A stretch of DNA of 64,000 bases from Subdoligranulum variabile (GTDB lineage Bacteria > Bacillota > Clostridia > Oscillospirales > Ruminococcaceae): positions 2,108,001 to 2,172,000 of the forward strand of contig NZ_CP102293.1 in assembly GCF_025152575.1 (NCBI RefSeq). Reading direction: 5' to 3'. Both the position numbers and the translations under genes were made by a program. Below, piece by piece: positions 1-64,000 of the stretch (position 1 is the stretch's first letter; the number at the start of each line of letters is the position of its first letter). The notes below the pieces were generated by a model. That model had not been told where the DNA came from. It ran no database searches and saw only the letters and a program-made list of their open reading frames with translations.

Positions 1-466
1 CGTGGAGCCGCACCACGTCGATGAAGTCCTTGGCGGTCAGGGTGTCCAGATCCCGCTGGTAGTGGATGACGCTGTCATACACCGGCACGGTGCCGATCAT
101 GGCGGGACACTCGTGGGTCAGCTTCTGGCGGAAGGGCTGGGTGTTGCCGTGGCTGGACAGGTCCATGATGGCCTCGCCGCCCATCTTGACGGCGGCCATC
201 ACCTTCTGCATCTCCACGTCGTAGTCCTTGCAGTCCCGCGACACGCCCAGGTTCACGTTGATCTTGGTGCGCAGCATGGAACCCACGCCCTCGGGGTCCA
301 GGCAGGTGTGGTTCTTGTTGGCGGGGATGACCACCTTGCCGCTGGCCACCAGGGGCAGCAGCTCCTCCACCGTCATACGCTCTTTTTTGGCAACGATCTC
401 CAGCTGCGGGGTCACGATGCCCTTGCGCGCCGCCTCCATCTGGGTGGCATAATTCCGTTCACTCAT
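1..466 (-). CDS. thiC: Phosphomethylpyrimidine synthase ThiC (N-terminal part, cut by window edge)
   Basis: Radical-SAM enzyme that makes the HMP-phosphate pyrimidine of thiamine from aminoimidazole ribotide. About 155 N-terminal codons are present and the frame is still open at base 1. The translation starts MSERNYATQMEAARKGIVTP and continues through VAKKERMTVEELLPLV and NVNLGVSRDCKDYDVEMQKV, which is typical ThiC; the C-terminal cluster-binding cysteines lie outside the window. The ATG at 466 has an AAAGGAG site about 9 bases upstream. It is the last visible gene of the thiW-M-E-D-C operon, 25 bases after thiD, so it should be under the same TPP riboswitch. Confidence 0.93.
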   Translation of the reverse strand, partial: MSERNYATQMEAARKGIVTPQLEIVAKKERMTVEELLPLVASGKVVIPANKNHTCLDPEGVGSMLRTKINVNLGVSRDCKDYDVEMQKVMAAVKMGGEAIMDLSSHGNTQPFRQKLTHECPAMIGTVPVYDSVIHYQRDLDTLTAKDFIDVVRLH

Positions 467-491
467 CTTTGTTTTGCTCCTTTGTATGTAT

Positions 492-1298
492 TCAGTCCGC
501 TTGTTCGGCGTAACGTCCCTGTAAGGTCCAGGCGTGGTCCATGGGACCGCTGCCCTTGCCCAGATCCAGCCCGGCGGCCAGCGCCCCGGACAGATAGTCC
601 TTCGCCCGCTGTACGGCGTCAGGCAGGGCAAAACCCTTGGCCAGATTGGCCGCGATGGCGCTGGACAGCGTGCAGCCGGTGCCGTGGGTGTTGGTGGTGG
701 CGATGCGCTTGCCGGTGAACCACCGGGCGCCGCTGCCGTCCAGCAGCAGGTCGTTGGCGTCGTTGACACAGTGCCCGCCCTTGAGCAGCACGGCGCAGCC
801 GTACCGGTCCCGGATGGTCCGGGCGGCCGCCTCCATCTCCGCGGGGCTTTCGATGGTGCAGCCCGCCAGCAGTTCCGCCTCGGGAATGTTGGGGGTGGCC
901 ACCTCGGCCAGAGGCAGCAGGGTTCTGGTCAGCGTCTCCACGGCCTCGGGGCGGATGAGCCGCGCACCGCTGGTGGCCACCATCACGGGGTCCACCACGA
1001 TGTGTTTGGCTTGGTAAAACCGCAGCCGCTCCCCGATGACCTCGATGAGGGCGGGGGAGGAGACCATCCCGATCTTGACGGCGTCGGGGCGGATGTCGGT
1101 GAACACCGCGTCCAGCTGCTGGGCCAGGAATTCGGGGCTGACTTCGGAAATGGCGGTCACGCCGGTGGTGTTTTGGGCGGTCAAAGCGGTGATGGCGGTC
1201 ATGCCGTAGACGCCGTTCATCGTCATCGTTTTGAGATCGGCCTGAATACCGGCGCCTGCGCTGGAATCGCTTCCGGCGATGGATAATGCAGTTCTCAT
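492..1298 (-). CDS. thiD: Hydroxymethylpyrimidine (phosphate) kinase ThiD
   Basis: Phosphorylates HMP and HMP-phosphate to HMP-diphosphate in thiamine synthesis; ribokinase-fold cytosolic enzyme. The N-terminus carries the family hallmark ALSIAGSDSSAGAGIQAD, followed by VKIGMV, VVDPVM and the C-terminal anion-hole motif NTHGTGCTLSSAIAANLA. 268 residues, normal for ThiD. An in-frame ATG five codons upstream (1313) lacks a Shine-Dalgarno; the ATG at 1298 has GAGG about 8 bases before it and gives the conserved N-terminus, so I use it. Lies between thiE and thiC in one operon. Confidence 0.95.
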   Translation of the reverse strand: MRTALSIAGSDSSAGAGIQADLKTMTMNGVYGMTAITALTAQNTTGVTAISEVSPEFLAQQLDAVFTDIRPDAVKIGMVSSPALIEVIGERLRFYQAKHIVVDPVMVATSGARLIRPEAVETLTRTLLPLAEVATPNIPEAELLAGCTIESPAEMEAAARTIRDRYGCAVLLKGGHCVNDANDLLLDGSGARWFTGKRIATTNTHGTGCTLSSAIAANLAKGFALPDAVQRAKDYLSGALAAGLDLGKGSGPMDHAWTLQGRYAEQAD

Positions 1299-1362
1299 AC
1301 AGATACCTCGCATTTCTTTTGTAACGCGGCAGAGAGTGGTGCCCCCGGTCTGCCGCGGGGAT

Positions 1363-2007
1363 TCAGTGGGATTGGGTCATGGCGTCCGAGAGGGCGCGCA
1401 GTTCCCGGCTGGCGGCGGTGATGTCCTCGGCGGCAAAGATGGCCGAGACCACTGCCACCCCGGCTACGCCGGTGCCGGCCAGCCGGGGCAGGTTCTCCCG
1501 GGTGATGCCGCCGATGGCCACCACAGGGATGGGCACAGCGTCACAGATGGCGCGCAGCGTTTCGTGGGAGAGAGCGGTCACGTTGTTTTTTGTTGTGCTG
1601 CCGAACACCGCCCCGGCGCCCAGATAGTCAGCCCCGCCTTCGTACGCCCGGCGGGCTTCCTCGGGGGTGTGGGCCGATACGCCCACGATCATCTTGTCGC
1701 CCACCCGGCGGCGCACTTCTTCCACCGGCAGGTCGTCCTGTCCCACATGGACGCCGTCGGCGCCGCAGGCCAGCGCTACCTCCAGGTCGTCGTTGATGAT
1801 CAGCGGCACGCCGTAGCGCTGGCACAGGCAGCCGATGCTGCGGCCCAGATGGATAAAACTCTCCCGGTGCAGCTGCTTTTCCCGCAGCTGCACACAGGTC
1901 ACGCCGCCCTGTAAAGCGGCCTCCACCTGGGCGCGCAGCGTCTGGCCGTGCAGCCAGCTGCGGTCGGTGACGGCGTAGAGCCGCAGCCGGTCTTTATCGA
2001 AGTTCAT
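1363..2007 (-). CDS. thiE: Thiamine-phosphate synthase ThiE
   Basis: Couples HMP-diphosphate with hydroxyethylthiazole phosphate to thiamine phosphate. 214 residues, a full-length TIM barrel. Visible motifs: LYAVTD, CVQLREK, the metal/diphosphate region IINDD.EVA...GVHVGQDDLP, the GVSAHT loop, YLGAGAVFGSTTK and VAIGGI. The ATG at 2007 is preceded by AAAGGAG, and the gene starts inside the last codons of thiM (14-base overlap), which indicates translational coupling. Confidence 0.95.
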   Translation of the reverse strand: MNFDKDRLRLYAVTDRSWLHGQTLRAQVEAALQGGVTCVQLREKQLHRESFIHLGRSIGCLCQRYGVPLIINDDLEVALACGADGVHVGQDDLPVEEVRRRVGDKMIVGVSAHTPEEARRAYEGGADYLGAGAVFGSTTKNNVTALSHETLRAICDAVPIPVVAIGGITRENLPRLAGTGVAGVAVVSAIFAAEDITAASRELRALSDAMTQSH

Positions 2008-2809
2008 AACGGGCTCCTTTCTCCAGTTGGTCGGGGGTCAGACGGCACACGGCGTCCATCAGGTAGGTGCGGAAGCTGCCGCTGCCGTCCTCCGGCCCCA
2101 GCCGGGCGTGGGCGATCTCACCGCACAGTCCCATGGCACATACCGCCGCGGCGGCAGCTTCCAGCGGCCGGTCGGGGTTGGCCGCCGCAAAAGCCCCCGT
2201 CAGGCAGGAAAGCTGACAGCCCGTGCCGGTGACCAGCCCCATCATGGGGTGACCGTTGCGAATGCAGTAGACGGTCTGCCCGTCGCTGACCAGATCCACG
2301 GAGCCGCTCATGGCCACCACGGCTCCTGTGCGGCGGGCAAATTCCCGGACCAGGGCGCAGCAGGCGTCCAGATTGTCGGCGGTCACCCGGTCGGTGCTGT
2401 CCACGCCGGGAGCGCCCTCCTGACCCCGGGCCAGGGTCTCGATCTCGGAGAGATTGCCCCGGATGACGGTGAACCGCACCTCCCGCAGCAGGCGCAGGGC
2501 GGTGTCCCGGCGAAAACGGGAGGCCCCCACTCCCACCGGGTCCAGCACCACAGGGATGCCCCGGGCATTGGCGGTGCGGCCACAGGCGGGCAGCGCGGGC
2601 AGGGTGGCTCGGTGCAGGGTGCCCAGGTTCAGCACCAGCCCGGCGGCCCGGGCCGTGATCTCGGGGGCTTCCTCCGGCTCATCGGCCATGATGGGGGAGG
2701 CCCCGCAGGCCAGCAGCAGGTTGGCGCAGTCGTTGGCGGTGACGTAGTTGGTGATGGCGTGGACCAGCGGATGGCGGTCCCGCAGATTCTGGAGGAGCGG
2801 TGCAAACAT
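1994..2809 (-). CDS. thiM: Hydroxyethylthiazole kinase ThiM
   Basis: Phosphorylates hydroxyethylthiazole, the salvage route to the thiazole half of thiamine. 271 residues with the family motifs HAITNYVT.NDCAN, MADEPEEAPEI, VLDPVGVGAS, IRGNLSEI and the catalytic VTGTGCQLS. Start ATG at 2809 with AAAAGGA upstream. No thiazole biosynthesis genes (thiG, thiH, thiF, thiS) are visible here; together with ThiW this suggests that thiazole is scavenged while the pyrimidine is made by ThiC. Confidence 0.95.
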   Translation of the reverse strand: MFAPLLQNLRDRHPLVHAITNYVTANDCANLLLACGASPIMADEPEEAPEITARAAGLVLNLGTLHRATLPALPACGRTANARGIPVVLDPVGVGASRFRRDTALRLLREVRFTVIRGNLSEIETLARGQEGAPGVDSTDRVTADNLDACCALVREFARRTGAVVAMSGSVDLVSDGQTVYCIRNGHPMMGLVTGTGCQLSCLTGAFAAANPDRPLEAAAAAVCAMGLCGEIAHARLGPEDGSGSFRTYLMDAVCRLTPDQLEKGARYELR

Positions 2810-2822
2810 AGATGATTCCTTT

Positions 2823-3341
2823 TCAGTGGGAGAGGGTTTTCTGCATCCGGTTCAGGGCGCCGGTGCCCCGCAGGGCGTAGACCAGCACGCCGGACAGGAT
2901 GGACCCGGCGGCGGTGGAGACCAGGAAGGGCACAATGTAGGCGTAGAAGGCGATGTCTCCGGCGGCCTGGCCCATGAAGAGGATGGCCACAGGATAGGCG
3001 CACAGCCCGCCCAGGATGGAGGTGCCGAACACCTCGGCAATCAGGGTCAGGGGCAGGTTGCGGGTGCCGGCGTAGGCCAGACCGCAGAGCAGGGCGCCGA
3101 ACATGCTGCCGGGGAAGGCCATCAGGCTGCCCAGCCCCGTGAGGTTGCGGATGAGGCTGGCCGCGAAGGCCACACCGATGCCGTACCAGGGTCCCAGCAG
3201 TACGGCGCACAGGATGTTGACCATATGCTGGATGGGCGCGCATTTGCTGCCGAACATGGGGAAGGAAAAGAGGCTGCCGACGACGGCGATGGCGCAGAAG
3301 ATGCCGGCCAGGGCCAGCTTATGGACGTTTTGATGTTTCAT
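2823..3341 (-). CDS. thiW: ThiW family energy-coupling thiazole/thiamine-precursor transporter S component
   Basis: Small integral membrane protein of 172 residues beginning MKHQNVHKLALAGIFCAIAV, with about five to six hydrophobic segments and the ThiW-typical CAPIQHMVNILCAVLLGP. ThiW proteins are predicted ECF-type substrate-binding subunits for hydroxyethylthiazole, based on constant association with thiM and TPP riboswitches. The longer open frame reaches 3464, but only the ATG at 3341 has an AAAGGAG site. First gene of the operon, 13 bases before thiM. The ECF energizing module is not in this window. Confidence 0.9.
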   Translation of the reverse strand: MKHQNVHKLALAGIFCAIAVVGSLFSFPMFGSKCAPIQHMVNILCAVLLGPWYGIGVAFAASLIRNLTGLGSLMAFPGSMFGALLCGLAYAGTRNLPLTLIAEVFGTSILGGLCAYPVAILFMGQAAGDIAFYAYIVPFLVSTAAGSILSGVLVYALRGTGALNRMQKTLSH

Positions 3342-3576
3342 GGTAAAAAACTCCTTTGCAGACAGGGCGGGAAAGGACGAACAGCGACACTTTCCCGCAG
3401 AAGGACGTGCAGGGCAATCCCCGCACACGGAAAAAGCGGTCGAGGCTTGCTGGCCTCCTCTCACGCCGGAACACGGCTTCCCATCGCTGAACCTCCCGGA
3501 ACACAGGGCGCTCCCCCTCTGCCCGCCGCGGCACCGTCCGCGGACCCCTTTTCACTTCCTTTCCCGGAAAAAACAC

Positions 3577-3611
3577 AAAAAAATCGGGAGGCACCTGCGC
3601 GGTGCCTCCCG
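3577..3611 (-). terminator. Riboswitch-linked intrinsic terminator upstream of thiW
   Basis: Perfect 11-bp stem (3585-3595 with 3601-3611, arms CGGGAGGCACC / GGTGCCTCCCG) with a five-base loop, followed on the minus strand by A and seven T. It sits between the TPP aptamer and thiW, the usual expression platform of an OFF switch. Confidence 0.88.
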
Positions 3612-3627
3612 GAAAAAGTACAATCTA

Positions 3628-3717
3628 CCACGACTTCCTACGGCGGCATTATCCGCATCAGGTGTAAGGGTCGAAGGTGATTCCTTCCTCTCAGCCTGTC
3701 AACACAAGCTCCCCCGG
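3628..3717 (-). promoter_or_regulatory. TPP (THI box) riboswitch
   Basis: Read on the minus strand, the region holds the conserved THI-box elements in order: GGGGGAGC at the 5' side, GGCTGAGAGG, ACCCTTACACCTGATG, CGGATAATGCCG and CGTAGGAAGTC. These are the pyrimidine- and diphosphate-sensing parts of the TPP aptamer. It lies directly upstream of the terminator at 3577-3611 and of thiW, so it should shut off the operon when TPP is plentiful. Confidence 0.95.
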
Positions 3718-3734
3718 TTGTTCTGTTTGTTGTT

Positions 3735-3763
3735 ATTATAGCCCCGGCAAGGGGGCACGTCAA
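3735..3763 (-). promoter_or_regulatory. Sigma-A-type promoter of the thi operon
   Basis: Minus-strand TTGACG (3758-3763), 17-base spacer, TATAAT (3735-3740), placed about 20 bases before the TPP aptamer. Confidence 0.85.
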
Positions 3764-3782
3764 TGGATTCTGTCAAAAAAGT

Positions 3783-5630
3783 TCATTTCCCGTCGGTGGG
3801 GCCCATCGCCTCCTGCCAGAACCGGACCGCCTGGTCCAGCCAGCCCTCGGCGTCAGTGCCGATGCCCAGCCCGAAGCCGTGACCGCCATGGGCGGGGAAC
3901 CGGCAGCGGTGGACGATGCCCGCCTGGTTCAGGGCCTCCTCAAAGAGGTGGCTGCTCTGGACCGGCACGGTGGGATCGTCCTGGCAGTGCACCAGGTAGA
4001 CCGGCGGGAAGTCGGCATCCATTTGGGTGACGGGGCTGAACCGCCCCAGGGACTCCCGGGTGAAGTTGCTGCCCGCCACCCGGGCCAGATACTGGCCGGT
4101 GCCGGTGCGGAAGGCGGGATCCCGGGAGGCTTCCAGCAGGTCGTACATCAGCCCGTGGGCGGTGCTGGGGTAGCCCAGCAGCAGGGCCGCGGGACGGGGC
4201 GCGCCGTAGCGGGCGTAGCCTTCCGCCCGGGTGCCCCAGAGGGCTGCCAGGTTGCCCCCCGCCGAGAAACCGCAGACGGCATAGTGTTGGGTGGTGAAAT
4301 GGCAGGACTCCGCCAGCGAACCGATGACCTGCAGCGACTGGGCGATGTCCTCCAGCGGGTCGGGCAGCAGGCCGGTCTTGCCGGCGCGGTAGAGCAGGAT
4401 GAAGGCGTGGTAGCCCATCTGGCTGAGCTGCCAGGCGATGGGCAGTCCTTCCACCAGGGTCCACTGGCGGTTGTAGCCGCCCCCGGGGCAGACCAGGGCA
4501 AAGGGCATGTCGGCCTTGCCGGCCAGGTAGAGCAGCTTGACCTGGGCCTTTTCGGGGTCACGGTCGGTGACCTCCCGGCTGTAGACGTCCAGGATGCGGA
4601 AGGTGCCGGCCCGCTCGGCCTGGCAGAAAGCGCCCAGAGCCTGGGGAATGGCGCACTTTTCCAGCCCGAAGGCGGAAAGCTGGCGGCTCCACATATCCTC
4701 CGACATATGGGTGAACAGATAAGGCGACAGGGTCTTGAGGGGAGCCAGCTGGCACAGATCCCCCACCGTCATGTCATCCCGGATGGATTCCAGCATGCCC
4801 AGGTCGGCGGGTTTGCCCCGCTTGAGATAGGCCTGCTTGTTCTGGGAGGGGGACATGCCGGTCACCGACTTGTAGACCCGGTTGAAGTGGGTCACGTTGG
4901 AAAAGCCCACCCGCTTGCTGATCTCGGTGATGGAGTAGTCGGATTCCTGGAGCAGCCGCTGGGCGTGGAGCACCCGCAGGTTGTGGATGTACTGCACGAT
5001 GGTGCTGCTGGTGTAGCGCTTGAACTCCCGGCACAGATGATACTGGCTGACATAGAAATGGTTGGCCAGCTGTTCCAGGGTGATGTCCTCGGTAAAATGT
5101 TCGTGGAGGTAGTTGATGATGTCGGTGACCCGGTTGCGCTGTTCGGGGCGGGCGGCCTCGTCGGAGTTGCGCACCAGCTGCAGGGCCAGGGCGTTGACCA
5201 TCAGGGTGATCAGTTCCCGGGAATAGAGATCGTCCCGCTCCTGTTCCTGCAGGATGTCCTTCATGAGATTGTAGATGGGCGCACTCTGGGCCCGGGGCAG
5301 TTTGTACACCCGGGCGCGCTCGCTGAGGGTGCGCAGGATCTGGGGAGAACGGATGACTTCGGGGTTGAAGTAGAGCAGCAGCCGCCGGAAAGGCACATCA
5401 TTTTCCTCAAAGGAGTGATGCATCACAAAGGGCGGGAAGATGATGAACTCGTCGGGCTGGAGGATGTACTGGCTGTCCTCGATGATGTGCTGCCGCCGGC
5501 CCTGTTCCAGATAGTAGATTTCAAAAAATTCATGGTAGTGGGAGCGGACCATATTGTCGTTGACGCCCGCGATCCGCTCGCTGGCAAACGGTCTGCCCTC
5601 CGCCATGAAAAATGCTGCCTTGTCGACCAT
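3783..5630 (-). CDS. AraC-family regulator fused to an alpha/beta hydrolase (esterase-like) domain
   Basis: Single 615-residue frame with two normally separate proteins. Residues about 20-100 are a cupin-like sensor (HYHEFFEIYYLEQG, IIFPPFVMHHS). Residues about 166-263 are a complete double helix-turn-helix AraC domain (DITLEQLANHFYVSQYHLC; ITEISKRVGFSNVTHFNRVY). Residues about 340-610 are an alpha/beta hydrolase with an oxyanion-type CPGGGY (381-386), nucleophile elbow GFSAGG (Ser456), an acid in CQDDPTVP (551-552) and catalytic His in HGGHGFG (581 or 584), resembling acetyl-xylan/feruloyl esterases. No stop or shift between the halves. It has its own promoter but lies just downstream of the GH31-TRAP operon, so it may both sense and process that substrate; that is inference. 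No signal peptide, so it is cytosolic. Confidence 0.85.
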   Translation of the reverse strand: MVDKAAFFMAEGRPFASERIAGVNDNMVRSHYHEFFEIYYLEQGRRQHIIEDSQYILQPDEFIIFPPFVMHHSFEENDVPFRRLLLYFNPEVIRSPQILRTLSERARVYKLPRAQSAPIYNLMKDILQEQERDDLYSRELITLMVNALALQLVRNSDEAARPEQRNRVTDIINYLHEHFTEDITLEQLANHFYVSQYHLCREFKRYTSSTIVQYIHNLRVLHAQRLLQESDYSITEISKRVGFSNVTHFNRVYKSVTGMSPSQNKQAYLKRGKPADLGMLESIRDDMTVGDLCQLAPLKTLSPYLFTHMSEDMWSRQLSAFGLEKCAIPQALGAFCQAERAGTFRILDVYSREVTDRDPEKAQVKLLYLAGKADMPFALVCPGGGYNRQWTLVEGLPIAWQLSQMGYHAFILLYRAGKTGLLPDPLEDIAQSLQVIGSLAESCHFTTQHYAVCGFSAGGNLAALWGTRAEGYARYGAPRPAALLLGYPSTAHGLMYDLLEASRDPAFRTGTGQYLARVAGSNFTRESLGRFSPVTQMDADFPPVYLVHCQDDPTVPVQSSHLFEEALNQAGIVHRCRFPAHGGHGFGLGIGTDAEGWLDQAVRFWQEAMGPTDGK

Positions 5631-5680
5631 AGCGCGCTTCCTTTCTGGCGCCGGTGCGCCGTTTTCCGGGGAATATCCCC

Positions 5681-5709
5681 ATTATACACGAAACAGATTC
5701 CTCTGCCAA
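5681..5709 (-). promoter_or_regulatory. Promoter of the AraC-hydrolase gene
   Basis: Minus-strand TTGGCA (5704-5709), 17-base spacer, TATAAT (5681-5686), about 50 bases before the start codon. Confidence 0.8.
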
Positions 5710-5710
5710 T

Positions 5711-5748
5711 ACAAAGCAAGCAGGCCGGAGCCTGTGGCTCCGGCCTGC
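5711..5748 (-). terminator. Intrinsic terminator of the GH31-TRAP operon
   Basis: Perfect 13-bp stem (5720-5732 with 5736-5748) and a three-base loop just after the dctM stop, followed on the minus strand by TTGCTTTG. The T tract is imperfect, but position and stem strength fit. Confidence 0.75.
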
Positions 5749-5763
5749 ACGGGAAAGATACGA

Positions 5764-7065
5764 TCAGACCAGACCCATCGCCGTGGGAAGCGCCAGGGAG
5801 ATGGCCGGAATGTAGGTGACCAGCAACAGCAGGATGATCTCCGCCACCACATAGGGGATCAGGGTGCGGATGACCTTTTCAATGGGCAGCTTGCTGATGC
5901 CGCAGGAGACGAACAGGACCGAGCCAACCGGCGGGGTCATGGTGCCCAGGCACATGTTGAAGGTCAGCACCACGCCGAACTGGACCAGGTTCATGCCCAG
6001 GCTGGTGACGATGGGCAGGAAGATGGGGGTGAAGATCAGGCAGGCGGGGGTGATGTCCAGGAAGGTGCCCACGATGAGCAGCACCACGTTCATGAGCAGC
6101 AGGATGACATACTTGTTGTCAGAGACAGACATGATGGCATTGCTGATGGCGTTGGGGATGCCGGTGTAGGCCATGACCCAGCTCATGGCGGAGGAAGCCG
6201 CGATGAGGAACAGGATGATGCCGCTGGTGTTGGCGCTGTCCAGCAGGATCTTCATCAGGGTCTTGAAGTCCACGCTGCGGTAGATCAGCGAGAGGATGGC
6301 GCAGTAGAGCACCGCGATGCCGGCGCCCTCGGTGGCGGTGAAGATGCCGCCGACGATACCGCCGATGACGATGACGATGAGCAGCAGGCTGGGCAGGGCA
6401 TCCAGGGTGATGCGGATGGCGTCCTTCATGGGGACCTTCTCGGTGACCGAGTAGTTATGCTTTTTGGCGTAGAAGAAGGCAATGACCATGGCCACCAGGC
6501 CCATGAGGATACCGGGCACATAGCCGGCCATGAACAGGGCGGAGATGGAAACGCCGCCCGCGATGCTGGAGTAGACGATGAAGGCGCTGGTCGGGGGGAT
6601 CAGCAGGCCGGTGGGAGCGGAAGCGATGTTGACGGCGGTGGAGAAGGCGGGATCATAGCCCTCTTCCTCCTCCATGGGGTTCAGGGTGCCGCCGATGGCC
6701 GCCGCAGCCGCCACGGCAGAGCCGGACAGGGCGCCGAAGAGCATGTTGCCCAGGACGTTGGTGTGGGCCAGGGCGCCGGGGATGCGGCCGACAATGAGCT
6801 TGGCGAAGTTGATGAGCCGCCGGGCGATGCCGCCGTTATTCATGATGTTGCCGGCCAGGATGAACAGGGGGATGGCCAGCAGGCTGAAGCTTTCCACGCC
6901 GCTGTTCATCTTCTGCATGATGATGAAGATGACCTGATCCCAGGGCAGGTTCATCAGGGTGGTGGCCAGGGAGGAGATGACGATACCCACCGAGATGGGC
7001 ACGCCCAGGAAGAGCAGGACGAAGAAAATCCCGAACAGAACGATAACGGAAAGTAAAATATTCAT
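5764..7065 (-). CDS. dctM: TRAP transporter large permease subunit (DctM family)
   Basis: Twelve-helix channel subunit of a tripartite ATP-independent periplasmic transporter, which imports organic acids or acidic sugars using the sodium or proton gradient. 433 residues, almost entirely hydrophobic, with family motifs FLGVPISVGI, IPLFILAGNIMN, GALSGSAVAAAAAIGG, IPPTSAFIVYS, FLDITPACLIFTPIFLPI and MTPPVGSVLFV. Start ATG at 7065 with GGAGG. Third TRAP gene, 12 bases after dctQ. The substrate cannot be read from the sequence. Confidence 0.94.
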   Translation of the reverse strand: MNILLSVIVLFGIFFVLLFLGVPISVGIVISSLATTLMNLPWDQVIFIIMQKMNSGVESFSLLAIPLFILAGNIMNNGGIARRLINFAKLIVGRIPGALAHTNVLGNMLFGALSGSAVAAAAAIGGTLNPMEEEEGYDPAFSTAVNIASAPTGLLIPPTSAFIVYSSIAGGVSISALFMAGYVPGILMGLVAMVIAFFYAKKHNYSVTEKVPMKDAIRITLDALPSLLLIVIVIGGIVGGIFTATEGAGIAVLYCAILSLIYRSVDFKTLMKILLDSANTSGIILFLIAASSAMSWVMAYTGIPNAISNAIMSVSDNKYVILLLMNVVLLIVGTFLDITPACLIFTPIFLPIVTSLGMNLVQFGVVLTFNMCLGTMTPPVGSVLFVSCGISKLPIEKVIRTLIPYVVAEIILLLLVTYIPAISLALPTAMGLV

Positions 7066-7077
7066 ACAGCGCCCTCC

Positions 7078-7566
7078 TTACTTGATCTCGATGCCGGTGA
7101 AGTCTTCCACCAGGTTGATGATCTGCGCCACGATGGTGAAGACGCCGGCGATGGGCGCCATGGCGTAGACCAGGCTGCGGGGGATGCCCAGCAGCGAGGA
7201 GAACTCCTGCCGGGCGCTGACGGCCAGGTTGATGCCGCCCATGACCATGACGAAGATGGCGAACAGCAGCACCAGGACATCCGAGAAGATGACCAGGGCG
7301 CGCCGGGCGGCGGGTTTCATCTTGGCCTGCACGAAGAGCAGGGCCATATGCTGGCGGGAGTTGAAGGCGTAAGCCGCGCCGATGAAGCAGATCCAGATCA
7401 GCAGGTAGCGGATGATCTCTTCGGTGAAGTCGGCGGGATTGTTCAGGACGTAGCGGGTGAACACCTGGTAGATGACCAGCACGCTCATCGTGATCAGAAT
7501 GATCGCCGCAATGGTGGAAAGCAGCGCGTTGATGCCGCGCCGGATCTTGGTCATAAGTTCGATCAT
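7078..7566 (-). CDS. dctQ: TRAP transporter small permease subunit (DctQ family)
   Basis: 162 residues, four hydrophobic segments, with the DctQ-typical VFTRYVLNNPADFTEEIIRYLLIWICFIGAAYAF and a second pair of helices near the C-terminus. It partners DctM in the membrane. The open frame extends further upstream, but the ATG at 7566 is the one with AAGGGGG upstream and gives the usual length. It follows dctP by 13 bases, and the dctP stop codon overlaps the ribosome-binding region. Confidence 0.9.
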   Translation of the reverse strand: MIELMTKIRRGINALLSTIAAIILITMSVLVIYQVFTRYVLNNPADFTEEIIRYLLIWICFIGAAYAFNSRQHMALLFVQAKMKPAARRALVIFSDVLVLLFAIFVMVMGGINLAVSARQEFSSLLGIPRSLVYAMAPIAGVFTIVAQIINLVEDFTGIEIK

Positions 7567-7579
7567 GCGTTTTTCCCCC

Positions 7580-8599
7580 TTACTTGTTGGCTTCGATGAT
7601 GTCGACGACTTCCTGGACCTCCGGATACTGGGCACAGTAGTCATCCACCATGCTGGCGGTGGCTTCCTGGAAGGCTTCCTTGTCCACATCCTCAATGAAG
7701 GTCACGCCCAGCTCGTTCTTGGCGGTCTCGATGGCCTCGTCGATCTCCTTGTCCCAGGCCACGATGTGGTCGGCGGTGGATTCCTTGGCGGCCTGCAGGA
7801 GGATCTGCTGGTCTTCCGGCGTCAGGGAATTCCAGGTAGAGGTGCTGATGACCATGACGTCGGGGATCATGGAGTGCTGGTCCACCGAGTAGTATTTGCA
7901 CACTTCGCCGTGGCCCAGGACCATGGCGGTCTCGTTGTTCTCACTGCCGTCGATGATGCCGGTCTCCAGGGCGGTGTAGACATCGCCCAGGGCCATGGCC
8001 ACGGGGGTGCCGCCCAGCATCTTGACCATGTCGGTCTGGCTCTTCATGTCCTGTACGCGGAGCTTCAGGCCCTTCAGGTCCTCCGGGGTGCGGATGGGCT
8101 TGTCCACGGTGTAGAAGCTGCGGGCGCCGGAGGTGTAGTAGGTCAGCGTCACAAAGCCGTCATCCTCGCTGGAGAGGAAGAAGTCCTGCATGTCCTGGGA
8201 GTCCATGACCTTGTAGAACTGCTCCTCGTTCTCGAAGAGGTAGGGCAGGCCGAAGGTGTGGTAACCGGCATTGTAGGTGGCCATGCCGGGGGCCGAGACC
8301 TTGGTCATATCCACGACGCCGGCCATCAGCTGCTCCATGACCTCGGTCTCGCTGCCCAGCGTGCCGTTGGGGAAGATCCGGATCTCGATCCGGCCGTCGC
8401 TGAGTTCCTTGACCTTGTCCGCAAATTCCTGGATGGCGATACCGGTGACGTGGGTGTCACTGAGGTTGTGTGCCAGCGTGATGACCATGGGGTTTTCTGC
8501 AGTGGCATCGGCGCTGTTCGTCACACCGTAGTCCGAACAGGCGCTCAGGCCCAGCAGCATCATGCCGGACAACAGAATGCTGAGTACACGCTTTTTCAT
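7580..8599 (-). CDS. dctP: TRAP transporter solute-binding lipoprotein (DctP family)
   Basis: Extracytoplasmic receptor of the TRAP system. 339 residues with signal peptide and lipobox (LLGLSAC, Cys at about residue 21), then ITLAHNLSDTHVTG, the LPYLFENEEQ region, the DctP ligand-binding stretch LKGLKLRVQDMKSQTDMVKMLGGTPVAM and ALETGIIDGSENN. The Arg in KLRVQD is the residue that normally binds the ligand carboxylate, so the substrate is probably an acid. Start ATG at 8599 with AAGGAG. Second gene of the operon, 18 bases after the GH31 gene. Confidence 0.93.
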   Translation of the reverse strand: MKKRVLSILLSGMMLLGLSACSDYGVTNSADATAENPMVITLAHNLSDTHVTGIAIQEFADKVKELSDGRIEIRIFPNGTLGSETEVMEQLMAGVVDMTKVSAPGMATYNAGYHTFGLPYLFENEEQFYKVMDSQDMQDFFLSSEDDGFVTLTYYTSGARSFYTVDKPIRTPEDLKGLKLRVQDMKSQTDMVKMLGGTPVAMALGDVYTALETGIIDGSENNETAMVLGHGEVCKYYSVDQHSMIPDVMVISTSTWNSLTPEDQQILLQAAKESTADHIVAWDKEIDEAIETAKNELGVTFIEDVDKEAFQEATASMVDDYCAQYPEVQEVVDIIEANK

Positions 8600-8617
8600 C
8601 TGTGTTTTTCTCCTTCC

Positions 8618-11119
8618 TCACATACCAAGCATGTCGAATTGCTCAAAGGAGATCACGACGGTATGATCGCCTTTGGGGTTGGGGTATTTGATCTGGACGG
8701 ATTTCAGCGTCTGGCTGTAGTACCAGCCGCGCTCCGCTTCCTCAAACTTGCGCCGGTGCAGGAAGTGGGGTAGTTCGGCGCCGTCCAGGGTCACCCAGTA
8801 GGGAGCCTTTTCGCGGTGGATCACATCCAGCTCCATCCGCTCCACGGCCGTGGGATAGTTGCCTTCCTGATGGAAAGCCAGGGTGGTGCGTTCGCCGCCG
8901 GTCATCTCCACCCGGGTGCGGCAATAGTCGCCGCGCTGATAGCCCAGGGTGATGCCGTCGTCTTCGTAGAGGGCGAAGGTGTTGTCCCGTCCCGGCGCGC
9001 AGATCAGGTGCAGACCGGTGATGGACTGGGTGGCGGCATTGAAGATCTGGTTGGTGGCCAGGGGCAGGATGGCGCCCTCGGGCAGGAACAGCGGGATGGA
9101 GGCGATGGTGACCGGGACCTCGATGGTCTGGCCGCCCTCATAGGCCTCGCGGGTGTAGAAGTCGTAGAACCGGCGGCCGGCGGGCAGGTAGACCTTGCGG
9201 GTGGTGGCGCCCTTCTCCACCACGTTGGCCACCAGCAGGCTGTCGCCCAGCATGAAGTCCACGCCCTCGTCGTAGCAGGCGGGATCCTCCTGGAAGGCGC
9301 TGCACAGCGGCTCCATGATGGGCAGGCCGGTCTCGGCAGCCCGGGTCATCAGGGCGTAGAGGTAGGGCAGCAGCCGGTAGCGGAACTGCATGGCGTCCCG
9401 GATGTACTGCTTGTGGCCGCTGTACATCCAGGGCTCGGTGACGGTGTTGTCGGTGTTCACCGAATGCACCGAGAACCGGGGCTGGAAGATGCCGTTCTGG
9501 ACCCAGCGCACAAAGAGCTCGGCCTCGGGGGATTCGCCGTGGAAGCCGCCGATGTCGCAGCCTTCGTTGGGCTGGCCGGACAGGCCCATGCCCAGGATGG
9601 TGGCGATGTTGTACTTCAGGGTATCCCAGCCGGTGCGGTTGTCGCCGGCCCAGGTCTGGGCGTAGCGCTGGATGCCGCAGTGGCCGCTGCGGCAGACGAT
9701 GAAGGGACGGCGGTCGGGATAGGTCTCCTGGATGGCCTCCTGGGTGATGTGGCACATCAGGTTGGACATGACGGATTTCAGCTGGCCGATGGTGCCCTCC
9801 TTGCCGTCAAAGTCACAGCGGCAGTCCTTGTCCACCATGCTGTCGTACTCGCAGTTGTCGTTCCACACCGAGGAGGTGCCCATATCCAGCACCGTTTCCT
9901 TCAGCATCTTCTTCCAGACATCCCGGGTGTGGGCGTGGGTGAAGTCCGCAAAGACGCCCTTGCCGCCCCACCAGGTGCCCACGCCGGGCTCGTCGGAGGT
10001 GCTGCTGCGCACGAAGATGCCCTCGGCCTTCATGGCCTCCAGGTCGGGATGGCACAGCAGGATGCCCGGCTTGACGTTGGGGGAGACGGTGATGCCCCGC
10101 TCCTCCATCTGACGGAAGAACTTCTTGGGATCCTTGAACCGCTGGGTGTTCCAGGTGAAGACACAGCGCTTGAGGCCCTCCGGCGTCTCCTGGGAGGTGT
10201 AGCCCGAGGAGAGCTGGAAGCCGTCCACCGGGATCTCTTCCTCCTTGGTGGTGTCGATGAACTCCACGATGGCGTCGTCGCAGTCCCGCTCCAGCTCGGG
10301 GTAGTACATGGAGGAACCCAGGTAGCCCAGGGCGGTGCGGGGCAGCATGGCCGGCTTGCCGGTCAGGTCGGTGTAGCGCTCCACCACCTCACGGATGGTG
10401 GGCCCGGCGATGAGGAACAGGTCGATATCGCCGCCGTCGGTGCGGTAGCGGCTGTGGGGTTTCCAGTAGTTGCTCTTCTCCCGGCCCATGTCAAAGTCGC
10501 ACTCGTAGGTGTTGTGGTAGAAATAGCCCACGGCCTTGCGGGTGTCCCGGTTGAGCTTGATGTAAAAAGGAATGTGCTTGTACAGCGAGTCGGTCTCCTG
10601 GGGATCGTAGCCCATGGCGTCCTTGGGGCTCATGCCCATGAACTTCTGGGCCTTGTTCCAGCGGCCGGTCTTTTCGCCGAAGCCGTAGAAGCAATCCCGG
10701 GGCGAGATCTCGCTGGTGTGGATGCGGCGGTGGTTGCTGTCCTCCAGATAGGCCAGGTCCACAATGTCGGCGTGGAGCTGGGTGCCCTCGGCATCATAGA
10801 CACAGATGCGGAAGGGATCCTTCTCGATCTCCACCCGCAGTTTGGCGCCCTGGAGCACCGCCTTGTCGGCGCCGTCCTCCAGCGTGTAGGCGGCGGGCTC
10901 GATGCGCTTGCGGATATCCTTCATGAAATCATCCAGACGGTCCTCCCAGGCGGTGGTCACCAGGGTGTAGGACTCCTCCGCAAAGTCGCCGTCAAAGCCG
11001 GCGCGGATGCGTACGATGTCGTCGGTCAGCAGCAGGACCCGCAACTCCACCCCGTCCGTCAGGATGCGGACGGTGGCGCCTTCCCGGCGAATCTCGTTCA
11101 CATGCGTACAAACTTTCAT
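8618..11119 (-). CDS. Glycoside hydrolase family 31 (alpha-glucosidase / alpha-xylosidase type)
   Basis: 833 residues, no signal peptide, so cytosolic. Order of parts: beta-sandwich N-domain, a catalytic barrel with RTALGYLGSSMYY, the nucleophile region SSVWNDNCEYD (Asp near residue 421) and the acid/base region QTWAGDNRTGWDTL (Asp near 493), NGIFQPRFSVHS, then C-terminal beta domains. GH31 enzymes release alpha-linked glucose, xylose, sulfoquinovose or galactose; the exact substrate is unknown. The longer frame starts at 11197, but AAAGGAAG lies 7 bases before the ATG at 11119. First gene of an operon with dctPQM, so it probably acts on a glycoside imported by the TRAP system. Confidence 0.88.
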   Translation of the reverse strand: MKVCTHVNEIRREGATVRILTDGVELRVLLLTDDIVRIRAGFDGDFAEESYTLVTTAWEDRLDDFMKDIRKRIEPAAYTLEDGADKAVLQGAKLRVEIEKDPFRICVYDAEGTQLHADIVDLAYLEDSNHRRIHTSEISPRDCFYGFGEKTGRWNKAQKFMGMSPKDAMGYDPQETDSLYKHIPFYIKLNRDTRKAVGYFYHNTYECDFDMGREKSNYWKPHSRYRTDGGDIDLFLIAGPTIREVVERYTDLTGKPAMLPRTALGYLGSSMYYPELERDCDDAIVEFIDTTKEEEIPVDGFQLSSGYTSQETPEGLKRCVFTWNTQRFKDPKKFFRQMEERGITVSPNVKPGILLCHPDLEAMKAEGIFVRSSTSDEPGVGTWWGGKGVFADFTHAHTRDVWKKMLKETVLDMGTSSVWNDNCEYDSMVDKDCRCDFDGKEGTIGQLKSVMSNLMCHITQEAIQETYPDRRPFIVCRSGHCGIQRYAQTWAGDNRTGWDTLKYNIATILGMGLSGQPNEGCDIGGFHGESPEAELFVRWVQNGIFQPRFSVHSVNTDNTVTEPWMYSGHKQYIRDAMQFRYRLLPYLYALMTRAAETGLPIMEPLCSAFQEDPACYDEGVDFMLGDSLLVANVVEKGATTRKVYLPAGRRFYDFYTREAYEGGQTIEVPVTIASIPLFLPEGAILPLATNQIFNAATQSITGLHLICAPGRDNTFALYEDDGITLGYQRGDYCRTRVEMTGGERTTLAFHQEGNYPTAVERMELDVIHREKAPYWVTLDGAELPHFLHRRKFEEAERGWYYSQTLKSVQIKYPNPKGDHTVVISFEQFDMLGM

Positions 11120-11448
11120 GGGCATACTTCCTTTCCGAAACATGATTCCCTTTTCCCGCGGGACCCGGTTGGTCCGGCGGACTTTTTCTTTTACCATTGT
11201 AGCCTGTACGGGCTTTTGGCACTACACCGAAATTGCTAGTTCTGCCCGGGAAGTTTGACGTATTTTGCCGTTTTTGTGATTTTTATCACCAGTCAAATTC
11301 GGGAAACAATCCTCAATTTTTTAGTCAATATTGAGCAAAAAATGTTAAACATCCCCAAAAGAAGGGCAATTTGCGTATAGCCCGCCGGCGGCAATTTGCG
11401 TATACTGGAAGAAAAATCAACTTAACCAGCAACAGGAGGATAAGCGTC
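11120..11448. promoter_or_regulatory. Divergent intergenic region between GH31 operon and esterase
   Basis: 329 bases without a gene. On the minus strand a TACAAT (11196-11201) lies about 80 bases before the GH31 start, with no good -35. Further right are AT-rich sequence with an inverted pair CTCAAT / ATTGAG (about 11312-11334) and the 15-bp direct repeat at 11365-11404. The weak -35 elements and paired repeats fit activator control of both sides. Confidence 0.5.
11365..11404 (+). repeat. 15-bp direct repeat overlapping the esterase promoter
   Basis: GGCAATTTGCGTATA occurs exactly twice, at 11365-11379 and 11390-11404 (25-bp period). The second copy runs into TATACT (11401-11406), a plausible -10 with no good -35 upstream. 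Looks like a regulator binding site. Confidence 0.6.
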
Positions 11449-12246
11449 ATGGCGATTTTGACTTGTACTTGCTTCAGCACGACCCTCAAACAGAATGTGA
11501 CCTTCAATGCGGTGGTCCCCACCCCCGAAGGCAACGAGCAGGTCACCGACCAGCAGACCAAGAGCCGCGCCGACGGCGACGGCTTTCCGGTGATCTACCT
11601 GCTGCACGGCGCCTACGGCAGCTACGCCTCCTGGAGCCGTTTCAGCAATATTGAGCGGTACGCCCAGCAGTACGGCGTGGTGCTGATCATGGCCTCGGCG
11701 GAGAACAGCTTCTACCAGGACATGGCCCACGGCAACCCCTACTTCACCTTCTTTACCGAGGAACTGCCCACCCTGGTCAAGCATCTGTTCCCCGTCACCC
11801 ATCAGCGGGAAAAGACCTATGTGGCGGGCTTCTCCATGGGCGGCTACGGCGCCTGGTTCCTGGCCCTGTCCCGCCCCGACCTTTACGGCAAGGCGGCCGC
11901 CATGTCCGGCGCGCTGGATATCGTGGCCACCTACGAGCAGGGCAAGCAGGGCGTCATCGACAGCCCCTTCCCCTGGGAGAACGTCTTCGCCGATCCCGAA
12001 CATCTGGCGGGCAGCAAGGCGGACCTCTTTGCCCTGTATGAAGCCGACCGCGCCAAGGGCTGCGTGCCCGCCCTTTACCACGCCTGCGGCCGCAGCGATT
12101 TCCTGTACGGCATGAACAAGGCCGTGCACGAGCGTCTGGTCTCCATGGGCGCCGACGTCCCCTTTGTGGAGGGCGAAGGCGGCCACGAGTGGGATTACTG
12201 GGACCGGACCATCCGCGAGATCCTGCCCTGGCTGTGTGAAGGCTGA
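11449..12246 (+). CDS. Esterase of the tributyrin esterase / S-formylglutathione hydrolase-like family
   Basis: Cytosolic alpha/beta hydrolase of 265 residues (esterase D / antigen 85 fold). Seen: oxyanion-side YLLHGAYGSYASW, nucleophile elbow GFSMGGYGAW, and the C-terminal GGHEWDYWD that supplies the catalytic His. Family members cleave short-chain acyl esters, including acetylated sugars. The frame opens at 11371, but AGGAGG sits 9 bases before the ATG at 11449. Monocistronic with its own terminator, divergent from the GH31 operon, so it may remove acyl groups from the same glycans. Confidence 0.85.
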   Translation: MAILTCTCFSTTLKQNVTFNAVVPTPEGNEQVTDQQTKSRADGDGFPVIYLLHGAYGSYASWSRFSNIERYAQQYGVVLIMASAENSFYQDMAHGNPYFTFFTEELPTLVKHLFPVTHQREKTYVAGFSMGGYGAWFLALSRPDLYGKAAAMSGALDIVATYEQGKQGVIDSPFPWENVFADPEHLAGSKADLFALYEADRAKGCVPALYHACGRSDFLYGMNKAVHERLVSMGADVPFVEGEGGHEWDYWDRTIREILPWLCEG

Positions 12247-12287
12247 TCCATTCTTTTTGCCATCTTCCGGATTCTTCTGCATGTTGC

Positions 12288-12326
12288 AAAGCCCGGCCCC
12301 CGCAAGGGGCCGGGCTTTGCCTTTTG
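12288..12326 (+). terminator. Intrinsic terminator after the esterase
   Basis: Perfect 13-bp stem (12288-12300 with 12306-12318), five-base loop, then GCCTTTTG. Confidence 0.85.
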
Positions 12327-12353
12327 CGCAAAAGGCGCCGGCTGCCGAAGCGA

Positions 12354-12382
12354 TTGACAAAATCCCACCCGGGGCGTATTGT
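12354..12382 (+). promoter_or_regulatory. Promoter of the first LytTR two-component operon
   Basis: TTGACA (12354-12359), 17-base spacer, TATTGT (12377-12382), 38 bases before the response regulator ATG. Confidence 0.8.
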
Positions 12383-12420
12383 GAAAACAGAATCCTTTTT
12401 GTCAAACAGGAGGAACATGT

Positions 12421-13131
12421 ATGCTGCACATCGTGGTCTGCGATGACGAGGCGGCCTTTGCTGCGTCGCTGGCCCAAAGGATCGAAGCCCTGCCGGATTT
12501 CTCCCCCCGCAGCATGCGGGTGCGGTGCCTGACCGACGCCGCCGCGCTGGCGGAGGAACCCTGCGACCTTTTGTTCCTGGACATCGACCTGGGCCGGGAA
12601 AACGGCATCGAAGTAGCCCGCCGCCTGCGCCGCACCCGGCCGGATACCGTGCTGATCTTCGTGACCAACTACAAGGAATATGCCCCCGAAGGGTATGAGG
12701 TCAACGCCTTCCGGTATCTGGCCAAGGGGGAGCTGGACAGCAAGCTGGCGGCCTACTTTGAGGATGCCCTGGCGGTGTGCTGTGCCCGGCGGCGTACGGT
12801 GGAGCTGATCTGCGGCGGGGAACCGGTGGCAGTACCGCTGCCCTCTCTGGTGTACATCGAAAGCCGGGGCCGGGACCGGCGCCTTCATCTGCAGGGGGGG
12901 CCCCGGGCCCAGCTGGTCACCCACACCACGCTGGCCCAGCTGGAAACCATGCTGGCGGAGGAAGGGTTCCTGCGGCTGCACAAGAGTTATCTGGTGAATA
13001 TGGCCTTTCTGGATACCCTGCAGAGCACCGGCGCCCGCCTGACCGACGGTACCGCCCTGCCGGTGAGTGCCCGGAGCTACCGTACCAGCAAACAGCGGTT
13101 TCTGGCCTGGAAAGGACGGCAGATATGCTAG
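12421..13131 (+). CDS. LytTR-family response regulator (AgrA/LytR type)
   Basis: 236 residues. N-terminal receiver: acidic pair CDDE (8-9), phospho-acceptor Asp54 in LLFLDIDLG, T/S in FVTNY and a K in AKGEL. C-terminal LytTR DNA-binding domain, about residues 130-232 (VYIESRGRDRRLHL, EGFLRLHKSYLVNM, LPVSARSYR). Binds DNA as a dimer at two direct repeats about 21-22 bp apart. AGGAGG precedes the ATG. Its stop overlaps the start of the partner kinase. A matching repeat pair lies at 14453-14483 at the end of the kinase gene, which marks the winged-helix gene as a likely target. Confidence 0.92.
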   Translation: MLHIVVCDDEAAFAASLAQRIEALPDFSPRSMRVRCLTDAAALAEEPCDLLFLDIDLGRENGIEVARRLRRTRPDTVLIFVTNYKEYAPEGYEVNAFRYLAKGELDSKLAAYFEDALAVCCARRRTVELICGGEPVAVPLPSLVYIESRGRDRRLHLQGGPRAQLVTHTTLAQLETMLAEEGFLRLHKSYLVNMAFLDTLQSTGARLTDGTALPVSARSYRTSKQRFLAWKGRQIC

Positions 13132-14486
13132 ATCTGTGGGGGAACATCCTGACGGTTTTCAACTCGCTCACCAACAGTGCCGGCATGCTGCTGATCTTCG
13201 AGAGCTTTTTTCGCCGTACCACCCGGGGATTCCGGTACGGGAGCGCTCTGCTGGCGTGGTATCTGGCGGGGCTCTGCCTGTTGTTCGGATCCTGGGACGG
13301 TGGAAAAGAGCTGCTTCGGGCGGTGGGCATCTGCCTGCTCAATGCCGTCCTCATGCGGCTTCTCTACCGGGCGCGGTGGGACCGGGCCTTTTTTGTGGCG
13401 GTGACAGCCTACGTGCTGTGCAGCGCGCCCAACTACTGGACCGACTGGGTCGTCATGCAGCTGCTGGGGCTCAGCCGGGAGGAACTGGTCTGGAACATTC
13501 CGCTTTATTCAGTGGTGTTTATCGGCAAATCCCTGGCCAGCCTGCTCCTGGGCTGGCTCATCTGGCGACTGCACAAACCGCTGCCCGCCACCGATGCACC
13601 ACCCCGCGTCTGGGTGCCGCTGGCCACCATCTTCCCGATGCTGACCCTGGTGGCCCTGTACGGCACCTACGCCCAGGACCCCCGCCAGTGGCAGGGCACG
13701 CTGCTGGTGCTGGAGATCGTGGACGTGGCGGCCCTGCTGCTCTTTGACCGGCTGGAACGAAGCGCCATGGACCGGGAGGCGCTGGTAGCCGCCCACGAAC
13801 GGGCCCGGGTGCAGGATGAAAACCTGCAGGCTCTCAGCCAGGCCTACGGCGCCCAGCGCAAGCTGACCCACGATTTCCGCGCCTGCCTGACCACCCTGTC
13901 GGGGCTGCTGGAACAAGGGGAGGTGGCCCAGGCCCAGCGGTATCTGGAAGAACTCAAGGTCCGCCAGACCGAGCGCATCCTGCTGGTGAACACCCACAAC
14001 GCGGCTATCGACGCCATCCTCAACCAGAAAGGCTACGCCGCGGGCAAACGGGGTGTGGACCTGCGGTTCCGGGTCAACGATCTGTCGGCGCTGCGGCTCA
14101 ACGCCGTGGATGTGACGCTGGTGCTGGGCAATCTGCTGGACAACGCCATGGAAGCCTGTGCCGGCCTGCCGGAGCGGGACCGGTGGGCGGAGGCGGAGAT
14201 CCTCTACCACGCCCAGGGCAATCCGCCCAGCCTGTCCCTCTCGGTGGTGAACCCCAGCCGTCCCGTCACGGTGACCGACGGCCGGGTGGCCACCACCAAA
14301 CCCGACCCGCTGCTCCACGGCTTCGGGCTGCAGAACGTGCGGGAGATCCTGGAGCGCTACCAGGCAGAATTTACCTGTTTTTATGAAAACGGCCGCTTTG
14401 TCTTCAGTGTGGACTGGCCGGACCGCGACGACGCTGGCCCGGAGGCGGGTACCCTGCGTTCACGACACGGTTTCCTGCGTTCATGA
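13125..14486 (+). CDS. GHKL-family sensor histidine kinase (AgrC-like)
   Basis: 453 residues. The N-terminal 205 residues carry about six to seven membrane helices and no extracellular domain, as in AgrC-type sensors of peptides or small ligands. Then the phospho-acceptor box KLTHDFRACL (His249), N-box GNLLDNAMEAC (Asn340) and G-box HGFGLQNV (398-405), all intact, so it should be an active kinase. The ATG at 13125 overlaps the last 7 bases of the response regulator gene. No signal peptide precursor gene is visible nearby. Its 3' end contains the direct repeats described separately. Confidence 0.9.
   Translation: MLDLWGNILTVFNSLTNSAGMLLIFESFFRRTTRGFRYGSALLAWYLAGLCLLFGSWDGGKELLRAVGICLLNAVLMRLLYRARWDRAFFVAVTAYVLCSAPNYWTDWVVMQLLGLSREELVWNIPLYSVVFIGKSLASLLLGWLIWRLHKPLPATDAPPRVWVPLATIFPMLTLVALYGTYAQDPRQWQGTLLVLEIVDVAALLLFDRLERSAMDREALVAAHERARVQDENLQALSQAYGAQRKLTHDFRACLTTLSGLLEQGEVAQAQRYLEELKVRQTERILLVNTHNAAIDAILNQKGYAAGKRGVDLRFRVNDLSALRLNAVDVTLVLGNLLDNAMEACAGLPERDRWAEAEILYHAQGNPPSLSLSVVNPSRPVTVTDGRVATTKPDPLLHGFGLQNVREILERYQAEFTCFYENGRFVFSVDWPDRDDAGPEAGTLRSRHGFLRS
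14453..14483 (+). promoter_or_regulatory. Putative LytTR binding site: 10-bp direct repeat, 21-bp period
   Basis: CCTGCGTTCA at 14453-14462 and again at 14474-14483. The core TGCGTTCA(C/T) is close to the published LytTR consensus (A/T)(A/C)(A/C)GTTN(A/G)(G/T), and the 21-bp period is the family spacing. Twelve bases downstream is TGGAAA (14495-14500), 17-base spacer, TATACT (14518-14523). Confidence 0.65.
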
Positions 14487-14494
14487 CCGTTTTC

Positions 14495-14523
14495 TGGAAA
14501 ATCCGCCCCTGCCGGGCTATACT
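14495..14523 (+). promoter_or_regulatory. Weak, activator-type promoter of the winged-helix gene
   Basis: TGGAAA, 17-base spacer, TATACT. Good -10, poor -35, with the LytTR-like repeats ending 11 bases upstream of the -35. Confidence 0.6.
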
Positions 14524-14564
14524 GAAAGGGTACACCGAAACCCATCCAAACCAGGCAGGCGGAT

Positions 14565-14849
14565 ATGATTCACTACAAGGATATACTCGTGGATACGGCC
14601 GCCCAGCGCGTCTGGCGGCAGGGGGAGGAGGTCCACATGACCCGGACCGAATACCGCCTGCTGCTGGTGCTGCTGGGGGGATCCGGACGGGTGTTCTCCC
14701 GGGAGGAACTGCTGTACCGGGTCTGGGGCGTCACGGTGCCCCTCCGCACCCGCACGGTGGACATCCACATTGCCCGGCTGCGCCGCAAGCTGGGACTGCG
14801 GGGCGAACTGCGGGCCGTTATGCGCAAGGGCTATGCTCTCAAGCGCTGA
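14565..14849 (+). CDS. Stand-alone winged-helix (OmpR/PhoB-type) DNA-binding protein
   Basis: 94 residues that are essentially one Trans_reg_C domain: an N-terminal beta strand (KDILVDTAAQRVWRQGEEVHMT), the TRTEYRLLLVLL helix, VFSREELLYRVWG, the recognition helix TRTVDIHIARLRRKLG, and the wing VMRKGYALKR. There is no receiver domain, and the upstream sequence is the end of the kinase gene and a promoter, so this is not a clipped response regulator. Likely a small transcription factor whose level, not phosphorylation, sets activity. Targets unknown; the next operon downstream is one possibility. Confidence 0.85.
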   Translation: MIHYKDILVDTAAQRVWRQGEEVHMTRTEYRLLLVLLGGSGRVFSREELLYRVWGVTVPLRTRTVDIHIARLRRKLGLRGELRAVMRKGYALKR

Positions 14850-14883
14850 ACCGTTCCGGACCATGACCGCGCGGAAACAGGGG

Positions 14884-14912
14884 TTGACAAGGCGTCGGAA
14901 ATCTGGTATCCT
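14884..14912 (+). promoter_or_regulatory. Strong promoter of the bis-His / CydDC-like operon
   Basis: TTGACA (14884-14889), 17-base spacer, TATCCT (14907-14912). Confidence 0.88.
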
Positions 14913-14919
14913 ATCGAGA

Positions 14920-14978
14920 GTTAGCTGTCGCTAATCTGCGGCGGCTTTTTTACGGCCTGGGTGTTAGCCTATACTAAC
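14920..14978 (+). promoter_or_regulatory. Pair of GTTAG-N6-CTAA operators
   Basis: Two inverted repeats of identical format: GTTAGCTGTCGCTAAT (14920-14935, immediately after the -10) and GTTAGCCTATACTAAC (14963-14978, just before the ribosome site). Centres are 43 bp apart, about four helical turns. Placement over the start site and leader suggests repression. The half-sites resemble those of DtxR/IdeR-type metal regulators, but the regulator is not in the window. Confidence 0.7.
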
Positions 14979-15010
14979 TTCCTGGAGGATCGGAAAGAAA
15001 GGTTGTCTCC

Positions 15011-15343
15011 ATGAAAAAATGTCTTTCCTGGCTTCTGCTGGCCAGTTTTGTCCTCACCCTGCTGGTGCCGCTCACCGGCCTCATCGTTCACAAGCTGGCC
15101 AGCACGGTGTTTTTGCTGCTCTGTCTGGTCCATGTCATCCTGTACCGCAAAAAGCTGGGCGCCAAACGGTGGGCCCTGCTGGGCGGGATCCTGCTGGCTT
15201 TCGGGACGGGGGTGCTCAGCCTGGTCTTTGCGGAGCTGCCCCTGGTGCTGGCGCTGCACAAGGCGGTGTCCATTACCTGTGTGTTTTTCCTGGCCATTCA
15301 TATTTTTGTCTTTGCGTACCGCCGCCTGGGAAAGGAGAACTGA
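15011..15343 (+). CDS. Small four-helix membrane protein with two H-x13-H pairs (possible b-type haem protein, DUF4405-like)
   Basis: 110 residues, about four transmembrane helices (roughly 6-26, 29-45, 52-73, 80-103). Histidines at 27, 41, 83 and 97 form two pairs each 14 residues apart. In cytochrome-b-like small membrane proteins such spacing places haem ligands; here it is only a pattern, and no enzymatic test is implied. First gene of an operon with a CydDC-like ABC exporter, a YgbA-like protein and a DUF454 protein, and regulated by the operator pair just upstream. Ribosome site GAAAGAAAGG before ATG 15011. Confidence 0.7.
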   Translation: MKKCLSWLLLASFVLTLLVPLTGLIVHKLASTVFLLLCLVHVILYRKKLGAKRWALLGGILLAFGTGVLSLVFAELPLVLALHKAVSITCVFFLAIHIFVFAYRRLGKEN

Positions 15344-15346
15344 ACC

Positions 15347-17086
15347 ATGATGATCGACAAGCGTCTGCTTTCCGCCGTCCCGGAAAGCAAACGGTATATT
15401 GCCGCCAACGTGGCCCTGCAGTGGCTGGCCCTGGCCGCCAACATGGTGCTGGTCACGGCAGTCTGCCGTCTGCTGACCCGCCTGTGGGCGGGGACCGCGC
15501 TCTCCGGGGATCTGGCGGCCACGGCGGGGGTGGCCGTGGTGGCCCTGGCCGTGCGGTTCGCCTGCGCCGTGGGGGCCGCCCGGATGAGTTACCTTTCCAG
15601 CCGGTGGGTGAAGACCCGGCTGCGGGGCCTGCTTTACGAAAAGCTGCTCCGCCTGGGTACGGCCTACCGGGAGTCGGTCCAGACCAGTGAGGTGGTCCAG
15701 GTGGCCGTGGAAGGCGTGGACCAGCTGGAGATCTATTTCGGGCAGTACCTGCCCCAGTTTTTCTACGCCATGCTGGCGCCGCTGACCCTGTTTGCGGTGC
15801 TGGCGCCCATTGATCTGCCCTCGGCGGCGGTACTGCTCCTCTGTGTGCCGCTGATCCCGGCGTCCATTGCAGCGGTGCAGACCTGGGCCAAAAAGCTGCT
15901 GGGTCGTTACTGGGGCCAGTACACGGCGCTGGGGGATACCTTCCTGGAAAATCTGCAGGGGCTGACCACCCTCAAGATCTACGAGGCCGACGACTTCAAA
16001 AACCGGGAGATGAACGCCCAGGCGGAGGCCTTCCGCAAGATCACCATGCGGGTACTGACCATGCAGCTCAACTCCATCACCATCATGGACCTCATCGCCT
16101 ACGGCGGCGCGGCGGCCGGGATGATCCTGGCGGTGAGCCGGCTGGCGGCGGGGGCCATCAGCCTGCAGGGCTGCCTGATGATCCTGCTGCTGGCGGCGGA
16201 TTTCTTCCTGCCCATGCGCCTGTTGGGCAGCTTCTTCCATGTGGCCATGAACGGCATGGCCGCCAGCGAGAAGATCTTCCGGCTGCTGGATACGCCGGAA
16301 CCGGCCCGGGGAAACCGCCCCGCCCCGGCGGACTGTACCCTGGCCCTGGAAGCGGTGGATTTTGCCTTTGAGGAAGCCCGCCCCATCCTGAGGAAGGTTA
16401 CCATGCAATTTCCCAAAGGCAGCTTTACGGCGCTTGTGGGGGAATCTGGCTGCGGCAAATCCACCGTGGCGGCGCTGCTCACCGGCCGCCGTCATGGGCA
16501 GGCGGGGCGCATCACCCTGGGCGGTGTGCCGCTGGGGGAACTGGACGAGGCAAGCCTGGCCGCCACGGTGACCTATCTCTCCCACAACAGCTACCTCTTC
16601 AAGGGCACTGTGCGGGATAACCTGCGGATGGCCGCCCCCGATGCCGATGACGCCGCCCTCTGGAAGGTGCTGGAGCAGGTGCGGCTGGCGGACTTCCTGC
16701 GGGCCGAACAGGGGCTGGACACCCCGCTCCAGGAGAAGGCGTCCAACCTGTCGGGCGGGCAGTGCCAGCGGCTGGCCCTGGCCCGGGCGCTGCTCCACGA
16801 CACCCCGGTGTATATCTTTGACGAAGCCACCTCCAACATCGACGTGGAGAGTGAAAACGATATTATGGCGCTGATCCGCACGCTGGCCTGCCGCAAAACG
16901 GTGATCCTGATCTCCCACCGGCTGGCCAACGTCACCGGCGCCGACAAACTCTATCTGCTGGCGGAGGGCCGGGTGGCCGAAGCGGGCACCCACACCGACC
17001 TGCTGGCGGCACAGGGGGCCTATGCCCGGCTGTGGAATGCCCAGCAGCAGCTGGAACACTATACAGGACAGGAGGTATCGGCATGA
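15347..17086 (+). CDS. ABC exporter half-transporter, CydD-like
   Basis: 579 residues: six-helix membrane domain (1-315), then ATPase domain with Walker A GESGCGKST, Q-loop region YLSHNSYLFKGTV, signature LSGGQCQRLALARA, Walker B VYIFDEATS and H-loop ILISHR. The Q-loop has SHN in place of the usual Gln. CydDC exports cysteine and glutathione and is needed for cytochrome bd assembly in E. coli; no cydAB is visible here, so the substrate may be a thiol, haem or another reductant. Overlaps the next half-transporter by 4 bases (ATGA), so they form a heterodimer. Confidence 0.85.
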   Translation: MMIDKRLLSAVPESKRYIAANVALQWLALAANMVLVTAVCRLLTRLWAGTALSGDLAATAGVAVVALAVRFACAVGAARMSYLSSRWVKTRLRGLLYEKLLRLGTAYRESVQTSEVVQVAVEGVDQLEIYFGQYLPQFFYAMLAPLTLFAVLAPIDLPSAAVLLLCVPLIPASIAAVQTWAKKLLGRYWGQYTALGDTFLENLQGLTTLKIYEADDFKNREMNAQAEAFRKITMRVLTMQLNSITIMDLIAYGGAAAGMILAVSRLAAGAISLQGCLMILLLAADFFLPMRLLGSFFHVAMNGMAASEKIFRLLDTPEPARGNRPAPADCTLALEAVDFAFEEARPILRKVTMQFPKGSFTALVGESGCGKSTVAALLTGRRHGQAGRITLGGVPLGELDEASLAATVTYLSHNSYLFKGTVRDNLRMAAPDADDAALWKVLEQVRLADFLRAEQGLDTPLQEKASNLSGGQCQRLALARALLHDTPVYIFDEATSNIDVESENDIMALIRTLACRKTVILISHRLANVTGADKLYLLAEGRVAEAGTHTDLLAAQGAYARLWNAQQQLEHYTGQEVSA

Positions 17087-18738
17087 AGCGAAGCGGTTTT
17101 GCCGTGATGGCCCGACTCATCGGGCTGGTGCGGCCGCTGGCCGGGTATATGGCCCTGGCCGTAGCCATGGGTCTGGCGGGGCATCTCTGCGCCACGTGGA
17201 TTACGGTGCTCGGCGGGTTCGGCATCCTGCGGGTGCTGGGCCTGGAGGCACCGCTGCCCCTGACCGGGCTGTTCGTCGCGGCGGCGGTCATGGCGGTACT
17301 GCGGGCGGTGCTGCGCTACGGCGAGCAGGCCTGCAACCATTTTATTGCCTTCAAACTGCTGGCCCTGCTGCGGGACAAGGTGTTCCGCGCCCTGCGCCGT
17401 CTGGCCCCGGCCAAACTGGAGGGACGGGAAAAGGGGGACCTGATCGCCGTCATCACCTCGGACATCGAGCTGCTGGAGGTGTTCTACGCCCACACCATCT
17501 CCCCGGCGCTCATCGCGCTGCTCTTCAGCGGGCTGCTGACGGCATTCATCGGCAGCTACCATCCGCTGCTGGGGGCGCTGGCACTGGCCGCCTACGCCGT
17601 GGTGGGGCTGGCGGTGCCGCTGGCCGTCTCCCGGGCCAGCGGTCAGGAGGGGCTGCGGCTTCGCAACGAGGCGGGAGCGCTGGCAGCTTTTGTGCTGGAC
17701 AGCCTGCGGGGCCTGCCGGAAATTCTGCAATACGGTGCGGGTGCATCCCGGCTGCAGCAGATGCAGGACCGCACCGAGGCCCTCTCCCGCAGGGAGGCAC
17801 GGCTCAAGGCGGCGGCCGGGCGGGGAACTGCCGCCACCCAGCTGATCCTCTGGTGCTTTGACCTCGCGATGCTCTTTGCAGCGTCCGCCCTCTATCTGCG
17901 GGGCGCGGTGGATTTTGCCGGGGTGCTCCTTCCCACCCTGGCGCTCATGAGTTCCTTCGGCCCGGTGGTGGCACTGGCCAACCTGGGCGCCACCCTGCAG
18001 AATACCTTCGCCGCGGGCAACCGGGTGCTGGATATTCTGGAAGAAACGCCCCTGGTCCGGGACATCCACGGCCAGCCCGATGTGACCTTTGCCGGGGCGG
18101 GGGCGGAGGATGTGACCTTCGGCTACGGGGAGGAGACCATCCTGCAGAACGTGACGGTCCCCGTTCCCGCCGGCCGGACCATCGGCATTGTGGGCCGGTC
18201 GGGCAGCGGCAAATCCACCCTGCTCAAGCTGTTCCTGCGGTTCTGGCAGGTGGAACAGGGCCGGGTACAGCTGTCGGGTCGCAGCGTGGAGCAGATCAAT
18301 ACCCAAAATCTGCGCCGGATGCAGGCCCTCGTCACTCAGGAGACCCATCTCTTCCAGGATTCCATCCGCAACAATCTGCGGATCGCCAGGCAGGACGCCA
18401 CCGATGCGGAACTGGTGGCCGCCTGTAAAAAGGCATCCATCCATGACTTCATTGCGGCGCTGCCCCGGGGCTACGACACCCCCGTGGGGGAACTGGGGGA
18501 TACCCTGTCGGGCGGGGAACGGCAGCGGCTGGGCCTGGCCCGGGCCTTCCTGCACGATGCCCCCTTCCTGCTGCTGGACGAGCCCACCAGCAACCTGGAC
18601 AGCCTGAATGAAGCGGTCATCCTGCGGGCGCTGGCGGAGGAACACGGCAAACGCACGGTGGTGCTGGTCTCCCACCGGGTGTCCACCATGGGCATCGCCG
18701 ACACCGTCTATTCGGTGGAAAACGGGAGGGTGAGCTGA
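17083..18738 (+). CDS. ABC exporter half-transporter, CydC-like
   Basis: 551 residues, partner of the preceding gene. Membrane domain about 1-310, then ATPase domain with Walker A GRSGSGKST, Q-loop VTQETHLFQDSI, signature LSGGERQRLGLARA, Walker B FLLLDEPTS and VLVSHR, all intact. A heterodimer with one altered Q-loop (partner) and one canonical half is typical of asymmetric exporters. Start ATG 17083 lies inside the stop of the upstream gene; the frame's earlier start (17032) would overlap 55 bases and lacks a ribosome site. Confidence 0.87.
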   Translation: MKRSGFAVMARLIGLVRPLAGYMALAVAMGLAGHLCATWITVLGGFGILRVLGLEAPLPLTGLFVAAAVMAVLRAVLRYGEQACNHFIAFKLLALLRDKVFRALRRLAPAKLEGREKGDLIAVITSDIELLEVFYAHTISPALIALLFSGLLTAFIGSYHPLLGALALAAYAVVGLAVPLAVSRASGQEGLRLRNEAGALAAFVLDSLRGLPEILQYGAGASRLQQMQDRTEALSRREARLKAAAGRGTAATQLILWCFDLAMLFAASALYLRGAVDFAGVLLPTLALMSSFGPVVALANLGATLQNTFAAGNRVLDILEETPLVRDIHGQPDVTFAGAGAEDVTFGYGEETILQNVTVPVPAGRTIGIVGRSGSGKSTLLKLFLRFWQVEQGRVQLSGRSVEQINTQNLRRMQALVTQETHLFQDSIRNNLRIARQDATDAELVAACKKASIHDFIAALPRGYDTPVGELGDTLSGGERQRLGLARAFLHDAPFLLLDEPTSNLDSLNEAVILRALAEEHGKRTVVLVSHRVSTMGIADTVYSVENGRVS

Positions 18739-19073
18739 TGACCACCGCCCACAAGCGGGAGCGGGAAAAGCAGGTGGTCTCCTGCATGATCGCCCTGTAC
18801 TGCCGCCGCAAACATCATACAAAAACCGGGCTTTGCCCCGACTGCGCCGCGCTGGACGACTACGCCCGGCAGCGCAGCGACCGCTGCCCGTTCATGGAGA
18901 CCAAGACCTTCTGTTCCCACTGCACCGTGCACTGTTACCGAGCCGATATGCGGCAAAAGATCCGCGATGTCATGCGGTTTGCCGGTCCGCGGATGCTGCT
19001 GGTCCACCCGGTGCTGGCGGTGCGCCACCTGTTGGAATCCCATCACGAACGCAAGAAAAGGAGACTCCCATGA
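18738..19073 (+). CDS. YgbA-like cysteine-rich protein (nitrous oxide-stimulated promoter family)
   Basis: 111 residues, soluble, with cysteines at 16, 22, 33, 36, 50, 59, 62 and 66, including TGLCPDCAALDDYA and FCSHCTVHCYRADMR, which mark the YgbA_NO family. E. coli ygbA is controlled by the NO-sensing repressor NsrR, and the protein has been linked to survival under nitrosative stress; molecular function is unsettled. The cysteines could hold zinc or an Fe-S cluster. Overlaps the stop of the ABC gene by one base (TGATG) and the next gene by 4 bases, so it is translationally coupled in the operon. Confidence 0.85.
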   Translation: MTTAHKREREKQVVSCMIALYCRRKHHTKTGLCPDCAALDDYARQRSDRCPFMETKTFCSHCTVHCYRADMRQKIRDVMRFAGPRMLLVHPVLAVRHLLESHHERKKRRLP

Positions 19074-19465
19074 CCCTGCGCAAACTGTTGTATCTGGCCC
19101 TGGGCTTTCTGGGGCTGGCCCTGGGCGCTGTGGGGGCGGTACTGCCCCTGCTGCCCGCCTTTCCCTTTCTGCTGCTGGCGGCCTACGGTTTCGGCCGCGG
19201 CAGCGAGCGGCTGGACCGCTGGTTCAAAGGCACCCGGCTCTACCGGGATAACCTGGAGGACCTGGCCGCCGGCCGGGGACTGACCCGCCGCGCCAAGATC
19301 CGCATCATGGTCACCGTCACGCTGTTCATGGCGGCGGGATTCATCGCCATGGATGCCGTGGCGGTGGGACGCATCGTGCTGGCCTTTGTCTGGGTGGGAC
19401 ATGTGCTCTACTTCTTGTTCGGGGTGCGCACGCTGCCGGATGACCAGGAGAAAAACAACGAATAA
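19070..19465 (+). CDS. DUF454 (YbaN-family) inner membrane protein
   Basis: 131 residues with the DUF454 hallmarks: LYLALGFLGLALGAVGAVLPLLPAFPFLLLAAYGFGRGS at the N-terminus, then RLDRWFKGTRLYRDNLEDLAAGRGLTRRAKIRIM and two further helices. Family function is unknown; members often lie next to iron, haem or redox genes. Last gene of the operon, coupled by a 4-base ATGA overlap. Confidence 0.87.
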   Translation: MTLRKLLYLALGFLGLALGAVGAVLPLLPAFPFLLLAAYGFGRGSERLDRWFKGTRLYRDNLEDLAAGRGLTRRAKIRIMVTVTLFMAAGFIAMDAVAVGRIVLAFVWVGHVLYFLFGVRTLPDDQEKNNE

Positions 19466-19480
19466 TCGAATGAATCAAAG

Positions 19481-19512
19481 CAAGGGGCGGCCGGTCGGCC
19501 GCCCCTTGTCTG
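19481..19512 (+). terminator. Hairpin ending the CydDC-like operon
   Basis: Perfect 12-bp stem (19481-19492 with 19497-19508), four-base loop, followed by TCTGCTGT. The T tract is poor, but the stem lies 15 bases after the last stop. Confidence 0.6.
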
Positions 19513-19535
19513 CTGTAAAATTTCGCCGTTCTGTC

Positions 19536-19564
19536 TTTACCCCGGCGCTGAACCGCGTTATAAT
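19536..19564 (+). promoter_or_regulatory. Promoter of brnQ
   Basis: TTTACC (19536-19541), 17-base spacer, TATAAT (19559-19564). Confidence 0.75.
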
Positions 19565-19603
19565 AAAACCGATTTCAACCGTGTGTGTAAAGGAAATAGG
19601 ACT

Positions 19604-20944
19604 ATGAAAAAACTTACCTTTCGGCAGCTGCTGACCGTGGCCAGTATGCTGTTCGGCATGTTCTTCGGCGCGGGCAACCTGATCTTCCCGGCTTCCATGG
19701 GTCAGCTGGCGGGACGCAACCTCTGGCTGGCCTCGGTGGGCTTCCTCATCACCGGCGTGGGGCTGCCGCTGCTGGGTGTGGCGGCGCTGGGCATCAGCCG
19801 GGAAGAAGGCCTGCTGGAACTGAGCGGTCGGGTCAGCAAGGGCTACGGCCTGTTCTTCACCTGTCTGCTCTATCTGACCATCGGCCCCTTCTTCGCCATT
19901 CCCCGCTGCGCCACCGTATCCTATACGGTGGGCATCCAGCGGATGCTCCCCGAAACCGGCCAGACCCTGGCGCTGGCGGTTTTCTCCCTGGTGTTCTTTG
20001 CGGCGGTGCTTTTCTTCTCTCTGCGCCCCGGGGAGATTCTCACCTGGATCGGCAAGGTGCTCAACCCGCTGTTCCTCGTCTTTCTGGCGGTGCTGGTGCT
20101 GCGGGCTCTTACGGCACCCCTGGGTGCCGTGGCCGACATCGACCCCACCGGCAGCTACGCTGCGGCAGCGCTGCCCACCGGCCTGCTGGAAGGCTACAAC
20201 ACCATGGATGCCCTGGCCAGCCTGGCCTTCGGCATCATTGTGGTCAACGCCATCCGGGGCCTGGGGGTGGAGGAACCCGGTCAGGTGGCCAAAAGCACGG
20301 TCTTTGCGGGCATCTTCAGCTCGCTGCTCATGGCAGTGATCTATCTGCTGGTCACCGTGGTGGGCGCCCAGAGCCGCGGCCAGTTCGCGGCAGCCAGCAA
20401 CGGCGGCGAGGCCCTGGCCCAGATCGCCGAGCACTACTTCGGACCGGCGGGGGCCCTGATCCTGGCGGCCACCGTCACCATCGCCTGCCTGAAAACGGCG
20501 GTGGGACTCATCACCAGCTGCGGCGAGACCTTCGTGAAGATCTTCCCCCACGGCCCCTCCTACCGGGTGTGGGCGGTGACCTTCTGTGTGGTGTCCTTCC
20601 TCATCGCCAACCTGGGACTCAACGCCATCCTGGCCTATTCCACCCCCATGCTGATGTTCCTGTACCCCCTGTCCATCGTGCTGATCCTGCTCACGCTGGG
20701 CGGGCGGCTTTTCGGCAACCATCCCACCGTGCTGCGCTGGACCATCGGCTGCACGGCGCTGGCGGCGCTGGTGGACCTGCTGCGCACCCTGCCCGGGGAG
20801 ACCCAGGCGTTCCTCCATCTGGAAGGCGTGGTGGCGCTGGCCCAGTCCTGGCTGCCGCTGTGTGAACAGGGCTTCGGCTGGGTGCTGCCCGCCCTCATCG
20901 GTCTGGTCATCGGTCTGGTGCTGCGCGCTGTGCGCCGCAGCTGA
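19604..20944 (+). CDS. brnQ: Branched-chain amino acid:cation symporter BrnQ (LIVCS family)
   Basis: 446 residues, about twelve membrane helices. The N-terminus LLTVASMLFGMFFGAGNLIFPASMGQLAG is the LIVCS family signature, and SYTVGIQRML and KTAVGLITSCGETF follow. Imports leucine, isoleucine and valine with Na+ or H+. The frame opens at 19583, but AAAGGAAAT lies 6 bases before ATG 19604, which gives the standard N-terminus. Single gene with own promoter and terminator. Confidence 0.93.
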   Translation: MKKLTFRQLLTVASMLFGMFFGAGNLIFPASMGQLAGRNLWLASVGFLITGVGLPLLGVAALGISREEGLLELSGRVSKGYGLFFTCLLYLTIGPFFAIPRCATVSYTVGIQRMLPETGQTLALAVFSLVFFAAVLFFSLRPGEILTWIGKVLNPLFLVFLAVLVLRALTAPLGAVADIDPTGSYAAAALPTGLLEGYNTMDALASLAFGIIVVNAIRGLGVEEPGQVAKSTVFAGIFSSLLMAVIYLLVTVVGAQSRGQFAAASNGGEALAQIAEHYFGPAGALILAATVTIACLKTAVGLITSCGETFVKIFPHGPSYRVWAVTFCVVSFLIANLGLNAILAYSTPMLMFLYPLSIVLILLTLGGRLFGNHPTVLRWTIGCTALAALVDLLRTLPGETQAFLHLEGVVALAQSWLPLCEQGFGWVLPALIGLVIGLVLRAVRRS

Positions 20945-20958
20945 ACCAAAACAAAACG

Positions 20959-20996
20959 GCCCCGCCGCCGCGGATTTCCGCGGCGGCGGGGCTTTT
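20959..20996. terminator. Bidirectional terminator between brnQ and the HAD phosphatase gene
   Basis: Perfect 15-bp GC stem (20959-20973 with 20978-20992), loop ATTT, TTTT on the plus side and TTTTGTTTT on the minus side. Confidence 0.88.
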
Positions 20997-20999
20997 GGC

Positions 21000-21842
21000 T
21001 TATGCGTTGGCGGCAATGCCCGCAGGGGAACTGGTGTGGCAGGGCCGGGCGGGATCCGGCAGGAATGCCTGCCGCAGCTCCGCCACCGAAGGAAAGATCC
21101 AGGTGGGCCGGTGGGCGCTGGCCTCTACGTCAGCCAGGGTGGCTTCGCCGCTGAGCACCAGGGCGGTGTCCACCCCGGCGCGCAGGCCGCAGGCAATGTC
21201 GGTGTAGAGTCGGTCGCCCACCACCAGGGCTTCCTCGGGGGAAAATCCGGTGGCCTCCAGGGCGTACTGCACCATGGCCGGTTCCGGCTTGCCCAGAAAT
21301 TTCGGACGCCGGTGGGTGGCGGTCTCGATCATGTTGCAGATGGCGCCGCAGTCCGGCAGATAGCCGAAATCCACCGGGCAGACGAGGTCGGGGTTGGTGG
21401 CGATATAATCCACCTCCCGGGTGGTCAAAAGCAGGCAGACGTCCTTGATCTTCTCGTAGGTCAGGGCGTTATCGTAGGACACCAGCACACAGGTGATGGC
21501 CTTGTCGTGGGCATTGGTGGTGATCTGCAGACCGCTGCGGCGGCACTCCTTCAGGAAGGAATCGGTGGCCAGGGCGTAGATGTGCTGCCCGGCGTAGTGC
21601 TCTTTCAGGTAACGGATGGTGGTGGTCCCGGCGGTGAGGTAGTTGCCCTCGTCGCTGGGCACCCCCAGGGTGCGGAAAAACCGGATGTAATCCGCCGTGC
21701 TGCGGGTGGAATTGTTGGTGATGAAAACATACTGCCCCCCGCTGCGCCGCACCGCCTGCAGAAACTCCCCGGCACCGGGGATCAGGGCGTTGCCCCGGCA
21801 GATGGTGCCGTCGATGTCCAGAAGAAACAGCCGCTTGGTCAT
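21000..21842 (-). CDS. HAD-IIA family phosphatase (NagD / phosphoglycolate or glycerol-3-phosphate phosphatase type)
   Basis: 280 residues. Motif I FLLDIDGTI (nucleophile Asp9, acid Asp11), motif II ITNNST, a C2-type cap, motif III Lys in FLGKPEP and motif IV VVGDRLYTDI. HAD-IIA enzymes hydrolyse small phosphomonoesters such as glycerol 3-phosphate, UMP or p-nitrophenyl phosphate. It is the last gene of the ugp operon and overlaps the glycerophosphodiesterase by 4 bases, so glycerol 3-phosphate released there is a reasonable substrate; that is inference. Confidence 0.87.
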   Translation of the reverse strand: MTKRLFLLDIDGTICRGNALIPGAGEFLQAVRRSGGQYVFITNNSTRSTADYIRFFRTLGVPSDEGNYLTAGTTTIRYLKEHYAGQHIYALATDSFLKECRRSGLQITTNAHDKAITCVLVSYDNALTYEKIKDVCLLLTTREVDYIATNPDLVCPVDFGYLPDCGAICNMIETATHRRPKFLGKPEPAMVQYALEATGFSPEEALVVGDRLYTDIACGLRAGVDTALVLSGEATLADVEASAHRPTWIFPSVAELRQAFLPDPARPCHTSSPAGIAANA

Positions 21843-22582
21843 GCCTGGCTCGCCGTGAGGCCGCGGCGGATCTCCAGCGCCAGTTTGGGGTCGTTGGTGA
21901 TGACGTCGGCACCCTGGCCCATCAGCCAGCGCAGATCCTCCGCCCCGTTCACCGTCCAGACCCGCACGGTCAGCCCACTGTCGAGATACCGCTGCAGCAG
22001 GTCCGCCATTTTTACGTTGTACAGCCCCGGATGCAGCCCCTGTACTCCGTGGGCGGCGGCATATTTCTCCACGTCGCAGATGATGTCGCCGAGGAGGTAG
22101 GCCGTCGCGGCCTCGGGGGCCAGCTGGCGGATTTTTTCGATGCTGTAGTGGTTGAAGGAGGACCAGATCACCCGGTCCTGCATCCCCATGCCTTCCACCA
22201 GACGCAGGGCTTTCTCCTCGATGCCGTCATACCACAGGATGCCGGTCTTGATCTCGATGTTCACCAGCATCTTGCCGGGCTTCACCAGGGCCAGCACCTC
22301 CCGCAGGGTGGGGATGCGCGCCTCGGCAAAGCCGTCCATGCCGTTGTCGGCACACAGGGCCCGCAGCTCGGCCAGGGTGTAGTCCTGTACCAGACCGGTG
22401 CCGTTGGTGGTGCGGTCCACCTTTTCATCGTGGATGACCACCAGCTCGCCGTCCTTCGTCAGATGGATGTCCAGCTCGATGCCGTCGGCCCCCTGTTCCA
22501 TGGCCAGCGCAAAGGCCGGCAGGGTGTTTTCCGGCGCGTAGGCGCTGGCGCCCCGATGGGCGTATACCTTTACCTGTTTCAT
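21839..22582 (-). CDS. ugpQ: Glycerophosphodiester phosphodiesterase (UgpQ type)
   Basis: Cleaves glycerophosphodiesters to glycerol 3-phosphate and an alcohol. 247 residues, no signal peptide, so cytosolic like UgpQ. Seen: catalytic HRGASAYAPENTLPAFALAMEQGAD, IELDIHLTKDGELVVIHD (metal ligands Glu and Asp, second His), and VWTVNG near the C-terminus. The frame opens at 22609, but GGAAAGGAAG lies ten bases before ATG 22582. Sits between the binding protein gene and the HAD phosphatase gene. Confidence 0.92.
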   Translation of the reverse strand: MKQVKVYAHRGASAYAPENTLPAFALAMEQGADGIELDIHLTKDGELVVIHDEKVDRTTNGTGLVQDYTLAELRALCADNGMDGFAEARIPTLREVLALVKPGKMLVNIEIKTGILWYDGIEEKALRLVEGMGMQDRVIWSSFNHYSIEKIRQLAPEAATAYLLGDIICDVEKYAAAHGVQGLHPGLYNVKMADLLQRYLDSGLTVRVWTVNGAEDLRWLMGQGADVITNDPKLALEIRRGLTASQA

Positions 22583-22648
22583 TGTCGTACAGCTTCCTTT
22601 CCTGTGCAAAAACCGGGAAAAGCCGCGGCCTTTCCCGGTAGTGTTGCC

Positions 22649-24064
22649 TTATCCGTTGATGAGGTTGTAAGTCTCGATGGAGTCGTTGACCTGCTCGGTG
22701 ATGGAGGCGACCGCTTCCTCGGGGGACTGGGTGCCGTTCAGCATCTCCTCAATCTCGGTCTCCACGATCTGGCGGGACTCGGGGAAGACGCTGAGCAGGG
22801 CGCCGGCGTACTGCGGGGCGGAATCGTGCAGCTGGTCGATGGCGGTCTGGAACTGGGGATACTGTTCCATGTTGGCCTTGTAGGTATCCTCATTGGCCGC
22901 CGCGGTGGTCACCGGGAAGTAACCGGTCTGGGCGTTCCAGTAGGCCTGGGATTCCGGCGAGATCAGGAACTCGATGAACCGCCAGGTGGCCGCCAGCTTG
23001 ACGGGGTCGTTGTTGTTCAGCGCCCACAGGGAGCCGCCGCCGATGGACACACCGCCCTGGTCGGCGTCGGTGACGGCGGGGAAGTAGGCAGTGCCCACCT
23101 CGAAGGAGTCACCGGTATCCTGGAGCACCTGCTTCAGGGAGGCGGTGGAGCCCAGCATCATGGCCGCCTTGCCGGAGGTGAAATCGGTGGTGGCGGTATC
23201 GCTGCCGCTGCGGCCCACGTTGGGGGCATAGCCGCCGTCGTAGAGCTCTTTCCAGGCGTTGAGGATGTTCAGCGCGCCGCCGTTCTCGTCAAAGACCACT
23301 TTGGTGGCGGGAGCGGTGCGGCCGTTGCCGTTGTCCACCATCTCCAGGCCCTGCTTGCAGAGGAACTGCTCGAACCACCAGCCGTAGACGCTCATGGCCA
23401 GCACTTCCTGGGTGCCGGCTTTTTCTTTCAGCTGATCGCCCACCGCGGCAATGCCTTCCAGACTGGTGGGAATCTCGGTGATGCCGGCGGCGTCAAACAT
23501 ATCCTTGTTGTAGTAGAGCAGCGGGGTGGAGGAGTTGAAGGGCATGGAGTACAGCCCCGCGTCGGTGGTGTAGTAGGCGGCGATGTTGGGCTCGATCTGG
23601 GAGGCGTCGTACCCGGCGGCGTCGATGAGCTGCTGCATGGGCACCACCCAGCCGGAATCGATCATGAAACGGGTGCCGATGTCGTAGATCTGGACCAGGT
23701 CGGCGCCCATGTTGCCGATCTGGGCGCTTTTCAGCTTGTTGATGGCGTCGTCGTAGCTGCCCTGGTAGACCGCCTCCACGGTGATGCCGTATTCGTTCTC
23801 CTGGTTGAATTTGTCCACCAGGGCGGTCATGGCCTCGCCGTTGACGCCGCCCATGGAATGCCAGAAGGTCAGCTTGGTGCCGGTGGTGTCCAGGGTGTTG
23901 AAATCGTCCCCGATGAGGGCCGCGGCGGCCTCTGCTTCACTGGCGGCCGCGGTGGATGCGGTGTCGGCGGTGGCGGTATCGGCGGCCTGGGCGCTGCAGC
24001 CGGCCAGGGGAACGCCCACCAGGGCGGCGGCCAGCAGGCCGGTGAGAACTTTGTTGGCTTTCAT
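22649..24064 (-). CDS. ugpB: ABC transporter solute-binding lipoprotein, UgpB-like
   Basis: 471 residues. Signal peptide with lipobox LAGCSA (Cys23), an Ala/Thr-rich linker to about residue 50, then the UgpB-type LTFWHSMGGVNGEAMTALVDKFN, a YYNKDMFDAAGI segment and IGGGSLWAL. The WHSMGG motif is typical of glycerol-3-phosphate / glycerophosphocholine binding proteins. The operon context (ugpCAE plus a glycerophosphodiesterase) agrees. Follows ugpE by 80 bases. Confidence 0.87.
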   Translation of the reverse strand: MKANKVLTGLLAAALVGVPLAGCSAQAADTATADTASTAAASEAEAAAALIGDDFNTLDTTGTKLTFWHSMGGVNGEAMTALVDKFNQENEYGITVEAVYQGSYDDAINKLKSAQIGNMGADLVQIYDIGTRFMIDSGWVVPMQQLIDAAGYDASQIEPNIAAYYTTDAGLYSMPFNSSTPLLYYNKDMFDAAGITEIPTSLEGIAAVGDQLKEKAGTQEVLAMSVYGWWFEQFLCKQGLEMVDNGNGRTAPATKVVFDENGGALNILNAWKELYDGGYAPNVGRSGSDTATTDFTSGKAAMMLGSTASLKQVLQDTGDSFEVGTAYFPAVTDADQGGVSIGGGSLWALNNNDPVKLAATWRFIEFLISPESQAYWNAQTGYFPVTTAAANEDTYKANMEQYPQFQTAIDQLHDSAPQYAGALLSVFPESRQIVETEIEEMLNGTQSPEEAVASITEQVNDSIETYNLING

Positions 24065-24144
24065 CTACTTACACACTCCTAATAATAGTACATTTTTTTG
24101 CACAAATCTATATGAAACGGTGAAAAGTCACCGGTCCAGCAAAA

Positions 24145-25074
24145 TCAGCCCTTGACAGCGCCGGAGAACATGCCCCGGATCAGCTGTTTCTGACCCACGA
24201 TGAAGATGATCATGCTGGGGATGATTACCGAGACCACACCGGCCATCATCAGGGTGATGGACTGGGCGTCGGTGTTGTCCAGCATGCTGATGCCGATCTG
24301 GACGGTGCGCATCTCCTGGGAGCCGGTGACCAGCAGAGGCCACATGTACATGTTCCAGGCGTTGATGAAGGTGTACACCGACATGGCGCCGATGGCGGAC
24401 TTGGTCAGGGGCAGCAGGATGCTGACGATGAACCGCAGGTTGGAGCAGCCGTCCAGCTTGGCGGACTCGTACAGCGACATGGGGAAGGTCATGTAGAACT
24501 GGCGGAACAGGAAGATGCCCATGGCGGAGGTCAGCGACGGCAGGATGAGGACGAGGTAGGTGTCCAGGATGCCCAGGGAGCTGACGGTCAGATAGTTGGA
24601 GATGATGGTGGCCTCACCGGGGACCATCATGGTGGCCATGACCAGCATGAACAGCACGTTCTTGCCCTTGAAGTTCAGGAAGGAGAAGGCGAAGGCCGCC
24701 AGGGAGCAGGTGATGATCTGGCCCACCGTGATGCATCCCGACACCAGGAAGGAGTTGAGGATGAACCGCACCAGCGGCACCTGGGTCCAGGCGCGCAGGT
24801 AGTTGCCGAAATCGGGATGCTTGGGCAGCAGGTTCATCTCCATGGTGAAGAGTTCCTCACCGGGCATCAGCGAGACGCTGACGGCGTAGAGCAGCGGGAA
24901 GAGGATGAACAGGGCCATGAGGATATTCAGCGTGATGAGCACGGCGGTGCGGATGCGCCGGCGGCGCAGGGCGGCCAGCCCCATCTTGCGGTGGAGGGCC
25001 TGCAGTTCTTCTTTGGTATAGCGCCCGCGGGTCAAAGACGCGGCGGGGGCGTGCAGGGCAGCGGAGGTATCCAT
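24145..25074 (-). CDS. ugpE: ABC transporter permease, UgpE-like
   Basis: 309 residues, six helices, with the EAA loop ESAKLDGCSNLRFIVSILLPLTKSAIGAM that contacts the ATPase. A cytosolic N-terminal extension of about 40 residues (HAPAASLTRGRYTKEELQALHRKM) precedes the first helix. The frame continues upstream through ugpA territory, but the ATG at 25074 forms a TGATG overlap with the ugpA stop and is the evident start. Confidence 0.9.
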   Translation of the reverse strand: MDTSAALHAPAASLTRGRYTKEELQALHRKMGLAALRRRRIRTAVLITLNILMALFILFPLLYAVSVSLMPGEELFTMEMNLLPKHPDFGNYLRAWTQVPLVRFILNSFLVSGCITVGQIITCSLAAFAFSFLNFKGKNVLFMLVMATMMVPGEATIISNYLTVSSLGILDTYLVLILPSLTSAMGIFLFRQFYMTFPMSLYESAKLDGCSNLRFIVSILLPLTKSAIGAMSVYTFINAWNMYMWPLLVTGSQEMRTVQIGISMLDNTDAQSITLMMAGVVSVIIPSMIIFIVGQKQLIRGMFSGAVKG

Positions 25075-25943
25075 CAGTATTTGACTCCCTTCTTTTCGAT
25101 CTTGAACATAACCAGCGTCAGCGCCATGATGATGAGGAAGAGGATCACGGACTGGGCTGCCGCGCTGCCGAATTTGTAGTTGAAGAAGGCATCGCGGTAG
25201 ATGGAGTAGACGATGAGGTTGGTGGACTCGCCGGGGCCACCCTGGGTCAGGATCTTTACCTGGCCGAAGGACTGGAAGGCCTGGATGATGTTGACGACCA
25301 GGGTGTAGAACATGATGGGGCTCAGGCCCGGCAGGGTCAGGCGGAAGAATTTCTGGAAGGCGTTGGCGCCGTCCACCGAGGCGCGCTCGTAGATGGATTC
25401 GTCGATGTTGCCCAGCCCCGCCGAGAAGTACAGGAAGTTGATGCCGCTGTTGAGCCAGGCGGTGAGCACGGCCACACAGATCAGGGCGTAGCGGGGATCG
25501 CTGATCCAGTTGATGTCCAGCCCGGTGATCTTGTTGAACAGGCCGATGGTGGGATTGAGGATGACCTTGAAGATCATGGCCGCGCCGCTGGAGGCAATGG
25601 CCATGGGCAGGGCGTAGGCGGTGCTGAACGCCCGGATGCCCGGAAAGGTCTTGCTGCACAGCACGGCGGCGATGAGTCCCAGCAGCATGCTGCCGAAAAC
25701 CACGATGACCACGAAGATCAGCGTCACCAGGATGCTGTTGTAAAAGCTCTCCGAGGTGAGCAGGTCGGTGTAGTTTTCCGCCCCCACAAAGATCTTGGCA
25801 CGGCCCAGTTTATCGGTGAGGAAGAAGCTCAGGTAGATGGTCTTCACAAAGGGATAAAACAGGAACATGGCGAAGATGGCAAAGCAGGGGATCAGATAGG
25901 CGTAGGGACTGCATCCCTTGAGTTTTTCCGCAAAGGCTTTCAT
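25074..25943 (-). CDS. ugpA: ABC transporter permease, UgpA-like
   Basis: 289 residues, six helices, with EAA loop ERASVDGANAFQKFFRLTLPGLSPIMFYTLV and the usual IGLFNKITGLDINWISDPRYAL region. GGAGG lies 8 bases before the ATG at 25943; an upstream in-frame GTG (25958) would put that site inside the gene. The start overlaps the ugpC stop by 4 bases. Confidence 0.92.
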   Translation of the reverse strand: MKAFAEKLKGCSPYAYLIPCFAIFAMFLFYPFVKTIYLSFFLTDKLGRAKIFVGAENYTDLLTSESFYNSILVTLIFVVIVVFGSMLLGLIAAVLCSKTFPGIRAFSTAYALPMAIASSGAAMIFKVILNPTIGLFNKITGLDINWISDPRYALICVAVLTAWLNSGINFLYFSAGLGNIDESIYERASVDGANAFQKFFRLTLPGLSPIMFYTLVVNIIQAFQSFGQVKILTQGGPGESTNLIVYSIYRDAFFNYKFGSAAAQSVILFLIIMALTLVMFKIEKKGVKY

Positions 25944-27067
25944 TCTTCGTTCCTCCACTGGTAAAAGATGTTCTGCTCGGCCTCGCCGTCAAAGAAGTGG
26001 GCGTTGGCCATGTCCAGATACAGAGTGGCCGGCTGGTCCACAGCGGCGCCGTGGCCGGGCTCCACCCGGGCGGCGAACTCGCCGTCTTCGGTTTCCAGGT
26101 GGAGGATGGCCTCGTGGCCCAGACTCTCGCAGGCGGTGATCATACCCTGCATCTTGCCGTAGAGCCTGCCGGTGCGGGCGGGGGCGGCGTACAGGTCTTC
26201 CGGGCGGATGCCCAGCACCAGGGCGCGGTTGTCGTACTGGGGCCACAGCACTTTTGCCTGGGCGGCGGTCAGCGGGAAGACCTGCCCTGCCTCGGTGAGG
26301 AAGGCGGCACCGTCCCCGGCGCGCCGGACCTTGCCCCGCAGGAAGCTCATGGCCGGGGAACCGATGAAGCCTGCCACAAACATGTTGGTGGGGCGGTTGT
26401 ACAGTTCCACCGGGGTGGCCACCTGCTGGATGTAACCAGCCTTCATGACCACGATGCGGTCGGCCAGGGTCATGGCCTCGGTCTGGTCATGGGTGACGTA
26501 GATGGTGGTGGTGCCCAGCTTGTGGTGGAGGGCGGCCAGTTCCACCCGCATGTGGGTGCGCAGTTTGGCGTCCAGGTTGGACAGCGGCTCGTCCATCAGG
26601 AAGGCCTTGGGCTTGCGCAGAATGGCACTGCCGATGGCCACCCGCTGTTTCTGCCCGCCGGAGAGCGCCGACGGCCGGCGGGAAAGCAGGTGGGAGATGC
26701 CCAGCATTTCGGCGGTGGTCTCCACCCGCTGGCGGATCTCCTTTTTGGGGACCTTGCGCACCGAAAGCGCAAAGGCCATGTTGTCGTACACCGACATCTG
26801 CGGGTAGAGGGCGTAGTTCTGGAACACCATGGACAGGTCCCGCTCCCCCGGGTCGGCGTAGTTGCACAGCCGGTCGCCGATCCACAGCTCCCCGCTGGTG
26901 ATATCTTCCAGTCCGGCGATCATCCGCAGGGTGGTGGACTTGCCGCAGCCCGACGGTCCCACGAACACGATGAACTCCCCGTCCCGGATGCGCAGCGAGA
27001 AGTTGCTCACCGCGTACTGGTCCTTCTCAAAGACCTTGCAAACATCTTTCAACACGATCTCAGCCAT
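25940..27067 (-). CDS. ugpC: ABC transporter ATP-binding protein, UgpC/MsmK-like
   Basis: 375 residues. Walker A GPSGCGKST, Q-loop MVFQNYALYP, signature LSGGQKQRVAIGSA, Walker B KAFLMDEPLSNLD, H-loop VTHDQTEAM, then a C-terminal TOBE/OB regulatory domain (GIRPEDL). The family can energize several sugar and glycerol-phosphate importers. The reading frame runs up to 27223, but the first 52 codons do not look like this family; ATG 27067 gives MAEIVLKDVCKVF. First gene of a ugpC-A-E-B-Q-HAD operon. Confidence 0.92.
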   Translation of the reverse strand: MAEIVLKDVCKVFEKDQYAVSNFSLRIRDGEFIVFVGPSGCGKSTTLRMIAGLEDITSGELWIGDRLCNYADPGERDLSMVFQNYALYPQMSVYDNMAFALSVRKVPKKEIRQRVETTAEMLGISHLLSRRPSALSGGQKQRVAIGSAILRKPKAFLMDEPLSNLDAKLRTHMRVELAALHHKLGTTTIYVTHDQTEAMTLADRIVVMKAGYIQQVATPVELYNRPTNMFVAGFIGSPAMSFLRGKVRRAGDGAAFLTEAGQVFPLTAAQAKVLWPQYDNRALVLGIRPEDLYAAPARTGRLYGKMQGMITACESLGHEAILHLETEDGEFAARVEPGHGAAVDQPATLYLDMANAHFFDGEAEQNIFYQWRNEE

Positions 27068-27343
27068 AAAGAATTTTGTCTCCCCCTCTGGTAGCACATG
27101 GGTTGCAGGCGGTTTTTCCGCCCGTCCGTTATCATACGGCATCGGCCCCGGCGCTGTCGTCCATGATTTGGTAAAACCTGTGCAAACATTTGGTGGCTGT
27201 GTCAAAAGACCGCAGCACGTCAAAAAACAGCGCGCGGGGCGCTTTTTGCCCGGAAAACAGGCCGGGGGCGGGACAAAATCTTTACAGAAATTTCCAAAAT
27301 GTTTTGCCGCAATTTACAAAAGGCTCCGTTTTTGTAAAAAGAA
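27068..27343. promoter_or_regulatory. Upstream region of the ugp operon
   Basis: No gene here. On the minus strand, TATGAT (27131-27136) with ACGACA 18 bases before it is a possible ugp promoter. A short stem AGCGC / GCGCT (27229-27243) with T runs on both strands is a weak backup terminator. Confidence 0.5.
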
Positions 27344-27375
27344 ACAGCGGCCACCCGGTGCGGGGTGTCCGCTGT
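27335..27375 (-). terminator. Terminator of the fibro-slime surface protein gene
   Basis: Minus-strand stem of about 13 bp (27363-27375 with 27344-27356, one mismatch) followed by TTCTTTTTAC. Confidence 0.8.
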
Positions 27376-27378
27376 GCA

Positions 27379-30300
27379 TTACAGTTTTTTGTGCCGCCGG
27401 AGCATCAGTCCCAGCCCGCCTGCGGCGGCGCTCAGCTCCAGCCAGAACCCGGGCGAAAAGTCGTCTCCGGTGGGGGGATTGCCCGGCGGAGTGGGGGAGG
27501 AAACCACCGCGGTGGGAGTGGCGGCAGGGCCGGGGGTGGGCGTGGGAGCGCTTCCCGTGCCCCGGCCGGGTTCATCGGGGGGCGGCGTCAGGGTGCAGTG
27601 GTTGGTATACAGGATGCTGGTCAGTCCCGGTTGGGTGGTCACCGTTGCCTCGGGGCCGGGGAGGGGGGCCCCGCCGTTGATGCGCACGGTGGTTTCGTAG
27701 CCGGGCACCGGTTCCTCGTGCACTGTGCAGACGGTGCCGTCCGGCAGGCCGCGCAGCGTGATCTCGCCGCCGTCGGTCAGGGCGGTCTCGGCGGTGCCCT
27801 GATCACTGAAGGTTAGTCCGCCGTATTCCCCTGTCAGTGGGGTACCGTTCCCGTCCCGCAGGGTGACCGTGAAGGAAAACGGCCGGGTCACTTCTCCCAG
27901 CGGTCCGGTGACCACCTTCTGCAGCACCAGCCGGGTGGACTGGTTGCGCACCTGCACGATGGTGCTCCGGGCAAAGACATTGCTCACGTCCTGGTCGCCC
28001 AGATCGATCTTCAGGTCCTGGTCGGTGCCGGCCGTGTAGTTCTGGGTGATTTTCAGCCGGGACCACCCGGCGGGCACCGCAAAATAGACGGGATCCCCCG
28101 GCACGGTGGGGCCGTATTCCAGGATCTGGTTGTTCTGATAGTAGGAAAGCTCCAGTGGTGCCTGCCCCGAGGCTGTCCATACCGACCAGTCGTTGCCGGT
28201 ATCCGGCGTATACCGGGAGGCGGTGTACAGGGATGCCTTGATGTCGGTCAGGGTGGCGTTGATGTCGTCGGGCACGGCGAACTGCAGCATGCTACGCACG
28301 ATCTTGCCCACGCCCCGCAGCACCGTGACGTCGTCGTAGGGGGTGCCGGCGTCGGCGTAGACGTCGGTGTTGTCCACCACCACCTCCACCAGATCGGAAC
28401 TGGGGGCGTACCCGGCCGGTGCTTGGAGCTCTTTCAGATAGTAGGTGCCGTCGGGCAGCACCGGCTGGGTGTTGGGAAAGACCCCTGCGCCGCCCAGGGT
28501 GATCACATCGCCCTGGGCCTGGCTCTGGTCCCGGGTGGTCACCGTGTCAAAGGGTTGGGCACCGGGGTTTACCACCCCGTCGGTGACGTCGCTGGCTTGG
28601 TACAGGGCAAACTCCGCACCGGTCAGCGGGGTGTAGCCGTCCTCGGCTACCTTCTGCACAAACAGATAGTTCTTGATGTCGGGCACAAACAGCCGCACCG
28701 CAAATTCCCGGTCGAAGTCCTGGCCGTTGATGGCCTCCCCGTCGTTGAGGCGCACGGTGTTTTCGGGGGTGGCATCGGCCAGACTGGCGGCGCTGGTACG
28801 GTAGAAGCCGACGGTATATTGGGCATTGCTGTCGGTCAACTGATCGTTGGAGGTCAGCACATAGTAGTAGGTCAGGATGTCCCCGGGCAGATTGTCGATG
28901 GTATCCTTGTAGGCACCGCTGCTGTCCAGCACAAAGAGGTAGGGATTGGCCCGGGCGGCCTGGAGCACAGCGCTCATGTCGGTGCCGGCTGCCACGTTCC
29001 AACCGGTGATGGGGTCCCCCGACACCGGGTACCACTGGCTCTGGGTGCTGCTGCCGTTGCCGCCGGCGGTCTGGCGCTTGAGCACCACCGCAAAGTAGGT
29101 GCCGGAATCGGCGGGATACTGCTGCCCCTGCAGGTCCTCCACGGTATCGGGCAGGGTCACGGTGACGGTGGGACTGGCATAGGCGCCGGTGTCCCAGGGA
29201 TTGGCCGAGAGCAGGGTGGCCAGCTGGGGAAAGTCGGCGGGAAAATACAGGTCGATGGGCCCGGGCGCGCGGTAGCCGGCGGGCACGTCCTCCTCCACCA
29301 GCACGAACTTGCCGGTCTGGCCGGGGCCGCCGTATTCGTTTTTCAGGTTGTTCAGGCTCAGCAGGGTGCCGTCGGGATTCTGGAACACAAAGGTGCCGTC
29401 CGGCCCTGTGGTACCGGTGGCGATGAGGTTCTGCGGATCGTATGTATAGTCCTCGTTGGCGTAGTAGAGGTTGAACCGTGCCCCCGGCACGGCAGCGCCG
29501 GTCTGGTCCACCTTGATGAGATCGCTCTGGGGAATGGAGACCAGGTTGAATTTCAGCTGCATGTTGGAGTCCACGTTGCCCCGCTCCAGATAAAAGAATT
29601 TCAGGGTATGGTAGGTGTCGTCGGCAAAGGTGTTGGAACTGCCGTTGGTCCAGGGCGCCCCCGCGGCCTCAAACTTACTGCGTAGGGTGCCGTTGGGCTG
29701 GCCGTTGATGAGGATCTGCCCGGTCTGGAAGTTGATGGACAGGGAGGCTGCATCGTGGATGCCCCCCAGATCCCCCACCAGCACATTGTCGATGAAAACC
29801 CAGACATCGTCGTCGCCGGAGAAGTCGTAGGTCACGGGGGTGCCGCCGGCGGTGCCGTCCACCGTGCCGTAGGGCTGCTGGACAAAACGGGTGGTCATGG
29901 TCAGACCGAAATAGTGGTTGATGGCGGGGTTGCGGGCGTTGAGGTTTTTCACCTGCTCGTAATTGTTGAAGGGAAAGAACTGTCCCAGCAGGGGCTGAGC
30001 CCCGGCGGTCTGTACACCCGGCGGGGTGTACAGTGTGAAAGCGTTGGAAGCCTCGTCGAACTGGGCAAAATCCTGGGTGCAGTCGTAATAGTAATAACCG
30101 TCGGAATCGATCTGCAACAGGTCCCGCACGTTGGCGTAGGAGGCCTTGCCGGCGTTGGGCAGGGCGGGATTGAACAGGTAATCCAGGGATTGGCCGCTCT
30201 GGGTCAGCTGGGGATACCCGCCTTGCAGTGTGGGCAGCACCATGTTGGGGCGGGGGCTGGCACTGCCGGTATAGTTGTTGATGCCGCTGCCGCGGCCGGG

Positions 30301-30660
30301 ATTGGCCGTGAAGATCAGCGCTTTGCCGGCGTTGATGCCCTGGTCCATATTGGCGGGGTTCACATTGTCGGGGGCGTCCCGGGTGGTGATCCAGTAGTCG
30401 AACAGGTTGATCGTTGTGCCGATGGGGGAGACCGTGCCGGTCACCACCTGCCCGGTCCGGGGCAGGGAGGGCGCCTGCAGCAGGGTGGTGGCAGCGTTTT
30501 CCGGCGTGGCGGTTTCCGGGGCGGGGGACAGCTCCGGAACGGCGGCCTCCGGGGTGGCAGCCTGCTCCGGGGTGGCCAGGGCCGCCGCCGTCATACCGCA
30601 GCCTGCCAGGACCCCGGCCAGCAGCAGCGCGGTCATTCGTTGCAGCAAATGCTTCATCAT
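27379..30660 (-). CDS. Large secreted surface protein: fibro-slime domain plus SpaA/Cna-B isopeptide domains, sortase-type C-terminus
   Basis: 1093 residues. Signal peptide (MTALLLAGVLAGCGMTAAALA; possibly lipoprotein-like LAGCG), a Pro/Glu/Ala-rich linker, then a fibro-slime domain (roughly 85-385; VTYDFSGDDDVWVFIDN, LGGIHDAASLSINFQTG). Next are several SpaA/Cna-B-like modules with the lysine strand and Glu expected for isopeptide bonds (LIKVDQTGAAVPGARFNL ... VEEDVPAGYRA; LFVQKVAEDGYTPLTGAEF ... KELQAPAGYAP; LVLQKVVTGPLG ... HEEPVPGYE). The C-terminus is a Pro/Thr linker, NPPTGDD, one helix and RRHKKL, i.e. a sorting signal. Likely an adhesin or pilus-tip protein. AGGAG precedes the ATG at 30660. 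Single gene. Confidence 0.83.
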   Translation of the reverse strand: MMKHLLQRMTALLLAGVLAGCGMTAAALATPEQAATPEAAVPELSPAPETATPENAATTLLQAPSLPRTGQVVTGTVSPIGTTINLFDYWITTRDAPDNVNPANMDQGINAGKALIFTANPGRGSGINNYTGSASPRPNMVLPTLQGGYPQLTQSGQSLDYLFNPALPNAGKASYANVRDLLQIDSDGYYYYDCTQDFAQFDEASNAFTLYTPPGVQTAGAQPLLGQFFPFNNYEQVKNLNARNPAINHYFGLTMTTRFVQQPYGTVDGTAGGTPVTYDFSGDDDVWVFIDNVLVGDLGGIHDAASLSINFQTGQILINGQPNGTLRSKFEAAGAPWTNGSSNTFADDTYHTLKFFYLERGNVDSNMQLKFNLVSIPQSDLIKVDQTGAAVPGARFNLYYANEDYTYDPQNLIATGTTGPDGTFVFQNPDGTLLSLNNLKNEYGGPGQTGKFVLVEEDVPAGYRAPGPIDLYFPADFPQLATLLSANPWDTGAYASPTVTVTLPDTVEDLQGQQYPADSGTYFAVVLKRQTAGGNGSSTQSQWYPVSGDPITGWNVAAGTDMSAVLQAARANPYLFVLDSSGAYKDTIDNLPGDILTYYYVLTSNDQLTDSNAQYTVGFYRTSAASLADATPENTVRLNDGEAINGQDFDREFAVRLFVPDIKNYLFVQKVAEDGYTPLTGAEFALYQASDVTDGVVNPGAQPFDTVTTRDQSQAQGDVITLGGAGVFPNTQPVLPDGTYYLKELQAPAGYAPSSDLVEVVVDNTDVYADAGTPYDDVTVLRGVGKIVRSMLQFAVPDDINATLTDIKASLYTASRYTPDTGNDWSVWTASGQAPLELSYYQNNQILEYGPTVPGDPVYFAVPAGWSRLKITQNYTAGTDQDLKIDLGDQDVSNVFARSTIVQVRNQSTRLVLQKVVTGPLGEVTRPFSFTVTLRDGNGTPLTGEYGGLTFSDQGTAETALTDGGEITLRGLPDGTVCTVHEEPVPGYETTVRINGGAPLPGPEATVTTQPGLTSILYTNHCTLTPPPDEPGRGTGSAPTPTPGPAATPTAVVSSPTPPGNPPTGDDFSPGFWLELSAAAGGLGLMLRRHKKL

Positions 30661-30768
30661 GGATTTCCTCTCCTGGCGCAGCAGCGCCATATCCCTACTA
30701 TAGGCAAAAACCGCCGAGAGGTTTGCCGGTTTGTGTCAGGGGCGGCGGACAAAAGACAAAATCAAAAA

Positions 30769-30785
30769 CCTACTTGACAAGTAGG
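30769..30785 (+). promoter_or_regulatory. 17-bp palindromic operator over the nifS -35
   Basis: CCTACTTGACAAGTAGG: 8-base arms around one central base, covering the -35 (TTGACA 30774-30779). A further half-site CAAGTAGG lies at 30813-30820 downstream of the -10. Fits a repressor such as an Rrf2/IscR-type Fe-S sensor; the regulator is not in the window. Confidence 0.75.
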
Positions 30786-30802
30786 AAAATGAGGCGTACA
30801 AT
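30774..30802 (+). promoter_or_regulatory. Promoter of the nifS-nifU operon
   Basis: TTGACA (30774-30779), 17-base spacer, TACAAT (30797-30802). Confidence 0.88.
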
Positions 30803-30869
30803 ACATACAAAACAAGTAGGGAATGGGACGCCGCCCGGTGCCCCCTCCCTGCGGGAAAGGATGAATTCC

Positions 30870-32060
30870 ATGCGAATCTACGCAGATAACGCCGCCACCA
30901 CGGCCATCAGCCCGGCGGCCATAGACGCCATGCTCACCTGTATGCGGGAGAGCGACGGCAACCCCAGCAGCCTGCACTCCGCCGGTCAGAAGGCGGCCGA
31001 AGCCCTGGCCGACGCCCGCGGGCGCATCGCGGCCCGGCTGGGCTGCGAGCCTGCTGAGCTGATCTTCACCTCCGGCGGCAGCGAGGCGGACAACCAGGCC
31101 CTGCGGGGCATCGCCCACCTGGGCGCGGCCAAGGGCAAAAAGCATATCATCTCCACGGCCTTTGAGCACCACGCCGTGCTGCACACCCTGCGCAAGCTGG
31201 AGAAGGAAGGCTTCACCGTCACTTTGCTGGACGTGCATGAGAACGGCATCGTCACCCCCGAAGAGGTGCGGGCGGCGATCCGGCCGGACACCTGCCTGGT
31301 CAGCGTGATGTATGCCAACAATGAGATCGGCACCATCCAGCCCATTGCTGAGATCGGTCGGGTCTGCCGGGAGGCGGGGGTGCTCTTCCACACCGACGCG
31401 GTCCAGGCGGTGGGGCACCTGCCCATCGACGTGAAGGCCCAGAACATCGACCTGCTCTCCCTGTCGGCCCATAAATTCCACGGCCCCAAGGGCACCGGCG
31501 CCCTCTATGTGCGCAAGGGAATCTATCTGGAACCCCTCATCGAAGGCGGCGCCCAGGAGCGGGGCCGCCGCGCCGGTACCGAGAACCTGCCCGCCATTGT
31601 GGGCATGGCGGCGGCGCTGGACGAGGCCTGCGACCATCTGGATGAGTACACCGCCCGCCTTATCCCGCTGCGGGACCGGCTCATTGCGGGGCTGTCCCGG
31701 ATCCCCCACGCGGTACTCAACGGCGACGCAAAGCAGCGGCTGCCCGGCAATGTCAGTTTCTGCTTCGAGGGCATCGAGGGGGAATCCCTGCTGCTGCTTC
31801 TGGACGACAAGGGCATCTGTGCCTCCTCCGGGTCGGCCTGCACCTCGGGATCCCTGGACCCCAGCCACGTGCTGCTGGCCATCGGCCGGGTACACGACGT
31901 GGCCCACGGCTCCCTGCGGCTGTCCCTGGGCGCCGACGTCACCGAAGAAGAGATCGACTACCTCATCCAGGCCGTCACCGAGACCGTGGCCTATCTGCGG
32001 AGCATCTCGCCGGTATGGCGGGACCTGCAGCGGGGCGTGCGGGATTACATCATTGCATAA
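30870..32060 (+). CDS. nifS: Cysteine desulfurase (NifS/IscS family)
   Basis: PLP enzyme that takes sulfur from cysteine for Fe-S clusters. 396 residues: YADNAATT, TSGGSEADNQA, HHAVLHTL, YANNEIGTIQPI, HTDAVQA, PLP Lys202 in LSAHKFHGPKGTGALY, RRAGTENLP, and the persulfide Cys324 in the mobile loop ASSGSACTSGS. AAAGGA lies eight bases before the ATG at 30870; an earlier ATG at 30861 overlaps that site. Followed 12 bases later by the scaffold gene. Confidence 0.94.
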   Translation: MRIYADNAATTAISPAAIDAMLTCMRESDGNPSSLHSAGQKAAEALADARGRIAARLGCEPAELIFTSGGSEADNQALRGIAHLGAAKGKKHIISTAFEHHAVLHTLRKLEKEGFTVTLLDVHENGIVTPEEVRAAIRPDTCLVSVMYANNEIGTIQPIAEIGRVCREAGVLFHTDAVQAVGHLPIDVKAQNIDLLSLSAHKFHGPKGTGALYVRKGIYLEPLIEGGAQERGRRAGTENLPAIVGMAAALDEACDHLDEYTARLIPLRDRLIAGLSRIPHAVLNGDAKQRLPGNVSFCFEGIEGESLLLLLDDKGICASSGSACTSGSLDPSHVLLAIGRVHDVAHGSLRLSLGADVTEEEIDYLIQAVTETVAYLRSISPVWRDLQRGVRDYIIA

Positions 32061-32072
32061 GGAGTGTTAGCT

Positions 32073-32513
32073 ATGGCTTTGTACAGCGAAACCGTTATGG
32101 ATCATTTCCGCCATCCCCGCAATGTGGGCGTCATCGAGAACGCCGACGGTGTGGGGGAGGTGGGTAACGCCAAGTGCGGCGATATCATGAAGATCTACCT
32201 CAAGATCGACAACGACACCATCACCGACGCCAAGTTCGAGACCTTCGGCTGCGGCAGCGCCATCGCCTCCAGCTCCATGGCCACCGAGATGATCAAGGGC
32301 AAGCCGGTCTCCGACGCCCTGGCCGTCACCAACAAGGCGGTGGTGGAGGCGCTGGACGGTCTGCCCACCCACAAGATCCACTGTTCGGTGCTGGCCGAGG
32401 AGGCCATCAAGCTGGCGCTCAAGGATTACTATGACCGCCACGGCATCGACTACGACAAAAAGGTCTTCCCCGACTGTGAGAACTGTGCCCACTGCGACGC
32501 CCACGGCGTCTGA
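32073..32513 (+). CDS. nifU: Fe-S cluster scaffold, IscU/NifU N-terminal type
   Basis: 146 residues. YSETVMDHFRHPRNVG at the start, cluster ligands Cys35 (AKCGD, with the stabilising Asp), Cys60 (GCGSA) and Cys104 (HCSVL). The C-terminus adds CxxCxxC (Cys135, 138, 141) beyond the E. coli-type IscU fold. AAGGAG lies 8 bases before ATG 32073. Works with the upstream desulfurase. Confidence 0.93.
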   Translation: MALYSETVMDHFRHPRNVGVIENADGVGEVGNAKCGDIMKIYLKIDNDTITDAKFETFGCGSAIASSSMATEMIKGKPVSDALAVTNKAVVEALDGLPTHKIHCSVLAEEAIKLALKDYYDRHGIDYDKKVFPDCENCAHCDAHGV

Positions 32514-32521
32514 GCACAGGT

Positions 32522-32566
32522 CCCCCGCTTCTGTCTGACCGGACAGGGGCGGGGGTTTGTATTTTG
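32522..32566 (+). terminator. Terminator of nifS-nifU
   Basis: Stem CCCCCGC / GCGGGGG with an inner CTGTC / GGACAG pairing, then TTTGTATTTT. Confidence 0.85.
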
Positions 32567-32587
32567 CTGTTGCATCGGAACAGAATG

Positions 32588-32596
32588 TGCTATAAT
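32588..32596 (+). promoter_or_regulatory. Extended -10 promoter of the MalY-like gene
   Basis: TGCTATAAT (32588-32596), an extended -10 that needs little -35; TTGCAT lies 15 bases upstream. Confidence 0.75.
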
Positions 32597-32642
32597 GGGT
32601 CATAAAACAGACGGTCGCCGCCGTCGGAAAGGACCCAGTCTC

Positions 32643-33878
32643 ATGCAATACGATTTCACAACGATCATGGACCGCCGCGGCCAGGATGCCATTGCGGTGG
32701 ATGCTTTGGGCAAACCGGGCGGATTTGCCCCCGGCGCGCCCAAGCCCGGCTTTGACGCCATCCCCATGTGGGTGGCCGACATGAATTTTCCCACCGTTCC
32801 CACCGTGCCGGAAGCCATCATCCGGCGGGCGCAGCACCCGGCCTTCGGCTATTTTGAAGCCACCGACGCCTACTACAACGCCATCATCGACTGGCAGGTA
32901 CGGCGCAACGGCGCCGATCCTGCCCTGCTGACCAAGGACTGCATCGGCTATGAGAACGGCGTGCTGGGCGGTGTGGTCTCGGCGTTGACCAGCTTTGCCG
33001 CCCCCGGGGACGGCGTACTGCTCCACAGCCCCACCTACATCGGCTTTACCAAGTCCCTCCAAAACAACGGCTACCGCATCGTGCATTCGCCGTTGGTCCG
33101 GGATGCGCAGGGCGTCTGGCGGATGGACTACGCCGATATGGATGCCAAGCTCAAACAGTACCACATTCATGTGGCGATTTTCTGCTCACCCCACAATCCC
33201 TGCGGCCGGGTCTGGACGCGGGAGGAGATCGAGCAGGCCATGGAGGTCTACCGGGCCAATGACTGCCTGGTCATTTCCGACGAGATCTGGTCGGATATCC
33301 TGCTCAACGGCCACAAGCATACCCCCACCCAGTCGGTGAGCGAGGATGCCCGGCAGCGCACAGTGGCCCTCTATGCCCCCAGCAAGACCTTCAACCTGGC
33401 GGGTCTGGTGGGCAGCTACCACATCATTTATAATCCTTATCTGCGGGACCGGGTGACGGCCAAGAGCTCCAAACCCCACTACAATGAGATGAACGTCCTG
33501 TCCATGCACGCCCTCATCGGCGCCTACCGGCCGGAGGGCCACGTCTGGGTGGATGAGCTCTGCCAGGTGCTCAGCGGCAACATCAACTTTGCCTGCGATT
33601 ACATCGCCGAACACTTTGCCGGGGTATCGGTGGCCAAGCCGGAGGGCACCTACATGCTCTTCCTGGACTGCACCGACTGGTGTGCCGCCCATGACCGCAC
33701 CATCGCCCAGGTGCTGCAGGCAGGCTGGGACGTGGGAGTGGCCTGGCAGGACGGCCGGATGTTCCACGGCCCCTGCGCCATCCGGATGAACCTGGCGTTG
33801 CCTCTTTCCCGGGTGGAGGAGGCCTTCCGCCACCTGGACAGCTACGTCTTCAACGGCCCCTTCCTCAGCGAACGCTGA
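32643..33878 (+). CDS. MalY/PatB family PLP-dependent cystathionine beta-lyase
   Basis: 411 residues, fold-type I aminotransferase. IPMWVADMNFPTVPTVPEAI is the MalY/PatB signature (cf. PMWVADMDF), then GYENGVLGGV, SPHNPCGRVW, ISDEIWSDI, PLP Lys248 in YAPSKTFNLAGL and a C-terminal Arg in IRMNLALPLSR. Members cleave C-S bonds of cystathionine and other cysteine conjugates to give pyruvate and ammonia. AAAGGA is nine bases before ATG 32643. Adjacent to the Fe-S genes but a separate unit. Confidence 0.9.
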   Translation: MQYDFTTIMDRRGQDAIAVDALGKPGGFAPGAPKPGFDAIPMWVADMNFPTVPTVPEAIIRRAQHPAFGYFEATDAYYNAIIDWQVRRNGADPALLTKDCIGYENGVLGGVVSALTSFAAPGDGVLLHSPTYIGFTKSLQNNGYRIVHSPLVRDAQGVWRMDYADMDAKLKQYHIHVAIFCSPHNPCGRVWTREEIEQAMEVYRANDCLVISDEIWSDILLNGHKHTPTQSVSEDARQRTVALYAPSKTFNLAGLVGSYHIIYNPYLRDRVTAKSSKPHYNEMNVLSMHALIGAYRPEGHVWVDELCQVLSGNINFACDYIAEHFAGVSVAKPEGTYMLFLDCTDWCAAHDRTIAQVLQAGWDVGVAWQDGRMFHGPCAIRMNLALPLSRVEEAFRHLDSYVFNGPFLSER

Positions 33879-33892
33879 GCGGCCTTTTGCCC

Positions 33893-33925
33893 GCCCCGAT
33901 GCCGTTCCGGCACCGGGGCTTTTTG
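33893..33925 (+). terminator. Terminator of the MalY-like gene
   Basis: GCCCCG / CGGGGC outer and GCCG / CGGC inner stem, then TTTTT. Confidence 0.85.
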
Positions 33926-33951
33926 TGCCGCCGAAAGTATGACAATGCCGC

Positions 33952-33980
33952 TTGATTTTGTCGGCGCTCTCTTTTATAAT
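33952..33980 (+). promoter_or_regulatory. Promoter of the second LytTR two-component operon
   Basis: TTGATT (33952-33957), 17-base spacer, TATAAT (33975-33980). Confidence 0.85.
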
Positions 33981-34048
33981 ATTAGGAAAATAGGGCAGCT
34001 GCAGGCCTGGGGCCTCTGCCCGACCCAACAAGGTAAAGGAGAACGCCC

Positions 34049-34753
34049 ATGCGCATCGCAATCGTGGAAGACAATGCCGACGTGCGGGCACAGCTCTGCG
34101 GTTTTGTGGAACAATACGCGGCGGAAAGCCAGATTCCGCTGGACGTGGAAGCTTTTGCGGACGGCAGTGCCATCACCCCCTACCAGGGCGGTTTTGACAT
34201 TATTTTCATGGACATCGAGATGCCGCAGCAAGGGGGGCTGGACACCGCGGCGCGGATCCGGGCTGTGGACCAGAGTGTGGTGCTGGTGTTTGTGACCAAC
34301 ATGGCACAGTATGCCATCCGCGGCTACGAGGTGGACGCGCTGGACTTCGTGCTCAAGCCGGTGAACTACTACCAGTTCAAAGTCAAGCTGGAGCGGGCTA
34401 TCCGCCGTATCGAACGCCGGGGCAGTGCCCAGGTGACCATCCAGACGGGCGGTGCCTTGCGGGTGCTCAACACCGACGACATCTATTATCTGGAGACCCA
34501 CAACCGGATGCTCTACTACCATACCGCCGACGAGGTCCTGCCGGTGCGTGCCAGCATGCAGAGCGCGGAAAAACAGCTGGCGGCCTTCCACTTTGTGCGC
34601 TGTAATCAGTGCTATCTGGTCAATCTGCGGCACATCCAGTCGGTGCAGGATGACTTTGTCCTGGTGGGCAAGGACCGCCTGGCCATCAGCCGCCGCCAGC
34701 GCACGGCATTCATGGCGGCGGTGGCAGCCTACGTCGGGGGTGCGCTGTTATGA
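34049..34753 (+). CDS. LytTR-family response regulator (second pair)
   Basis: 234 residues. Receiver with acidic EDN (7-8), phospho-acceptor Asp55 in IIFMDIEMPQQGG, FVTNM and the Lys in VLKPVNY. LytTR DNA-binding domain from about residue 132 (IYYLETHNRMLYYHT, FHFVRCNQCYLVNLRHI, LAISRRQR). AAAGGAG precedes the ATG. A 21-bp-period direct repeat at 36064-36092, in front of the GH2 operon, is a likely target. Overlaps the kinase gene by 4 bases. Confidence 0.92.
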   Translation: MRIAIVEDNADVRAQLCGFVEQYAAESQIPLDVEAFADGSAITPYQGGFDIIFMDIEMPQQGGLDTAARIRAVDQSVVLVFVTNMAQYAIRGYEVDALDFVLKPVNYYQFKVKLERAIRRIERRGSAQVTIQTGGALRVLNTDDIYYLETHNRMLYYHTADEVLPVRASMQSAEKQLAAFHFVRCNQCYLVNLRHIQSVQDDFVLVGKDRLAISRRQRTAFMAAVAAYVGGALL

Positions 34754-36000
34754 CCCTCTTCCTGCTGCTGGGCGGTGCGGCGCTGGCCTTTCTGCTGCCG
34801 CTGCGCCGCCGAACGCACTTTGCCCGCCGTCTGGTCCTCTGCCTGGCGGTGGCTCTGCTGCCGCTGCTGGCCCTGTCCTGGGGACTGGGCAACACCATCC
34901 CGTACTACTTTGCCAGCAGCCTGGTCAGCCTTGGGTGGGGGATCGTCGCGGTACACTTCTGCGCGGAACAGGACTGGATCGCCAGCTGTTACTGCTCCAT
35001 CTGGATCCTGCTCACCGTGGATGTGATCTACGAACTCTGGCTTTTTCTGACGCTGGTGGCCGCCGGCGCCGGTTTTGCCCCGCCGCCGGACACGCTGCCG
35101 GCCCGGGCCGTTCAGCTTCTCTTCTTTGCCCTGTGCTGCCTGGGCATTCATCTGACCATCGGCCGCGGCATGCCGGAGGACGGCATCTACCGCATCGGTC
35201 CGCGGCAGATCTTCAGCGCCGTCCTGCTGGGGGGGATGTTCTGGTTCCAGTTCCTCTCCCTGCAGCGCATCTGGGGCATGCCCTCGGACTGGAGCGAACA
35301 GCTCACCGTACCGGCGGTGCTGACCCAGCTGTACTGCCTGACGCTGCTCTACCTGCAGACCGAACTGTTCAAGAAGTCCGCCATGCAGAAGGAGATGGAG
35401 GCCCTCAACCTCCTGTATGACCGCCAGCGCCAGCAATACCGGGTGGCCCGGCAGAACGTGCAGATCATCAACCGCAAATGCCACGAGCTCAAGGTACAGA
35501 TCGCCGATCTGCGCCGGCTGCATCCCGACGCCGGCATGCAGAAAAGCCTGGACGAGGCGGAACAGGCCGCCAAGCTCTACAATGCCGATGTGCACACCGG
35601 CAACGAGGTGCTGGATGTGGCCCTCACCGAAAAAAGCCTGCTTTGCGAGTCCCACGGCGTCCGCCTCAACTGCGTGGCGGACGGGAGCTGCCTGGCCTTC
35701 CTGGAACCGGGCGACCTCTATGCACTGTTTGCCAACGCCCTGGATCCCGCCATCGAGGCGGCGTCCCGGCAGGAAGCACCAGATCACGCCATGATCGATC
35801 TGCTGCTCTACGCCCGGCAGGGGTTTGCGGTGCTCAACCTGGTGGGGCCGGAGGACCCCGCCGCTGCCCCGCCGGCCAGCCGGTATGAATTCAAGGTGGT
35901 GCGCCGCATCGCCCAGAAGTACAGCGGCACCGCCACGGCAGAGACCCGGGAAGGGTTCTCTTCCCTCAAGGTTTTGATTCCTTTGCCGTCTGAGTCGTAA
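34750..36000 (+). CDS. GHKL-type sensor kinase with degenerate ATP-binding motifs
   Basis: 416 residues: about six membrane helices in the first 205, a coiled-coil linker, phospho-acceptor-like His245 in NRKCHELKVQIADLR, then a GHKL-like region. The N-box reads FANALDPAIEA, with Pro333 where the family has Asn, and the G-box is missing: HGFGLK is replaced by SRYEFKVVRRI (377-387). These residues normally bind ATP-Mg, so kinase activity is doubtful. It may act as a phosphatase or pure sensor, or use another kinase. Start ATG 34750 overlaps the regulator stop (ATGA). Confidence 0.85.
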   Translation: MTLFLLLGGAALAFLLPLRRRTHFARRLVLCLAVALLPLLALSWGLGNTIPYYFASSLVSLGWGIVAVHFCAEQDWIASCYCSIWILLTVDVIYELWLFLTLVAAGAGFAPPPDTLPARAVQLLFFALCCLGIHLTIGRGMPEDGIYRIGPRQIFSAVLLGGMFWFQFLSLQRIWGMPSDWSEQLTVPAVLTQLYCLTLLYLQTELFKKSAMQKEMEALNLLYDRQRQQYRVARQNVQIINRKCHELKVQIADLRRLHPDAGMQKSLDEAEQAAKLYNADVHTGNEVLDVALTEKSLLCESHGVRLNCVADGSCLAFLEPGDLYALFANALDPAIEAASRQEAPDHAMIDLLLYARQGFAVLNLVGPEDPAAAPPASRYEFKVVRRIAQKYSGTATAETREGFSSLKVLIPLPSES

Positions 36001-36003
36001 TAC

Positions 36004-36053
36004 AATCCGCGCCAACTTTGTGCAAACTACACAAAGTCGGCGCGGATTTTTTT
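36004..36053 (+). terminator. Terminator of the second two-component operon
   Basis: Stem AATCCGCGCC / GGCGCGGATT (36004-36013 with 36039-36048), extended inward by ACTTTGTG / CACAAAGT, then seven T. Confidence 0.9.
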
Positions 36054-36063
36054 GATGCGAAAT

Positions 36064-36092
36064 AACCAATTATTCACATAAAGCAACCAATT
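36064..36092 (+). promoter_or_regulatory. Putative LytTR binding site: AACCAATT direct repeat, 21-bp period
   Basis: AACCAATT at 36064-36071 and 36085-36092, exactly 21 bp apart, ending 12 bases before TTGCAC (36105-36110). Same geometry as the repeats at 14453-14483. The sequence is a weaker match to the LytTR consensus (ATT for GTT). Confidence 0.55.
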
Positions 36093-36104
36093 TTCGCAAA
36101 CCCG

Positions 36105-36133
36105 TTGCACAATTTTTGTGCATACGATACCAT
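36105..36133 (+). promoter_or_regulatory. Weak promoter of the GH2 operon with 17-bp palindrome
   Basis: TTGCAC (36105-36110), 17-base spacer, TACCAT (36128-36133). TGCACAATTTTTGTGCA (36106-36122), a perfect 7-base inverted repeat, covers the -35 and spacer and could be a second, repressor-type operator. Confidence 0.5.
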
Positions 36134-36177
36134 ATTCTTATCAACGTTCGCAAAAAATTAACAAATGGAGGCGGGTT

Positions 36178-38097
36178 ATGCGCACCTATACCAAGCTGAT
36201 GAAAAACTGGCAGTTCACCGGCCCCGACGGGAGCACCGCCGCGGTCGATTTGCCCCACACCTGGAACAACATCGATGGCCAGGACGGCGGCAACGACTAT
36301 TGGCGCGGTACCTGCACCTATACGACCCAGTTCGCGGCGCCCGCCTATGACGCGGCCACCCAGCAGGTCTGGCTGCAGTTCGAGGGCGTCAACGCCACCG
36401 CCGATGTCACGGTCAACGGTCAGAAGGTCACCCACCATGACGGCGGCTACTCCACCTTCCGGGCCGACATCACCGGCATCCTGGCAGAGCAGAACACCCT
36501 GACCGTGGCGGTGGACAACAGCCGCAACGACTCGGTCTACCCTCAGAAGGCGGACTTCACCTTCTACGGCGGCATCTACCGGGATGTGAGCCTCATCGTG
36601 GTCAGCCGCGACCACATCGCCCTGGGCTATCTGGGCGGCTGCGGCGTGCAGATCACTCCCACCGTCCAGGGCGCCGACGCCTCGGTCAACGTGAAGACCT
36701 GGGTGGAGGGCGAAGGCGAGGTGGAGATCGAACTCCAGGCTGCCGACGGCACCGTGGTGGCGCAGGGCAGCGGGCTGGACGCCGATCTCAAGATCGAGAA
36801 CGCCCACCTCTGGAACGGCCGCGAGGATCCCTATCTCTATACCTGTGTGGTCCGTATGGTCAAGAACGGCACCCCCGTGGACGAGGTGCGCCAGCGTTTC
36901 GGCGTGCGCAGCTTCTCGGTGGATGCCAAGAAGGGCTTCTTCCTCAACGGCAAAGCCTATCCGCTCCACGGCGTCTCCCGCCATCAGGACCGCAAGGGCC
37001 TGGGCAACGCCATCACCCGGGAGATGCACGATGAGGATATGGAACTCATCAAGGAGCTGGGCGCCAACACCATCCGCCTGGCCCACTACCAGCACGACCA
37101 GTATTTCTACGATCTCTGCGACGAGAACGGCATGGTCGTCTGGGCCGAGATCCCTTATATCTCGGAGCATATGCCGGGCGGCCGGGACAACACCATCAGC
37201 CAGATGAAGGAACTGATCGTCCAGAACTACAACCATCCCTCCATCGTCTGCTGGGGCGTCTCCAACGAGATCACCATCTCCACCAAGGACAAGAAGGACA
37301 TGCTGGACAACCACCGCGTCCTCAACGACCTCTGCCATGAGATGGACAAGACCCGTCTGACCACCCTGGCCTGCTACGCCATGTGCGGCCCCTTCAACCG
37401 GGTGGCCCACATCACCGACCTGGTCAGCTGGAACCTGTACCTGGGCTGGTATGTGCCGGGCCTCTTCCTCAACGATCTGTGGATGGACTTCTTCCACACC
37501 GTTTACCCCAACCGCCCGCTGGGCTTCTCGGAGTACGGTGCCGAGGGCATGCCCAACCTGCACAGCTCCAAGCCCCGCCGCGGTGACCACACCGAGGAAT
37601 ACCAGGCTGTCTACCACGAGTATATGCTGGAGTGCTTCCGGCGGCATCCCTGGCTGTGGGCGACCCACGTCTGGAACATGTTCGACTTTGCCGCCGACGC
37701 CCGTGACCAGGGCGGCGAACCCGGCATGAACCACAAGGGGCTGGTGACCTTTGACCGCAAGACCAAGAAGGACAGTTTCTTCATTTATAAAGCCTGGTGG
37801 AGCAACGATCCCTTCGTGCACATCTGCTCCAAGCGGTTTGTAGACCGCACCGAGAGCGAGATCGAAGTCAAGGTCTACTCCAACCAGAAGACCGTGGCCC
37901 TCTACGCCGACGGCCAGAAGATCGGCGAGCAGACCGGTGAGCATGTCTTCACCTTCCGCCTGCCCCTGTCCGGTGAGGTCCATGTGAAGGCGGTGGCCGG
38001 TGACCGCATCGACGAAGCGATGTTCCGTCACGTGGATGCCCCCAACCCCGACTATAAGCTGAGTCGGGCCAGTTCCAACAGCGCCAACTGGGTATAA
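36178..38097 (+). CDS. Glycoside hydrolase family 2 (beta-galactosidase / beta-glucuronidase type)
   Basis: 639 residues, no signal peptide, so cytosolic. Order: sugar-binding jelly roll (VDLPHTWNNIDGQDGGNDYWRGTCTY), immunoglobulin-like domain, TIM barrel with HGVSRHQDRKGLGNAI, acid/base Glu in CWGVSNE, and nucleophile Glu in LGFSEYGAEG, then a short C-terminal beta domain. Retaining beta-glycosidase; sugar specificity not determinable here. GGAGG before ATG 36178. First gene of GH2-GH3-symporter, directly after the second LytTR pair. Confidence 0.9.
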   Translation: MRTYTKLMKNWQFTGPDGSTAAVDLPHTWNNIDGQDGGNDYWRGTCTYTTQFAAPAYDAATQQVWLQFEGVNATADVTVNGQKVTHHDGGYSTFRADITGILAEQNTLTVAVDNSRNDSVYPQKADFTFYGGIYRDVSLIVVSRDHIALGYLGGCGVQITPTVQGADASVNVKTWVEGEGEVEIELQAADGTVVAQGSGLDADLKIENAHLWNGREDPYLYTCVVRMVKNGTPVDEVRQRFGVRSFSVDAKKGFFLNGKAYPLHGVSRHQDRKGLGNAITREMHDEDMELIKELGANTIRLAHYQHDQYFYDLCDENGMVVWAEIPYISEHMPGGRDNTISQMKELIVQNYNHPSIVCWGVSNEITISTKDKKDMLDNHRVLNDLCHEMDKTRLTTLACYAMCGPFNRVAHITDLVSWNLYLGWYVPGLFLNDLWMDFFHTVYPNRPLGFSEYGAEGMPNLHSSKPRRGDHTEEYQAVYHEYMLECFRRHPWLWATHVWNMFDFAADARDQGGEPGMNHKGLVTFDRKTKKDSFFIYKAWWSNDPFVHICSKRFVDRTESEIEVKVYSNQKTVALYADGQKIGEQTGEHVFTFRLPLSGEVHVKAVAGDRIDEAMFRHVDAPNPDYKLSRASSNSANWV

Positions 38098-38120
38098 GGC
38101 GCTGCCGTACCAAGGTTATC

Positions 38121-38204
38121 CCCTGCCGGCAGGCAGGGTGGTTGACAGGGCGGGCCTCCGGCGAACCCGCAGCGGCTGTGCAACGCGCGCAGCCGGCCGC
38201 TGCG
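38121..38204 (+). other. Two hairpins in the GH2-GH3 gap
   Basis: CCCTGCC / GGCAGGG (38121-38127 with 38132-38138) and CGCAGCGG / CCGCTGCG (38168-38175 with 38197-38204). No T run follows, so they are more likely RNA processing or stability elements than terminators. Confidence 0.5.
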
Positions 38205-38250
38205 CGGAACAGGGGACCGGTCCAAGATAAACGGAAGAGAGGAAAACAAC

Positions 38251-41226
38251 ATGCAAAAGAAACCCAAAGTTGCATTGTGGTCCGGCTTGACGGCGGTCAG
38301 CGCCGTTCTGACGGCGGCCGCAATGGTGGCTACTTTTGTGGTGGCTCCCATGTACGAGACCACCATCAATGTGGCCACGAACGCAAGCACCTACCGCATT
38401 ATCAAGGGCGAAACCAACGAAGACACCAACTACTTCACCAGCACCTTTGCCTCTGACGATGAGCGCGAGGCCTATGAAGCGGAACTCTGCGCCACCGTGG
38501 AGTCCGAGGGTGCCGCACTCCTCAAGAACGACAACGCCGCGCTGCCTCTGGCATCCGGCGCCAAGGTCAGCCTGTTTGCGCGCGGCTCGGTTGACCTGAT
38601 GTACGGCGGCACCGGTTCCGGTGCGGTCGACACCTCCTCCGCCCCGACGCTGAAGGACGCGCTGGAAGCCCAGGGCATCACCGTGAACCAGACCCTGTGG
38701 GACTGGTACAGCTCCGAGGACATTGCCTCCAAGTACAGCCGTGTGACCCCCGACGCCATCTCCGATGCGCTGGGTGCCAACAGCCAGTACGGCGTCAACG
38801 AGGCGCCCTGGTCTGAAGTCGAGACCGCCAACGCCTCCAGCTTCGCCGAGTACGGCGACGCGGCCATCGTGGTATTCTCCCGCTCCGGCGGCGAGGGTGC
38901 CGACCTGCCCAGCGGTGACAACGGCTCCGGTGTGGACTGGACCGGCGACACCAACTATCTGGAACTCTCCCAGGAAGAGAAGGACCTGCTCTCCGGCCTG
39001 AAGGCCCTCAAGGACGCCGGCACCTTCAAGAGCATCATCGTGCTGCTCAACACCTCCAATGCTCTGGAGCTGGACTTCCTGAACCCCGAGATCTGCGGCG
39101 TGGACTACGGCATCGACTCCTGCCTGTGGGTCGGTGACGTGGGCCAGACCGGCGCCAACGGCGTGGGCATGCTGCTGGCCGGTGCGGTCAACCCCTCGGG
39201 CAGCCTGGTGGATACCTACTGGTACGACAACCTGGCCAACCCCGCTGTGACCAACTTCTACTCCCGCCCCTACACCAACAACGCCGACTATGGCTTCGCC
39301 GCTGACGACAAGGACAACGGCAACCAGGGTTACTACGTTGTTTACCAGGAGGGCATCTACCTGGGCTACCGCTACGCTGAGACCCGTTACGAGGACTACG
39401 TCATGGGCACCGGCAACGCGGGCACCTTCAACTACGGCACCACCGTTGCCTATCCCTTCGGCTACGGCGACAGCTACACCACCTTCGGCTACTCCAACTA
39501 CTCTGTGACCGAGGATGCCGATGCCTTCACCGTCAATGTGACCGTCACCAACACCGGTTCCGTGGCCGGCAAGAAGACCGTTCAGGTCTACTTCCAGAGC
39601 CCCTACACCGATTACGACAAGCAGAACGGCATCGAGAAGGCCAGCGTGGAGCTCTGCGGCTTTGAGAAGACCGCCATTCTGGAGCCCGGCGCTTCCGAGA
39701 ATGTCACCATCACGGTGGACAAGAGCGAACTGCGCACCTACGATTCCAACGGCGCCAAGACCTACATCCTGGATGCCGGTGACTACTACTTCACCGTGGC
39801 CGACGGCTCCCACGAGGCTGTGAACAACGTCCTCGCCGCCAAGGGCTACACCCCCGAGACCACCGAGAACCGCATGGATACCGCCGGCGACGCCACCCTG
39901 ACCTGGAAGTGGAACAACGCCGCCCTCGACACCACCACCTTTGCTACCAGCGAAGCTACCGGCAACGCCATCACCAACCTGTTTGACGACGCCGACCCCA
40001 ACAAGGTCAGCTACTCTCCGGGCAGCGTGACCTGGCTGAGCCGCTCCGACTGGACTGCCACCTATCCCACCGGCAGCTTCGATCTGGCCATGAACGATGA
40101 GCTGGCCGCCGCGCTGGAGAACACCCAGTATGACGGCTCTCAGGCCGACAGCGTCGAGATGCCCACCCTGGGTGCCGAAGGCGACCTGACCCTCGCCAGC
40201 ATGATCGGTGCCGACTACGACGATCCCCAGTGGGATGCTCTGCTGGATCAGATCACCTTCGACGAGATGAACCTGCTCATCACCCAGGGCTTCCACAACA
40301 CCAAGGCCGTTGCCTCCATCGGCAAGACGGCCACCAAGGACGAGAACGGTCCCCAGGGCCTGACGGCCGCCCTGACCGGCGGTGCCTCCGCGATGTGCTA
40401 CACCTCCGAGGACGTCATGGCCGCCACCTTCAACCGCGACCTGATCAACGATGTGGGCCGCTGCATTGGCGAGGACTGCCTGGCCATGGGCTATTCCGGC
40501 CTCTACGGACCCGGCATCAACATGCATCGCACTCCCTACTCCGGCCGTAACTTCGAGTACTACGCCGAGGATCCCTTCATCGCCGGCGAGATCTGCGCCT
40601 CCGAGGTCCAGGGCATCCAGTCCATGGGCGTCTATGTCTACCTGAAGCATGTGGCCCTGAACGACTCCGAGTCCAGCCGTATGGGCGTCAACACCTGGGT
40701 CAACGAGCAGACCGCCCGTGAGGTCTACCTGGAAGTGGCCGACAAGGCCGTTGTGGACGGCGGTGCCTGGTGCACCATGTCCGGCTTCAACCGCTGGGGC
40801 GCCACCTGGTGCGGCAAGTACGAGAACCTGCAGACCGACTACCTGCGCGGCGAGCTGGGCATGCGCGGCATGTCCATCACCGACTACTCCGGCGGCAGCC
40901 ACTATATGGATTCCGCCGATGCGCTGATCGCCGGTACCGAGATCTGGGACAGCCCCACGCCGCTGCACACCGGTATCCTCGAGAACTATGAGAACGATGC
41001 CTACATCGTTACCCAGATGCGCGAAGCCACCCACAAGATCCTGTACACCGTGGTCAACTCCAACGCCATGAACGGCTGGTCTTCTGCCGACCGTCTGGAA
41101 GTCATTACTCCGTGGTGGAAACTGGCTGCCTGGAGCCTGTGCGGTGTCCTGGCTGTGCTGACCGTCATTTGCGTGGTCATGCTGGTCAAGGCCGTCAACA
41201 AGAAGAAGACCATGAAGGCGGAGTAA
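38251..41226 (+). CDS. Membrane-tethered glycoside hydrolase family 3 with permuted domain order
   Basis: 991 residues. A transmembrane helix at about 8-33 after a basic start (MQKKPK), and another at about 955-978 before a basic tail (KAVNKKKTMKAE), place the enzyme outside, held at both ends. Between them the order is reversed: the GH3 C-terminal domain first (LLKNDNAALPLASGAKVSLFAR, about 85-330), a fibronectin-III-like domain (about 425-500), and last the catalytic barrel (about 690-940; GPGINMHRTPYSGRNFEYYAEDP, LKHVALNDSESSR, nucleophile Asp in MSITDYSGG). Such permutation is known in some Ruminococcus GH3 beta-glucosidases. Likely trims glycans for import by the downstream symporter. 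Confidence 0.87.
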   Translation: MQKKPKVALWSGLTAVSAVLTAAAMVATFVVAPMYETTINVATNASTYRIIKGETNEDTNYFTSTFASDDEREAYEAELCATVESEGAALLKNDNAALPLASGAKVSLFARGSVDLMYGGTGSGAVDTSSAPTLKDALEAQGITVNQTLWDWYSSEDIASKYSRVTPDAISDALGANSQYGVNEAPWSEVETANASSFAEYGDAAIVVFSRSGGEGADLPSGDNGSGVDWTGDTNYLELSQEEKDLLSGLKALKDAGTFKSIIVLLNTSNALELDFLNPEICGVDYGIDSCLWVGDVGQTGANGVGMLLAGAVNPSGSLVDTYWYDNLANPAVTNFYSRPYTNNADYGFAADDKDNGNQGYYVVYQEGIYLGYRYAETRYEDYVMGTGNAGTFNYGTTVAYPFGYGDSYTTFGYSNYSVTEDADAFTVNVTVTNTGSVAGKKTVQVYFQSPYTDYDKQNGIEKASVELCGFEKTAILEPGASENVTITVDKSELRTYDSNGAKTYILDAGDYYFTVADGSHEAVNNVLAAKGYTPETTENRMDTAGDATLTWKWNNAALDTTTFATSEATGNAITNLFDDADPNKVSYSPGSVTWLSRSDWTATYPTGSFDLAMNDELAAALENTQYDGSQADSVEMPTLGAEGDLTLASMIGADYDDPQWDALLDQITFDEMNLLITQGFHNTKAVASIGKTATKDENGPQGLTAALTGGASAMCYTSEDVMAATFNRDLINDVGRCIGEDCLAMGYSGLYGPGINMHRTPYSGRNFEYYAEDPFIAGEICASEVQGIQSMGVYVYLKHVALNDSESSRMGVNTWVNEQTAREVYLEVADKAVVDGGAWCTMSGFNRWGATWCGKYENLQTDYLRGELGMRGMSITDYSGGSHYMDSADALIAGTEIWDSPTPLHTGILENYENDAYIVTQMREATHKILYTVVNSNAMNGWSSADRLEVITPWWKLAAWSLCGVLAVLTVICVVMLVKAVNKKKTMKAE

Positions 41227-41273
41227 TCCCCCAGGTCTTGCGCACTTTCCCATTGTATAACTGATGAAACCCT

Positions 41274-41312
41274 GTGCCCCCGCCCATCCCGGGGCGGGGG
41301 CACCCCTTTTTT
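41274..41312 (+). terminator. Strong terminator between GH3 and symporter genes
   Basis: Perfect 12-bp stem GTGCCCCCGCCC / GGGCGGGGGCAC, six-base loop, then CCC and six T, only about 20 bases before the symporter ATG. No promoter is visible after it, so the symporter probably depends on read-through. Confidence 0.85.
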
Positions 41313-41331
41313 GGCAAAGGAGAATCCGCAG

Positions 41332-42921
41332 ATGAGCGAACAGACCCCCAAGACGACCGGTCTCAATCGTGCCAAGCCGTATCAGCTGGTGCTTTTCCCC
41401 CTGAATAACGGTGCGACCAACGTCTATTATGTTCTGATCCTGTCCTATGTGGCCACCTTCGGCAGCACGGTTCTGCTGCTGGGCACGGTGTTCGCTTCGG
41501 TCATGGTCACCGCAATGCGCGTCTTTGACGCCATCACCGACCCCATCATCGGTGCGTTGATGGACCGTACCAACGGTAAATTTGGTAAATTCCGACCGTT
41601 TATGGTCATCGGCAACCTGATCATGGCGGTCAGCGTATTGATCCTGTATATTGCCACCCCCATGATCCCCGAAACCATGATGCCGCTGCGCTACGTCATG
41701 TTCGTGCTGCTGTACGGCGTCTGGGTCATCGGCTACACCTTCCAGACCTCGGTCACCCGTGCGGGCCAGACTGTTCTGACCAATGATCCCAAGCAGCGCC
41801 CGCTGTTCACCATCTTCAATACGGTGGGCAGCCTGGTGGGCATGGGTGTCATGCAGTTCTCCGCTCCCATCATCGCCTCCGGCTTCCAGGCGGAAGGCGG
41901 CTACGGCGCCGCAGAATTCTATGCGGTCTTTGCCCCCGTGGGCATCGTGATCTCCATTGCCCTGACCATCCTGGCCATCATCGGCATCTGGGAGAAGGAC
42001 CAGCCCAAGTACTTCGGTCTGGGCGGCAGCACCTCCACCGAGAAGGTCAAGATGAGCGAGTATATCGCCATCATCAAGGCCAACAACCCCATGCAGCGCC
42101 TGATGGTCGCCGGTGCCGGCTGCAAGCTGGCCCTCTCCATCGCCACCAACACCACGGTTCTGTGCATGCTCTACGGCTGCATGATGGGCAACTACGATAC
42201 CCTGTATCTGCCCATGATGGTGCTGGGCTACGTCTTCAGCGTGCCGTTCTTCCTGCTGACGGTCCGCACCAGCCAGAAGAAGGGCCAGAAGGCCTCTCTG
42301 GTGCGCTACGTCTCCATCGCACTGCTGATGTACGTGGGCGTCCTGGTCCTGCTGCTCCTCTGGAACCCCGAGAACCCCAACTTCATGTTCTCCATCTACT
42401 CCATGACGGACGGCAAGTTCAACCTGACCATCAACCTGTACACGGTGCTCTTCATCGTCTTCTTCGGCATCGGCTACGGCGCCTACTACGCCACCGCCGA
42501 CATGCCCATCCCCATGGTCGCCGACTGCTCCGACTACGAGACCTATCGTTCCGGCAAGTATATCCCCGGTATCATGGGTACGCTGTTCAGCCTGGTTGAC
42601 AAGCTGGTCTCCAGCCTGTCCGCCACCGTGGTGGGCATCGCTGTCTCGGCCATTGGCCTGTCCAAGCTGCCCACGCAGTACACCGAGTACGCCAGCGGCA
42701 TGAACTGGGTGGTCATCATCCTGTTCTGCATCATTCCCATGGTCGCCTGGGCTGCTACCCTCATCGCCATGAAGGGGTATACCCTCACCGGCGACAAGAT
42801 GAAGGAAATCCAGGCCATCAACTCCTGCCGCCGCGATGCTGTTGCCAACGGCATGAAGCTGGAGGAAGCCATGGAAAAATGGCAGACCATCGACCAGCTG
42901 CCCGAGCAGTACCGCGTCTGA
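41332..42921 (+). CDS. GPH/MelB-family glycoside:cation symporter (MFS)
   Basis: 529 residues, twelve membrane helices. Family signs: FDAITDPIIGALMDRTNGKFGKFRPFM (GPH loop with conserved Asp and Arg) and DMPIPMVADCSDYETYRSGKYIPGIMGT between helices 10 and 11. Imports glucuronides, galactosides, xylosides or similar with Na+ or H+. AAAGGAG precedes ATG 41332. With an outside GH3 and an inside GH2 it completes a small utilization operon. Confidence 0.9.
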   Translation: MSEQTPKTTGLNRAKPYQLVLFPLNNGATNVYYVLILSYVATFGSTVLLLGTVFASVMVTAMRVFDAITDPIIGALMDRTNGKFGKFRPFMVIGNLIMAVSVLILYIATPMIPETMMPLRYVMFVLLYGVWVIGYTFQTSVTRAGQTVLTNDPKQRPLFTIFNTVGSLVGMGVMQFSAPIIASGFQAEGGYGAAEFYAVFAPVGIVISIALTILAIIGIWEKDQPKYFGLGGSTSTEKVKMSEYIAIIKANNPMQRLMVAGAGCKLALSIATNTTVLCMLYGCMMGNYDTLYLPMMVLGYVFSVPFFLLTVRTSQKKGQKASLVRYVSIALLMYVGVLVLLLLWNPENPNFMFSIYSMTDGKFNLTINLYTVLFIVFFGIGYGAYYATADMPIPMVADCSDYETYRSGKYIPGIMGTLFSLVDKLVSSLSATVVGIAVSAIGLSKLPTQYTEYASGMNWVVIILFCIIPMVAWAATLIAMKGYTLTGDKMKEIQAINSCRRDAVANGMKLEEAMEKWQTIDQLPEQYRV

Positions 42922-42932
42922 TCTTCCTTTCA

Positions 42933-42972
42933 CACAAAAAGAGGCTACCCGCAAGGGTAGCCTCTTTTTGTG
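42933..42972. terminator. Bidirectional terminator between symporter and glycerate kinase genes
   Basis: 18-bp perfect stem (42933-42950 with 42955-42972), loop GCAA, with AAAAA / TTTTT flanks usable in both directions. Confidence 0.92.
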
Positions 42973-42981
42973 CTGTATCTG

Positions 42982-44214
42982 TCAGCCGCCGATCAGCGCA
43001 ACCGAGAGGTCGTTCACGTTGGTGCCGGTGGGGCCGGTGATCAGCAGCCCGCCGCATTGCTGCAGGGCGTGGTAGGCGTCATTATCGGCCAGCACGGCAT
43101 CCACATCCAGGCCTGCGGCTCGCAAGGCCGCCATGGTCCGGCCGTCACAATAGCCGCCTGCCGCATCGGTGGGACCATCGGTGCCGTCCGAGCCAAAGGA
43201 AAAAACGGCCACATCCGGCAATCCATCCAGCAGCGGGGCGCTGGCCAGGGCAATTTCCTGGTTGCGGCCGCCCAGACCGTGGCCCGTCAGGTGGACCACC
43301 GTCTCGCCGCCGGCCAGAAACGCCAGCTTGCGGCCTCCGCCGCTGTGGTGGCGGGCGATGGAACCCAAAAAGCTGCCGGCGTCCCGGGCGGTGCAGCAGA
43401 GTTCCGCTGTCAGCACCACCGGCTCGTAGCCCAGTTCCAGGCAGGTCTGCCGGGCGGCGGCGCAGAGCTGGCGCACACTGCCGGTGATGCAGGTCTCCAC
43501 ATTATCCAATGCCTTGGGGGTCTCCTGATGCAGATGCTCCAGAACGGCGTCGCTGAGCCGCAGATGATACTTTTCAACAATGTCCAGCGCTTGCCGGCAG
43601 GTGGAAGCGTCGGGGTAGGCGGGGCCCGAGGCGATCATGTCCAGCGGGTCTCCCAGAATGTCGGACAAGACCACCGAGAACACCTGGGCCGGGGCACACA
43701 GCTGGGCAAAGCGTCCGCCTTTTACGGCACTGACCCGCTTGCGCAGGGTATTGATCTCCACAATACCGGCGCCACAGGCCAGCAATTGCCGGGTCATTTC
43801 CTCCAGGTCGGCGGCGGGAACCAGCGGCTTCTCGAAAAGAGCCGATCCGCCGCCCGACAGCAGGAACAAGACATTGTCCTGGTCGGTCAGGCCGGTGACG
43901 GCATCGATGGCCTCCTGGGTGGCGGAAAAGGAGTTTTCATCCGGCACCGGGTGCCCCGCCTCCCGGATGCGCAGCGGCGGCAATGGGCCTTTGCTGTGCC
44001 CGTATTTGGTCACCACCACGCCATGGTCGATGCGGTCCCCCAGCAGGGCGACGGCGGCGCTGGCCATCTGCCAGGCAGCCTTGCCGGCGGCGATCAGAAC
44101 CAGCTTGCCGGGGCGGAAGGTATGCCCGGTCAGGGCCTTGGCCACGGCGGTGTCGGGCTGTGCGGCGTGCAGAGCCTGCTGCAGAATCTGGTCTGCGTCC
44201 TGACGAATGCTCAT
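42982..44214 (-). CDS. Glycerate 2-kinase (GckA/MOFRL type)
   Basis: 410 residues. N-terminal DUF4147 domain (IAAGKAAWQMA, GHPVPDENSF, LLSGGGSALFEKP, INTLRKRVSAVKGGRFA) and C-terminal MOFRL domain (LAGGETVVHLTGHGLGGRNQEIAL, SFGSDGTDGPTDAAG). Phosphorylates glycerate to 2-phosphoglycerate, feeding lower glycolysis. AGGAGG before the ATG. Last gene of the MBL-cdaR-gntP-gck unit; a hairpin separates it from gntP. Confidence 0.93.
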   Translation of the reverse strand: MSIRQDADQILQQALHAAQPDTAVAKALTGHTFRPGKLVLIAAGKAAWQMASAAVALLGDRIDHGVVVTKYGHSKGPLPPLRIREAGHPVPDENSFSATQEAIDAVTGLTDQDNVLFLLSGGGSALFEKPLVPAADLEEMTRQLLACGAGIVEINTLRKRVSAVKGGRFAQLCAPAQVFSVVLSDILGDPLDMIASGPAYPDASTCRQALDIVEKYHLRLSDAVLEHLHQETPKALDNVETCITGSVRQLCAAARQTCLELGYEPVVLTAELCCTARDAGSFLGSIARHHSGGGRKLAFLAGGETVVHLTGHGLGGRNQEIALASAPLLDGLPDVAVFSFGSDGTDGPTDAAGGYCDGRTMAALRAAGLDVDAVLADNDAYHALQQCGGLLITGPTGTNVNDLSVALIGG

Positions 44215-44232
44215 ATTGTACTACCTCCTGTG

Positions 44233-44277
44233 AAACAGAAACCCGGCCGCCGCCCGGAAAGGGGGCGGTCGGCCGGG
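44233..44277 (-). terminator. Intercistronic hairpin between gntP-like and glycerate kinase genes
   Basis: Minus strand CCCGGCCG-A-CCGCCC pairs with GGGCGG-CGGCCGGG (44263-44277 with 44242-44255), followed by TTTCTGTTTC. Could lower glycerate kinase output relative to the permease. Confidence 0.7.
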
Positions 44278-44306
44278 CCAAGGGCGATTGCCTGACGAAA
44301 GGGCGG

Positions 44307-45644
44307 TCAGACAACGAACAACGAAAGAATGTATACGATGATGATGACGGTGATGCCCATGACGGCGGTCATGCCGGTCTGGCAGCGATAAGCCTCACTG
44401 GTCTTCATGTCGGAGAACTGGGATACCACCCAGAAGTAGGAGTCGTTGGCATGGGAGGCGACCATGGAACCGGCGCCGATGGCCATGACGACCAGCACGC
44501 GGCCCAGAGGGCTGGTGAGGCCCATGTTGGTCAGCATGGGGGCCACCATGCCGGCGGTGGTGATCATCGCCACGGTGGAAGCGCCCATGGCCAGCTTGAG
44601 GATCATCGCGATGACAAAGGGAACCAGCACGCCCAGGCCGGTGGCCAGCAGACCGGTGGTGGCATCTGCGATGGGGAGCAGCTTGAGGATCTCGCCGAAA
44701 GAGCCGCCTGCGCCGGTAATGGCGATAATGGCAGCGGAATCGGTGACGCCTTTGGTAACCCATTCCAGGGTGTTCTTCTGTTCACTCTTGGGGATCAGCG
44801 TCATGGACAGGAAGACGCCCAGCAGCAAAGCCACCACAGGATTGCCGATGAAGTTCAGGAAGGCATACACGGCGCCCTCGCCGAAAGGCAGGGAAGGCAG
44901 AGAGGCAATGGAGGACAGGCCGATGAGGACGATGGGCAGCAGGATGGGCGAGAAGCTGTGCAGCGCGCCGGGGAGCTTGCCGTACTTTTCGGTCAGTTCT
45001 TCAATGGTGTACTCGGGGTTGGCGGGGATGTCGATTTTGCTGGAAATCTTGGTGGCGTACAGAATGACCACGGCAACCGCAGGAATGGAAATCAGCAGGC
45101 CCACAAGGATGGTCAGGCCCAGGTCAGCTTCCAGCGTACCGGCCATAGCGATGGGGCCGGGGGTGGGAGGAACCAGGCAGTGGGTGGCATACAGACCGCC
45201 GGAAAGGGCGGTGGCCATGACGGCCAGCGAGGTGTTGCTCTGGGCGGCCAGAGCGCGGCTGATGGGGGAAAGAACGACGAAACCGGAATCACAGAAGACG
45301 GGGATGCCGGTGACGTAGCCCATGGCACCCATGGTAACCACGCTGCGCTTTTTGCCCACAATTTTCAGGATGGTGTTGGCCATGGTCAGCGCGGCACCGG
45401 TCTTTTCCAGGATGGTACCGATGATGGTACCGCACAAGATCACGATGCCGATGCTGGCCAGTATGTTGCCAAAGCCACTCTTGACGGTGTTGATCACGGT
45501 GACGGTGTCCAGGCCGCAGGCAAGACCCACCGCAATGGAGATGACAACCAGCACGATAAAGGGGTGCAGATTGAATTTGGAGATCGCGATGATCATGACC
45601 AGGACGGCCAGAAAGATCACGCCGAACAGGTAGATGGATGACAT
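44307..45644 (-). CDS. GntP-family permease (glycerate / gluconate:H+ symporter)
   Basis: 445 residues, about twelve helices. GntP traits: NLHPFIVLVVISIAVGL, a MGAMGYVTGIPVFCDSGFVVLSPI segment, LVPPTPGPIA, GASTVAMITTAG and SHANDSYFWVVSQF near the C-terminus. GGAGGA precedes ATG 45644; the frame's upstream extension has none. With CdaR regulator and glycerate kinase as neighbours, glycerate is the likeliest substrate. Confidence 0.9.
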   Translation of the reverse strand: MSSIYLFGVIFLAVLVMIIAISKFNLHPFIVLVVISIAVGLACGLDTVTVINTVKSGFGNILASIGIVILCGTIIGTILEKTGAALTMANTILKIVGKKRSVVTMGAMGYVTGIPVFCDSGFVVLSPISRALAAQSNTSLAVMATALSGGLYATHCLVPPTPGPIAMAGTLEADLGLTILVGLLISIPAVAVVILYATKISSKIDIPANPEYTIEELTEKYGKLPGALHSFSPILLPIVLIGLSSIASLPSLPFGEGAVYAFLNFIGNPVVALLLGVFLSMTLIPKSEQKNTLEWVTKGVTDSAAIIAITGAGGSFGEILKLLPIADATTGLLATGLGVLVPFVIAMILKLAMGASTVAMITTAGMVAPMLTNMGLTSPLGRVLVVMAIGAGSMVASHANDSYFWVVSQFSDMKTSEAYRCQTGMTAVMGITVIIIVYILSLFVV

Positions 45645-45712
45645 GGTTTGATTCCTCCGTTCAAAAAATATTTCTAAGGCTGCGGTGCCTTTTGGTACAA
45701 AGGACAAAGCTG

Positions 45713-46849
45713 TCAACGGTGCAGGCGGCGCATGATACAGAGCCGCAGCAGATATTCCCGTTCAAAAGGAGATTCATCGCCGGGACACAGAACGTCCCAG
45801 AGGCGGTGCAGGCGATACTGCAGGGTATTTTTATGGATGTGCAGCTGCGTGGCCGCCTGGTTCACACTGCCGCAGCAGTGATAGTAGGCGCAGGCGGTGG
45901 TCAGCAGCACGTCCAGCTCCTTGTCGCCGAACTGCCGGACCAGTTTTTCCAACATATCGTCTATAAAATCGGACTCCCGCAGGGCGGTGCGCTGCATCAG
46001 ATAGAAAAACCGACAGGAAGCATCCTGGATGTCCAGCACGCCGGAGCGGTCCAGATCGCACAGGAGGGAAGCCTCCGCCCCGGCGCGGTGGATCTGCCGC
46101 ACGCTGGTGCAGGGCGTACCCACACACAACTGGACCGGGCGGCCCAGGGCCTGTTCCAGCGCACTGACCATTCTGGGCAGGGGGGAAGCAGGGGTGTCGG
46201 TGGCGCTTTTCAGAAGCATCAGCCGGTTGTCCATGATGGCCCATACATCGCAGGACGGTGCCACCAGGCGGCGGAAAATCAGTTCCTCTATGGCCCGGTC
46301 CAGCAGCTGTTGCTGGTCGCAGGGGCTGGTAACGCTGGGAACCCGCAGGGCCAGCACCTGCACCGGAAACCGCAGGTGCAGGTTCAGCGCCTCCGCCAGG
46401 ATGGCCAGCTGTTCACTGGCGTCGGGGGACAGGGTACTCAGCACCATACGCAGGTAACTGGAGCGCAGTTCCCCGGCCACCCGGGCCCGCTGGTCCAGGG
46501 CATGCTGATGGAAAAACTGTTCGGTATAGGCGGCCAGAATATGGGCGCTGTCCCGCACTTCGTCGGGATTGCCGAAGATCCCCACCACAGCCATGAGCTG
46601 GCCGTCGTTCCAGACCGGCAGGTTGTAGCCTTCCTTGGCGCCCGGGTAGAGAGCCAGCTCCTCCCGGTGGATGGCCACCGGCCGCCGGGTGCGCAGTACC
46701 TGACAGGCACCTTCGTGCCGGGTGCCGATGCGGTGTGCTTCGGTGGAGGCGACGATAATACCCCGGGTGTCCATGATATTCACAATGCGTCCGTTCAGCA
46801 AGGTGGACGCTGTCTGCACAAGTTGTTGTGCCAGTTCCTCAAAATGCAT
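45713..46849 (-). CDS. cdaR: CdaR-family sugar-diacid / glycerate utilization regulator
   Basis: 378 residues. N-terminal diacid-recognition domain (about 3-130; AQQLVQTASTLLNGRIVNIMDTRGIIVAS, REELALYPGAKEGYNLPV), a middle GGDEF-like domain, and the C-terminal PucR/CdaR helix-turn-helix (CCGSVNQAATQLHIHKNTLQYRLHRLWDVL). E. coli CdaR activates glycerate, glucarate and galactarate genes in response to glycerate. The gene lies 68 bases before the gntP-like gene and 6 after the hydrolase, so it is in the operon it probably controls. Confidence 0.92.
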   Translation of the reverse strand: MHFEELAQQLVQTASTLLNGRIVNIMDTRGIIVASTEAHRIGTRHEGACQVLRTRRPVAIHREELALYPGAKEGYNLPVWNDGQLMAVVGIFGNPDEVRDSAHILAAYTEQFFHQHALDQRARVAGELRSSYLRMVLSTLSPDASEQLAILAEALNLHLRFPVQVLALRVPSVTSPCDQQQLLDRAIEELIFRRLVAPSCDVWAIMDNRLMLLKSATDTPASPLPRMVSALEQALGRPVQLCVGTPCTSVRQIHRAGAEASLLCDLDRSGVLDIQDASCRFFYLMQRTALRESDFIDDMLEKLVRQFGDKELDVLLTTACAYYHCCGSVNQAATQLHIHKNTLQYRLHRLWDVLCPGDESPFEREYLLRLCIMRRLHR

Positions 46850-46855
46850 AAATCC

Positions 46856-47686
46856 TTATTCAAATGCGATGCAGTCGCCTACCGCCATATGACAGGCCTG
46901 CAGGCTGCTGTGACAGGTCAGCCAGTTTTCGGCCAGAGAACCGGAGCAGTGGCACAGCCCCAGAACGGTCAGTCCCATCGTCTGCAACTCCGTGACGGTG
47001 GCCTGGATGCGGGCCTCGTCGGCCTCCACCAGATGGGTGCCGCCGAAGATCGCATACACCGGCTGGTGCAAAACTTCATGTACGGTGCGGATCATATTCA
47101 GAATGCCCGGATGGGAACACCCCACCAGCACGACAAGCCCCCGGCTCGTCTGCAGGGCCAGGCAGATCTCGTCGGAAAAATCATCCGTCACGGTATGGGG
47201 AATCTCGCCCTTCACAAAGCGAGGCGGAATCGTCTCAAAGGCGGTGCGGCGGGCAAAATTTCCTACCAGCCAGCATCCTTCGGCCAGGGGCAGCAGCCCT
47301 TCGCACACCCGGTGGGCGATCTGGTGCTCTTTCAGAAAATCCGCATCATATCCGGCGGAAAGGTCGGTGTATTTGACGCCGTCAAAGGCGTATTTGGTTT
47401 CCCAGAAACCCGGTCCGGTGTACAGGCAGCCTCCCCCGGCCCCCTGTTCTGCCAGATCCCGGAACCCTGCGGCGTGATCGTAATGGCTGTGAGAACAGAC
47501 CGTAAAATCCACCCGGGTCAGATCCACGCCCAGGCGGTGGGCGTTATACAAGGTATCTTCCCCGGAGCCGCAGTCAAAAAGAAATCGTTTGCCGCCGGCT
47601 TCCACCAGAAAGGAAAGGCCATGTTCGGCTTTCAGTGCCTTGTTCTCCGAGGGCTGATTTTCCATCAACGTCATTATGCGGATCAT
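46856..47686 (-). CDS. Metallo-beta-lactamase-fold hydrolase (DHPP-synthase-like family)
   Basis: 276 residues. Metal site SHSHYDHAAGF, later GCSHPG and FGGTHLVEAD, in the order seen in the MBL subfamily annotated as 7,8-dihydropterin-6-methyl-4-(beta-D-ribofuranosyl)aminobenzene-phosphate synthase. The real reaction in bacteria is mostly unknown. AAGGAGG precedes the ATG. It heads the glycerate operon, 6 bases before cdaR, so a role in lactone or ester opening of the transported acid is conceivable but unproved. Confidence 0.85.
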   Translation of the reverse strand: MIRIMTLMENQPSENKALKAEHGLSFLVEAGGKRFLFDCGSGEDTLYNAHRLGVDLTRVDFTVCSHSHYDHAAGFRDLAEQGAGGGCLYTGPGFWETKYAFDGVKYTDLSAGYDADFLKEHQIAHRVCEGLLPLAEGCWLVGNFARRTAFETIPPRFVKGEIPHTVTDDFSDEICLALQTSRGLVVLVGCSHPGILNMIRTVHEVLHQPVYAIFGGTHLVEADEARIQATVTELQTMGLTVLGLCHCSGSLAENWLTCHSSLQACHMAVGDCIAFE

Positions 47687-47739
47687 CTGCGATTCCTCCT
47701 TGGGTGGATGGGCTGTTCTGTTATATCTATATCGTCGCT

Positions 47740-47745
47740 ATTATA
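47740..47745 (-). promoter_or_regulatory. -10 of the glycerate operon
   Basis: Minus-strand TATAAT about 54 bases before the hydrolase ATG; no good -35 (ATGAAA at 17 bases), which fits a CdaR-activated promoter. Confidence 0.6.
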
Positions 47746-47767
47746 CCATGTTGTCGACAGATTTTCA

Positions 47768-47820
47768 TTGGTATGGATAACAAGAATGCTACAATATTTT
47801 GTCAAAAAGATTGTTTTTGA
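47768..47820 (+). promoter_or_regulatory. Promoter and inverted repeat of the unknown membrane protein gene
   Basis: TTGGTA (47768-47773), 16-base spacer, TACAAT (47790-47795). Just after it TCAAAAA / TTTTTGA (47802-47808 with 47814-47820) forms an operator-like inverted repeat. Confidence 0.6.
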
Positions 47821-47914
47821 TAAAAAGTGCACAAAAACACAGGCTGTGAATTCTACTTTTCATTTTCTGTTGCAAGGTGTATGCTGGATACAAACGGAAG
47901 AGGAGGTTTTCCCA

Positions 47915-48715
47915 ATGGGTCTGTGTTGGAAACTGACCAAAAGCCGCCGGGTACTGCAGGCCGGGGGACTGGCCACGCTGGTCTGCCTGGCGGCACTGGT
48001 CATCAGCCGCCGCGGAATGCCGGTGTGGCAGCAGGTTGTGACACTGGTGCTGGCGGCCGTGGTCTGTCTGACTGCCACCCGTCTGGTCGCCGGTATGGTG
48101 GCTTCCGCCTGTGAGGAATCTATGCTGGAGGAGCTGCATCTGAAACTGCAGCCCCGGGCATTTTTGCGTGACTATGAATCGGTCGTCCGGGCGCAGCGGC
48201 CCGATTCGGCGGGAGCTGTCACGGCGGCGGTGAATCTGGCGGACGGATACTGCGCCGACGGAAATTGGCAGCAGGCCCTGCAGACCCTTGTGATGCCCTC
48301 GGCGGCCATTCCGGAGCCCCGGCGCAGTGCCCTGCAGGCGCTGGTGCAGCGCAGCCGATGCCGGTACTGTCTGTGGGGCAGCCAGCCGGAACAGGCCCGG
48401 AAGGAACTGCAGGCCTTTGCCGGGAATGTGGAAGCACTGCGGGCCTCCAACCCTCGCCTGGCAGACAATCTGCAGGGGGATGTGACCTTGTATACCACCT
48501 GGTGCGGTCTGCTGCGGGGGCGCCCTGCCGACCGTGCCGCTCTGGAGGAGACCATGCGCCGGCTGCCCACCAAGCTGGCCAAGCTGGATGTCTGCTGGAT
48601 GCTGGTGCTGGCAAGCCGGGCGGCGGCAGACCCCGCGGGAGAACAGCGGTACGCCGCTCTGTTCGTACAGGAGGGCGGTGCCCTGGCGGCAGCGCAGGCA
48701 CTGCGCAGTCATTGA
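47915..48715 (+). CDS. Unknown protein: two membrane helices and an alpha-helical repeat-like cytosolic domain
   Basis: 266 residues. Two hydrophobic segments (about 13-31 and 37-59) anchor a soluble part. The rest is helical, with TPR-like spacing (AVTAAVNLADGYCADGNWQQALQTL; LVQRSRCRYCLWGSQPEQARKELQAF; QRYAALFVQEGGALAAAQAL), but I cannot assign a named family. Start: AGGAGG lies 10 bases before ATG 47915; the open frame runs much further upstream only as the antisense of the cdaR and hydrolase genes. Single gene with own promoter and terminator. Confidence 0.75.
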   Translation: MGLCWKLTKSRRVLQAGGLATLVCLAALVISRRGMPVWQQVVTLVLAAVVCLTATRLVAGMVASACEESMLEELHLKLQPRAFLRDYESVVRAQRPDSAGAVTAAVNLADGYCADGNWQQALQTLVMPSAAIPEPRRSALQALVQRSRCRYCLWGSQPEQARKELQAFAGNVEALRASNPRLADNLQGDVTLYTTWCGLLRGRPADRAALEETMRRLPTKLAKLDVCWMLVLASRAAADPAGEQRYAALFVQEGGALAAAQALRSH

Positions 48716-48727
48716 CAGCCTTTTCAG

Positions 48728-48752
48728 GCCGGCCCTGTGGGCCGGCTTTTTT
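48728..48752 (+). terminator. Terminator of the unknown membrane protein gene
   Basis: Perfect 8-bp stem GCCGGCCC / GGGCCGGC, loop TGT, six T. Confidence 0.88.
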
Positions 48753-48772
48753 AATACAAAGGAAGAAAAAAC

Positions 48773-48794
48773 GTCTAAACATTAGACAGATGTT
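48773..48794 (+). promoter_or_regulatory. Overlapping palindromes upstream of the MMPL-GLUG operon
   Basis: GTCTAAACATTAGAC (48773-48787, 6-base arms) overlapping AACAT / ATGTT (48778-48794). Operator-like; a TetR/MarR repressor is common for MMPL genes. No convincing -35/-10 pair, only TATGAT at 48830-48835. Confidence 0.5.
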
Positions 48795-48836
48795 CAAAAG
48801 TGTCCATGGTGCGGGGAGTCCTTCCGTAGTATGATG

Positions 48837-48865
48837 AAAAAACAGCTCTGGGAGGGGCTGTTTTT
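48837..48865 (+). terminator. Attenuator-like hairpin in the MMPL leader
   Basis: AAAAACAGCTC pairs with GGGCTGTTTTT (one wobble), six-base loop, ending in a T run four bases before an ATG at 48869. The loop side contains GGGAGG. Confidence 0.6.
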
Positions 48866-48889
48866 CTTATGGAACGGAGGGACTTCTCT

Positions 48890-51391
48890 TTGCAGGAAAA
48901 GAAACCGAAAACCAGCGGGATGGAAAAGGTCGCAGCGTTCATTGTGGACAAACGCAACCTGTTCTTCCTTTTGTATATTCTGGCGCTGATCTTCAGCGTC
49001 GTCGCGTCGGGCTGGGTACAGGTGGAAAATGACATCACCACCTACCTGCCCGCCGACACCGAGACCCGCCAGGGCCTGACGGTGATGGATGACAACTTCA
49101 CCACCTTCGGCACGGCGCGGGTCATGGTATCCAATGTCACGGCGGACACCGCCGCCGCGCTGCAGAAGACCATCGAGGATGTGGATGGCGTCTACAGTGT
49201 GGAGTTTGACGCCACCGAGGAGCACTACAAGGGGGCCGCGGCGCTCTACTCGGTGACCTTCGATGGTACCGCCGAGGATGATGTGAGCATTGCGGCGGTA
49301 CAGGGAATCCGGGAGGCCCTGGCGGGGCAGGATGTCTATATCGACACCGAAGTGGGGCAGGATATGTCGGCGGAGCTGGCCGATGAAATGGGCACCATCC
49401 TGGTGATTGCGGCAGTCATCATCGTGGTAGTGCTGACCCTGACGTCCCGCTCCTACGCCGAAGTTCCGGTACTGCTGCTGACCTTCGGCGCGGCGGCGGT
49501 GCTCAATATGGGCACCAACTTCCTGTGCGGCAAGATCTCCTTTATCTCCAACTCGGTGACGGTGATTCTCCAGCTGGCACTGGCCATCGACTATGCCATC
49601 ATCCTCTGCCACCGGTTCTCCGACGAGCACGAGACCAAGGACACCCGGGAGGCCTGCATCGCGGCGCTGGCCAAAGCCATTCCCGAGATCAGCTCCTCCT
49701 CCCTGACCACCATCTCCGGTCTGGGGGCACTGGCCTTCATGCACTTCGGCATTGGACGGGATATGGCCACCGTCCTCATCAAGGCCATCCTCTTCAGCCT
49801 GCTGTCGGTCTTTACGCTGATGCCCGGTCTGCTCATGCTCTTCAGCAAGAAGATCGACGCCACCCGGCACCGCAAACTCATTCCCCAGATCAACTTCCTG
49901 GGTAAGTTCGACGTGGCCACCCGCTGGGTGATCCCGCCCGTCTTTGCGGTGGTGGTCATCGTGGCGGCGGTGCTGGCCAACAACTGTCCCTACTGCTACA
50001 GCTTCACCGACCTGGTCACCGCCAAGCAGAGCGAAAGCCAGATCGCCCACCAGAAGATCAAGGCCACCTTCGGCAACGAGAATATGGTGGCGCTCATCGT
50101 GCCCAAGGGCAACTATGACGCCGAGCGCGCCGTGCTCCAGGAGCTGGAAGCCTGCCCCGAGGTCAAGTCCTGTCAGGGTCTGGCCAACACCGAGGCCCAG
50201 GACGGCTACATGCTGGCCGATGCGGTGACGCCCCGGCAGTTCTCGGAACTGGCGGGCACCGACTACGAGGTGGCCGAGGCACTGTATGTGGCCTACGCCG
50301 TGGACCATGATGAGTACGGCAGCGTGCTCAGCGGCATCGGCGATTACAAGGTGCCGCTGTTTGACCTGTTCATGTTCCTGCAGGATGAGATGAAGGCGGG
50401 CAACATCACGCTGGAAGGGGAGATGCAGCAGACGGTGGACGATCTCTTCGACCAGCTCAACTGGGCCCAGGTCCAGCTGCAGAGCGACCAGTACAGCCGT
50501 CTGGTGGTCTACCTGAATCTGCCCGAGGAAAGCGACGAGACGATGGCCTTCCTGGACACCATCCACGGCATCCTGGCAAAATACTACAGCGGCAATACCT
50601 ATGTAGTGGGCAACTCCACCAACGTCAAGGACCTGTCCAGCTCCTTCGTGCAGGACAACGTCCTCATCAGCGTGCTGTCGGCCCTCTTCGTGGTGCTGAT
50701 CCTGCTGTTCACCTTCCAGTCGGTGGGGCTGCCCATCCTGCTCATCATCGTCATTCAGGGCAGTATCTGGATCAACTTCGCGGTGCCCACGCTGCAGCAG
50801 GAACCGCTGTATTTCCTGGGCTACCTCATCGTCAATGCCATCCAGATGGGCGCCAACATCGACTACGCCATCGTCATCTCCAGCCATTACAGTGACCGCA
50901 AAAAGGAGATGCCGCCACGGCAGGCCATCGTGGCCGCCCTCAACGAGGCATTCCCCACCATCTTTACCTCCGGCACCATCCTGGCGGTGGCCGGTGCGCT
51001 GATCGGCCGCATGACCACCAACCCGGTCATCGCCGCCATCGGCAGCTGCCTGGGCCGCGGTACAGTGATCTCCATTGTGCTGGTCCTGGCCGTGCTGCCG
51101 CAGATTTTGCTCATCGGTGACTCCATTGTGGAACGCACCAGCTTTGCCATGAAGGCCCCCATCGATCTGACGCGGATCAACCGCACGGCCAGCGGCAATA
51201 TGCGGGTCAGCGGCCGGGTACGCGGCTATGTGAACGGCGTCATTGACGCCGAGATCAAGGGCACGCTGCACGGCACCCTGAACGCCGCCGTGACTTCGGG
51301 CACCACCATCGAACCGGCCGAGCCGGATTACGCCCTGCCGCAGGACGCCGCGGTCTGGGCCCAGAGCTATACCGAGGGGGAGGAAGTATGA
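48890..51391 (+). CDS. MMPL/RND-superfamily exporter
   Basis: About 833 residues, twelve helices in two halves, each helix-1 followed by a large external loop (about 45-180 and 365-590), as in MMPL/YdfJ proteins. Seen: LALAIDYAIILCHRFSDE and IQMGANIDYAIVISSHYSDR, the GxxxDY(A/S) proton-relay motifs of helices 4 and 10, both intact. Two starts are possible: ATG 48869, which follows the attenuator hairpin by four bases, or TTG 48890, which has GGAGGG exactly 8 bases upstream. I prefer TTG. The stop overlaps the next start (ATGA), so it is translationally coupled to the GLUG protein and may export or support it. Confidence 0.87.
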   Translation: MQEKKPKTSGMEKVAAFIVDKRNLFFLLYILALIFSVVASGWVQVENDITTYLPADTETRQGLTVMDDNFTTFGTARVMVSNVTADTAAALQKTIEDVDGVYSVEFDATEEHYKGAAALYSVTFDGTAEDDVSIAAVQGIREALAGQDVYIDTEVGQDMSAELADEMGTILVIAAVIIVVVLTLTSRSYAEVPVLLLTFGAAAVLNMGTNFLCGKISFISNSVTVILQLALAIDYAIILCHRFSDEHETKDTREACIAALAKAIPEISSSSLTTISGLGALAFMHFGIGRDMATVLIKAILFSLLSVFTLMPGLLMLFSKKIDATRHRKLIPQINFLGKFDVATRWVIPPVFAVVVIVAAVLANNCPYCYSFTDLVTAKQSESQIAHQKIKATFGNENMVALIVPKGNYDAERAVLQELEACPEVKSCQGLANTEAQDGYMLADAVTPRQFSELAGTDYEVAEALYVAYAVDHDEYGSVLSGIGDYKVPLFDLFMFLQDEMKAGNITLEGEMQQTVDDLFDQLNWAQVQLQSDQYSRLVVYLNLPEESDETMAFLDTIHGILAKYYSGNTYVVGNSTNVKDLSSSFVQDNVLISVLSALFVVLILLFTFQSVGLPILLIIVIQGSIWINFAVPTLQQEPLYFLGYLIVNAIQMGANIDYAIVISSHYSDRKKEMPPRQAIVAALNEAFPTIFTSGTILAVAGALIGRMTTNPVIAAIGSCLGRGTVISIVLVLAVLPQILLIGDSIVERTSFAMKAPIDLTRINRTASGNMRVSGRVRGYVNGVIDAEIKGTLHGTLNAAVTSGTTIEPAEPDYALPQDAAVWAQSYTEGEEV

Positions 51392-54300
51392 ACAAGAGAA
51401 TACAACGCCTTCTCTCGGCGCTGCTGAGCCTATGTATGCTGGCGGCTTTGCTGGCACCGGCCGTCCGGGCCGAGGAAGAAGAACCCGCCGCTTTGCAGAT
51501 CTCCGATGCCGACGGTCTGCTGGCTCTCGCCCGGGACTGCCGACTGGACAGCTGGAGTCAGGGACGCATCGTGGAACTCACGGCGGATATTGACCTGTCC
51601 GGCACCGACTTTGCCGGCATTCCCACCTTCGGCGGTACGCTGGAAGGCGGCGGCCATACCATCAGCGGACTGACCCTCTCGACGGAGGGCAGTGTCCAGG
51701 GATTGTTCCGCTATCTCCAGCAGGGGGCCGTGGTGCAGAATCTGCATCTGAGCGGTACGGTCCAGCCCGGCGGGACCCGGGCTGACGTGGGCGCCTTTGC
51801 CGGGCAGAACGCCGGCACCATCCGCAATTGCTCCTTCAGCGGCACCGTCAGCGGCACCAGCCGCATCGGCGGCATCGCCGGCAGCAATACCGTCACCGGG
51901 GTCATCACCGGCTGCACGGTGGACGGCAGCGTCTACGGCGACCACTTTGTGGGCGGCATGACCGGCCAGAATGACGGTGTGGTCTCGGGCTGCACCAACA
52001 ACGCCGCCGTCAACACAACGGTGAGCCAGAACGAGGTCAAACTGAATGACCTGACCCTTACCGATCTGCTCACCACCGAGCGCGCGGCGGACATCACCGA
52101 CATCGGCGGCATCGCGGGCAACTCTGCCGGCGTGGTGCGCGCCTGCATCAACCGGGGTGCTGTGGGCTATGACCACATCGGTTACAATGTGGGCGGCATC
52201 GCGGGCAGCCAGACCGGCTATGTGGAGGGGTGTGTCAACTACGGTACCGTCCATGCCCGCAAGGAGGGCGGCGGCATTGTGGGCCAGATGGAACCCTCCA
52301 GCGTGCTGCAGTACAGCGAGGATACCCTGCAGCAGCTGCGGGGCGAACTGGATACGCTTCAAGGGCTGATGAACCAGGCCACCAGTGACGCTTCGGCCTC
52401 TTCCAGCGAACTGACCGCCCGGTTTGAGGATCTCAAGAACCGGGTGGACAGCGCCCGCAGTGCGGTGGACACCCTGCTCCAGAAGGTGGCTGACGGCATC
52501 GACATCGGCACCCAGAACCTGACGGTAACGGCTCTGGCGGATCTGACCGGGCAGGGCAGTGCCGGCGGCGATGTACAGGCGGATACCTCTTCCTCCACCG
52601 ATGTGACGGTCAATCCCACTCCGGAACCCACCGAAACACCGGAGCCGTCGGCAACGCCGGTCCCTGAAAATACGCCTGTCCCCGAACCGGAACCCACCCC
52701 TGTGCCGGAAACCACGCCGCAGCCGACCCCGGAGGAAGTCCCGGAAAGCAGCGACGCTTCGTCAGAATCTGTTCCCACGGACGCCGGGGTAACCGACCGC
52801 GCCGAGGAGGCCCATAACCAGCCGCCCCACCGGGCACCGGAAATTTCCATCGACAAGGAGAATGGCGTCCAGGTTTCCGGCGGCGTAGGCGGGGAAGGCT
52901 CGGCGTCGCTGGACGGCCAGGCCAACCTGACGGTGCCGAGCATCGAGATCAACAACCAGGATGCCATTACGGCGGCGCGCAGCAGTCTGAGCGGCAGCCT
53001 GACGGCCATTTCCGACGGGGTGGATTCCCTCACCACCGATACCGGCGACCACACCCAGGCCCTGATCCGGGATATGGAGGCCATCACCAATCAGCTGAAC
53101 AAGATCGGCAACACACTGCTGGGGGCGGCGGAAAACGCCGGACAGGGCACCATCTTTGAGGATGTGTCCGATGAGGACGGCGACGGGGACACCGAGGGCA
53201 AAGTCTCCAACTGCCTGAATGCAGGGGAGGTCTATGCCGACCTGAACGCGGGGGGCATCACCGGCGCTATGGCGCGGGAAAATGACCTGGACCCCGAGGA
53301 TGACACCAAGATCAGCGGCAGCAGTTCGCTGAACATGACCTACAAGACCCGCATCGTGGTGCGGGGCTGCACCAACCAGGGCACGGTACAGGCCAAAAAG
53401 CAGTGTGCCGGCGGCATCGTCGGCAGCATGGAGCTGGGCAGTGTGCTGCAGAGCTACAACACCGCCGATCTGCTGGCGGAGGACGCCGATTATGTGGGCG
53501 GCATTGCCGGACAGAGCCGCGCGCCCATCCGTCAGTGTGCCGCCAAGGGGCGTCTGTCCGGCGATCGCTTTGTGGGCGGCATTGCGGGCAGCGGCTATAC
53601 ACTGACCGACTGCCGCGCCATGGTGGAAGTCACCGGCACCGAGCAGCTGGGCGCCATTGCCGGCGGCCTGCTGGCGGAGGATTCCCTGAGCAACACGGTC
53701 AACCGTCTGCAGGACAGCGAGAGTGACCTGCAGGGCAATCTCTTTGTCAGCGAGACGCTGGGCGGCATTGACGGCGTGAGTTACGCCGGGCAGGCCGAAC
53801 CGGTGACTTTTGCGGATTTCAGTGCCCGGGCACAGCAGGAGGGTCTGCCGGAAACATTCTCCCGCATCACGCTGACCTTTGTGGCCGATGGCCAGACGGT
53901 GGCCACGATCCCGGTGGAATACGGGGCCGACTTCGACCCGTCCGACGCCCCGGCCATTCCCGAAAAGGCGGGGTATACCGCTGCCTGGCCGGATTTCACC
54001 CGGGAAGCCATTACCTTTGACCAGACCGTTGCGGCGGTCTACACCCCCTATGAAACCGTCATCACCGGTGCCGAGCAGCGGGAGGACGGCCGGGCCATCC
54101 TGCTGGCCGAGGGCTGCTTTGACGGCGGCAGTATGACGCTGACCGCCTGTGAGGATACTCCGGCCCCCGGTACGACGGAAAGCTGGCAGTTCACCCTGCC
54201 CGGCGAGACATCCGGCACCGTGCGGCTGCACTATCTGCCGCTGCAGGACCATACGGACCTCTACCTGCGCGGGGCGGACGGAAGCTGGCGCAAGGCCGAT

Positions 54301-54489
54301 GCCACCGATGACGGCAGCTACCTTGTCTGCACTTTGCAGGAAGGGGATACCGCCCTGGCCGCGGTGCCCCGCCGTTCCATTCCGCTGCCGCTGTTGGCAG
54401 GTGCGGGTGCAGCGCTGCTTCTGCTGCTGGGCGCAGGTCTGTGGGCCCGCCGCCGGCGAAAGCGGAAAACGCCCTCCCGGCAAGCATAA
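51388..54489 (+). CDS. Secreted GLUG-repeat surface protein with C-terminal membrane anchor
   Basis: 1033 residues. Signal peptide (1-28, ending AVRA), then many GLUG-type turns of the form GGIAGxNxGxVxxCxNxGxV (for example IGGIAGNSAGVVRACINRGAVG) in two blocks, about 110-300 and 600-760. Between them are a coiled-coil-like stretch, a Pro/Thr/Glu spacer (about 405-460) and another helical stretch. A Bacterial repeat/InlB-like strand set follows (FVADGQTVATIPVEYGADF). The end is one helix plus RRRRKRK with no LPxTG-type motif, so it stays membrane-anchored. GLUG proteins are beta-helical adhesins or glycan-binding proteins. Confidence 0.85.
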   Translation: MNKRIQRLLSALLSLCMLAALLAPAVRAEEEEPAALQISDADGLLALARDCRLDSWSQGRIVELTADIDLSGTDFAGIPTFGGTLEGGGHTISGLTLSTEGSVQGLFRYLQQGAVVQNLHLSGTVQPGGTRADVGAFAGQNAGTIRNCSFSGTVSGTSRIGGIAGSNTVTGVITGCTVDGSVYGDHFVGGMTGQNDGVVSGCTNNAAVNTTVSQNEVKLNDLTLTDLLTTERAADITDIGGIAGNSAGVVRACINRGAVGYDHIGYNVGGIAGSQTGYVEGCVNYGTVHARKEGGGIVGQMEPSSVLQYSEDTLQQLRGELDTLQGLMNQATSDASASSSELTARFEDLKNRVDSARSAVDTLLQKVADGIDIGTQNLTVTALADLTGQGSAGGDVQADTSSSTDVTVNPTPEPTETPEPSATPVPENTPVPEPEPTPVPETTPQPTPEEVPESSDASSESVPTDAGVTDRAEEAHNQPPHRAPEISIDKENGVQVSGGVGGEGSASLDGQANLTVPSIEINNQDAITAARSSLSGSLTAISDGVDSLTTDTGDHTQALIRDMEAITNQLNKIGNTLLGAAENAGQGTIFEDVSDEDGDGDTEGKVSNCLNAGEVYADLNAGGITGAMARENDLDPEDDTKISGSSSLNMTYKTRIVVRGCTNQGTVQAKKQCAGGIVGSMELGSVLQSYNTADLLAEDADYVGGIAGQSRAPIRQCAAKGRLSGDRFVGGIAGSGYTLTDCRAMVEVTGTEQLGAIAGGLLAEDSLSNTVNRLQDSESDLQGNLFVSETLGGIDGVSYAGQAEPVTFADFSARAQQEGLPETFSRITLTFVADGQTVATIPVEYGADFDPSDAPAIPEKAGYTAAWPDFTREAITFDQTVAAVYTPYETVITGAEQREDGRAILLAEGCFDGGSMTLTACEDTPAPGTTESWQFTLPGETSGTVRLHYLPLQDHTDLYLRGADGSWRKADATDDGSYLVCTLQEGDTALAAVPRRSIPLPLLAGAGAALLLLLGAGLWARRRRKRKTPSRQA

Positions 54490-54496
54490 AAAACAG

Positions 54497-54535
54497 GAAA
54501 AACGGCTGCCCCGTAAAGGGGCAGCCGCTTTTTGT
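54497..54535. terminator. Bidirectional terminator between two convergent surface protein genes
   Basis: Perfect 10-bp stem CGGCTGCCCC / GGGGCAGCCG (54503-54512 with 54518-54527), flanked by A and T runs on both sides. Confidence 0.9.
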
Positions 54536-54553
54536 TGCTGCGGTAAGGTGCGG

Positions 54554-57091
54554 TTATGGGCGTTTTCTCTTCCACAGAGCCAGGAACCCAAGGGCGGCAA
54601 TGCCCGCGCCGGACAGGCTGAACAGGACCATCCACAGCAGGGGATGGCTGTTGTCGCCGGTCTGGGGGATCGAGGCCGCGGAAATGTGGGCGGCAGGGAC
54701 CGCGGTGGGAACCGGTGCGGCGGGAGCTGGAGCGGCCTGCCGGGTCGGCGCGGTGGGAACGGCGGCTTTTTCCTCCCGGCTGGCGGCCATCCCGGAGGAC
54801 GCGGCTCCGGAGGTAGATGCCGGTTCTGCGGATGGGGAAACCGGCAGATCGGTATATCCCAGCGCGTAGGTAGAGAATCGGTCCGTGGAAAAGGTCAGTG
54901 CAGCCTGATCCGCGTCAAATTCCACAGGCAGTTTTTCCGATTGACCGTTGTGGACCCGGAGGATAAAAAAGGTGCGGCTGTCCTGCACCAGTGCCTTGGG
55001 CACGGACAGGGTAAAGCAGAGCGGGGTGCTCAGTTCGGTCAGCAGGCCCAGGTCTTCCTGGCCGTCCTTCAGCACCAGCGAAAGGGAGAAGAACTGGGCC
55101 AGGGTATCGTTGGCGGCCGTGGTATTTTCCACCGCGGTGATCTCGGCAGGATGGAGGTCGTCCGTACTTTTTTCCTGGAATTCCACCGAGACGGTGAGGG
55201 GGTCGGCTTGCGTCGCCGAAAGTTTTCCGGCCGTCTCCGCGTCGACGCCCGCGGGCAGATCCCCCTGCAGGATCTCTGTCACGATCTGTTCCGCCTCGGC
55301 GGTCAGCTGCTGCTGTGCGTCCTCCCCCATGTCCAGCTGCAGTTCCTCCGTCCCGGACGGAACAGGAGATACCACGATCTCCGGATCATAGATCTTCACC
55401 TGGTAGAACTCTTTTGACGGCCGGACCGTCAGGGAAACCTCCTGTGCCAGATAACGGGTGGGATCGGTGCTGTAGTTGCCGCCGTAAATGCGCAGGGAGG
55501 GTTTGTCCGCACAGTCGGAGGCAATGGCGCCGGTGGCATCGTCGTAGCAGTATACGTCGATGCTGCCCCGGATGGTATTCGCCTCTGTATTGTGGATGGC
55601 GATGGCCGGAGCCTGGTCCCGGTACAGCTCGTTCAGCCAGTGCATCAGATCGATGGCGACCAGATCGGGGGCAGTGCCGTCGGCATTGACGTTGTCCAGC
55701 ACCATGCTGCCGTAGTTGCAGGAGATCAGATACTGTGTGAAGGCTCCTCCCTGCAGGTTCAGATCCTGCAGGGTCAGATCGCTGTAGTTCTGCAGGAGGA
55801 TTGCCGTGTTCCAGCTCTCCTCATCGACCCGGATCGTGCCGTTTTTCAGCGTCACGGTATTGCCCTTCTCCAGATAGAAGCCCTGGGTCTCGGTGTCCAG
55901 ACAGCCGGGGGCGGGGTCCCGGCAGGTATAGGTGTGTCCTCCGAAGTCGATGGTCAGTGCGACATGGCTGGCCTCGTTTTTGTTGAAAAGTCCGATGCCG
56001 CTGCCCGCCGCATCCCGGAGCAGTGTGACCGTGCCGGCCTGGCTGTGGGAATTCACCACCGCCTGTACGGCAGCGGCCAGCGTGGGATAGCGGTAGTCCT
56101 CTGTTTCGGCCGTGAGGTCCAGCGGATGGCCGGAACCCGTGTCCGTCCGGCCGTCGGTGAACAGGGCGGTGGTGCAGGCGTTCAGCGCGGAGCTCCCGTC
56201 GGGGGTGCGGGGATCGCAGCGGTACTGGGCGCCGGCCGCGTCGTCGAAGGTACAGCACCCGGCCTCACCGGCGGTGATGGTGTTGCCGGAGAGCCGGATG
56301 CCCTTCACCGTGACCTGGGCTTCGGTACCGCAGCCCACGATGGGAGCGGCCAGAGTGCGGGCGGACAAAAAGCTGTCTGTGATCTCACACCGGTCGGCAG
56401 TCAGTGCAGCACCCTCCGTCAGGCTGCCCGCAAGGGCGGAAACCTGCTGCGGGGCCAGGACCTGTCCGCGGCATACCGTCACACGGCGCAGCGTCAGGCT
56501 GCCGCCCGACTGTGTGCCCACCACCACAGCCGCAGCGCCGCAGTCGCCGGAGGATTCATCGGCGGCGATCCAGGCGTCGGCAAAGGTCAGGTCCTCCAGG
56601 GTCAGATTGCCGTCATTGTATCCGATAAAAGCCGCGCGGTCCTGCCCTTCCCGGACGGTCAGCCCGGCAATGGTGTGACCGCCTCCCAGGAAGACGGTGC
56701 CCTCCAGTGCACCGCCGGTGCCGCAGACCGGTGTCCAGCTGTGGGCGGACAGGTCCACGTCGGCGGTCAGATTCACGGTATATCCCGCAAAGGAAGCGCC
56801 GCTGTTGACCTGCCCGGCCCACCAGGCCAGGGCATCAGCGGTCCCCAGGGTGACGGTCCGGCTGCCCGCATCCTCGGTGTAGCCGGCGGGCGGTCCGGTG
56901 AGTGTGGAATCCCAGGAGGAATCCGGTGCGGGGAAGGAAGCCAGCGTGTCGGTGTACCAGGTCTCCGTGTCGGGAAGAACCCGGACGGAGCCGGCTTCGG
57001 CATCGGCCGGCTCGGCCCGCACCGCTGCCGGCAGCAGGAACCAGAGGAAAAAGATCACGCCAAGCGCGCAAAGGGATTTTGCTTTTTTCAA
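54554..57091 (-). CDS. Sortase-anchored surface protein, beta-helix-like, IPQTG signal
   Basis: 845 residues. Signal peptide (MKKAKSLCALGVIFFLWFLLP...AVRA), then beta-helix-like repeats (FLGGGHTIAGLTV, NLTLEDLTFADAWI, NTVTLKNGTIRVDEES, SDLTLQDLNLQGGAF), a beta-sandwich region, a Pro/Ala linker and IPQTGDN, one helix and KRKRP, i.e. a full cell-wall sorting signal. The start is TTG at 57091 with GAGGTG six bases before it; the frame's upstream ATG (57130) would put 13 odd residues before the signal peptide. Convergent with the GLUG gene. Confidence 0.82.
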   Translation of the reverse strand: MKKAKSLCALGVIFFLWFLLPAAVRAEPADAEAGSVRVLPDTETWYTDTLASFPAPDSSWDSTLTGPPAGYTEDAGSRTVTLGTADALAWWAGQVNSGASFAGYTVNLTADVDLSAHSWTPVCGTGGALEGTVFLGGGHTIAGLTVREGQDRAAFIGYNDGNLTLEDLTFADAWIAADESSGDCGAAAVVVGTQSGGSLTLRRVTVCRGQVLAPQQVSALAGSLTEGAALTADRCEITDSFLSARTLAAPIVGCGTEAQVTVKGIRLSGNTITAGEAGCCTFDDAAGAQYRCDPRTPDGSSALNACTTALFTDGRTDTGSGHPLDLTAETEDYRYPTLAAAVQAVVNSHSQAGTVTLLRDAAGSGIGLFNKNEASHVALTIDFGGHTYTCRDPAPGCLDTETQGFYLEKGNTVTLKNGTIRVDEESWNTAILLQNYSDLTLQDLNLQGGAFTQYLISCNYGSMVLDNVNADGTAPDLVAIDLMHWLNELYRDQAPAIAIHNTEANTIRGSIDVYCYDDATGAIASDCADKPSLRIYGGNYSTDPTRYLAQEVSLTVRPSKEFYQVKIYDPEIVVSPVPSGTEELQLDMGEDAQQQLTAEAEQIVTEILQGDLPAGVDAETAGKLSATQADPLTVSVEFQEKSTDDLHPAEITAVENTTAANDTLAQFFSLSLVLKDGQEDLGLLTELSTPLCFTLSVPKALVQDSRTFFILRVHNGQSEKLPVEFDADQAALTFSTDRFSTYALGYTDLPVSPSAEPASTSGAASSGMAASREEKAAVPTAPTRQAAPAPAAPVPTAVPAAHISAASIPQTGDNSHPLLWMVLFSLSGAGIAALGFLALWKRKRP

Positions 57092-57290
57092 AATCAACAC
57101 CTCTTTTGGGATCCTGCGGCTGTTGTGCAATAGGATCCCCGCAACCCTGTCTTTTCGGCGGCCGGGATTGGCACCGCAGCAGGGATACTGGCGATGCCGG
57201 CCGCCGTATAGTATCAGTCTACAGGCAATGGCTGGAAGGTTTCAAGTGACGTTTTACCCAAAAAGTAATAAAAAAATTGTACATCCGACA

Positions 57291-57318
57291 AAAAAAGACG
57301 GCACCCGAAGGTGCCGCC
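57291..57318 (-). terminator. Terminator of the P-type ATPase gene
   Basis: Minus-strand stem GGCGGCACC / GGTGCCGTC, loop TTCG, seven T. Confidence 0.9.
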
Positions 57319-57334
57319 TTTTGGCTGTAAGGAA

Positions 57335-59947
57335 TTATTTGCCGCGGATCACACGGGAGAGCTGGATCAGCAGGGTGGGCAGGAAGGCCAGCACCACGAT
57401 GCACAGCAGCTGGAACCCGTTGATGGGAGCCACCAGGAACAGGCCTTCCAGGGCCGGGACAAAGAGCACAAAGGCCAGCAGCAGCACGCCGGTGCCGAAG
57501 GCCATCAGGGAATAGGGATTGCCGGAAAGGCCCAACCGGAAGATGGACTCGGTGCCGCGGCAGTTGAAGCCGTGGAACAGCCGGGCCAGGGTCAGGGTGG
57601 AGAAAGCCATGGTGCTGGCCAGCGCCGCGCCGCCCTGAGCAAGACCGATATAGAAGGCGATCATGGCCACCACACCGATCATCAGGCCCTGGCCGAAGAC
57701 ATGGCTGAGCATGGGCTTGTCCATCATGGAGGCGTTGGGATCCCGGGGCTTCTGGTCCATCAGACCGGGGCGGGCGGGCTCCATGCCCAGAGCGATGGCG
57801 GGCAGGCTGTCGGTGAGCAGGTTGATGAAGAGCAGGTGCACCGGCTGGAAGGGGACGCTCAGGCCTGCCAGAGAGGCGTAGATGACCGCCAGAATGGCGC
57901 CCATGTTGCCGGACAGCAGGAACTGGATGGCGTTGCGGATGTTGGCGTAGACGCTGCGGCCGTTGAGAACCGCCTTGACGATGGTGGCAAAATTGTCGTC
58001 CGCCAGGATCATGGCGGCGGCATCCTTGCTGACCTCGGTGCCGGTGATGCCCATGGCCACGCCCACGTCGGCCTTCTTCAGGGCGGGGGCATCATTGACG
58101 CCGTCGCCGGTCATGGCCGCAATGCAGCCCCGGCGCTGCCACGCCGTGACGATGCGGATCTTGTGCTCCGGGGAAACACGGGCATACACGGCAATGTGGG
58201 GCAGCTTTTCGTCCAGCTCGGCGTCGGACATGTTCTCCAGTTCCACGCCGTCCACCGCCAGGTCGCCCTCCTCGAAGATGCCGATCTGTTTGGCGATGGC
58301 GGTGGCGGTGACCTTGTGGTCGCCGGTGATCATGACGGTGCGGATGCCGGCCTTCTTGGCTTCGGCCACCGCCTTGACGCTCTCGGGACGGGGCGGGTCG
58401 ATCATGGAAATCAAGCCCACAAAGGTGTAGTCCTGCTCATCCTCCAGGGTGAGCAGCCGGGCTTCGGGCAGGGGACGCTGGGCAAAGGCCAGCACCCGCA
58501 GGCCGTTTTCGGAGAGCTCCCGGTTGACTTTTTCGATCTCGGCGCGGCGTTCCGGCGTCATGGGGACCACGCCGTCGCCGGTCAGCAGATGGGTGGAGCG
58601 ATCCAGCAGCACGTCGATGGCGCCCTTGGTGTAGAGCATGGGGCCGTCGTCGGTGTTGTGCAGGGTGCTCATCAGCTTGCGGTCGGAGTCAAAGGCCAGC
58701 TCCGCCAGGCGGGGATGCTGGCTGCGGTAGACCGGCGCATCCACATAGAAGTAGTTGCCCAGCTGTACCAGCGCCACCTCGGTGGGATCGCCCACCCCGG
58801 CGCCGCTCTCGGCGTTCATGGTGGCGTCGCTGTCCAGCACGGCAATTTTCAGTAGGGCACGCTGAGCGTCGTTGGCCAGCTCCAGGTCGGTGCCGGGGGT
58901 CAGGGTGCCGTCGGCCCAGATCTTCTGCACGGTCATCCGGTTCTGGGTCAGGGTGCCGGTCTTGTCGGAGCAGATGACCTGCACCGAACCCAGGCTTTCC
59001 ACAGCCTTCAGTTCCTTGATGATCGCGTTCTGCCGGGCCATCTTCTGGGTGCCCATGGCCAGCACGATGGTGACGATGGAGCTCAGCGCCTCGGGAATAG
59101 CCGCCACAGCCAGGGCCACGGCGAACATCAGGGCGTCCAGCACCCCCATGCCGTTGCGGAACACCGACAGCAGGAACACCACGGCGCAGATGACCATGAT
59201 GACCACGGCCAGCTTGCCGGAGAAATCGTCCAGGTTTTTCTGCAGGGGGGTCTTGCGCTGCTGGGTCTCGTTCATCAGGCTGGCAATGCGGCCCAGCTGG
59301 GTGTCCATGCCGGTGCCGGTGACCACCATGGTGGCCCGGCCGTAGGTGACCAGAGAACCGGAAAATGCCATGTTCTTCTGGTCGCCCAGGGCTACTTCGG
59401 CGCCCTCGATGGCGTCACGGCTCTTCTCCACGGCTTCGGACTCGCCGGTGAGGGAACTCTCGTTGACCTTCAGCGACCAGCTGTTGAGGATGCGGCCGTC
59501 CGCCACGATCAGATCGCCGGCCTCCAGTTCCACGATGTCGCCGGGCACCACCTGGTCCCCGGGGACTTCCATCCGCTGGCCGTCCCGCAGCACTTTGGCG
59601 GAAGGAGCGCTCATGGCTTTCAGGCTTTCCAGGGATTTCTCGGCCTTGAAATACTGCACGGTGCCCAGCACGGCGTTGAGGATCAGCACCGCGAAGATGA
59701 CCAGGGTACTCTCCAGGTTGCCCGAGAACATCGAGATGATGGCCGCCACAATGAGGATGGCCACCAGAAGATCCTTGAACTGCTCGGCAAACACCGCCAG
59801 CCAGCTCTTCTTTTCCCCTTCCGCCAGACGGTTGGGGCCGTACTGCTCCAGCCGCTGGGCCGCCTGCTGGCCGGTCAGACCGCCGGCTGTGACGCCCAGC
59901 TGCTCCAGGGTCTCTTTGGGGGACAGATTGAAATAGGGTTTCTGCAT
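57335..59947 (-). CDS. P-type ATPase, PMCA/SERCA-like subgroup; probable Mn2+ (or Ca2+) exporter
   Basis: 870 residues, ten helices. Actuator loop with SSLTGES, phosphorylation CSDKTGTLT, hinge MTGDGVNDAPALKKADVG, M4 metal site AAIPEALSSIVT and M6 NLLTDSLPA. The family is usually called calcium ATPase; the PEALS form of M4 differs from the SERCA PEGL. A yybP-ykoY (Mn2+) riboswitch directly upstream points to manganese efflux, as reported for Lactococcus YoaB. Single gene. Confidence 0.9.
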   Translation of the reverse strand: MQKPYFNLSPKETLEQLGVTAGGLTGQQAAQRLEQYGPNRLAEGEKKSWLAVFAEQFKDLLVAILIVAAIISMFSGNLESTLVIFAVLILNAVLGTVQYFKAEKSLESLKAMSAPSAKVLRDGQRMEVPGDQVVPGDIVELEAGDLIVADGRILNSWSLKVNESSLTGESEAVEKSRDAIEGAEVALGDQKNMAFSGSLVTYGRATMVVTGTGMDTQLGRIASLMNETQQRKTPLQKNLDDFSGKLAVVIMVICAVVFLLSVFRNGMGVLDALMFAVALAVAAIPEALSSIVTIVLAMGTQKMARQNAIIKELKAVESLGSVQVICSDKTGTLTQNRMTVQKIWADGTLTPGTDLELANDAQRALLKIAVLDSDATMNAESGAGVGDPTEVALVQLGNYFYVDAPVYRSQHPRLAELAFDSDRKLMSTLHNTDDGPMLYTKGAIDVLLDRSTHLLTGDGVVPMTPERRAEIEKVNRELSENGLRVLAFAQRPLPEARLLTLEDEQDYTFVGLISMIDPPRPESVKAVAEAKKAGIRTVMITGDHKVTATAIAKQIGIFEEGDLAVDGVELENMSDAELDEKLPHIAVYARVSPEHKIRIVTAWQRRGCIAAMTGDGVNDAPALKKADVGVAMGITGTEVSKDAAAMILADDNFATIVKAVLNGRSVYANIRNAIQFLLSGNMGAILAVIYASLAGLSVPFQPVHLLFINLLTDSLPAIALGMEPARPGLMDQKPRDPNASMMDKPMLSHVFGQGLMIGVVAMIAFYIGLAQGGAALASTMAFSTLTLARLFHGFNCRGTESIFRLGLSGNPYSLMAFGTGVLLLAFVLFVPALEGLFLVAPINGFQLLCIVVLAFLPTLLIQLSRVIRGK

Positions 59948-60000
59948 ACTTATTTCTCGCCTCTCCTGTTCAAAAATGTACCGGGCCGCCCCGGACGGGA

Positions 60001-60051
60001 AAAGAAAAAAGACTTCCCGGCCTGTGGGATCGCTCCCGGCCGAAAAGTCTT
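60001..60051 (-). terminator. Riboswitch-linked terminator before the P-type ATPase
   Basis: Minus-strand stem AAGACTT...CGGCC / GGCC...AAGTCTT with inner pairing, then TTTTTTCTTT. Its left arm CTTTTC is the same segment that closes aptamer helix P1, so the two exclude each other. Confidence 0.85.
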
Positions 60052-60138
60052 GTTACCACATGATGGGCGCGCTCCGCCCGATTCCTTGTACGGAATCGGG
60101 ATGTTGACGGTGCGACTTACAACTACTCCCTTTTCAAC
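60040..60138 (-). promoter_or_regulatory. yybP-ykoY (manganese) riboswitch
   Basis: On the minus strand: GAAAAGGGAGTAG at the 5' end, then ACCGTCAACATC, a hairpin GATTCC / GGAATC, and ACAAGACTTTTCGG at the 3' end. The yybP-ykoY consensus has GGGGAGUAG and GUCAACA in these places. P1 pairs GAAAAG with CTTTTC, which frees the ATPase from the terminator when Mn2+ binds (ON switch). Confidence 0.87.
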
Positions 60139-60143
60139 AAGAA

Positions 60144-60172
60144 ACTATACCATGATTTTGCCCCGAATGCAA
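60144..60172 (-). promoter_or_regulatory. Promoter of the riboswitch-ATPase unit
   Basis: Minus-strand TTGCAT (60167-60172), 17-base spacer, TATAGT (60144-60149). Confidence 0.85.
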
Positions 60173-60230
60173 GTATTATTTTGCGCATCCGGCGGGCAGA
60201 TACCCGGGGTGGATTTCTTTACCCGGTCAT

Positions 60231-60270
60231 ATACGGGAAGATACAGGAAAATACCGTGCGATACAGTGAA
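60231..60270 (+). repeat. Four tandem ATAC-starting 10-bp units upstream of the Cna-B/sortase promoter
   Basis: ATACGGGAAG, ATACAGGAAA, ATACCGTGCG and ATACAGTGAA follow each other exactly every 10 bp (starts at 60231, 60241, 60251, 60261), ending 6 bases before the -35. A related ATACCCGGGG lies at 60200. Same-face spacing suggests cooperative regulator binding. Confidence 0.6.
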
Positions 60271-60276
60271 AAACGC

Positions 60277-60305
60277 TTGCCAATTGCAAAGCGCGGTGCT
60301 ACAAT
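60277..60305 (+). promoter_or_regulatory. Promoter of the Cna-B protein / sortase operon
   Basis: TTGCCA (60277-60282), 17-base spacer, TACAAT (60300-60305), about 145 bases before the start codon. Confidence 0.8.
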
Positions 60306-60448
60306 TTTTATCGAATGAATTTTCGGGAAAATACAACGAAAAAACCGAAATGATGTAAATAGGATGGGGTGCAGGCACGGTTCCGATCCGCCGCAGAGCA
60401 GAGAAGACGGTGCCTGTTTCCTTCGGAAAAGCGGCATAGAGAAAAACG

Positions 60449-62332
60449 ATGGGACGGGGAACGATGAGACAAAGGAGATGGGGGGAACTGGGCCGGGCGC
60501 TGCTGCTGTTCGGCATCGGTTGTCTGCTGATGGCAGCCGCAGCGCTGCCGGTCCGGGCACAGGCGACAGAGGATTCCTATTTCTATCCGGGGTATCAGGC
60601 GGCTCAGAACGGGTATCTGGACCTGATGGCCTACATGAAGCAGATCACCATGACGGTGAACGGACAGGAATACACCACCCAGGAACTGCAGGCGCTGAAA
60701 AACGCGGGAACACCGCTGACGCTGGGGCTGGGGGATACGGCCTCCTTCAACTTCCGGTTTGCGCTGTGCGGCCGTGCCTATGAGCCGGAAGATCCCACCC
60801 AGCTGGACGAGGATGGGTCGGTGCATGTGGTGTATACCAACGGAACCACCTATTTGAACGGGGAGACGGTGGCCCCCGGTGCCACCGGCATTTTGGATGA
60901 TTCCTCCCTGATGGTGATCAACCGCAGTGCGGACAGCAGCTGTCTGCGTCTGGATCTGAGCTGGCTGCTGCAGTCCTGCCCCGACGGATTCCAGGTGGAG
61001 TACACCGAGGGCGGTGTATCCTTCGAGCAGCGGGATCAGTATCTGTATGTCTATTTTCCCGGCGGCATCGGGCAGGATACCTATGCCGATGCAGGGTACT
61101 TTTCCATCGGGGTGACGCTGGGCAAGGCGCTGGACGAGATCCGCATTCCCGGCACCGACGGCTACTATGTGCCCGGTACCGACGATTGGGTGTTTCCGCT
61201 CGTGGTGGCGGAATCCCCCAGCGACATGCTGGGGACCATCAGCACCTATGGCGACATCCATGTGCGGAAGATCTGGCAGACAGGGGGGCAGCCGCACCCC
61301 GACGCCAAGATCGTACTGCATTACACCGAAAACGGGGTGGAAAAAACCTCGGAGCGCATTCTGAAAGGAGACGATGCGGAGGCCGAGTTCACCATCCGCA
61401 ATGATATGACCAACTGCCGCCTGGAGGAGGACATGACGGGGCTGGACGGCTATACCAGCACCATGACGGTGAGCGAGGACGGGGCGACCTATACCTTTAC
61501 CAATACCAGCAGCAAGACGGTCTTCATCAGCAAGCGGAGCCTGGCGGGGGAGGAGGAACTGGCCGGCGCCCGGATGGAGCTGTACTGCCTTTCCAGCGAC
61601 GGCGGGCAGACCCTGATCGACCAGTGGACCTCAGGCTCGGAACCCCACACGGTACAGCTGAACCCGGGGCGGTTCAATCTGCATGAGGATCTGGCTCCGG
61701 CGGGATATGCCGTCAGTCAGGATATTCCCTTCACGGTGCGGGAGGATCTGACGGTCCAGCTGGACGGGGACACCGGCTCGCTGGACGGGGATACCCTCAT
61801 CGTCACCGACCGGGAACTGACCGTAAAGTTTGCCAAGGTGGACGGTTCCGGCAATCCTTTGCCGGGGGCGGTGCTGACGCTCACCGACAAGACCGACGGA
61901 ACGGAAATCGACCGTTGGACCACCACCTCGGAACCCCACGAGATCACCTTCCAAACGGAGGGCGGCACGGTACTGGTGGCGGGGCATACCTATCTTCTCC
62001 ATGAGGAAAGCGCCCCCGAAGGGTATCTGCTGGCGGAGGACGTGGAGTTTGTCTTCAACGGGGACGGCACGATCCCCGACCACGGATATTACACCGTGAC
62101 GATGGAGGACCTGTCCGAGACGCCGCCCACTGCCACACCGCCGGCGGAAACCCCGCCCACCACGCCGCCGTCCACCCCGCCGGAACGGGTCCAGACGGGG
62201 GACAGCCCCTGGATGTGGGTCTGGCTGGCACTGGGGGTTGTCTGCCTGTGTGCCTCGGCAGTCACAGGGCTGTTCTACTACCGCCGGTCCCATATACCGG
62301 CCTACTGGCGATTGGGGATGCGTGACCAATGA
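60449..62332 (+). CDS. Cna-B type sortase-anchored surface protein
   Basis: 627 residues (or 622 from the ATG at 60464; neither has a strong ribosome site). Signal peptide ending ALPVRAQA, a beta-rich domain (about 35-265), then three Cna-B/SpaA-like modules (VRKIWQTGGQPHPDAKIVLHYT; FISKRSLAGEEELAGARMELY ... LHEDLAPAGYAV; VKFAKVDGSGNPLPGAVLTLTDK ... LHEESAPEGYLLA) with the K and E typical of isopeptide bonds. A Pro/Thr linker, RVQTGDS, one helix and YYRRSHIP end the protein. The stop overlaps the sortase start by 4 bases, marking it as the dedicated substrate. Confidence 0.87.
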   Translation: MGRGTMRQRRWGELGRALLLFGIGCLLMAAAALPVRAQATEDSYFYPGYQAAQNGYLDLMAYMKQITMTVNGQEYTTQELQALKNAGTPLTLGLGDTASFNFRFALCGRAYEPEDPTQLDEDGSVHVVYTNGTTYLNGETVAPGATGILDDSSLMVINRSADSSCLRLDLSWLLQSCPDGFQVEYTEGGVSFEQRDQYLYVYFPGGIGQDTYADAGYFSIGVTLGKALDEIRIPGTDGYYVPGTDDWVFPLVVAESPSDMLGTISTYGDIHVRKIWQTGGQPHPDAKIVLHYTENGVEKTSERILKGDDAEAEFTIRNDMTNCRLEEDMTGLDGYTSTMTVSEDGATYTFTNTSSKTVFISKRSLAGEEELAGARMELYCLSSDGGQTLIDQWTSGSEPHTVQLNPGRFNLHEDLAPAGYAVSQDIPFTVREDLTVQLDGDTGSLDGDTLIVTDRELTVKFAKVDGSGNPLPGAVLTLTDKTDGTEIDRWTTTSEPHEITFQTEGGTVLVAGHTYLLHEESAPEGYLLAEDVEFVFNGDGTIPDHGYYTVTMEDLSETPPTATPPAETPPTTPPSTPPERVQTGDSPWMWVWLALGVVCLCASAVTGLFYYRRSHIPAYWRLGMRDQ

Positions 62333-63087
62333 AAAGTTTTCGCGGCGACAGCCGCCTGATCAAGCCCCCTGCCCGGGGTTGGCTGGTGCTCAGCCTTCTC
62401 CTGCTGCTGGCGGGCGTGGGATTTCTCGGCCTTTTCGGGTATGAGCAGTACGGGTACCTGAAAAGCGGCCGCTATTACCAGCAACTGCAGCAGACTGTCC
62501 GGACCGGGCAAGCGGCGGAGGAAAGCGGGAGCAAGATCGATTTCGCAGCGCTGCAGGCCATCAATGGGGATACCGCGGCCTGGCTGGAAATGCCGGGTCT
62601 GGAACTGGAACTGCCGGTGGTCCAGGCAAAGGACAACCAGACCTGGCTGCATCAGGGATTCGACGGACAGCCTTCCCCCGAGGGATGCCTCTTCTTCGGG
62701 GTGTCCGGCGGGGAGGAACCGGACCTCTACCGGGTGATCTACGGCCATAACCTGCATACCGGCTCCATGTTCAGCGGGCTGACCCGCTACGGGGAAGAGG
62801 CGTTCTTCCAGGCAAACCCCACCTTTACCCTCTGCACGCCGCAGGGGGACCAGACCTGGCGGATCTTCTCCTGCCACGACGCCACCGATACCGAGGAACT
62901 CTACCGTACCGGGCGTACCAGCGGGGAGGAATATGACGCCTTCGTGGCGGAACTGAAGGCGGCCTCGCTCTATGACACCGGCACGGAAGTCCCCCAGGGG
63001 GCACAGGTGCTGACGCTCTCCACCTGCGCCACCAGCTATGGCAGCGGTCTGCAGCGGTTTGTGGTGCATGCGTTCCGGGAATCCTGA
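62329..63087 (+). CDS. srtB: Class B sortase
   Basis: 252 residues. One N-terminal helix (about 17-37), then the sortase barrel with catalytic His140 (IYGHNLHTGSMF), Cys233 (TLSTCATSYGS) and Arg243 (LQRFVVHA). TLSTC and the order of helices are class B. It cleaves between T and G of the sorting signal and joins the substrate to peptidoglycan or to another subunit. Translationally coupled to the Cna-B protein. Confidence 0.92.
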   Translation: MKSFRGDSRLIKPPARGWLVLSLLLLLAGVGFLGLFGYEQYGYLKSGRYYQQLQQTVRTGQAAEESGSKIDFAALQAINGDTAAWLEMPGLELELPVVQAKDNQTWLHQGFDGQPSPEGCLFFGVSGGEEPDLYRVIYGHNLHTGSMFSGLTRYGEEAFFQANPTFTLCTPQGDQTWRIFSCHDATDTEELYRTGRTSGEEYDAFVAELKAASLYDTGTEVPQGAQVLTLSTCATSYGSGLQRFVVHAFRES

Positions 63088-63117
63088 ACGGCTTCCGGCA
63101 GAATTTTCAGAAAATCG

Positions 63118-63146
63118 TTAACGCCGGCAGGAATGTGTGCTATAAT
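63118..63146 (+). promoter_or_regulatory. Promoter of the PfkB kinase gene
   Basis: TTAACG (63118-63123), 17-base spacer, TGC-TATAAT extended -10 (TATAAT 63141-63146). Confidence 0.85.
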
Positions 63147-63158
63147 GCTGTCAGGAAT

Positions 63159-63178
63159 AAAGCGCAGGAAAGCGCTTT
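63159..63178 (+). promoter_or_regulatory. LacI-type operator downstream of the PfkB promoter
   Basis: AAAGCGCTTT (63169-63178), a perfect palindrome with the AAnCGnTT core of LacI-family sites, preceded by another AAAGCGC (63159-63165). Fits a sucrose- or fructose-responsive repressor. Confidence 0.65.
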
Positions 63179-63193
63179 GTAGGGAGGTTTTCC

Positions 63194-64000
63194 ATGAAAG
63201 ATGTTGTAGCCCTGGGCGAACTGCTCATTGATTTTGCCCCTGTTTCCACCGACGAGGCGGGCTATCCCACCCTGAAAGCCCAGCCCGGCGGCGCCCCCGG
63301 CAACTTCCTGGCGGCGCTGCAGCAGTACGGCTGCACCACCGGCCTCATCGGGAAGGTGGGGGATGATACCTTCGGCCATCTGCTCAAAGGCACGCTGGAC
63401 AAAATCGGCATCGATACCACCGGTTTGATCATCGACCCGGCGGTCTTCACCACCATGGCTTTTGTGACGCTGGACGCCACCGGCAACCGGTCCTTCAGTT
63501 TTGCCCGCAAGCCCGGTGCCGACACCTGTCTGCGCAGCGAGGAGGTCAACACCGCCCTGCTGGAGGACTGCAAGGTCTTCCATTTCGGCACCCTGAGCCT
63601 TACCAGCGAACCCGCCCGCTCGGCCACCCGGGACGCGGTGGCCTACGCCAAAAAGCAGGGCAAGCTCATCAGCTTTGACCCCAACCTGCGCAAGCCCCTG
63701 TGGCCCAGCGACGAGGCCGCCAAGGAGCAGATCGAGTGGGGCCTGCACCAGGCGGACATTGTGAAGATCAGCGACGAGGAGATCGAATTCCTGTGGGGCC
63801 TCTCTCCCGAGGAAGGCGCTCAGAAACTCCTCGGGGAATACGGCGTGAAACTGGTCTACGCCACCTTAGGCCCCAAGGGCTGCCATGTGGCGAACCGCAA
63901 CGGCAGCTGCGAAGTGCCTTCTCCCACGGGACTGCATGTCATCGACACGACAGGCGCCGGGGACATCTTCGGCGGCAGCGCCATGAGCCAGTTCCTGCAC
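63194..64000 (+). CDS. PfkB-family sugar kinase, fructokinase-like (C-terminus beyond window)
   Basis: 269 codons seen, frame open at the right edge. ALGELLIDFAP, PGGAPGNFLAAL, the GKVGDDTFGHLL motif, SFDPNLRKPLW, and the anion hole/catalytic base IDTTGAGDIFGGS. GGGAGG before ATG 63194. The N-terminal PGGAPGN and the DPNLR motif are typical of bacterial fructokinases (ScrK-like). A likely sugar uptake gene would lie further right. Confidence 0.9.
   Translation, partial: MKDVVALGELLIDFAPVSTDEAGYPTLKAQPGGAPGNFLAALQQYGCTTGLIGKVGDDTFGHLLKGTLDKIGIDTTGLIIDPAVFTTMAFVTLDATGNRSFSFARKPGADTCLRSEEVNTALLEDCKVFHFGTLSLTSEPARSATRDAVAYAKKQGKLISFDPNLRKPLWPSDEAAKEQIEWGLHQADIVKISDEEIEFLWGLSPEEGAQKLLGEYGVKLVYATLGPKGCHVANRNGSCEVPSPTGLHVIDTTGAGDIFGGSAMSQFLH

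Follow-up and report, generated by a model that had tools for sequence, protein, structure and literature searches.

Background

CydDC of E. coli and Bacillota is a heterodimeric ABC transporter for haem or thiols that is needed for cytochrome bd, and it has been studied as the cytochrome bd pump. Gram-positive bacteria acquire haem through Isd/Shp systems; none of CydDC, YgbA and DUF454 is known to us to belong to an Isd system. For CydDC, release of haem to the periplasm has been described (PMC10374445), and LhaSTA of Staphylococcus lugdunensis is described as an iron-regulated ECF haem transporter (PMC7299338). In Salmonella, ygbA is described as under NsrR control, its expression rising 31.8-fold when nsrR is mutated (PMC2884951). 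DUF454 is reported to be induced by iron starvation in Avibacterium (PMC7970244), and to co-occur with genes for type 11 secretion, near which haem oxygenase is frequently found as well (PMC12282271).

Here we describe an operon of Subdoligranulum variabile in which genes of these families stand together, within a window of 64,000 nucleotides (the whole stretch of DNA analysed). On the evidence of sequence, we assign a probability of about 0.62 to the reading that it is an iron-starvation-induced module by which an anaerobe that apparently cannot make haem uses it as a source of iron. The module would be a concrete candidate for haem-iron release in strict anaerobes lacking a ChuW/HutW-type enzyme. 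Two uncharacterised families, YgbA and DUF454, would be tied to haem iron in gut bacteria, with a function that is directly testable. The transporter belongs to a sister clade of CydDC found in anaerobes in which neither cytochrome bd nor ferrochelatase was detected.

Organization of the operon

Each of the five genes has an open frame with an intact start and stop, exactly where the original prediction had placed it (Table 1). The tight coupling claimed for the genes is present: a gap of 3 bases follows gene 1, and the later junctions overlap by 4, 1 and 4 bases. In Pfam/NCBIfam profile searches, gene 4 matched YgbA_NO (PF11756, 156 bits) and gene 5 matched DUF454 (PF04304, 109.9 bits). The best model for gene 2 was CydD (TIGR02857), at 390.8 bits and under its cut-off of 435; that for gene 3 was CydC (TIGR02868), at 337.4 bits and over its cut-off of 329.05.

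Table 1 Features of the operon and its flanks, in window coordinates
Feature	Position	Strand	Remarks
Sigma-70-like promoter, TTGACA-17-TATCCT	14884..14912	+	10/12 consensus bases; TG before second hexamer
Operator 1, GTTAGCTGTCGCTAAT	14920..14935		7 bases after -10 hexamer, near likely transcription start
Operator 2, GTTAGCCTATACTAAC	14963..14978		Perfect 5-6-5 palindrome; matches site consensus
Gene 1, four-helix membrane protein, 110 aa	15011..15343	+	Optional; four invariant His (H27, H41, H83, H97)
Gene 2, CydD-like half-transporter, 579 aa	15347..17086	+	Keeps haem-ligand His equivalent to E. coli CydD H312
Gene 3, CydC-like half-transporter, 551 aa	17083..18738	+	Keeps His equivalent to E. 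coli CydC H85; Q and H replace R81 and R136
Gene 4, YgbA family protein, 111 aa	18738..19073	+	Seven conserved Cys, three conserved His
Gene 5, DUF454 (YbaN-like) membrane protein, 131 aa	19070..19465	+	Profile match
Stem-loop, G+C-rich, 12 pairs	19481..19508		Possible terminator; tool gives minus strand only

Conservation of the gene association

The conserved unit comprises four genes, namely cydD-like, cydC-like, ygbA and DUF454. All-against-all BLAST clustering of neighbours was swamped by antisense frames in the G+C-rich DNA, and named queries were used instead. CydD, CydC and DUF454 lay close by at 57 of 80 YgbA loci and partially so at another 11, counts that label each reading frame once and therefore undercount fused genes (loci L058 and L083). 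Among 119 genomes of the family, a CydD relative was present in 16 of the 17 with YgbA and lay no more than 6 kb from ygbA in 15 of the 16 having both (co-occurrence, Fisher p 1e-14). The association of CydDC, YgbA and DUF454 is therefore far beyond chance. The original prediction had named as its refutation that the genes occur together only by chance in this strain; this is excluded for the four genes and largely holds for gene 1. The open-licence PMC literature yielded no paper joining CydDC, YgbA and DUF454; one may still exist.

YgbA and DUF454 are found as a single fused protein in many genomes, and since such fusions occur, the two may work as one unit. CydDC is also fused at L058. Gene 4 belongs to the same Pfam family as the YgbA of the enterobacterial NsrR regulon, whereas the YgbA proteins surveyed here are mostly tied to CydDC, DUF454 and iron-type operators.

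Promoter, operators and the predicted iron regulon

When shuffled sequences were scored as a control for the promoter, they gave a mean of 0.0. The operator consensus was built from 54 sites in 31 sources, and positions outside the search pattern proved to be fixed as well, with G before the site in 93% and C or T after it in 100%. The same palindrome lies upstream of feoA-feoB in this genome, in an operon that ends with a DtxR-family gene, and the feoA promoter is laid out alike (TTGACA-17-TATAGT, with the operator 6 bases further). It also precedes a DUF3793-flavodoxin unit, pflB, an ECF transporter and a NifU-like/GGGtGRT pair. A 14-base form of the pattern gave 15 raw matches in the genome versus 30 for a reversed control, so it is placement alone that supports the pattern. 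The feo operators lie downstream of a rubrerythrin gene and upstream of feoA, and rubrerythrin was accordingly rejected as a regulon member.

Among 59 relatives, the operator occurred between -400 and +20 of cydD in 30; two control patterns scored 0 and 1 among the same 59. Eighteen of the 29 cydD genes with no site in this interval are coriobacterial; for five of the other 11 (L024, L057, L072, L075 and L086), sites stand before the co-directional gene that precedes cydD. Allowing one mismatch recovered operators in 6 of the 29 upstream regions, which is not convincing against 2.85 expected. The operon looks to be under an iron-starvation switch, through predicted DtxR-type operators common with feoAB. 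Because these operators are common to feoAB and other iron/redox genes, iron starvation is the likely setting. When iron is plentiful, a DtxR-family repressor, for which the gene in the feo operon is a candidate, would occupy both operators and block the promoter; on iron starvation, the CydD/CydC-type transporter, YgbA and DUF454 would be made together.

The ECF transporter of the predicted regulon could be a haem importer in this genome. It carries the module's operator upstream and is likened here, by description, to the iron-regulated LhaSTA (PMC7299338); the S component of the transporter in this genome belongs to the MptD/Trep_Strep family.

The CydDC-like transporter

The histidines that serve as haem axial ligands in E. 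coli CydDC are invariant in the module proteins (H85 of CydC in 63/63, H312 of CydD in 61/61) and in cytochrome-bd-linked CydDC (13/13 each). Control ABC exporters have no histidine at position 312 of CydD (0/15). At positions 85 and 136 of CydC, histidine aligns in 8 and 13 of the 15 controls, respectively, so these two columns are weak when taken by themselves. Two haem-propionate arginines of CydC are replaced throughout the module, R81 by Q and R136 by H (63/63 each), while the cytochrome-bd-linked proteins keep R81 in 13/13 and R136 in 12/13. R77 is kept in 59 of the 63 module proteins. With R81 and R136 replaced throughout, the molecule bound may be something other than haem b.

Identity to E. 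coli CydDC is about 25%. In trees of both subunits, module and canonical CydDC form separate clades (support 0.943 and 0.998), and the module clade sits beside the cytochrome-bd-linked one. Searches of solved structures ranked eukaryotic ABCB-type chains first, with E. coli CydD lower in one search and CydC absent among the 60 chains listed in the other. Long two-half chains can score twice, and the trees were therefore used over the structure ranking. The best reading of the transporter is a cytochrome-bd-independent CydDC subfamily. It has in common with CydDC the build of a heterodimeric ABC exporter, a CydC model over its cut-off, both axial-ligand histidines and, mostly, R77; it differs in its iron-type operators, its regular partners YgbA and DUF454, its own clade and the changes R81Q and R136H.

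Cytochrome bd genes, already noted as absent from the window, are also missing from the rest of the genome and from every one of the 119 family genomes surveyed (cydA, PF01654, 0/119). Ferrochelatase was likewise found in none of the 119. The host appears unable to make haem, and a siroheme (Ahb) route would be compatible with the missing ferrochelatase.

Linked haem capture and the direction of transport

In several relatives, the module is linked to genes for haem capture. IsdE in these clusters was recognized by TIGR03659 at 378-388 bits (cut-off 298.65), and Shp/NEAT domains are present in IsdE clusters of relatives. At L058, IsdE, a permease and an ATPase directly precede the YgbA-DUF454 and CydDC fusions; at L085, the IsdE cluster is co-directional with ygbA-DUF454-cydDC, and at L136 and L080 it lies beside the module. 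In 4 of the 7 genomes with IsdE, DUF454 lies within the IsdE cluster or adjoins it, and at L137-L139 it stands in a cluster with IsdE/Shp/NEAT. By profile search, IsdE is absent from the genome studied here and present in 7 of the 119 family genomes, and 16 of the 21 with a CydD relative have none. Since the host itself has no IsdE, the haem link rests on its relatives. The module thus has in common with the Isd/Shp systems its iron-type control and, in some relatives, the linkage to Shp/NEAT and IsdE, and departs from them in having no IsdE in this genome.

We propose that haem would enter by a separate route, which in some relatives would be the Shp/IsdE importer. The transporter may bind haem or a close tetrapyrrole between His85 of CydC and His312 of CydD, as E. 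coli CydDC does, given that these residues are invariant. YgbA, which is soluble and rich in Cys and His, and DUF454, a small membrane protein, may handle haem or haem iron on the membrane's inner face. Iron would be taken out inside the cell, and the CydDC-like pump would expel spent porphyrin or excess haem. No HutW/ChuW-type enzyme scored over the cut-off in any of the 119 genomes (HutW, TIGR04107; best 204.8 bits versus 400), which leaves the iron-release step with no known enzyme. The matches below the cut-off were not accepted as haem degraders and are probably HemW/HemZ-type relatives. A more specific version, which we put forward tentatively, is that YgbA and DUF454 take iron from haem independently of O2 and of any known haem-degrading enzyme, while the bd-independent CydDC, with its rebuilt propionate pocket, exports the iron-free porphyrin. 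If true, this O2-independent extraction would give YgbA and DUF454 a function and a CydDC-type pump a new role.

Direction is the weakest step of the proposal, and we consider export and import by the pump evenly poised. Should the pump run inward, as IrtAB and YbtPQ do for siderophores, the same haem-iron module would have a CydDC-like haem importer, with YgbA and DUF454 taking over haem inside. We consider this full alternative rather doubtful. Control by iron starvation would suit an importer, the two haem ligands are retained, and the genomes that lack IsdE, the present one among them, need another route. At L058, L080, L085 and L136, however, an IsdE-type importer stands next to the module and a second importer would be redundant; the ECF transporter could fill the role here, and for CydDC, a close relative, the movement described is that of haem out to the periplasm (PMC10374445).

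Alternatives to a role in haem use

The TIGR names also annotate CydDC as a thiol exporter, and the module follows feoAB at L075 and L086 and, at L021, comes two genes after feoB. Together with a weak Ferric_reduct match of gene 1, this suggests a module in which exported cysteine or another thiol reduces ferric iron outside the cell and feeds FeoAB, with gene 1 as a ferric reductase. This is unlikely, since it leaves unexplained both the IsdE/Shp/NEAT linkage and the invariant haem-ligand histidines of the two subunits, and most loci lack gene 1.

Still less probable is a metal or metallophore transporter without specificity for haem, whose cargo might be zinc, manganese or an iron chelate and whose control would lie with a general metal repressor. 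ZIP transporter genes do lie within the unit at L024 and L057, an HMA domain gene occurs at L031, and MntR models give the best score for the DtxR-family protein (87.7 bits, under the cut-off of 153). The predicted regulon in this genome, on the other hand, consists of iron/redox genes, IsdE is haem-specific by model name, and CydDC-type haem ligands are present.

The original prediction had offered haem, thiol or nitrosative/oxidative stress as settings, of which haem gains support from the invariant ligand histidines and the IsdE/Shp/NEAT linkage. A nitrosative or oxidative stress module is very improbable: the YgbA family name and NsrR control in Salmonella (PMC2884951) favour it, but no NO-detoxifying gene is among the identified linked genes and the operators match the predicted iron regulon. 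The rubrerythrin gene near the feo operators would also suit such a role, but these operators lie downstream of it.

The optional gene 1

The two H-x13-H pairs ascribed to gene 1 correspond to H27/H41 and H83/H97; in 24 aligned sequences none of these four histidines varies. Its predicted structure has four helices (pLDDT 70.5). The DUF4405 label given to it was not reproduced, no such Pfam family appearing at E values up to 0.1, and a DUF4405-type cytochrome was set aside for want of a profile match, though the paired histidines and small helix bundle fit. No other family exceeded its cut-off, Ferric_reduct reaching 19 bits (cut-off 28) and DUF6163 13.6. A few homologues are named 'heme transporter CcmB', which we regard as an automatic label; three that were scanned had no NCBIfam match.

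Gene 1 was also rejected as a core component, being present at 1 of 80 YgbA loci, in 3 of 119 family genomes and in 2 of 391 genomes of the class, where one of the two is the present genome and the other an incomplete match that contains an in-frame stop. It is probably a b-haem protein and, under the same switch as the operon, probably acts as a lineage-specific haem-binding relay or ferric reductase. HsmA, a proposed membrane haem store of C. difficile, is likened to it by description only: both are membrane proteins that may hold haem, but HsmA is described as haem-induced (PMC12670364) and gene 1 stands under iron-type operators. A lone homologue of gene 1, at L099, has an operator of its own.

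Results

The operon and its proteins

As originally predicted, five intact frames lie at 15011-19465, separated by a 3-base gap and then overlapping by 4, 1 and 4 bases. Profile searches assigned gene 4 to the YgbA family, gene 5 to DUF454 and gene 3 to CydC (score above the cut-off); CydD was the nearest family for gene 2, at a score under the cut-off, and gene 1, the 110-aa tetra-His membrane protein, had no family above the cut-off. The Walker A, signature, Walker B and H-loop motifs are all present in both half-transporters, so that both ATP sites look usable. In YgbA, residues C22, H26, C33, C36, C50, C59, C62, H65, C66 and H97 are each kept in more than 90% of 80 sequences, a Cys/His pattern suggesting that the protein binds metal or haem. 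Before the gene for a short PhoB-type domain (see table) lie genes resembling, by eye, a response regulator and a sensor kinase.

The conserved unit

The window's YgbA was used to scan 84,980 species, one genome each, giving 82 relatives, of which 80 were kept; because the query was the window's own protein, this set is biased to close relatives. CydD, CydC and DUF454 are all nearby in 57 of the 80 loci; among the hosts named in record titles are Oscillospiraceae, Lachnospiraceae, Erysipelotrichaceae and coriobacteria. Another 11 loci are partial, owing to a contig end in five (L021, L026, L038, L055, L074), fused genes in L058 and an unrelated opposite-strand ABC gene in L090, with four more. 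The remaining 12 were scored by script as without CydDC; among them L083 is a fusion that the script overlooked, L020, at a contig end, has feo and DtxR genes next to ygbA, DUF454 and operators, and some of the rest are ygbA genes on their own, e.g. in Alistipes. Near the solitary ygbA of L091, L092, L093, L094 and L087 (Bacteroidales, Longilinea and a Neomarinimicrobiota bin), neither CydDC nor DUF454 was detected.

In 119 genomes sampled evenly from the family, with CydD relatives called at E up to 1e-90, YgbA was present in 17, a CydD relative in 21, DUF454 in 26 and gene 1 in three. YgbA and CydD occur jointly in 16 genomes (Fisher p 1e-14, uncorrected for kinship) and lie at most 6 kb apart in 15 of these. 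With 16 of 17 YgbA genomes also having CydD, and the four-gene neighbourhood in 57 loci, the genes form a real module. CydD-CydC fusions occur in L058, L064, L065 and L083, and YgbA and DUF454 domains are both present in 78 of the 120 matches listed (of 649; the query was itself a fusion). In some coriobacteria (L033, L038), the downstream genes are, by eye, FeoB-associated/HMA-like, AhpC and thioredoxin-reductase-like.

A CydDC clade independent of cytochrome bd

The haem ligands of E. coli CydDC are H85 of CydC and H312 of CydD; R81 and R136 of CydC contact the haem propionates, and function is lost in H85A (PMC10374445). Module proteins were compared with 13 CydD and 13 CydC proteins linked to cytochrome bd (the canonical set), from 20 stretches around cydA in Bacillota. 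Both ligands are shared (H85 in 63/63 and H312 in 61/61 module proteins; 13/13 each in the canonical set), whereas R81 is replaced by Q in 63/63 (canonical R in 13/13) and R136 by H in 63/63 (canonical R in 12/13). R77 of CydC is kept in 59/63, and CydD carries W at 195 (60/61) and F at 311 (61/61). In a comparison set of 15 further ABC exporters encoded at the same loci, His occurs at CydD position 312 in none but at CydC positions 85 and 136 in eight and 13, respectively, which makes H312 the telling residue. The altered propionate contacts would be consistent with a different tetrapyrrole from haem b, without proving it.

In FastTree phylogenies, module CydD forms one clade (61/61, support 0.943), as does module CydC (63/63, 0.998), and the canonical proteins stand apart (14/14 including E. 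coli; 0.996 for CydD, 0.998 for CydC). The lack of cytochrome bd noted in the window extends to the family, with cydA in 0/119 genomes and the same search positive in 10/14 control genomes. By sequence, then, the transporter belongs to a cytochrome-bd-independent CydDC clade. Ferrochelatase was likewise found in 0/119 (8/14 controls positive), the siroheme route lying outside this search.

A conserved, predicted iron-type switch

The promoter and operators, absent from the original prediction, are listed below.

Predicted regulatory features in S. variabile and two small DNA-binding domain proteins (C1, own-genome contig; L, locus)
Feature	Position	Sites	Remarks
Sigma-70-like promoter	window 14884-14912		TTGACA-17-TATCCT
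Operator 1	window 14920-14935		starts 7 bases past -10 box; fits GTTAG-N6-CTAA(C/T)
Operator 2	window 14963-14978		in leader; fits GTTAG-N6-CTAA(C/T)
Promoter region of this operon (operators 1 and 2)	window	2	
feoA-feoB promoter region		3	operon ends with DtxR-family gene
DUF3793-flavodoxin promoter region		2	
pflB promoter region	L009 4309-6778 (pflB itself)	1	
MptD-type (MptD/Trep_Strep) ECF transporter	L012 4997-7756; C1:2452996	1	directly upstream
NifU-like/GGGtGRT pair, promoter region		1	
Perfect GTTAG-N6-CTAAC palindrome	L009 3380-3393; C1:597379		downstream of pflA; no clear target gene
PhoB-type DNA-binding domain, 94 aa	window 14565-14849		no receiver domain; Trans_reg_C 67.3 bits; shortly upstream of promoter
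DtxR-type DNA-binding domain protein, 74 aa	L137 6137-6361		between IsdE-type ATPase and DUF454

TTAG-N6-CTAA occurs at 15 places in the genome (3,244,954 bases, one contig) against 30 for the reversed control, so the evidence lies in placement: 10 of the 15 fall at six promoter regions. The remaining five comprise the pflA-side palindrome, three sites within coding frames and one intergenic site without the flanking G. The feoA promoter is laid out as in the window operon (TTGACA-17-TATAGT, operator 6 bases further on). The pattern is contained in the DtxR box, TTAGGTTAGSCTAACCTAA, and the DtxR-family gene of the feo operon encodes PF01325 and PF02742 domains; its product is thus the likely repressor. 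The site upstream of pflB suggests a switch to pyruvate formate-lyase under iron shortage, and the ECF transporter is possibly a haem importer, by analogy with LhaSTA.

The predicted switch is conserved. Among the 59 related cydD genes whose upstream DNA is long enough, 30 have a site within -400 to +20, and two control patterns score 0 and 1; the 1,240,402 bases of these loci hold 92 sites versus 17 and 13. Sites are frequently paired. Across 54 aligned sites from the 30 loci and the window, positions outside the search pattern are also fixed (preceding G 93%, C at +4 69%, G or A at +9 91%, following C or T 100%). Eighteen of the 29 cydD genes without a site are coriobacterial, although coriobacterial L076 and L083 do carry one; in five of the other 11, sites precede a co-directional gene upstream of cydD, namely ZIP (L024, L057), feoA-feoB (L075, L086) or a small regulator gene (L072).

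Haem-capture genes beside the module

An IsdE relative occurs in 3/80 YgbA loci. In L058, IsdE (388.1 bits against a cut-off of 298.65) stands with a FecCD permease and an ATPase before a YgbA-DUF454 fusion and a CydDC fusion; L085 reads IsdE-permease-ATPase-ygbA-DUF454-cydD-cydC in one direction (IsdE 381 bits), and in L080 (378 bits) two operators separate IsdE-permease-ATPase from the module. IsdE was found in 7/119 family genomes and not in the S. variabile genome itself. G099 (L136) carries NEAT and Shp genes, IsdE, permease, ATPase and ygbA facing DUF454-cydC-cydD, with sites ahead of the NEAT gene, DUF454 and cydD. DUF454 is the last gene of the IsdE cluster in G060, G025 and G076 (L137-L139) and does not end it in G069, G081 and G049, the last reaching a contig end. 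Seven of nine candidate surface proteins scanned from these clusters exceed the Shp or NEAT cut-off; one falls marginally under it and one has no match. In L136, L137, L140 and L141 the cluster has operator sites a short way ahead of it; L139 and L142 have theirs about 0.9 kb before isdE, and the examined stretch of L138 has none. No metal-binding domain was found in the 74-aa protein of L137.

Function and direction of transport

At the level of sequence, the genes form an operon and a conserved unit, are fused in some relatives and have operators in common with iron genes, and the transporter combines haem-ligand residues, a separate clade and, in some relatives, linkage to haem capture. The module would centre on a haem transporter of the CydDC type, accompanied by members of two uncharacterised families. 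A DtxR-family protein would repress the operon and iron starvation induce it; the substrate would be haem or a related tetrapyrrole, with YgbA and DUF454 acting jointly and the transporter moving spent porphyrin or excess haem outward. In favour of export, E. coli CydDC is described as working in that direction, and a dedicated importer adjoins the module in four loci; in favour of import, 16 of the 21 family-sample carriers of the CydD relative have no IsdE. Of the role originally proposed, in haem, thiol or nitrosative/oxidative stress, haem survives and NO/oxidative stress gained no support; this analysis adds the iron-type switch and the linkage to haem-capture genes.

Salmonella ygbA is NsrR-repressed and has no known function (PMC2884951). 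Iron starvation raises DUF454 in Avibacterium (PMC7970244). Co-occurrence with type 11 secretion genes was counted for DUF454 in 118 of 1,111 cases and for haem oxygenase in 137 (PMC12282271).

Gene 1

Gene 1 is an optional member. All 24 aligned sequences keep its four His, and its homologues exceed 2,000 in sequence collections, yet few of the genomes sampled carry it. Each of the three family genomes with gene 1 also has YgbA (p 0.002) and CydD (p 0.005), in three cases only. Gene 1 stands alone in G069, with its own perfect operator shortly upstream of the start codon, and a one-mismatch site precedes it in G031; gene 1 is therefore probably co-regulated with the module and not co-located.
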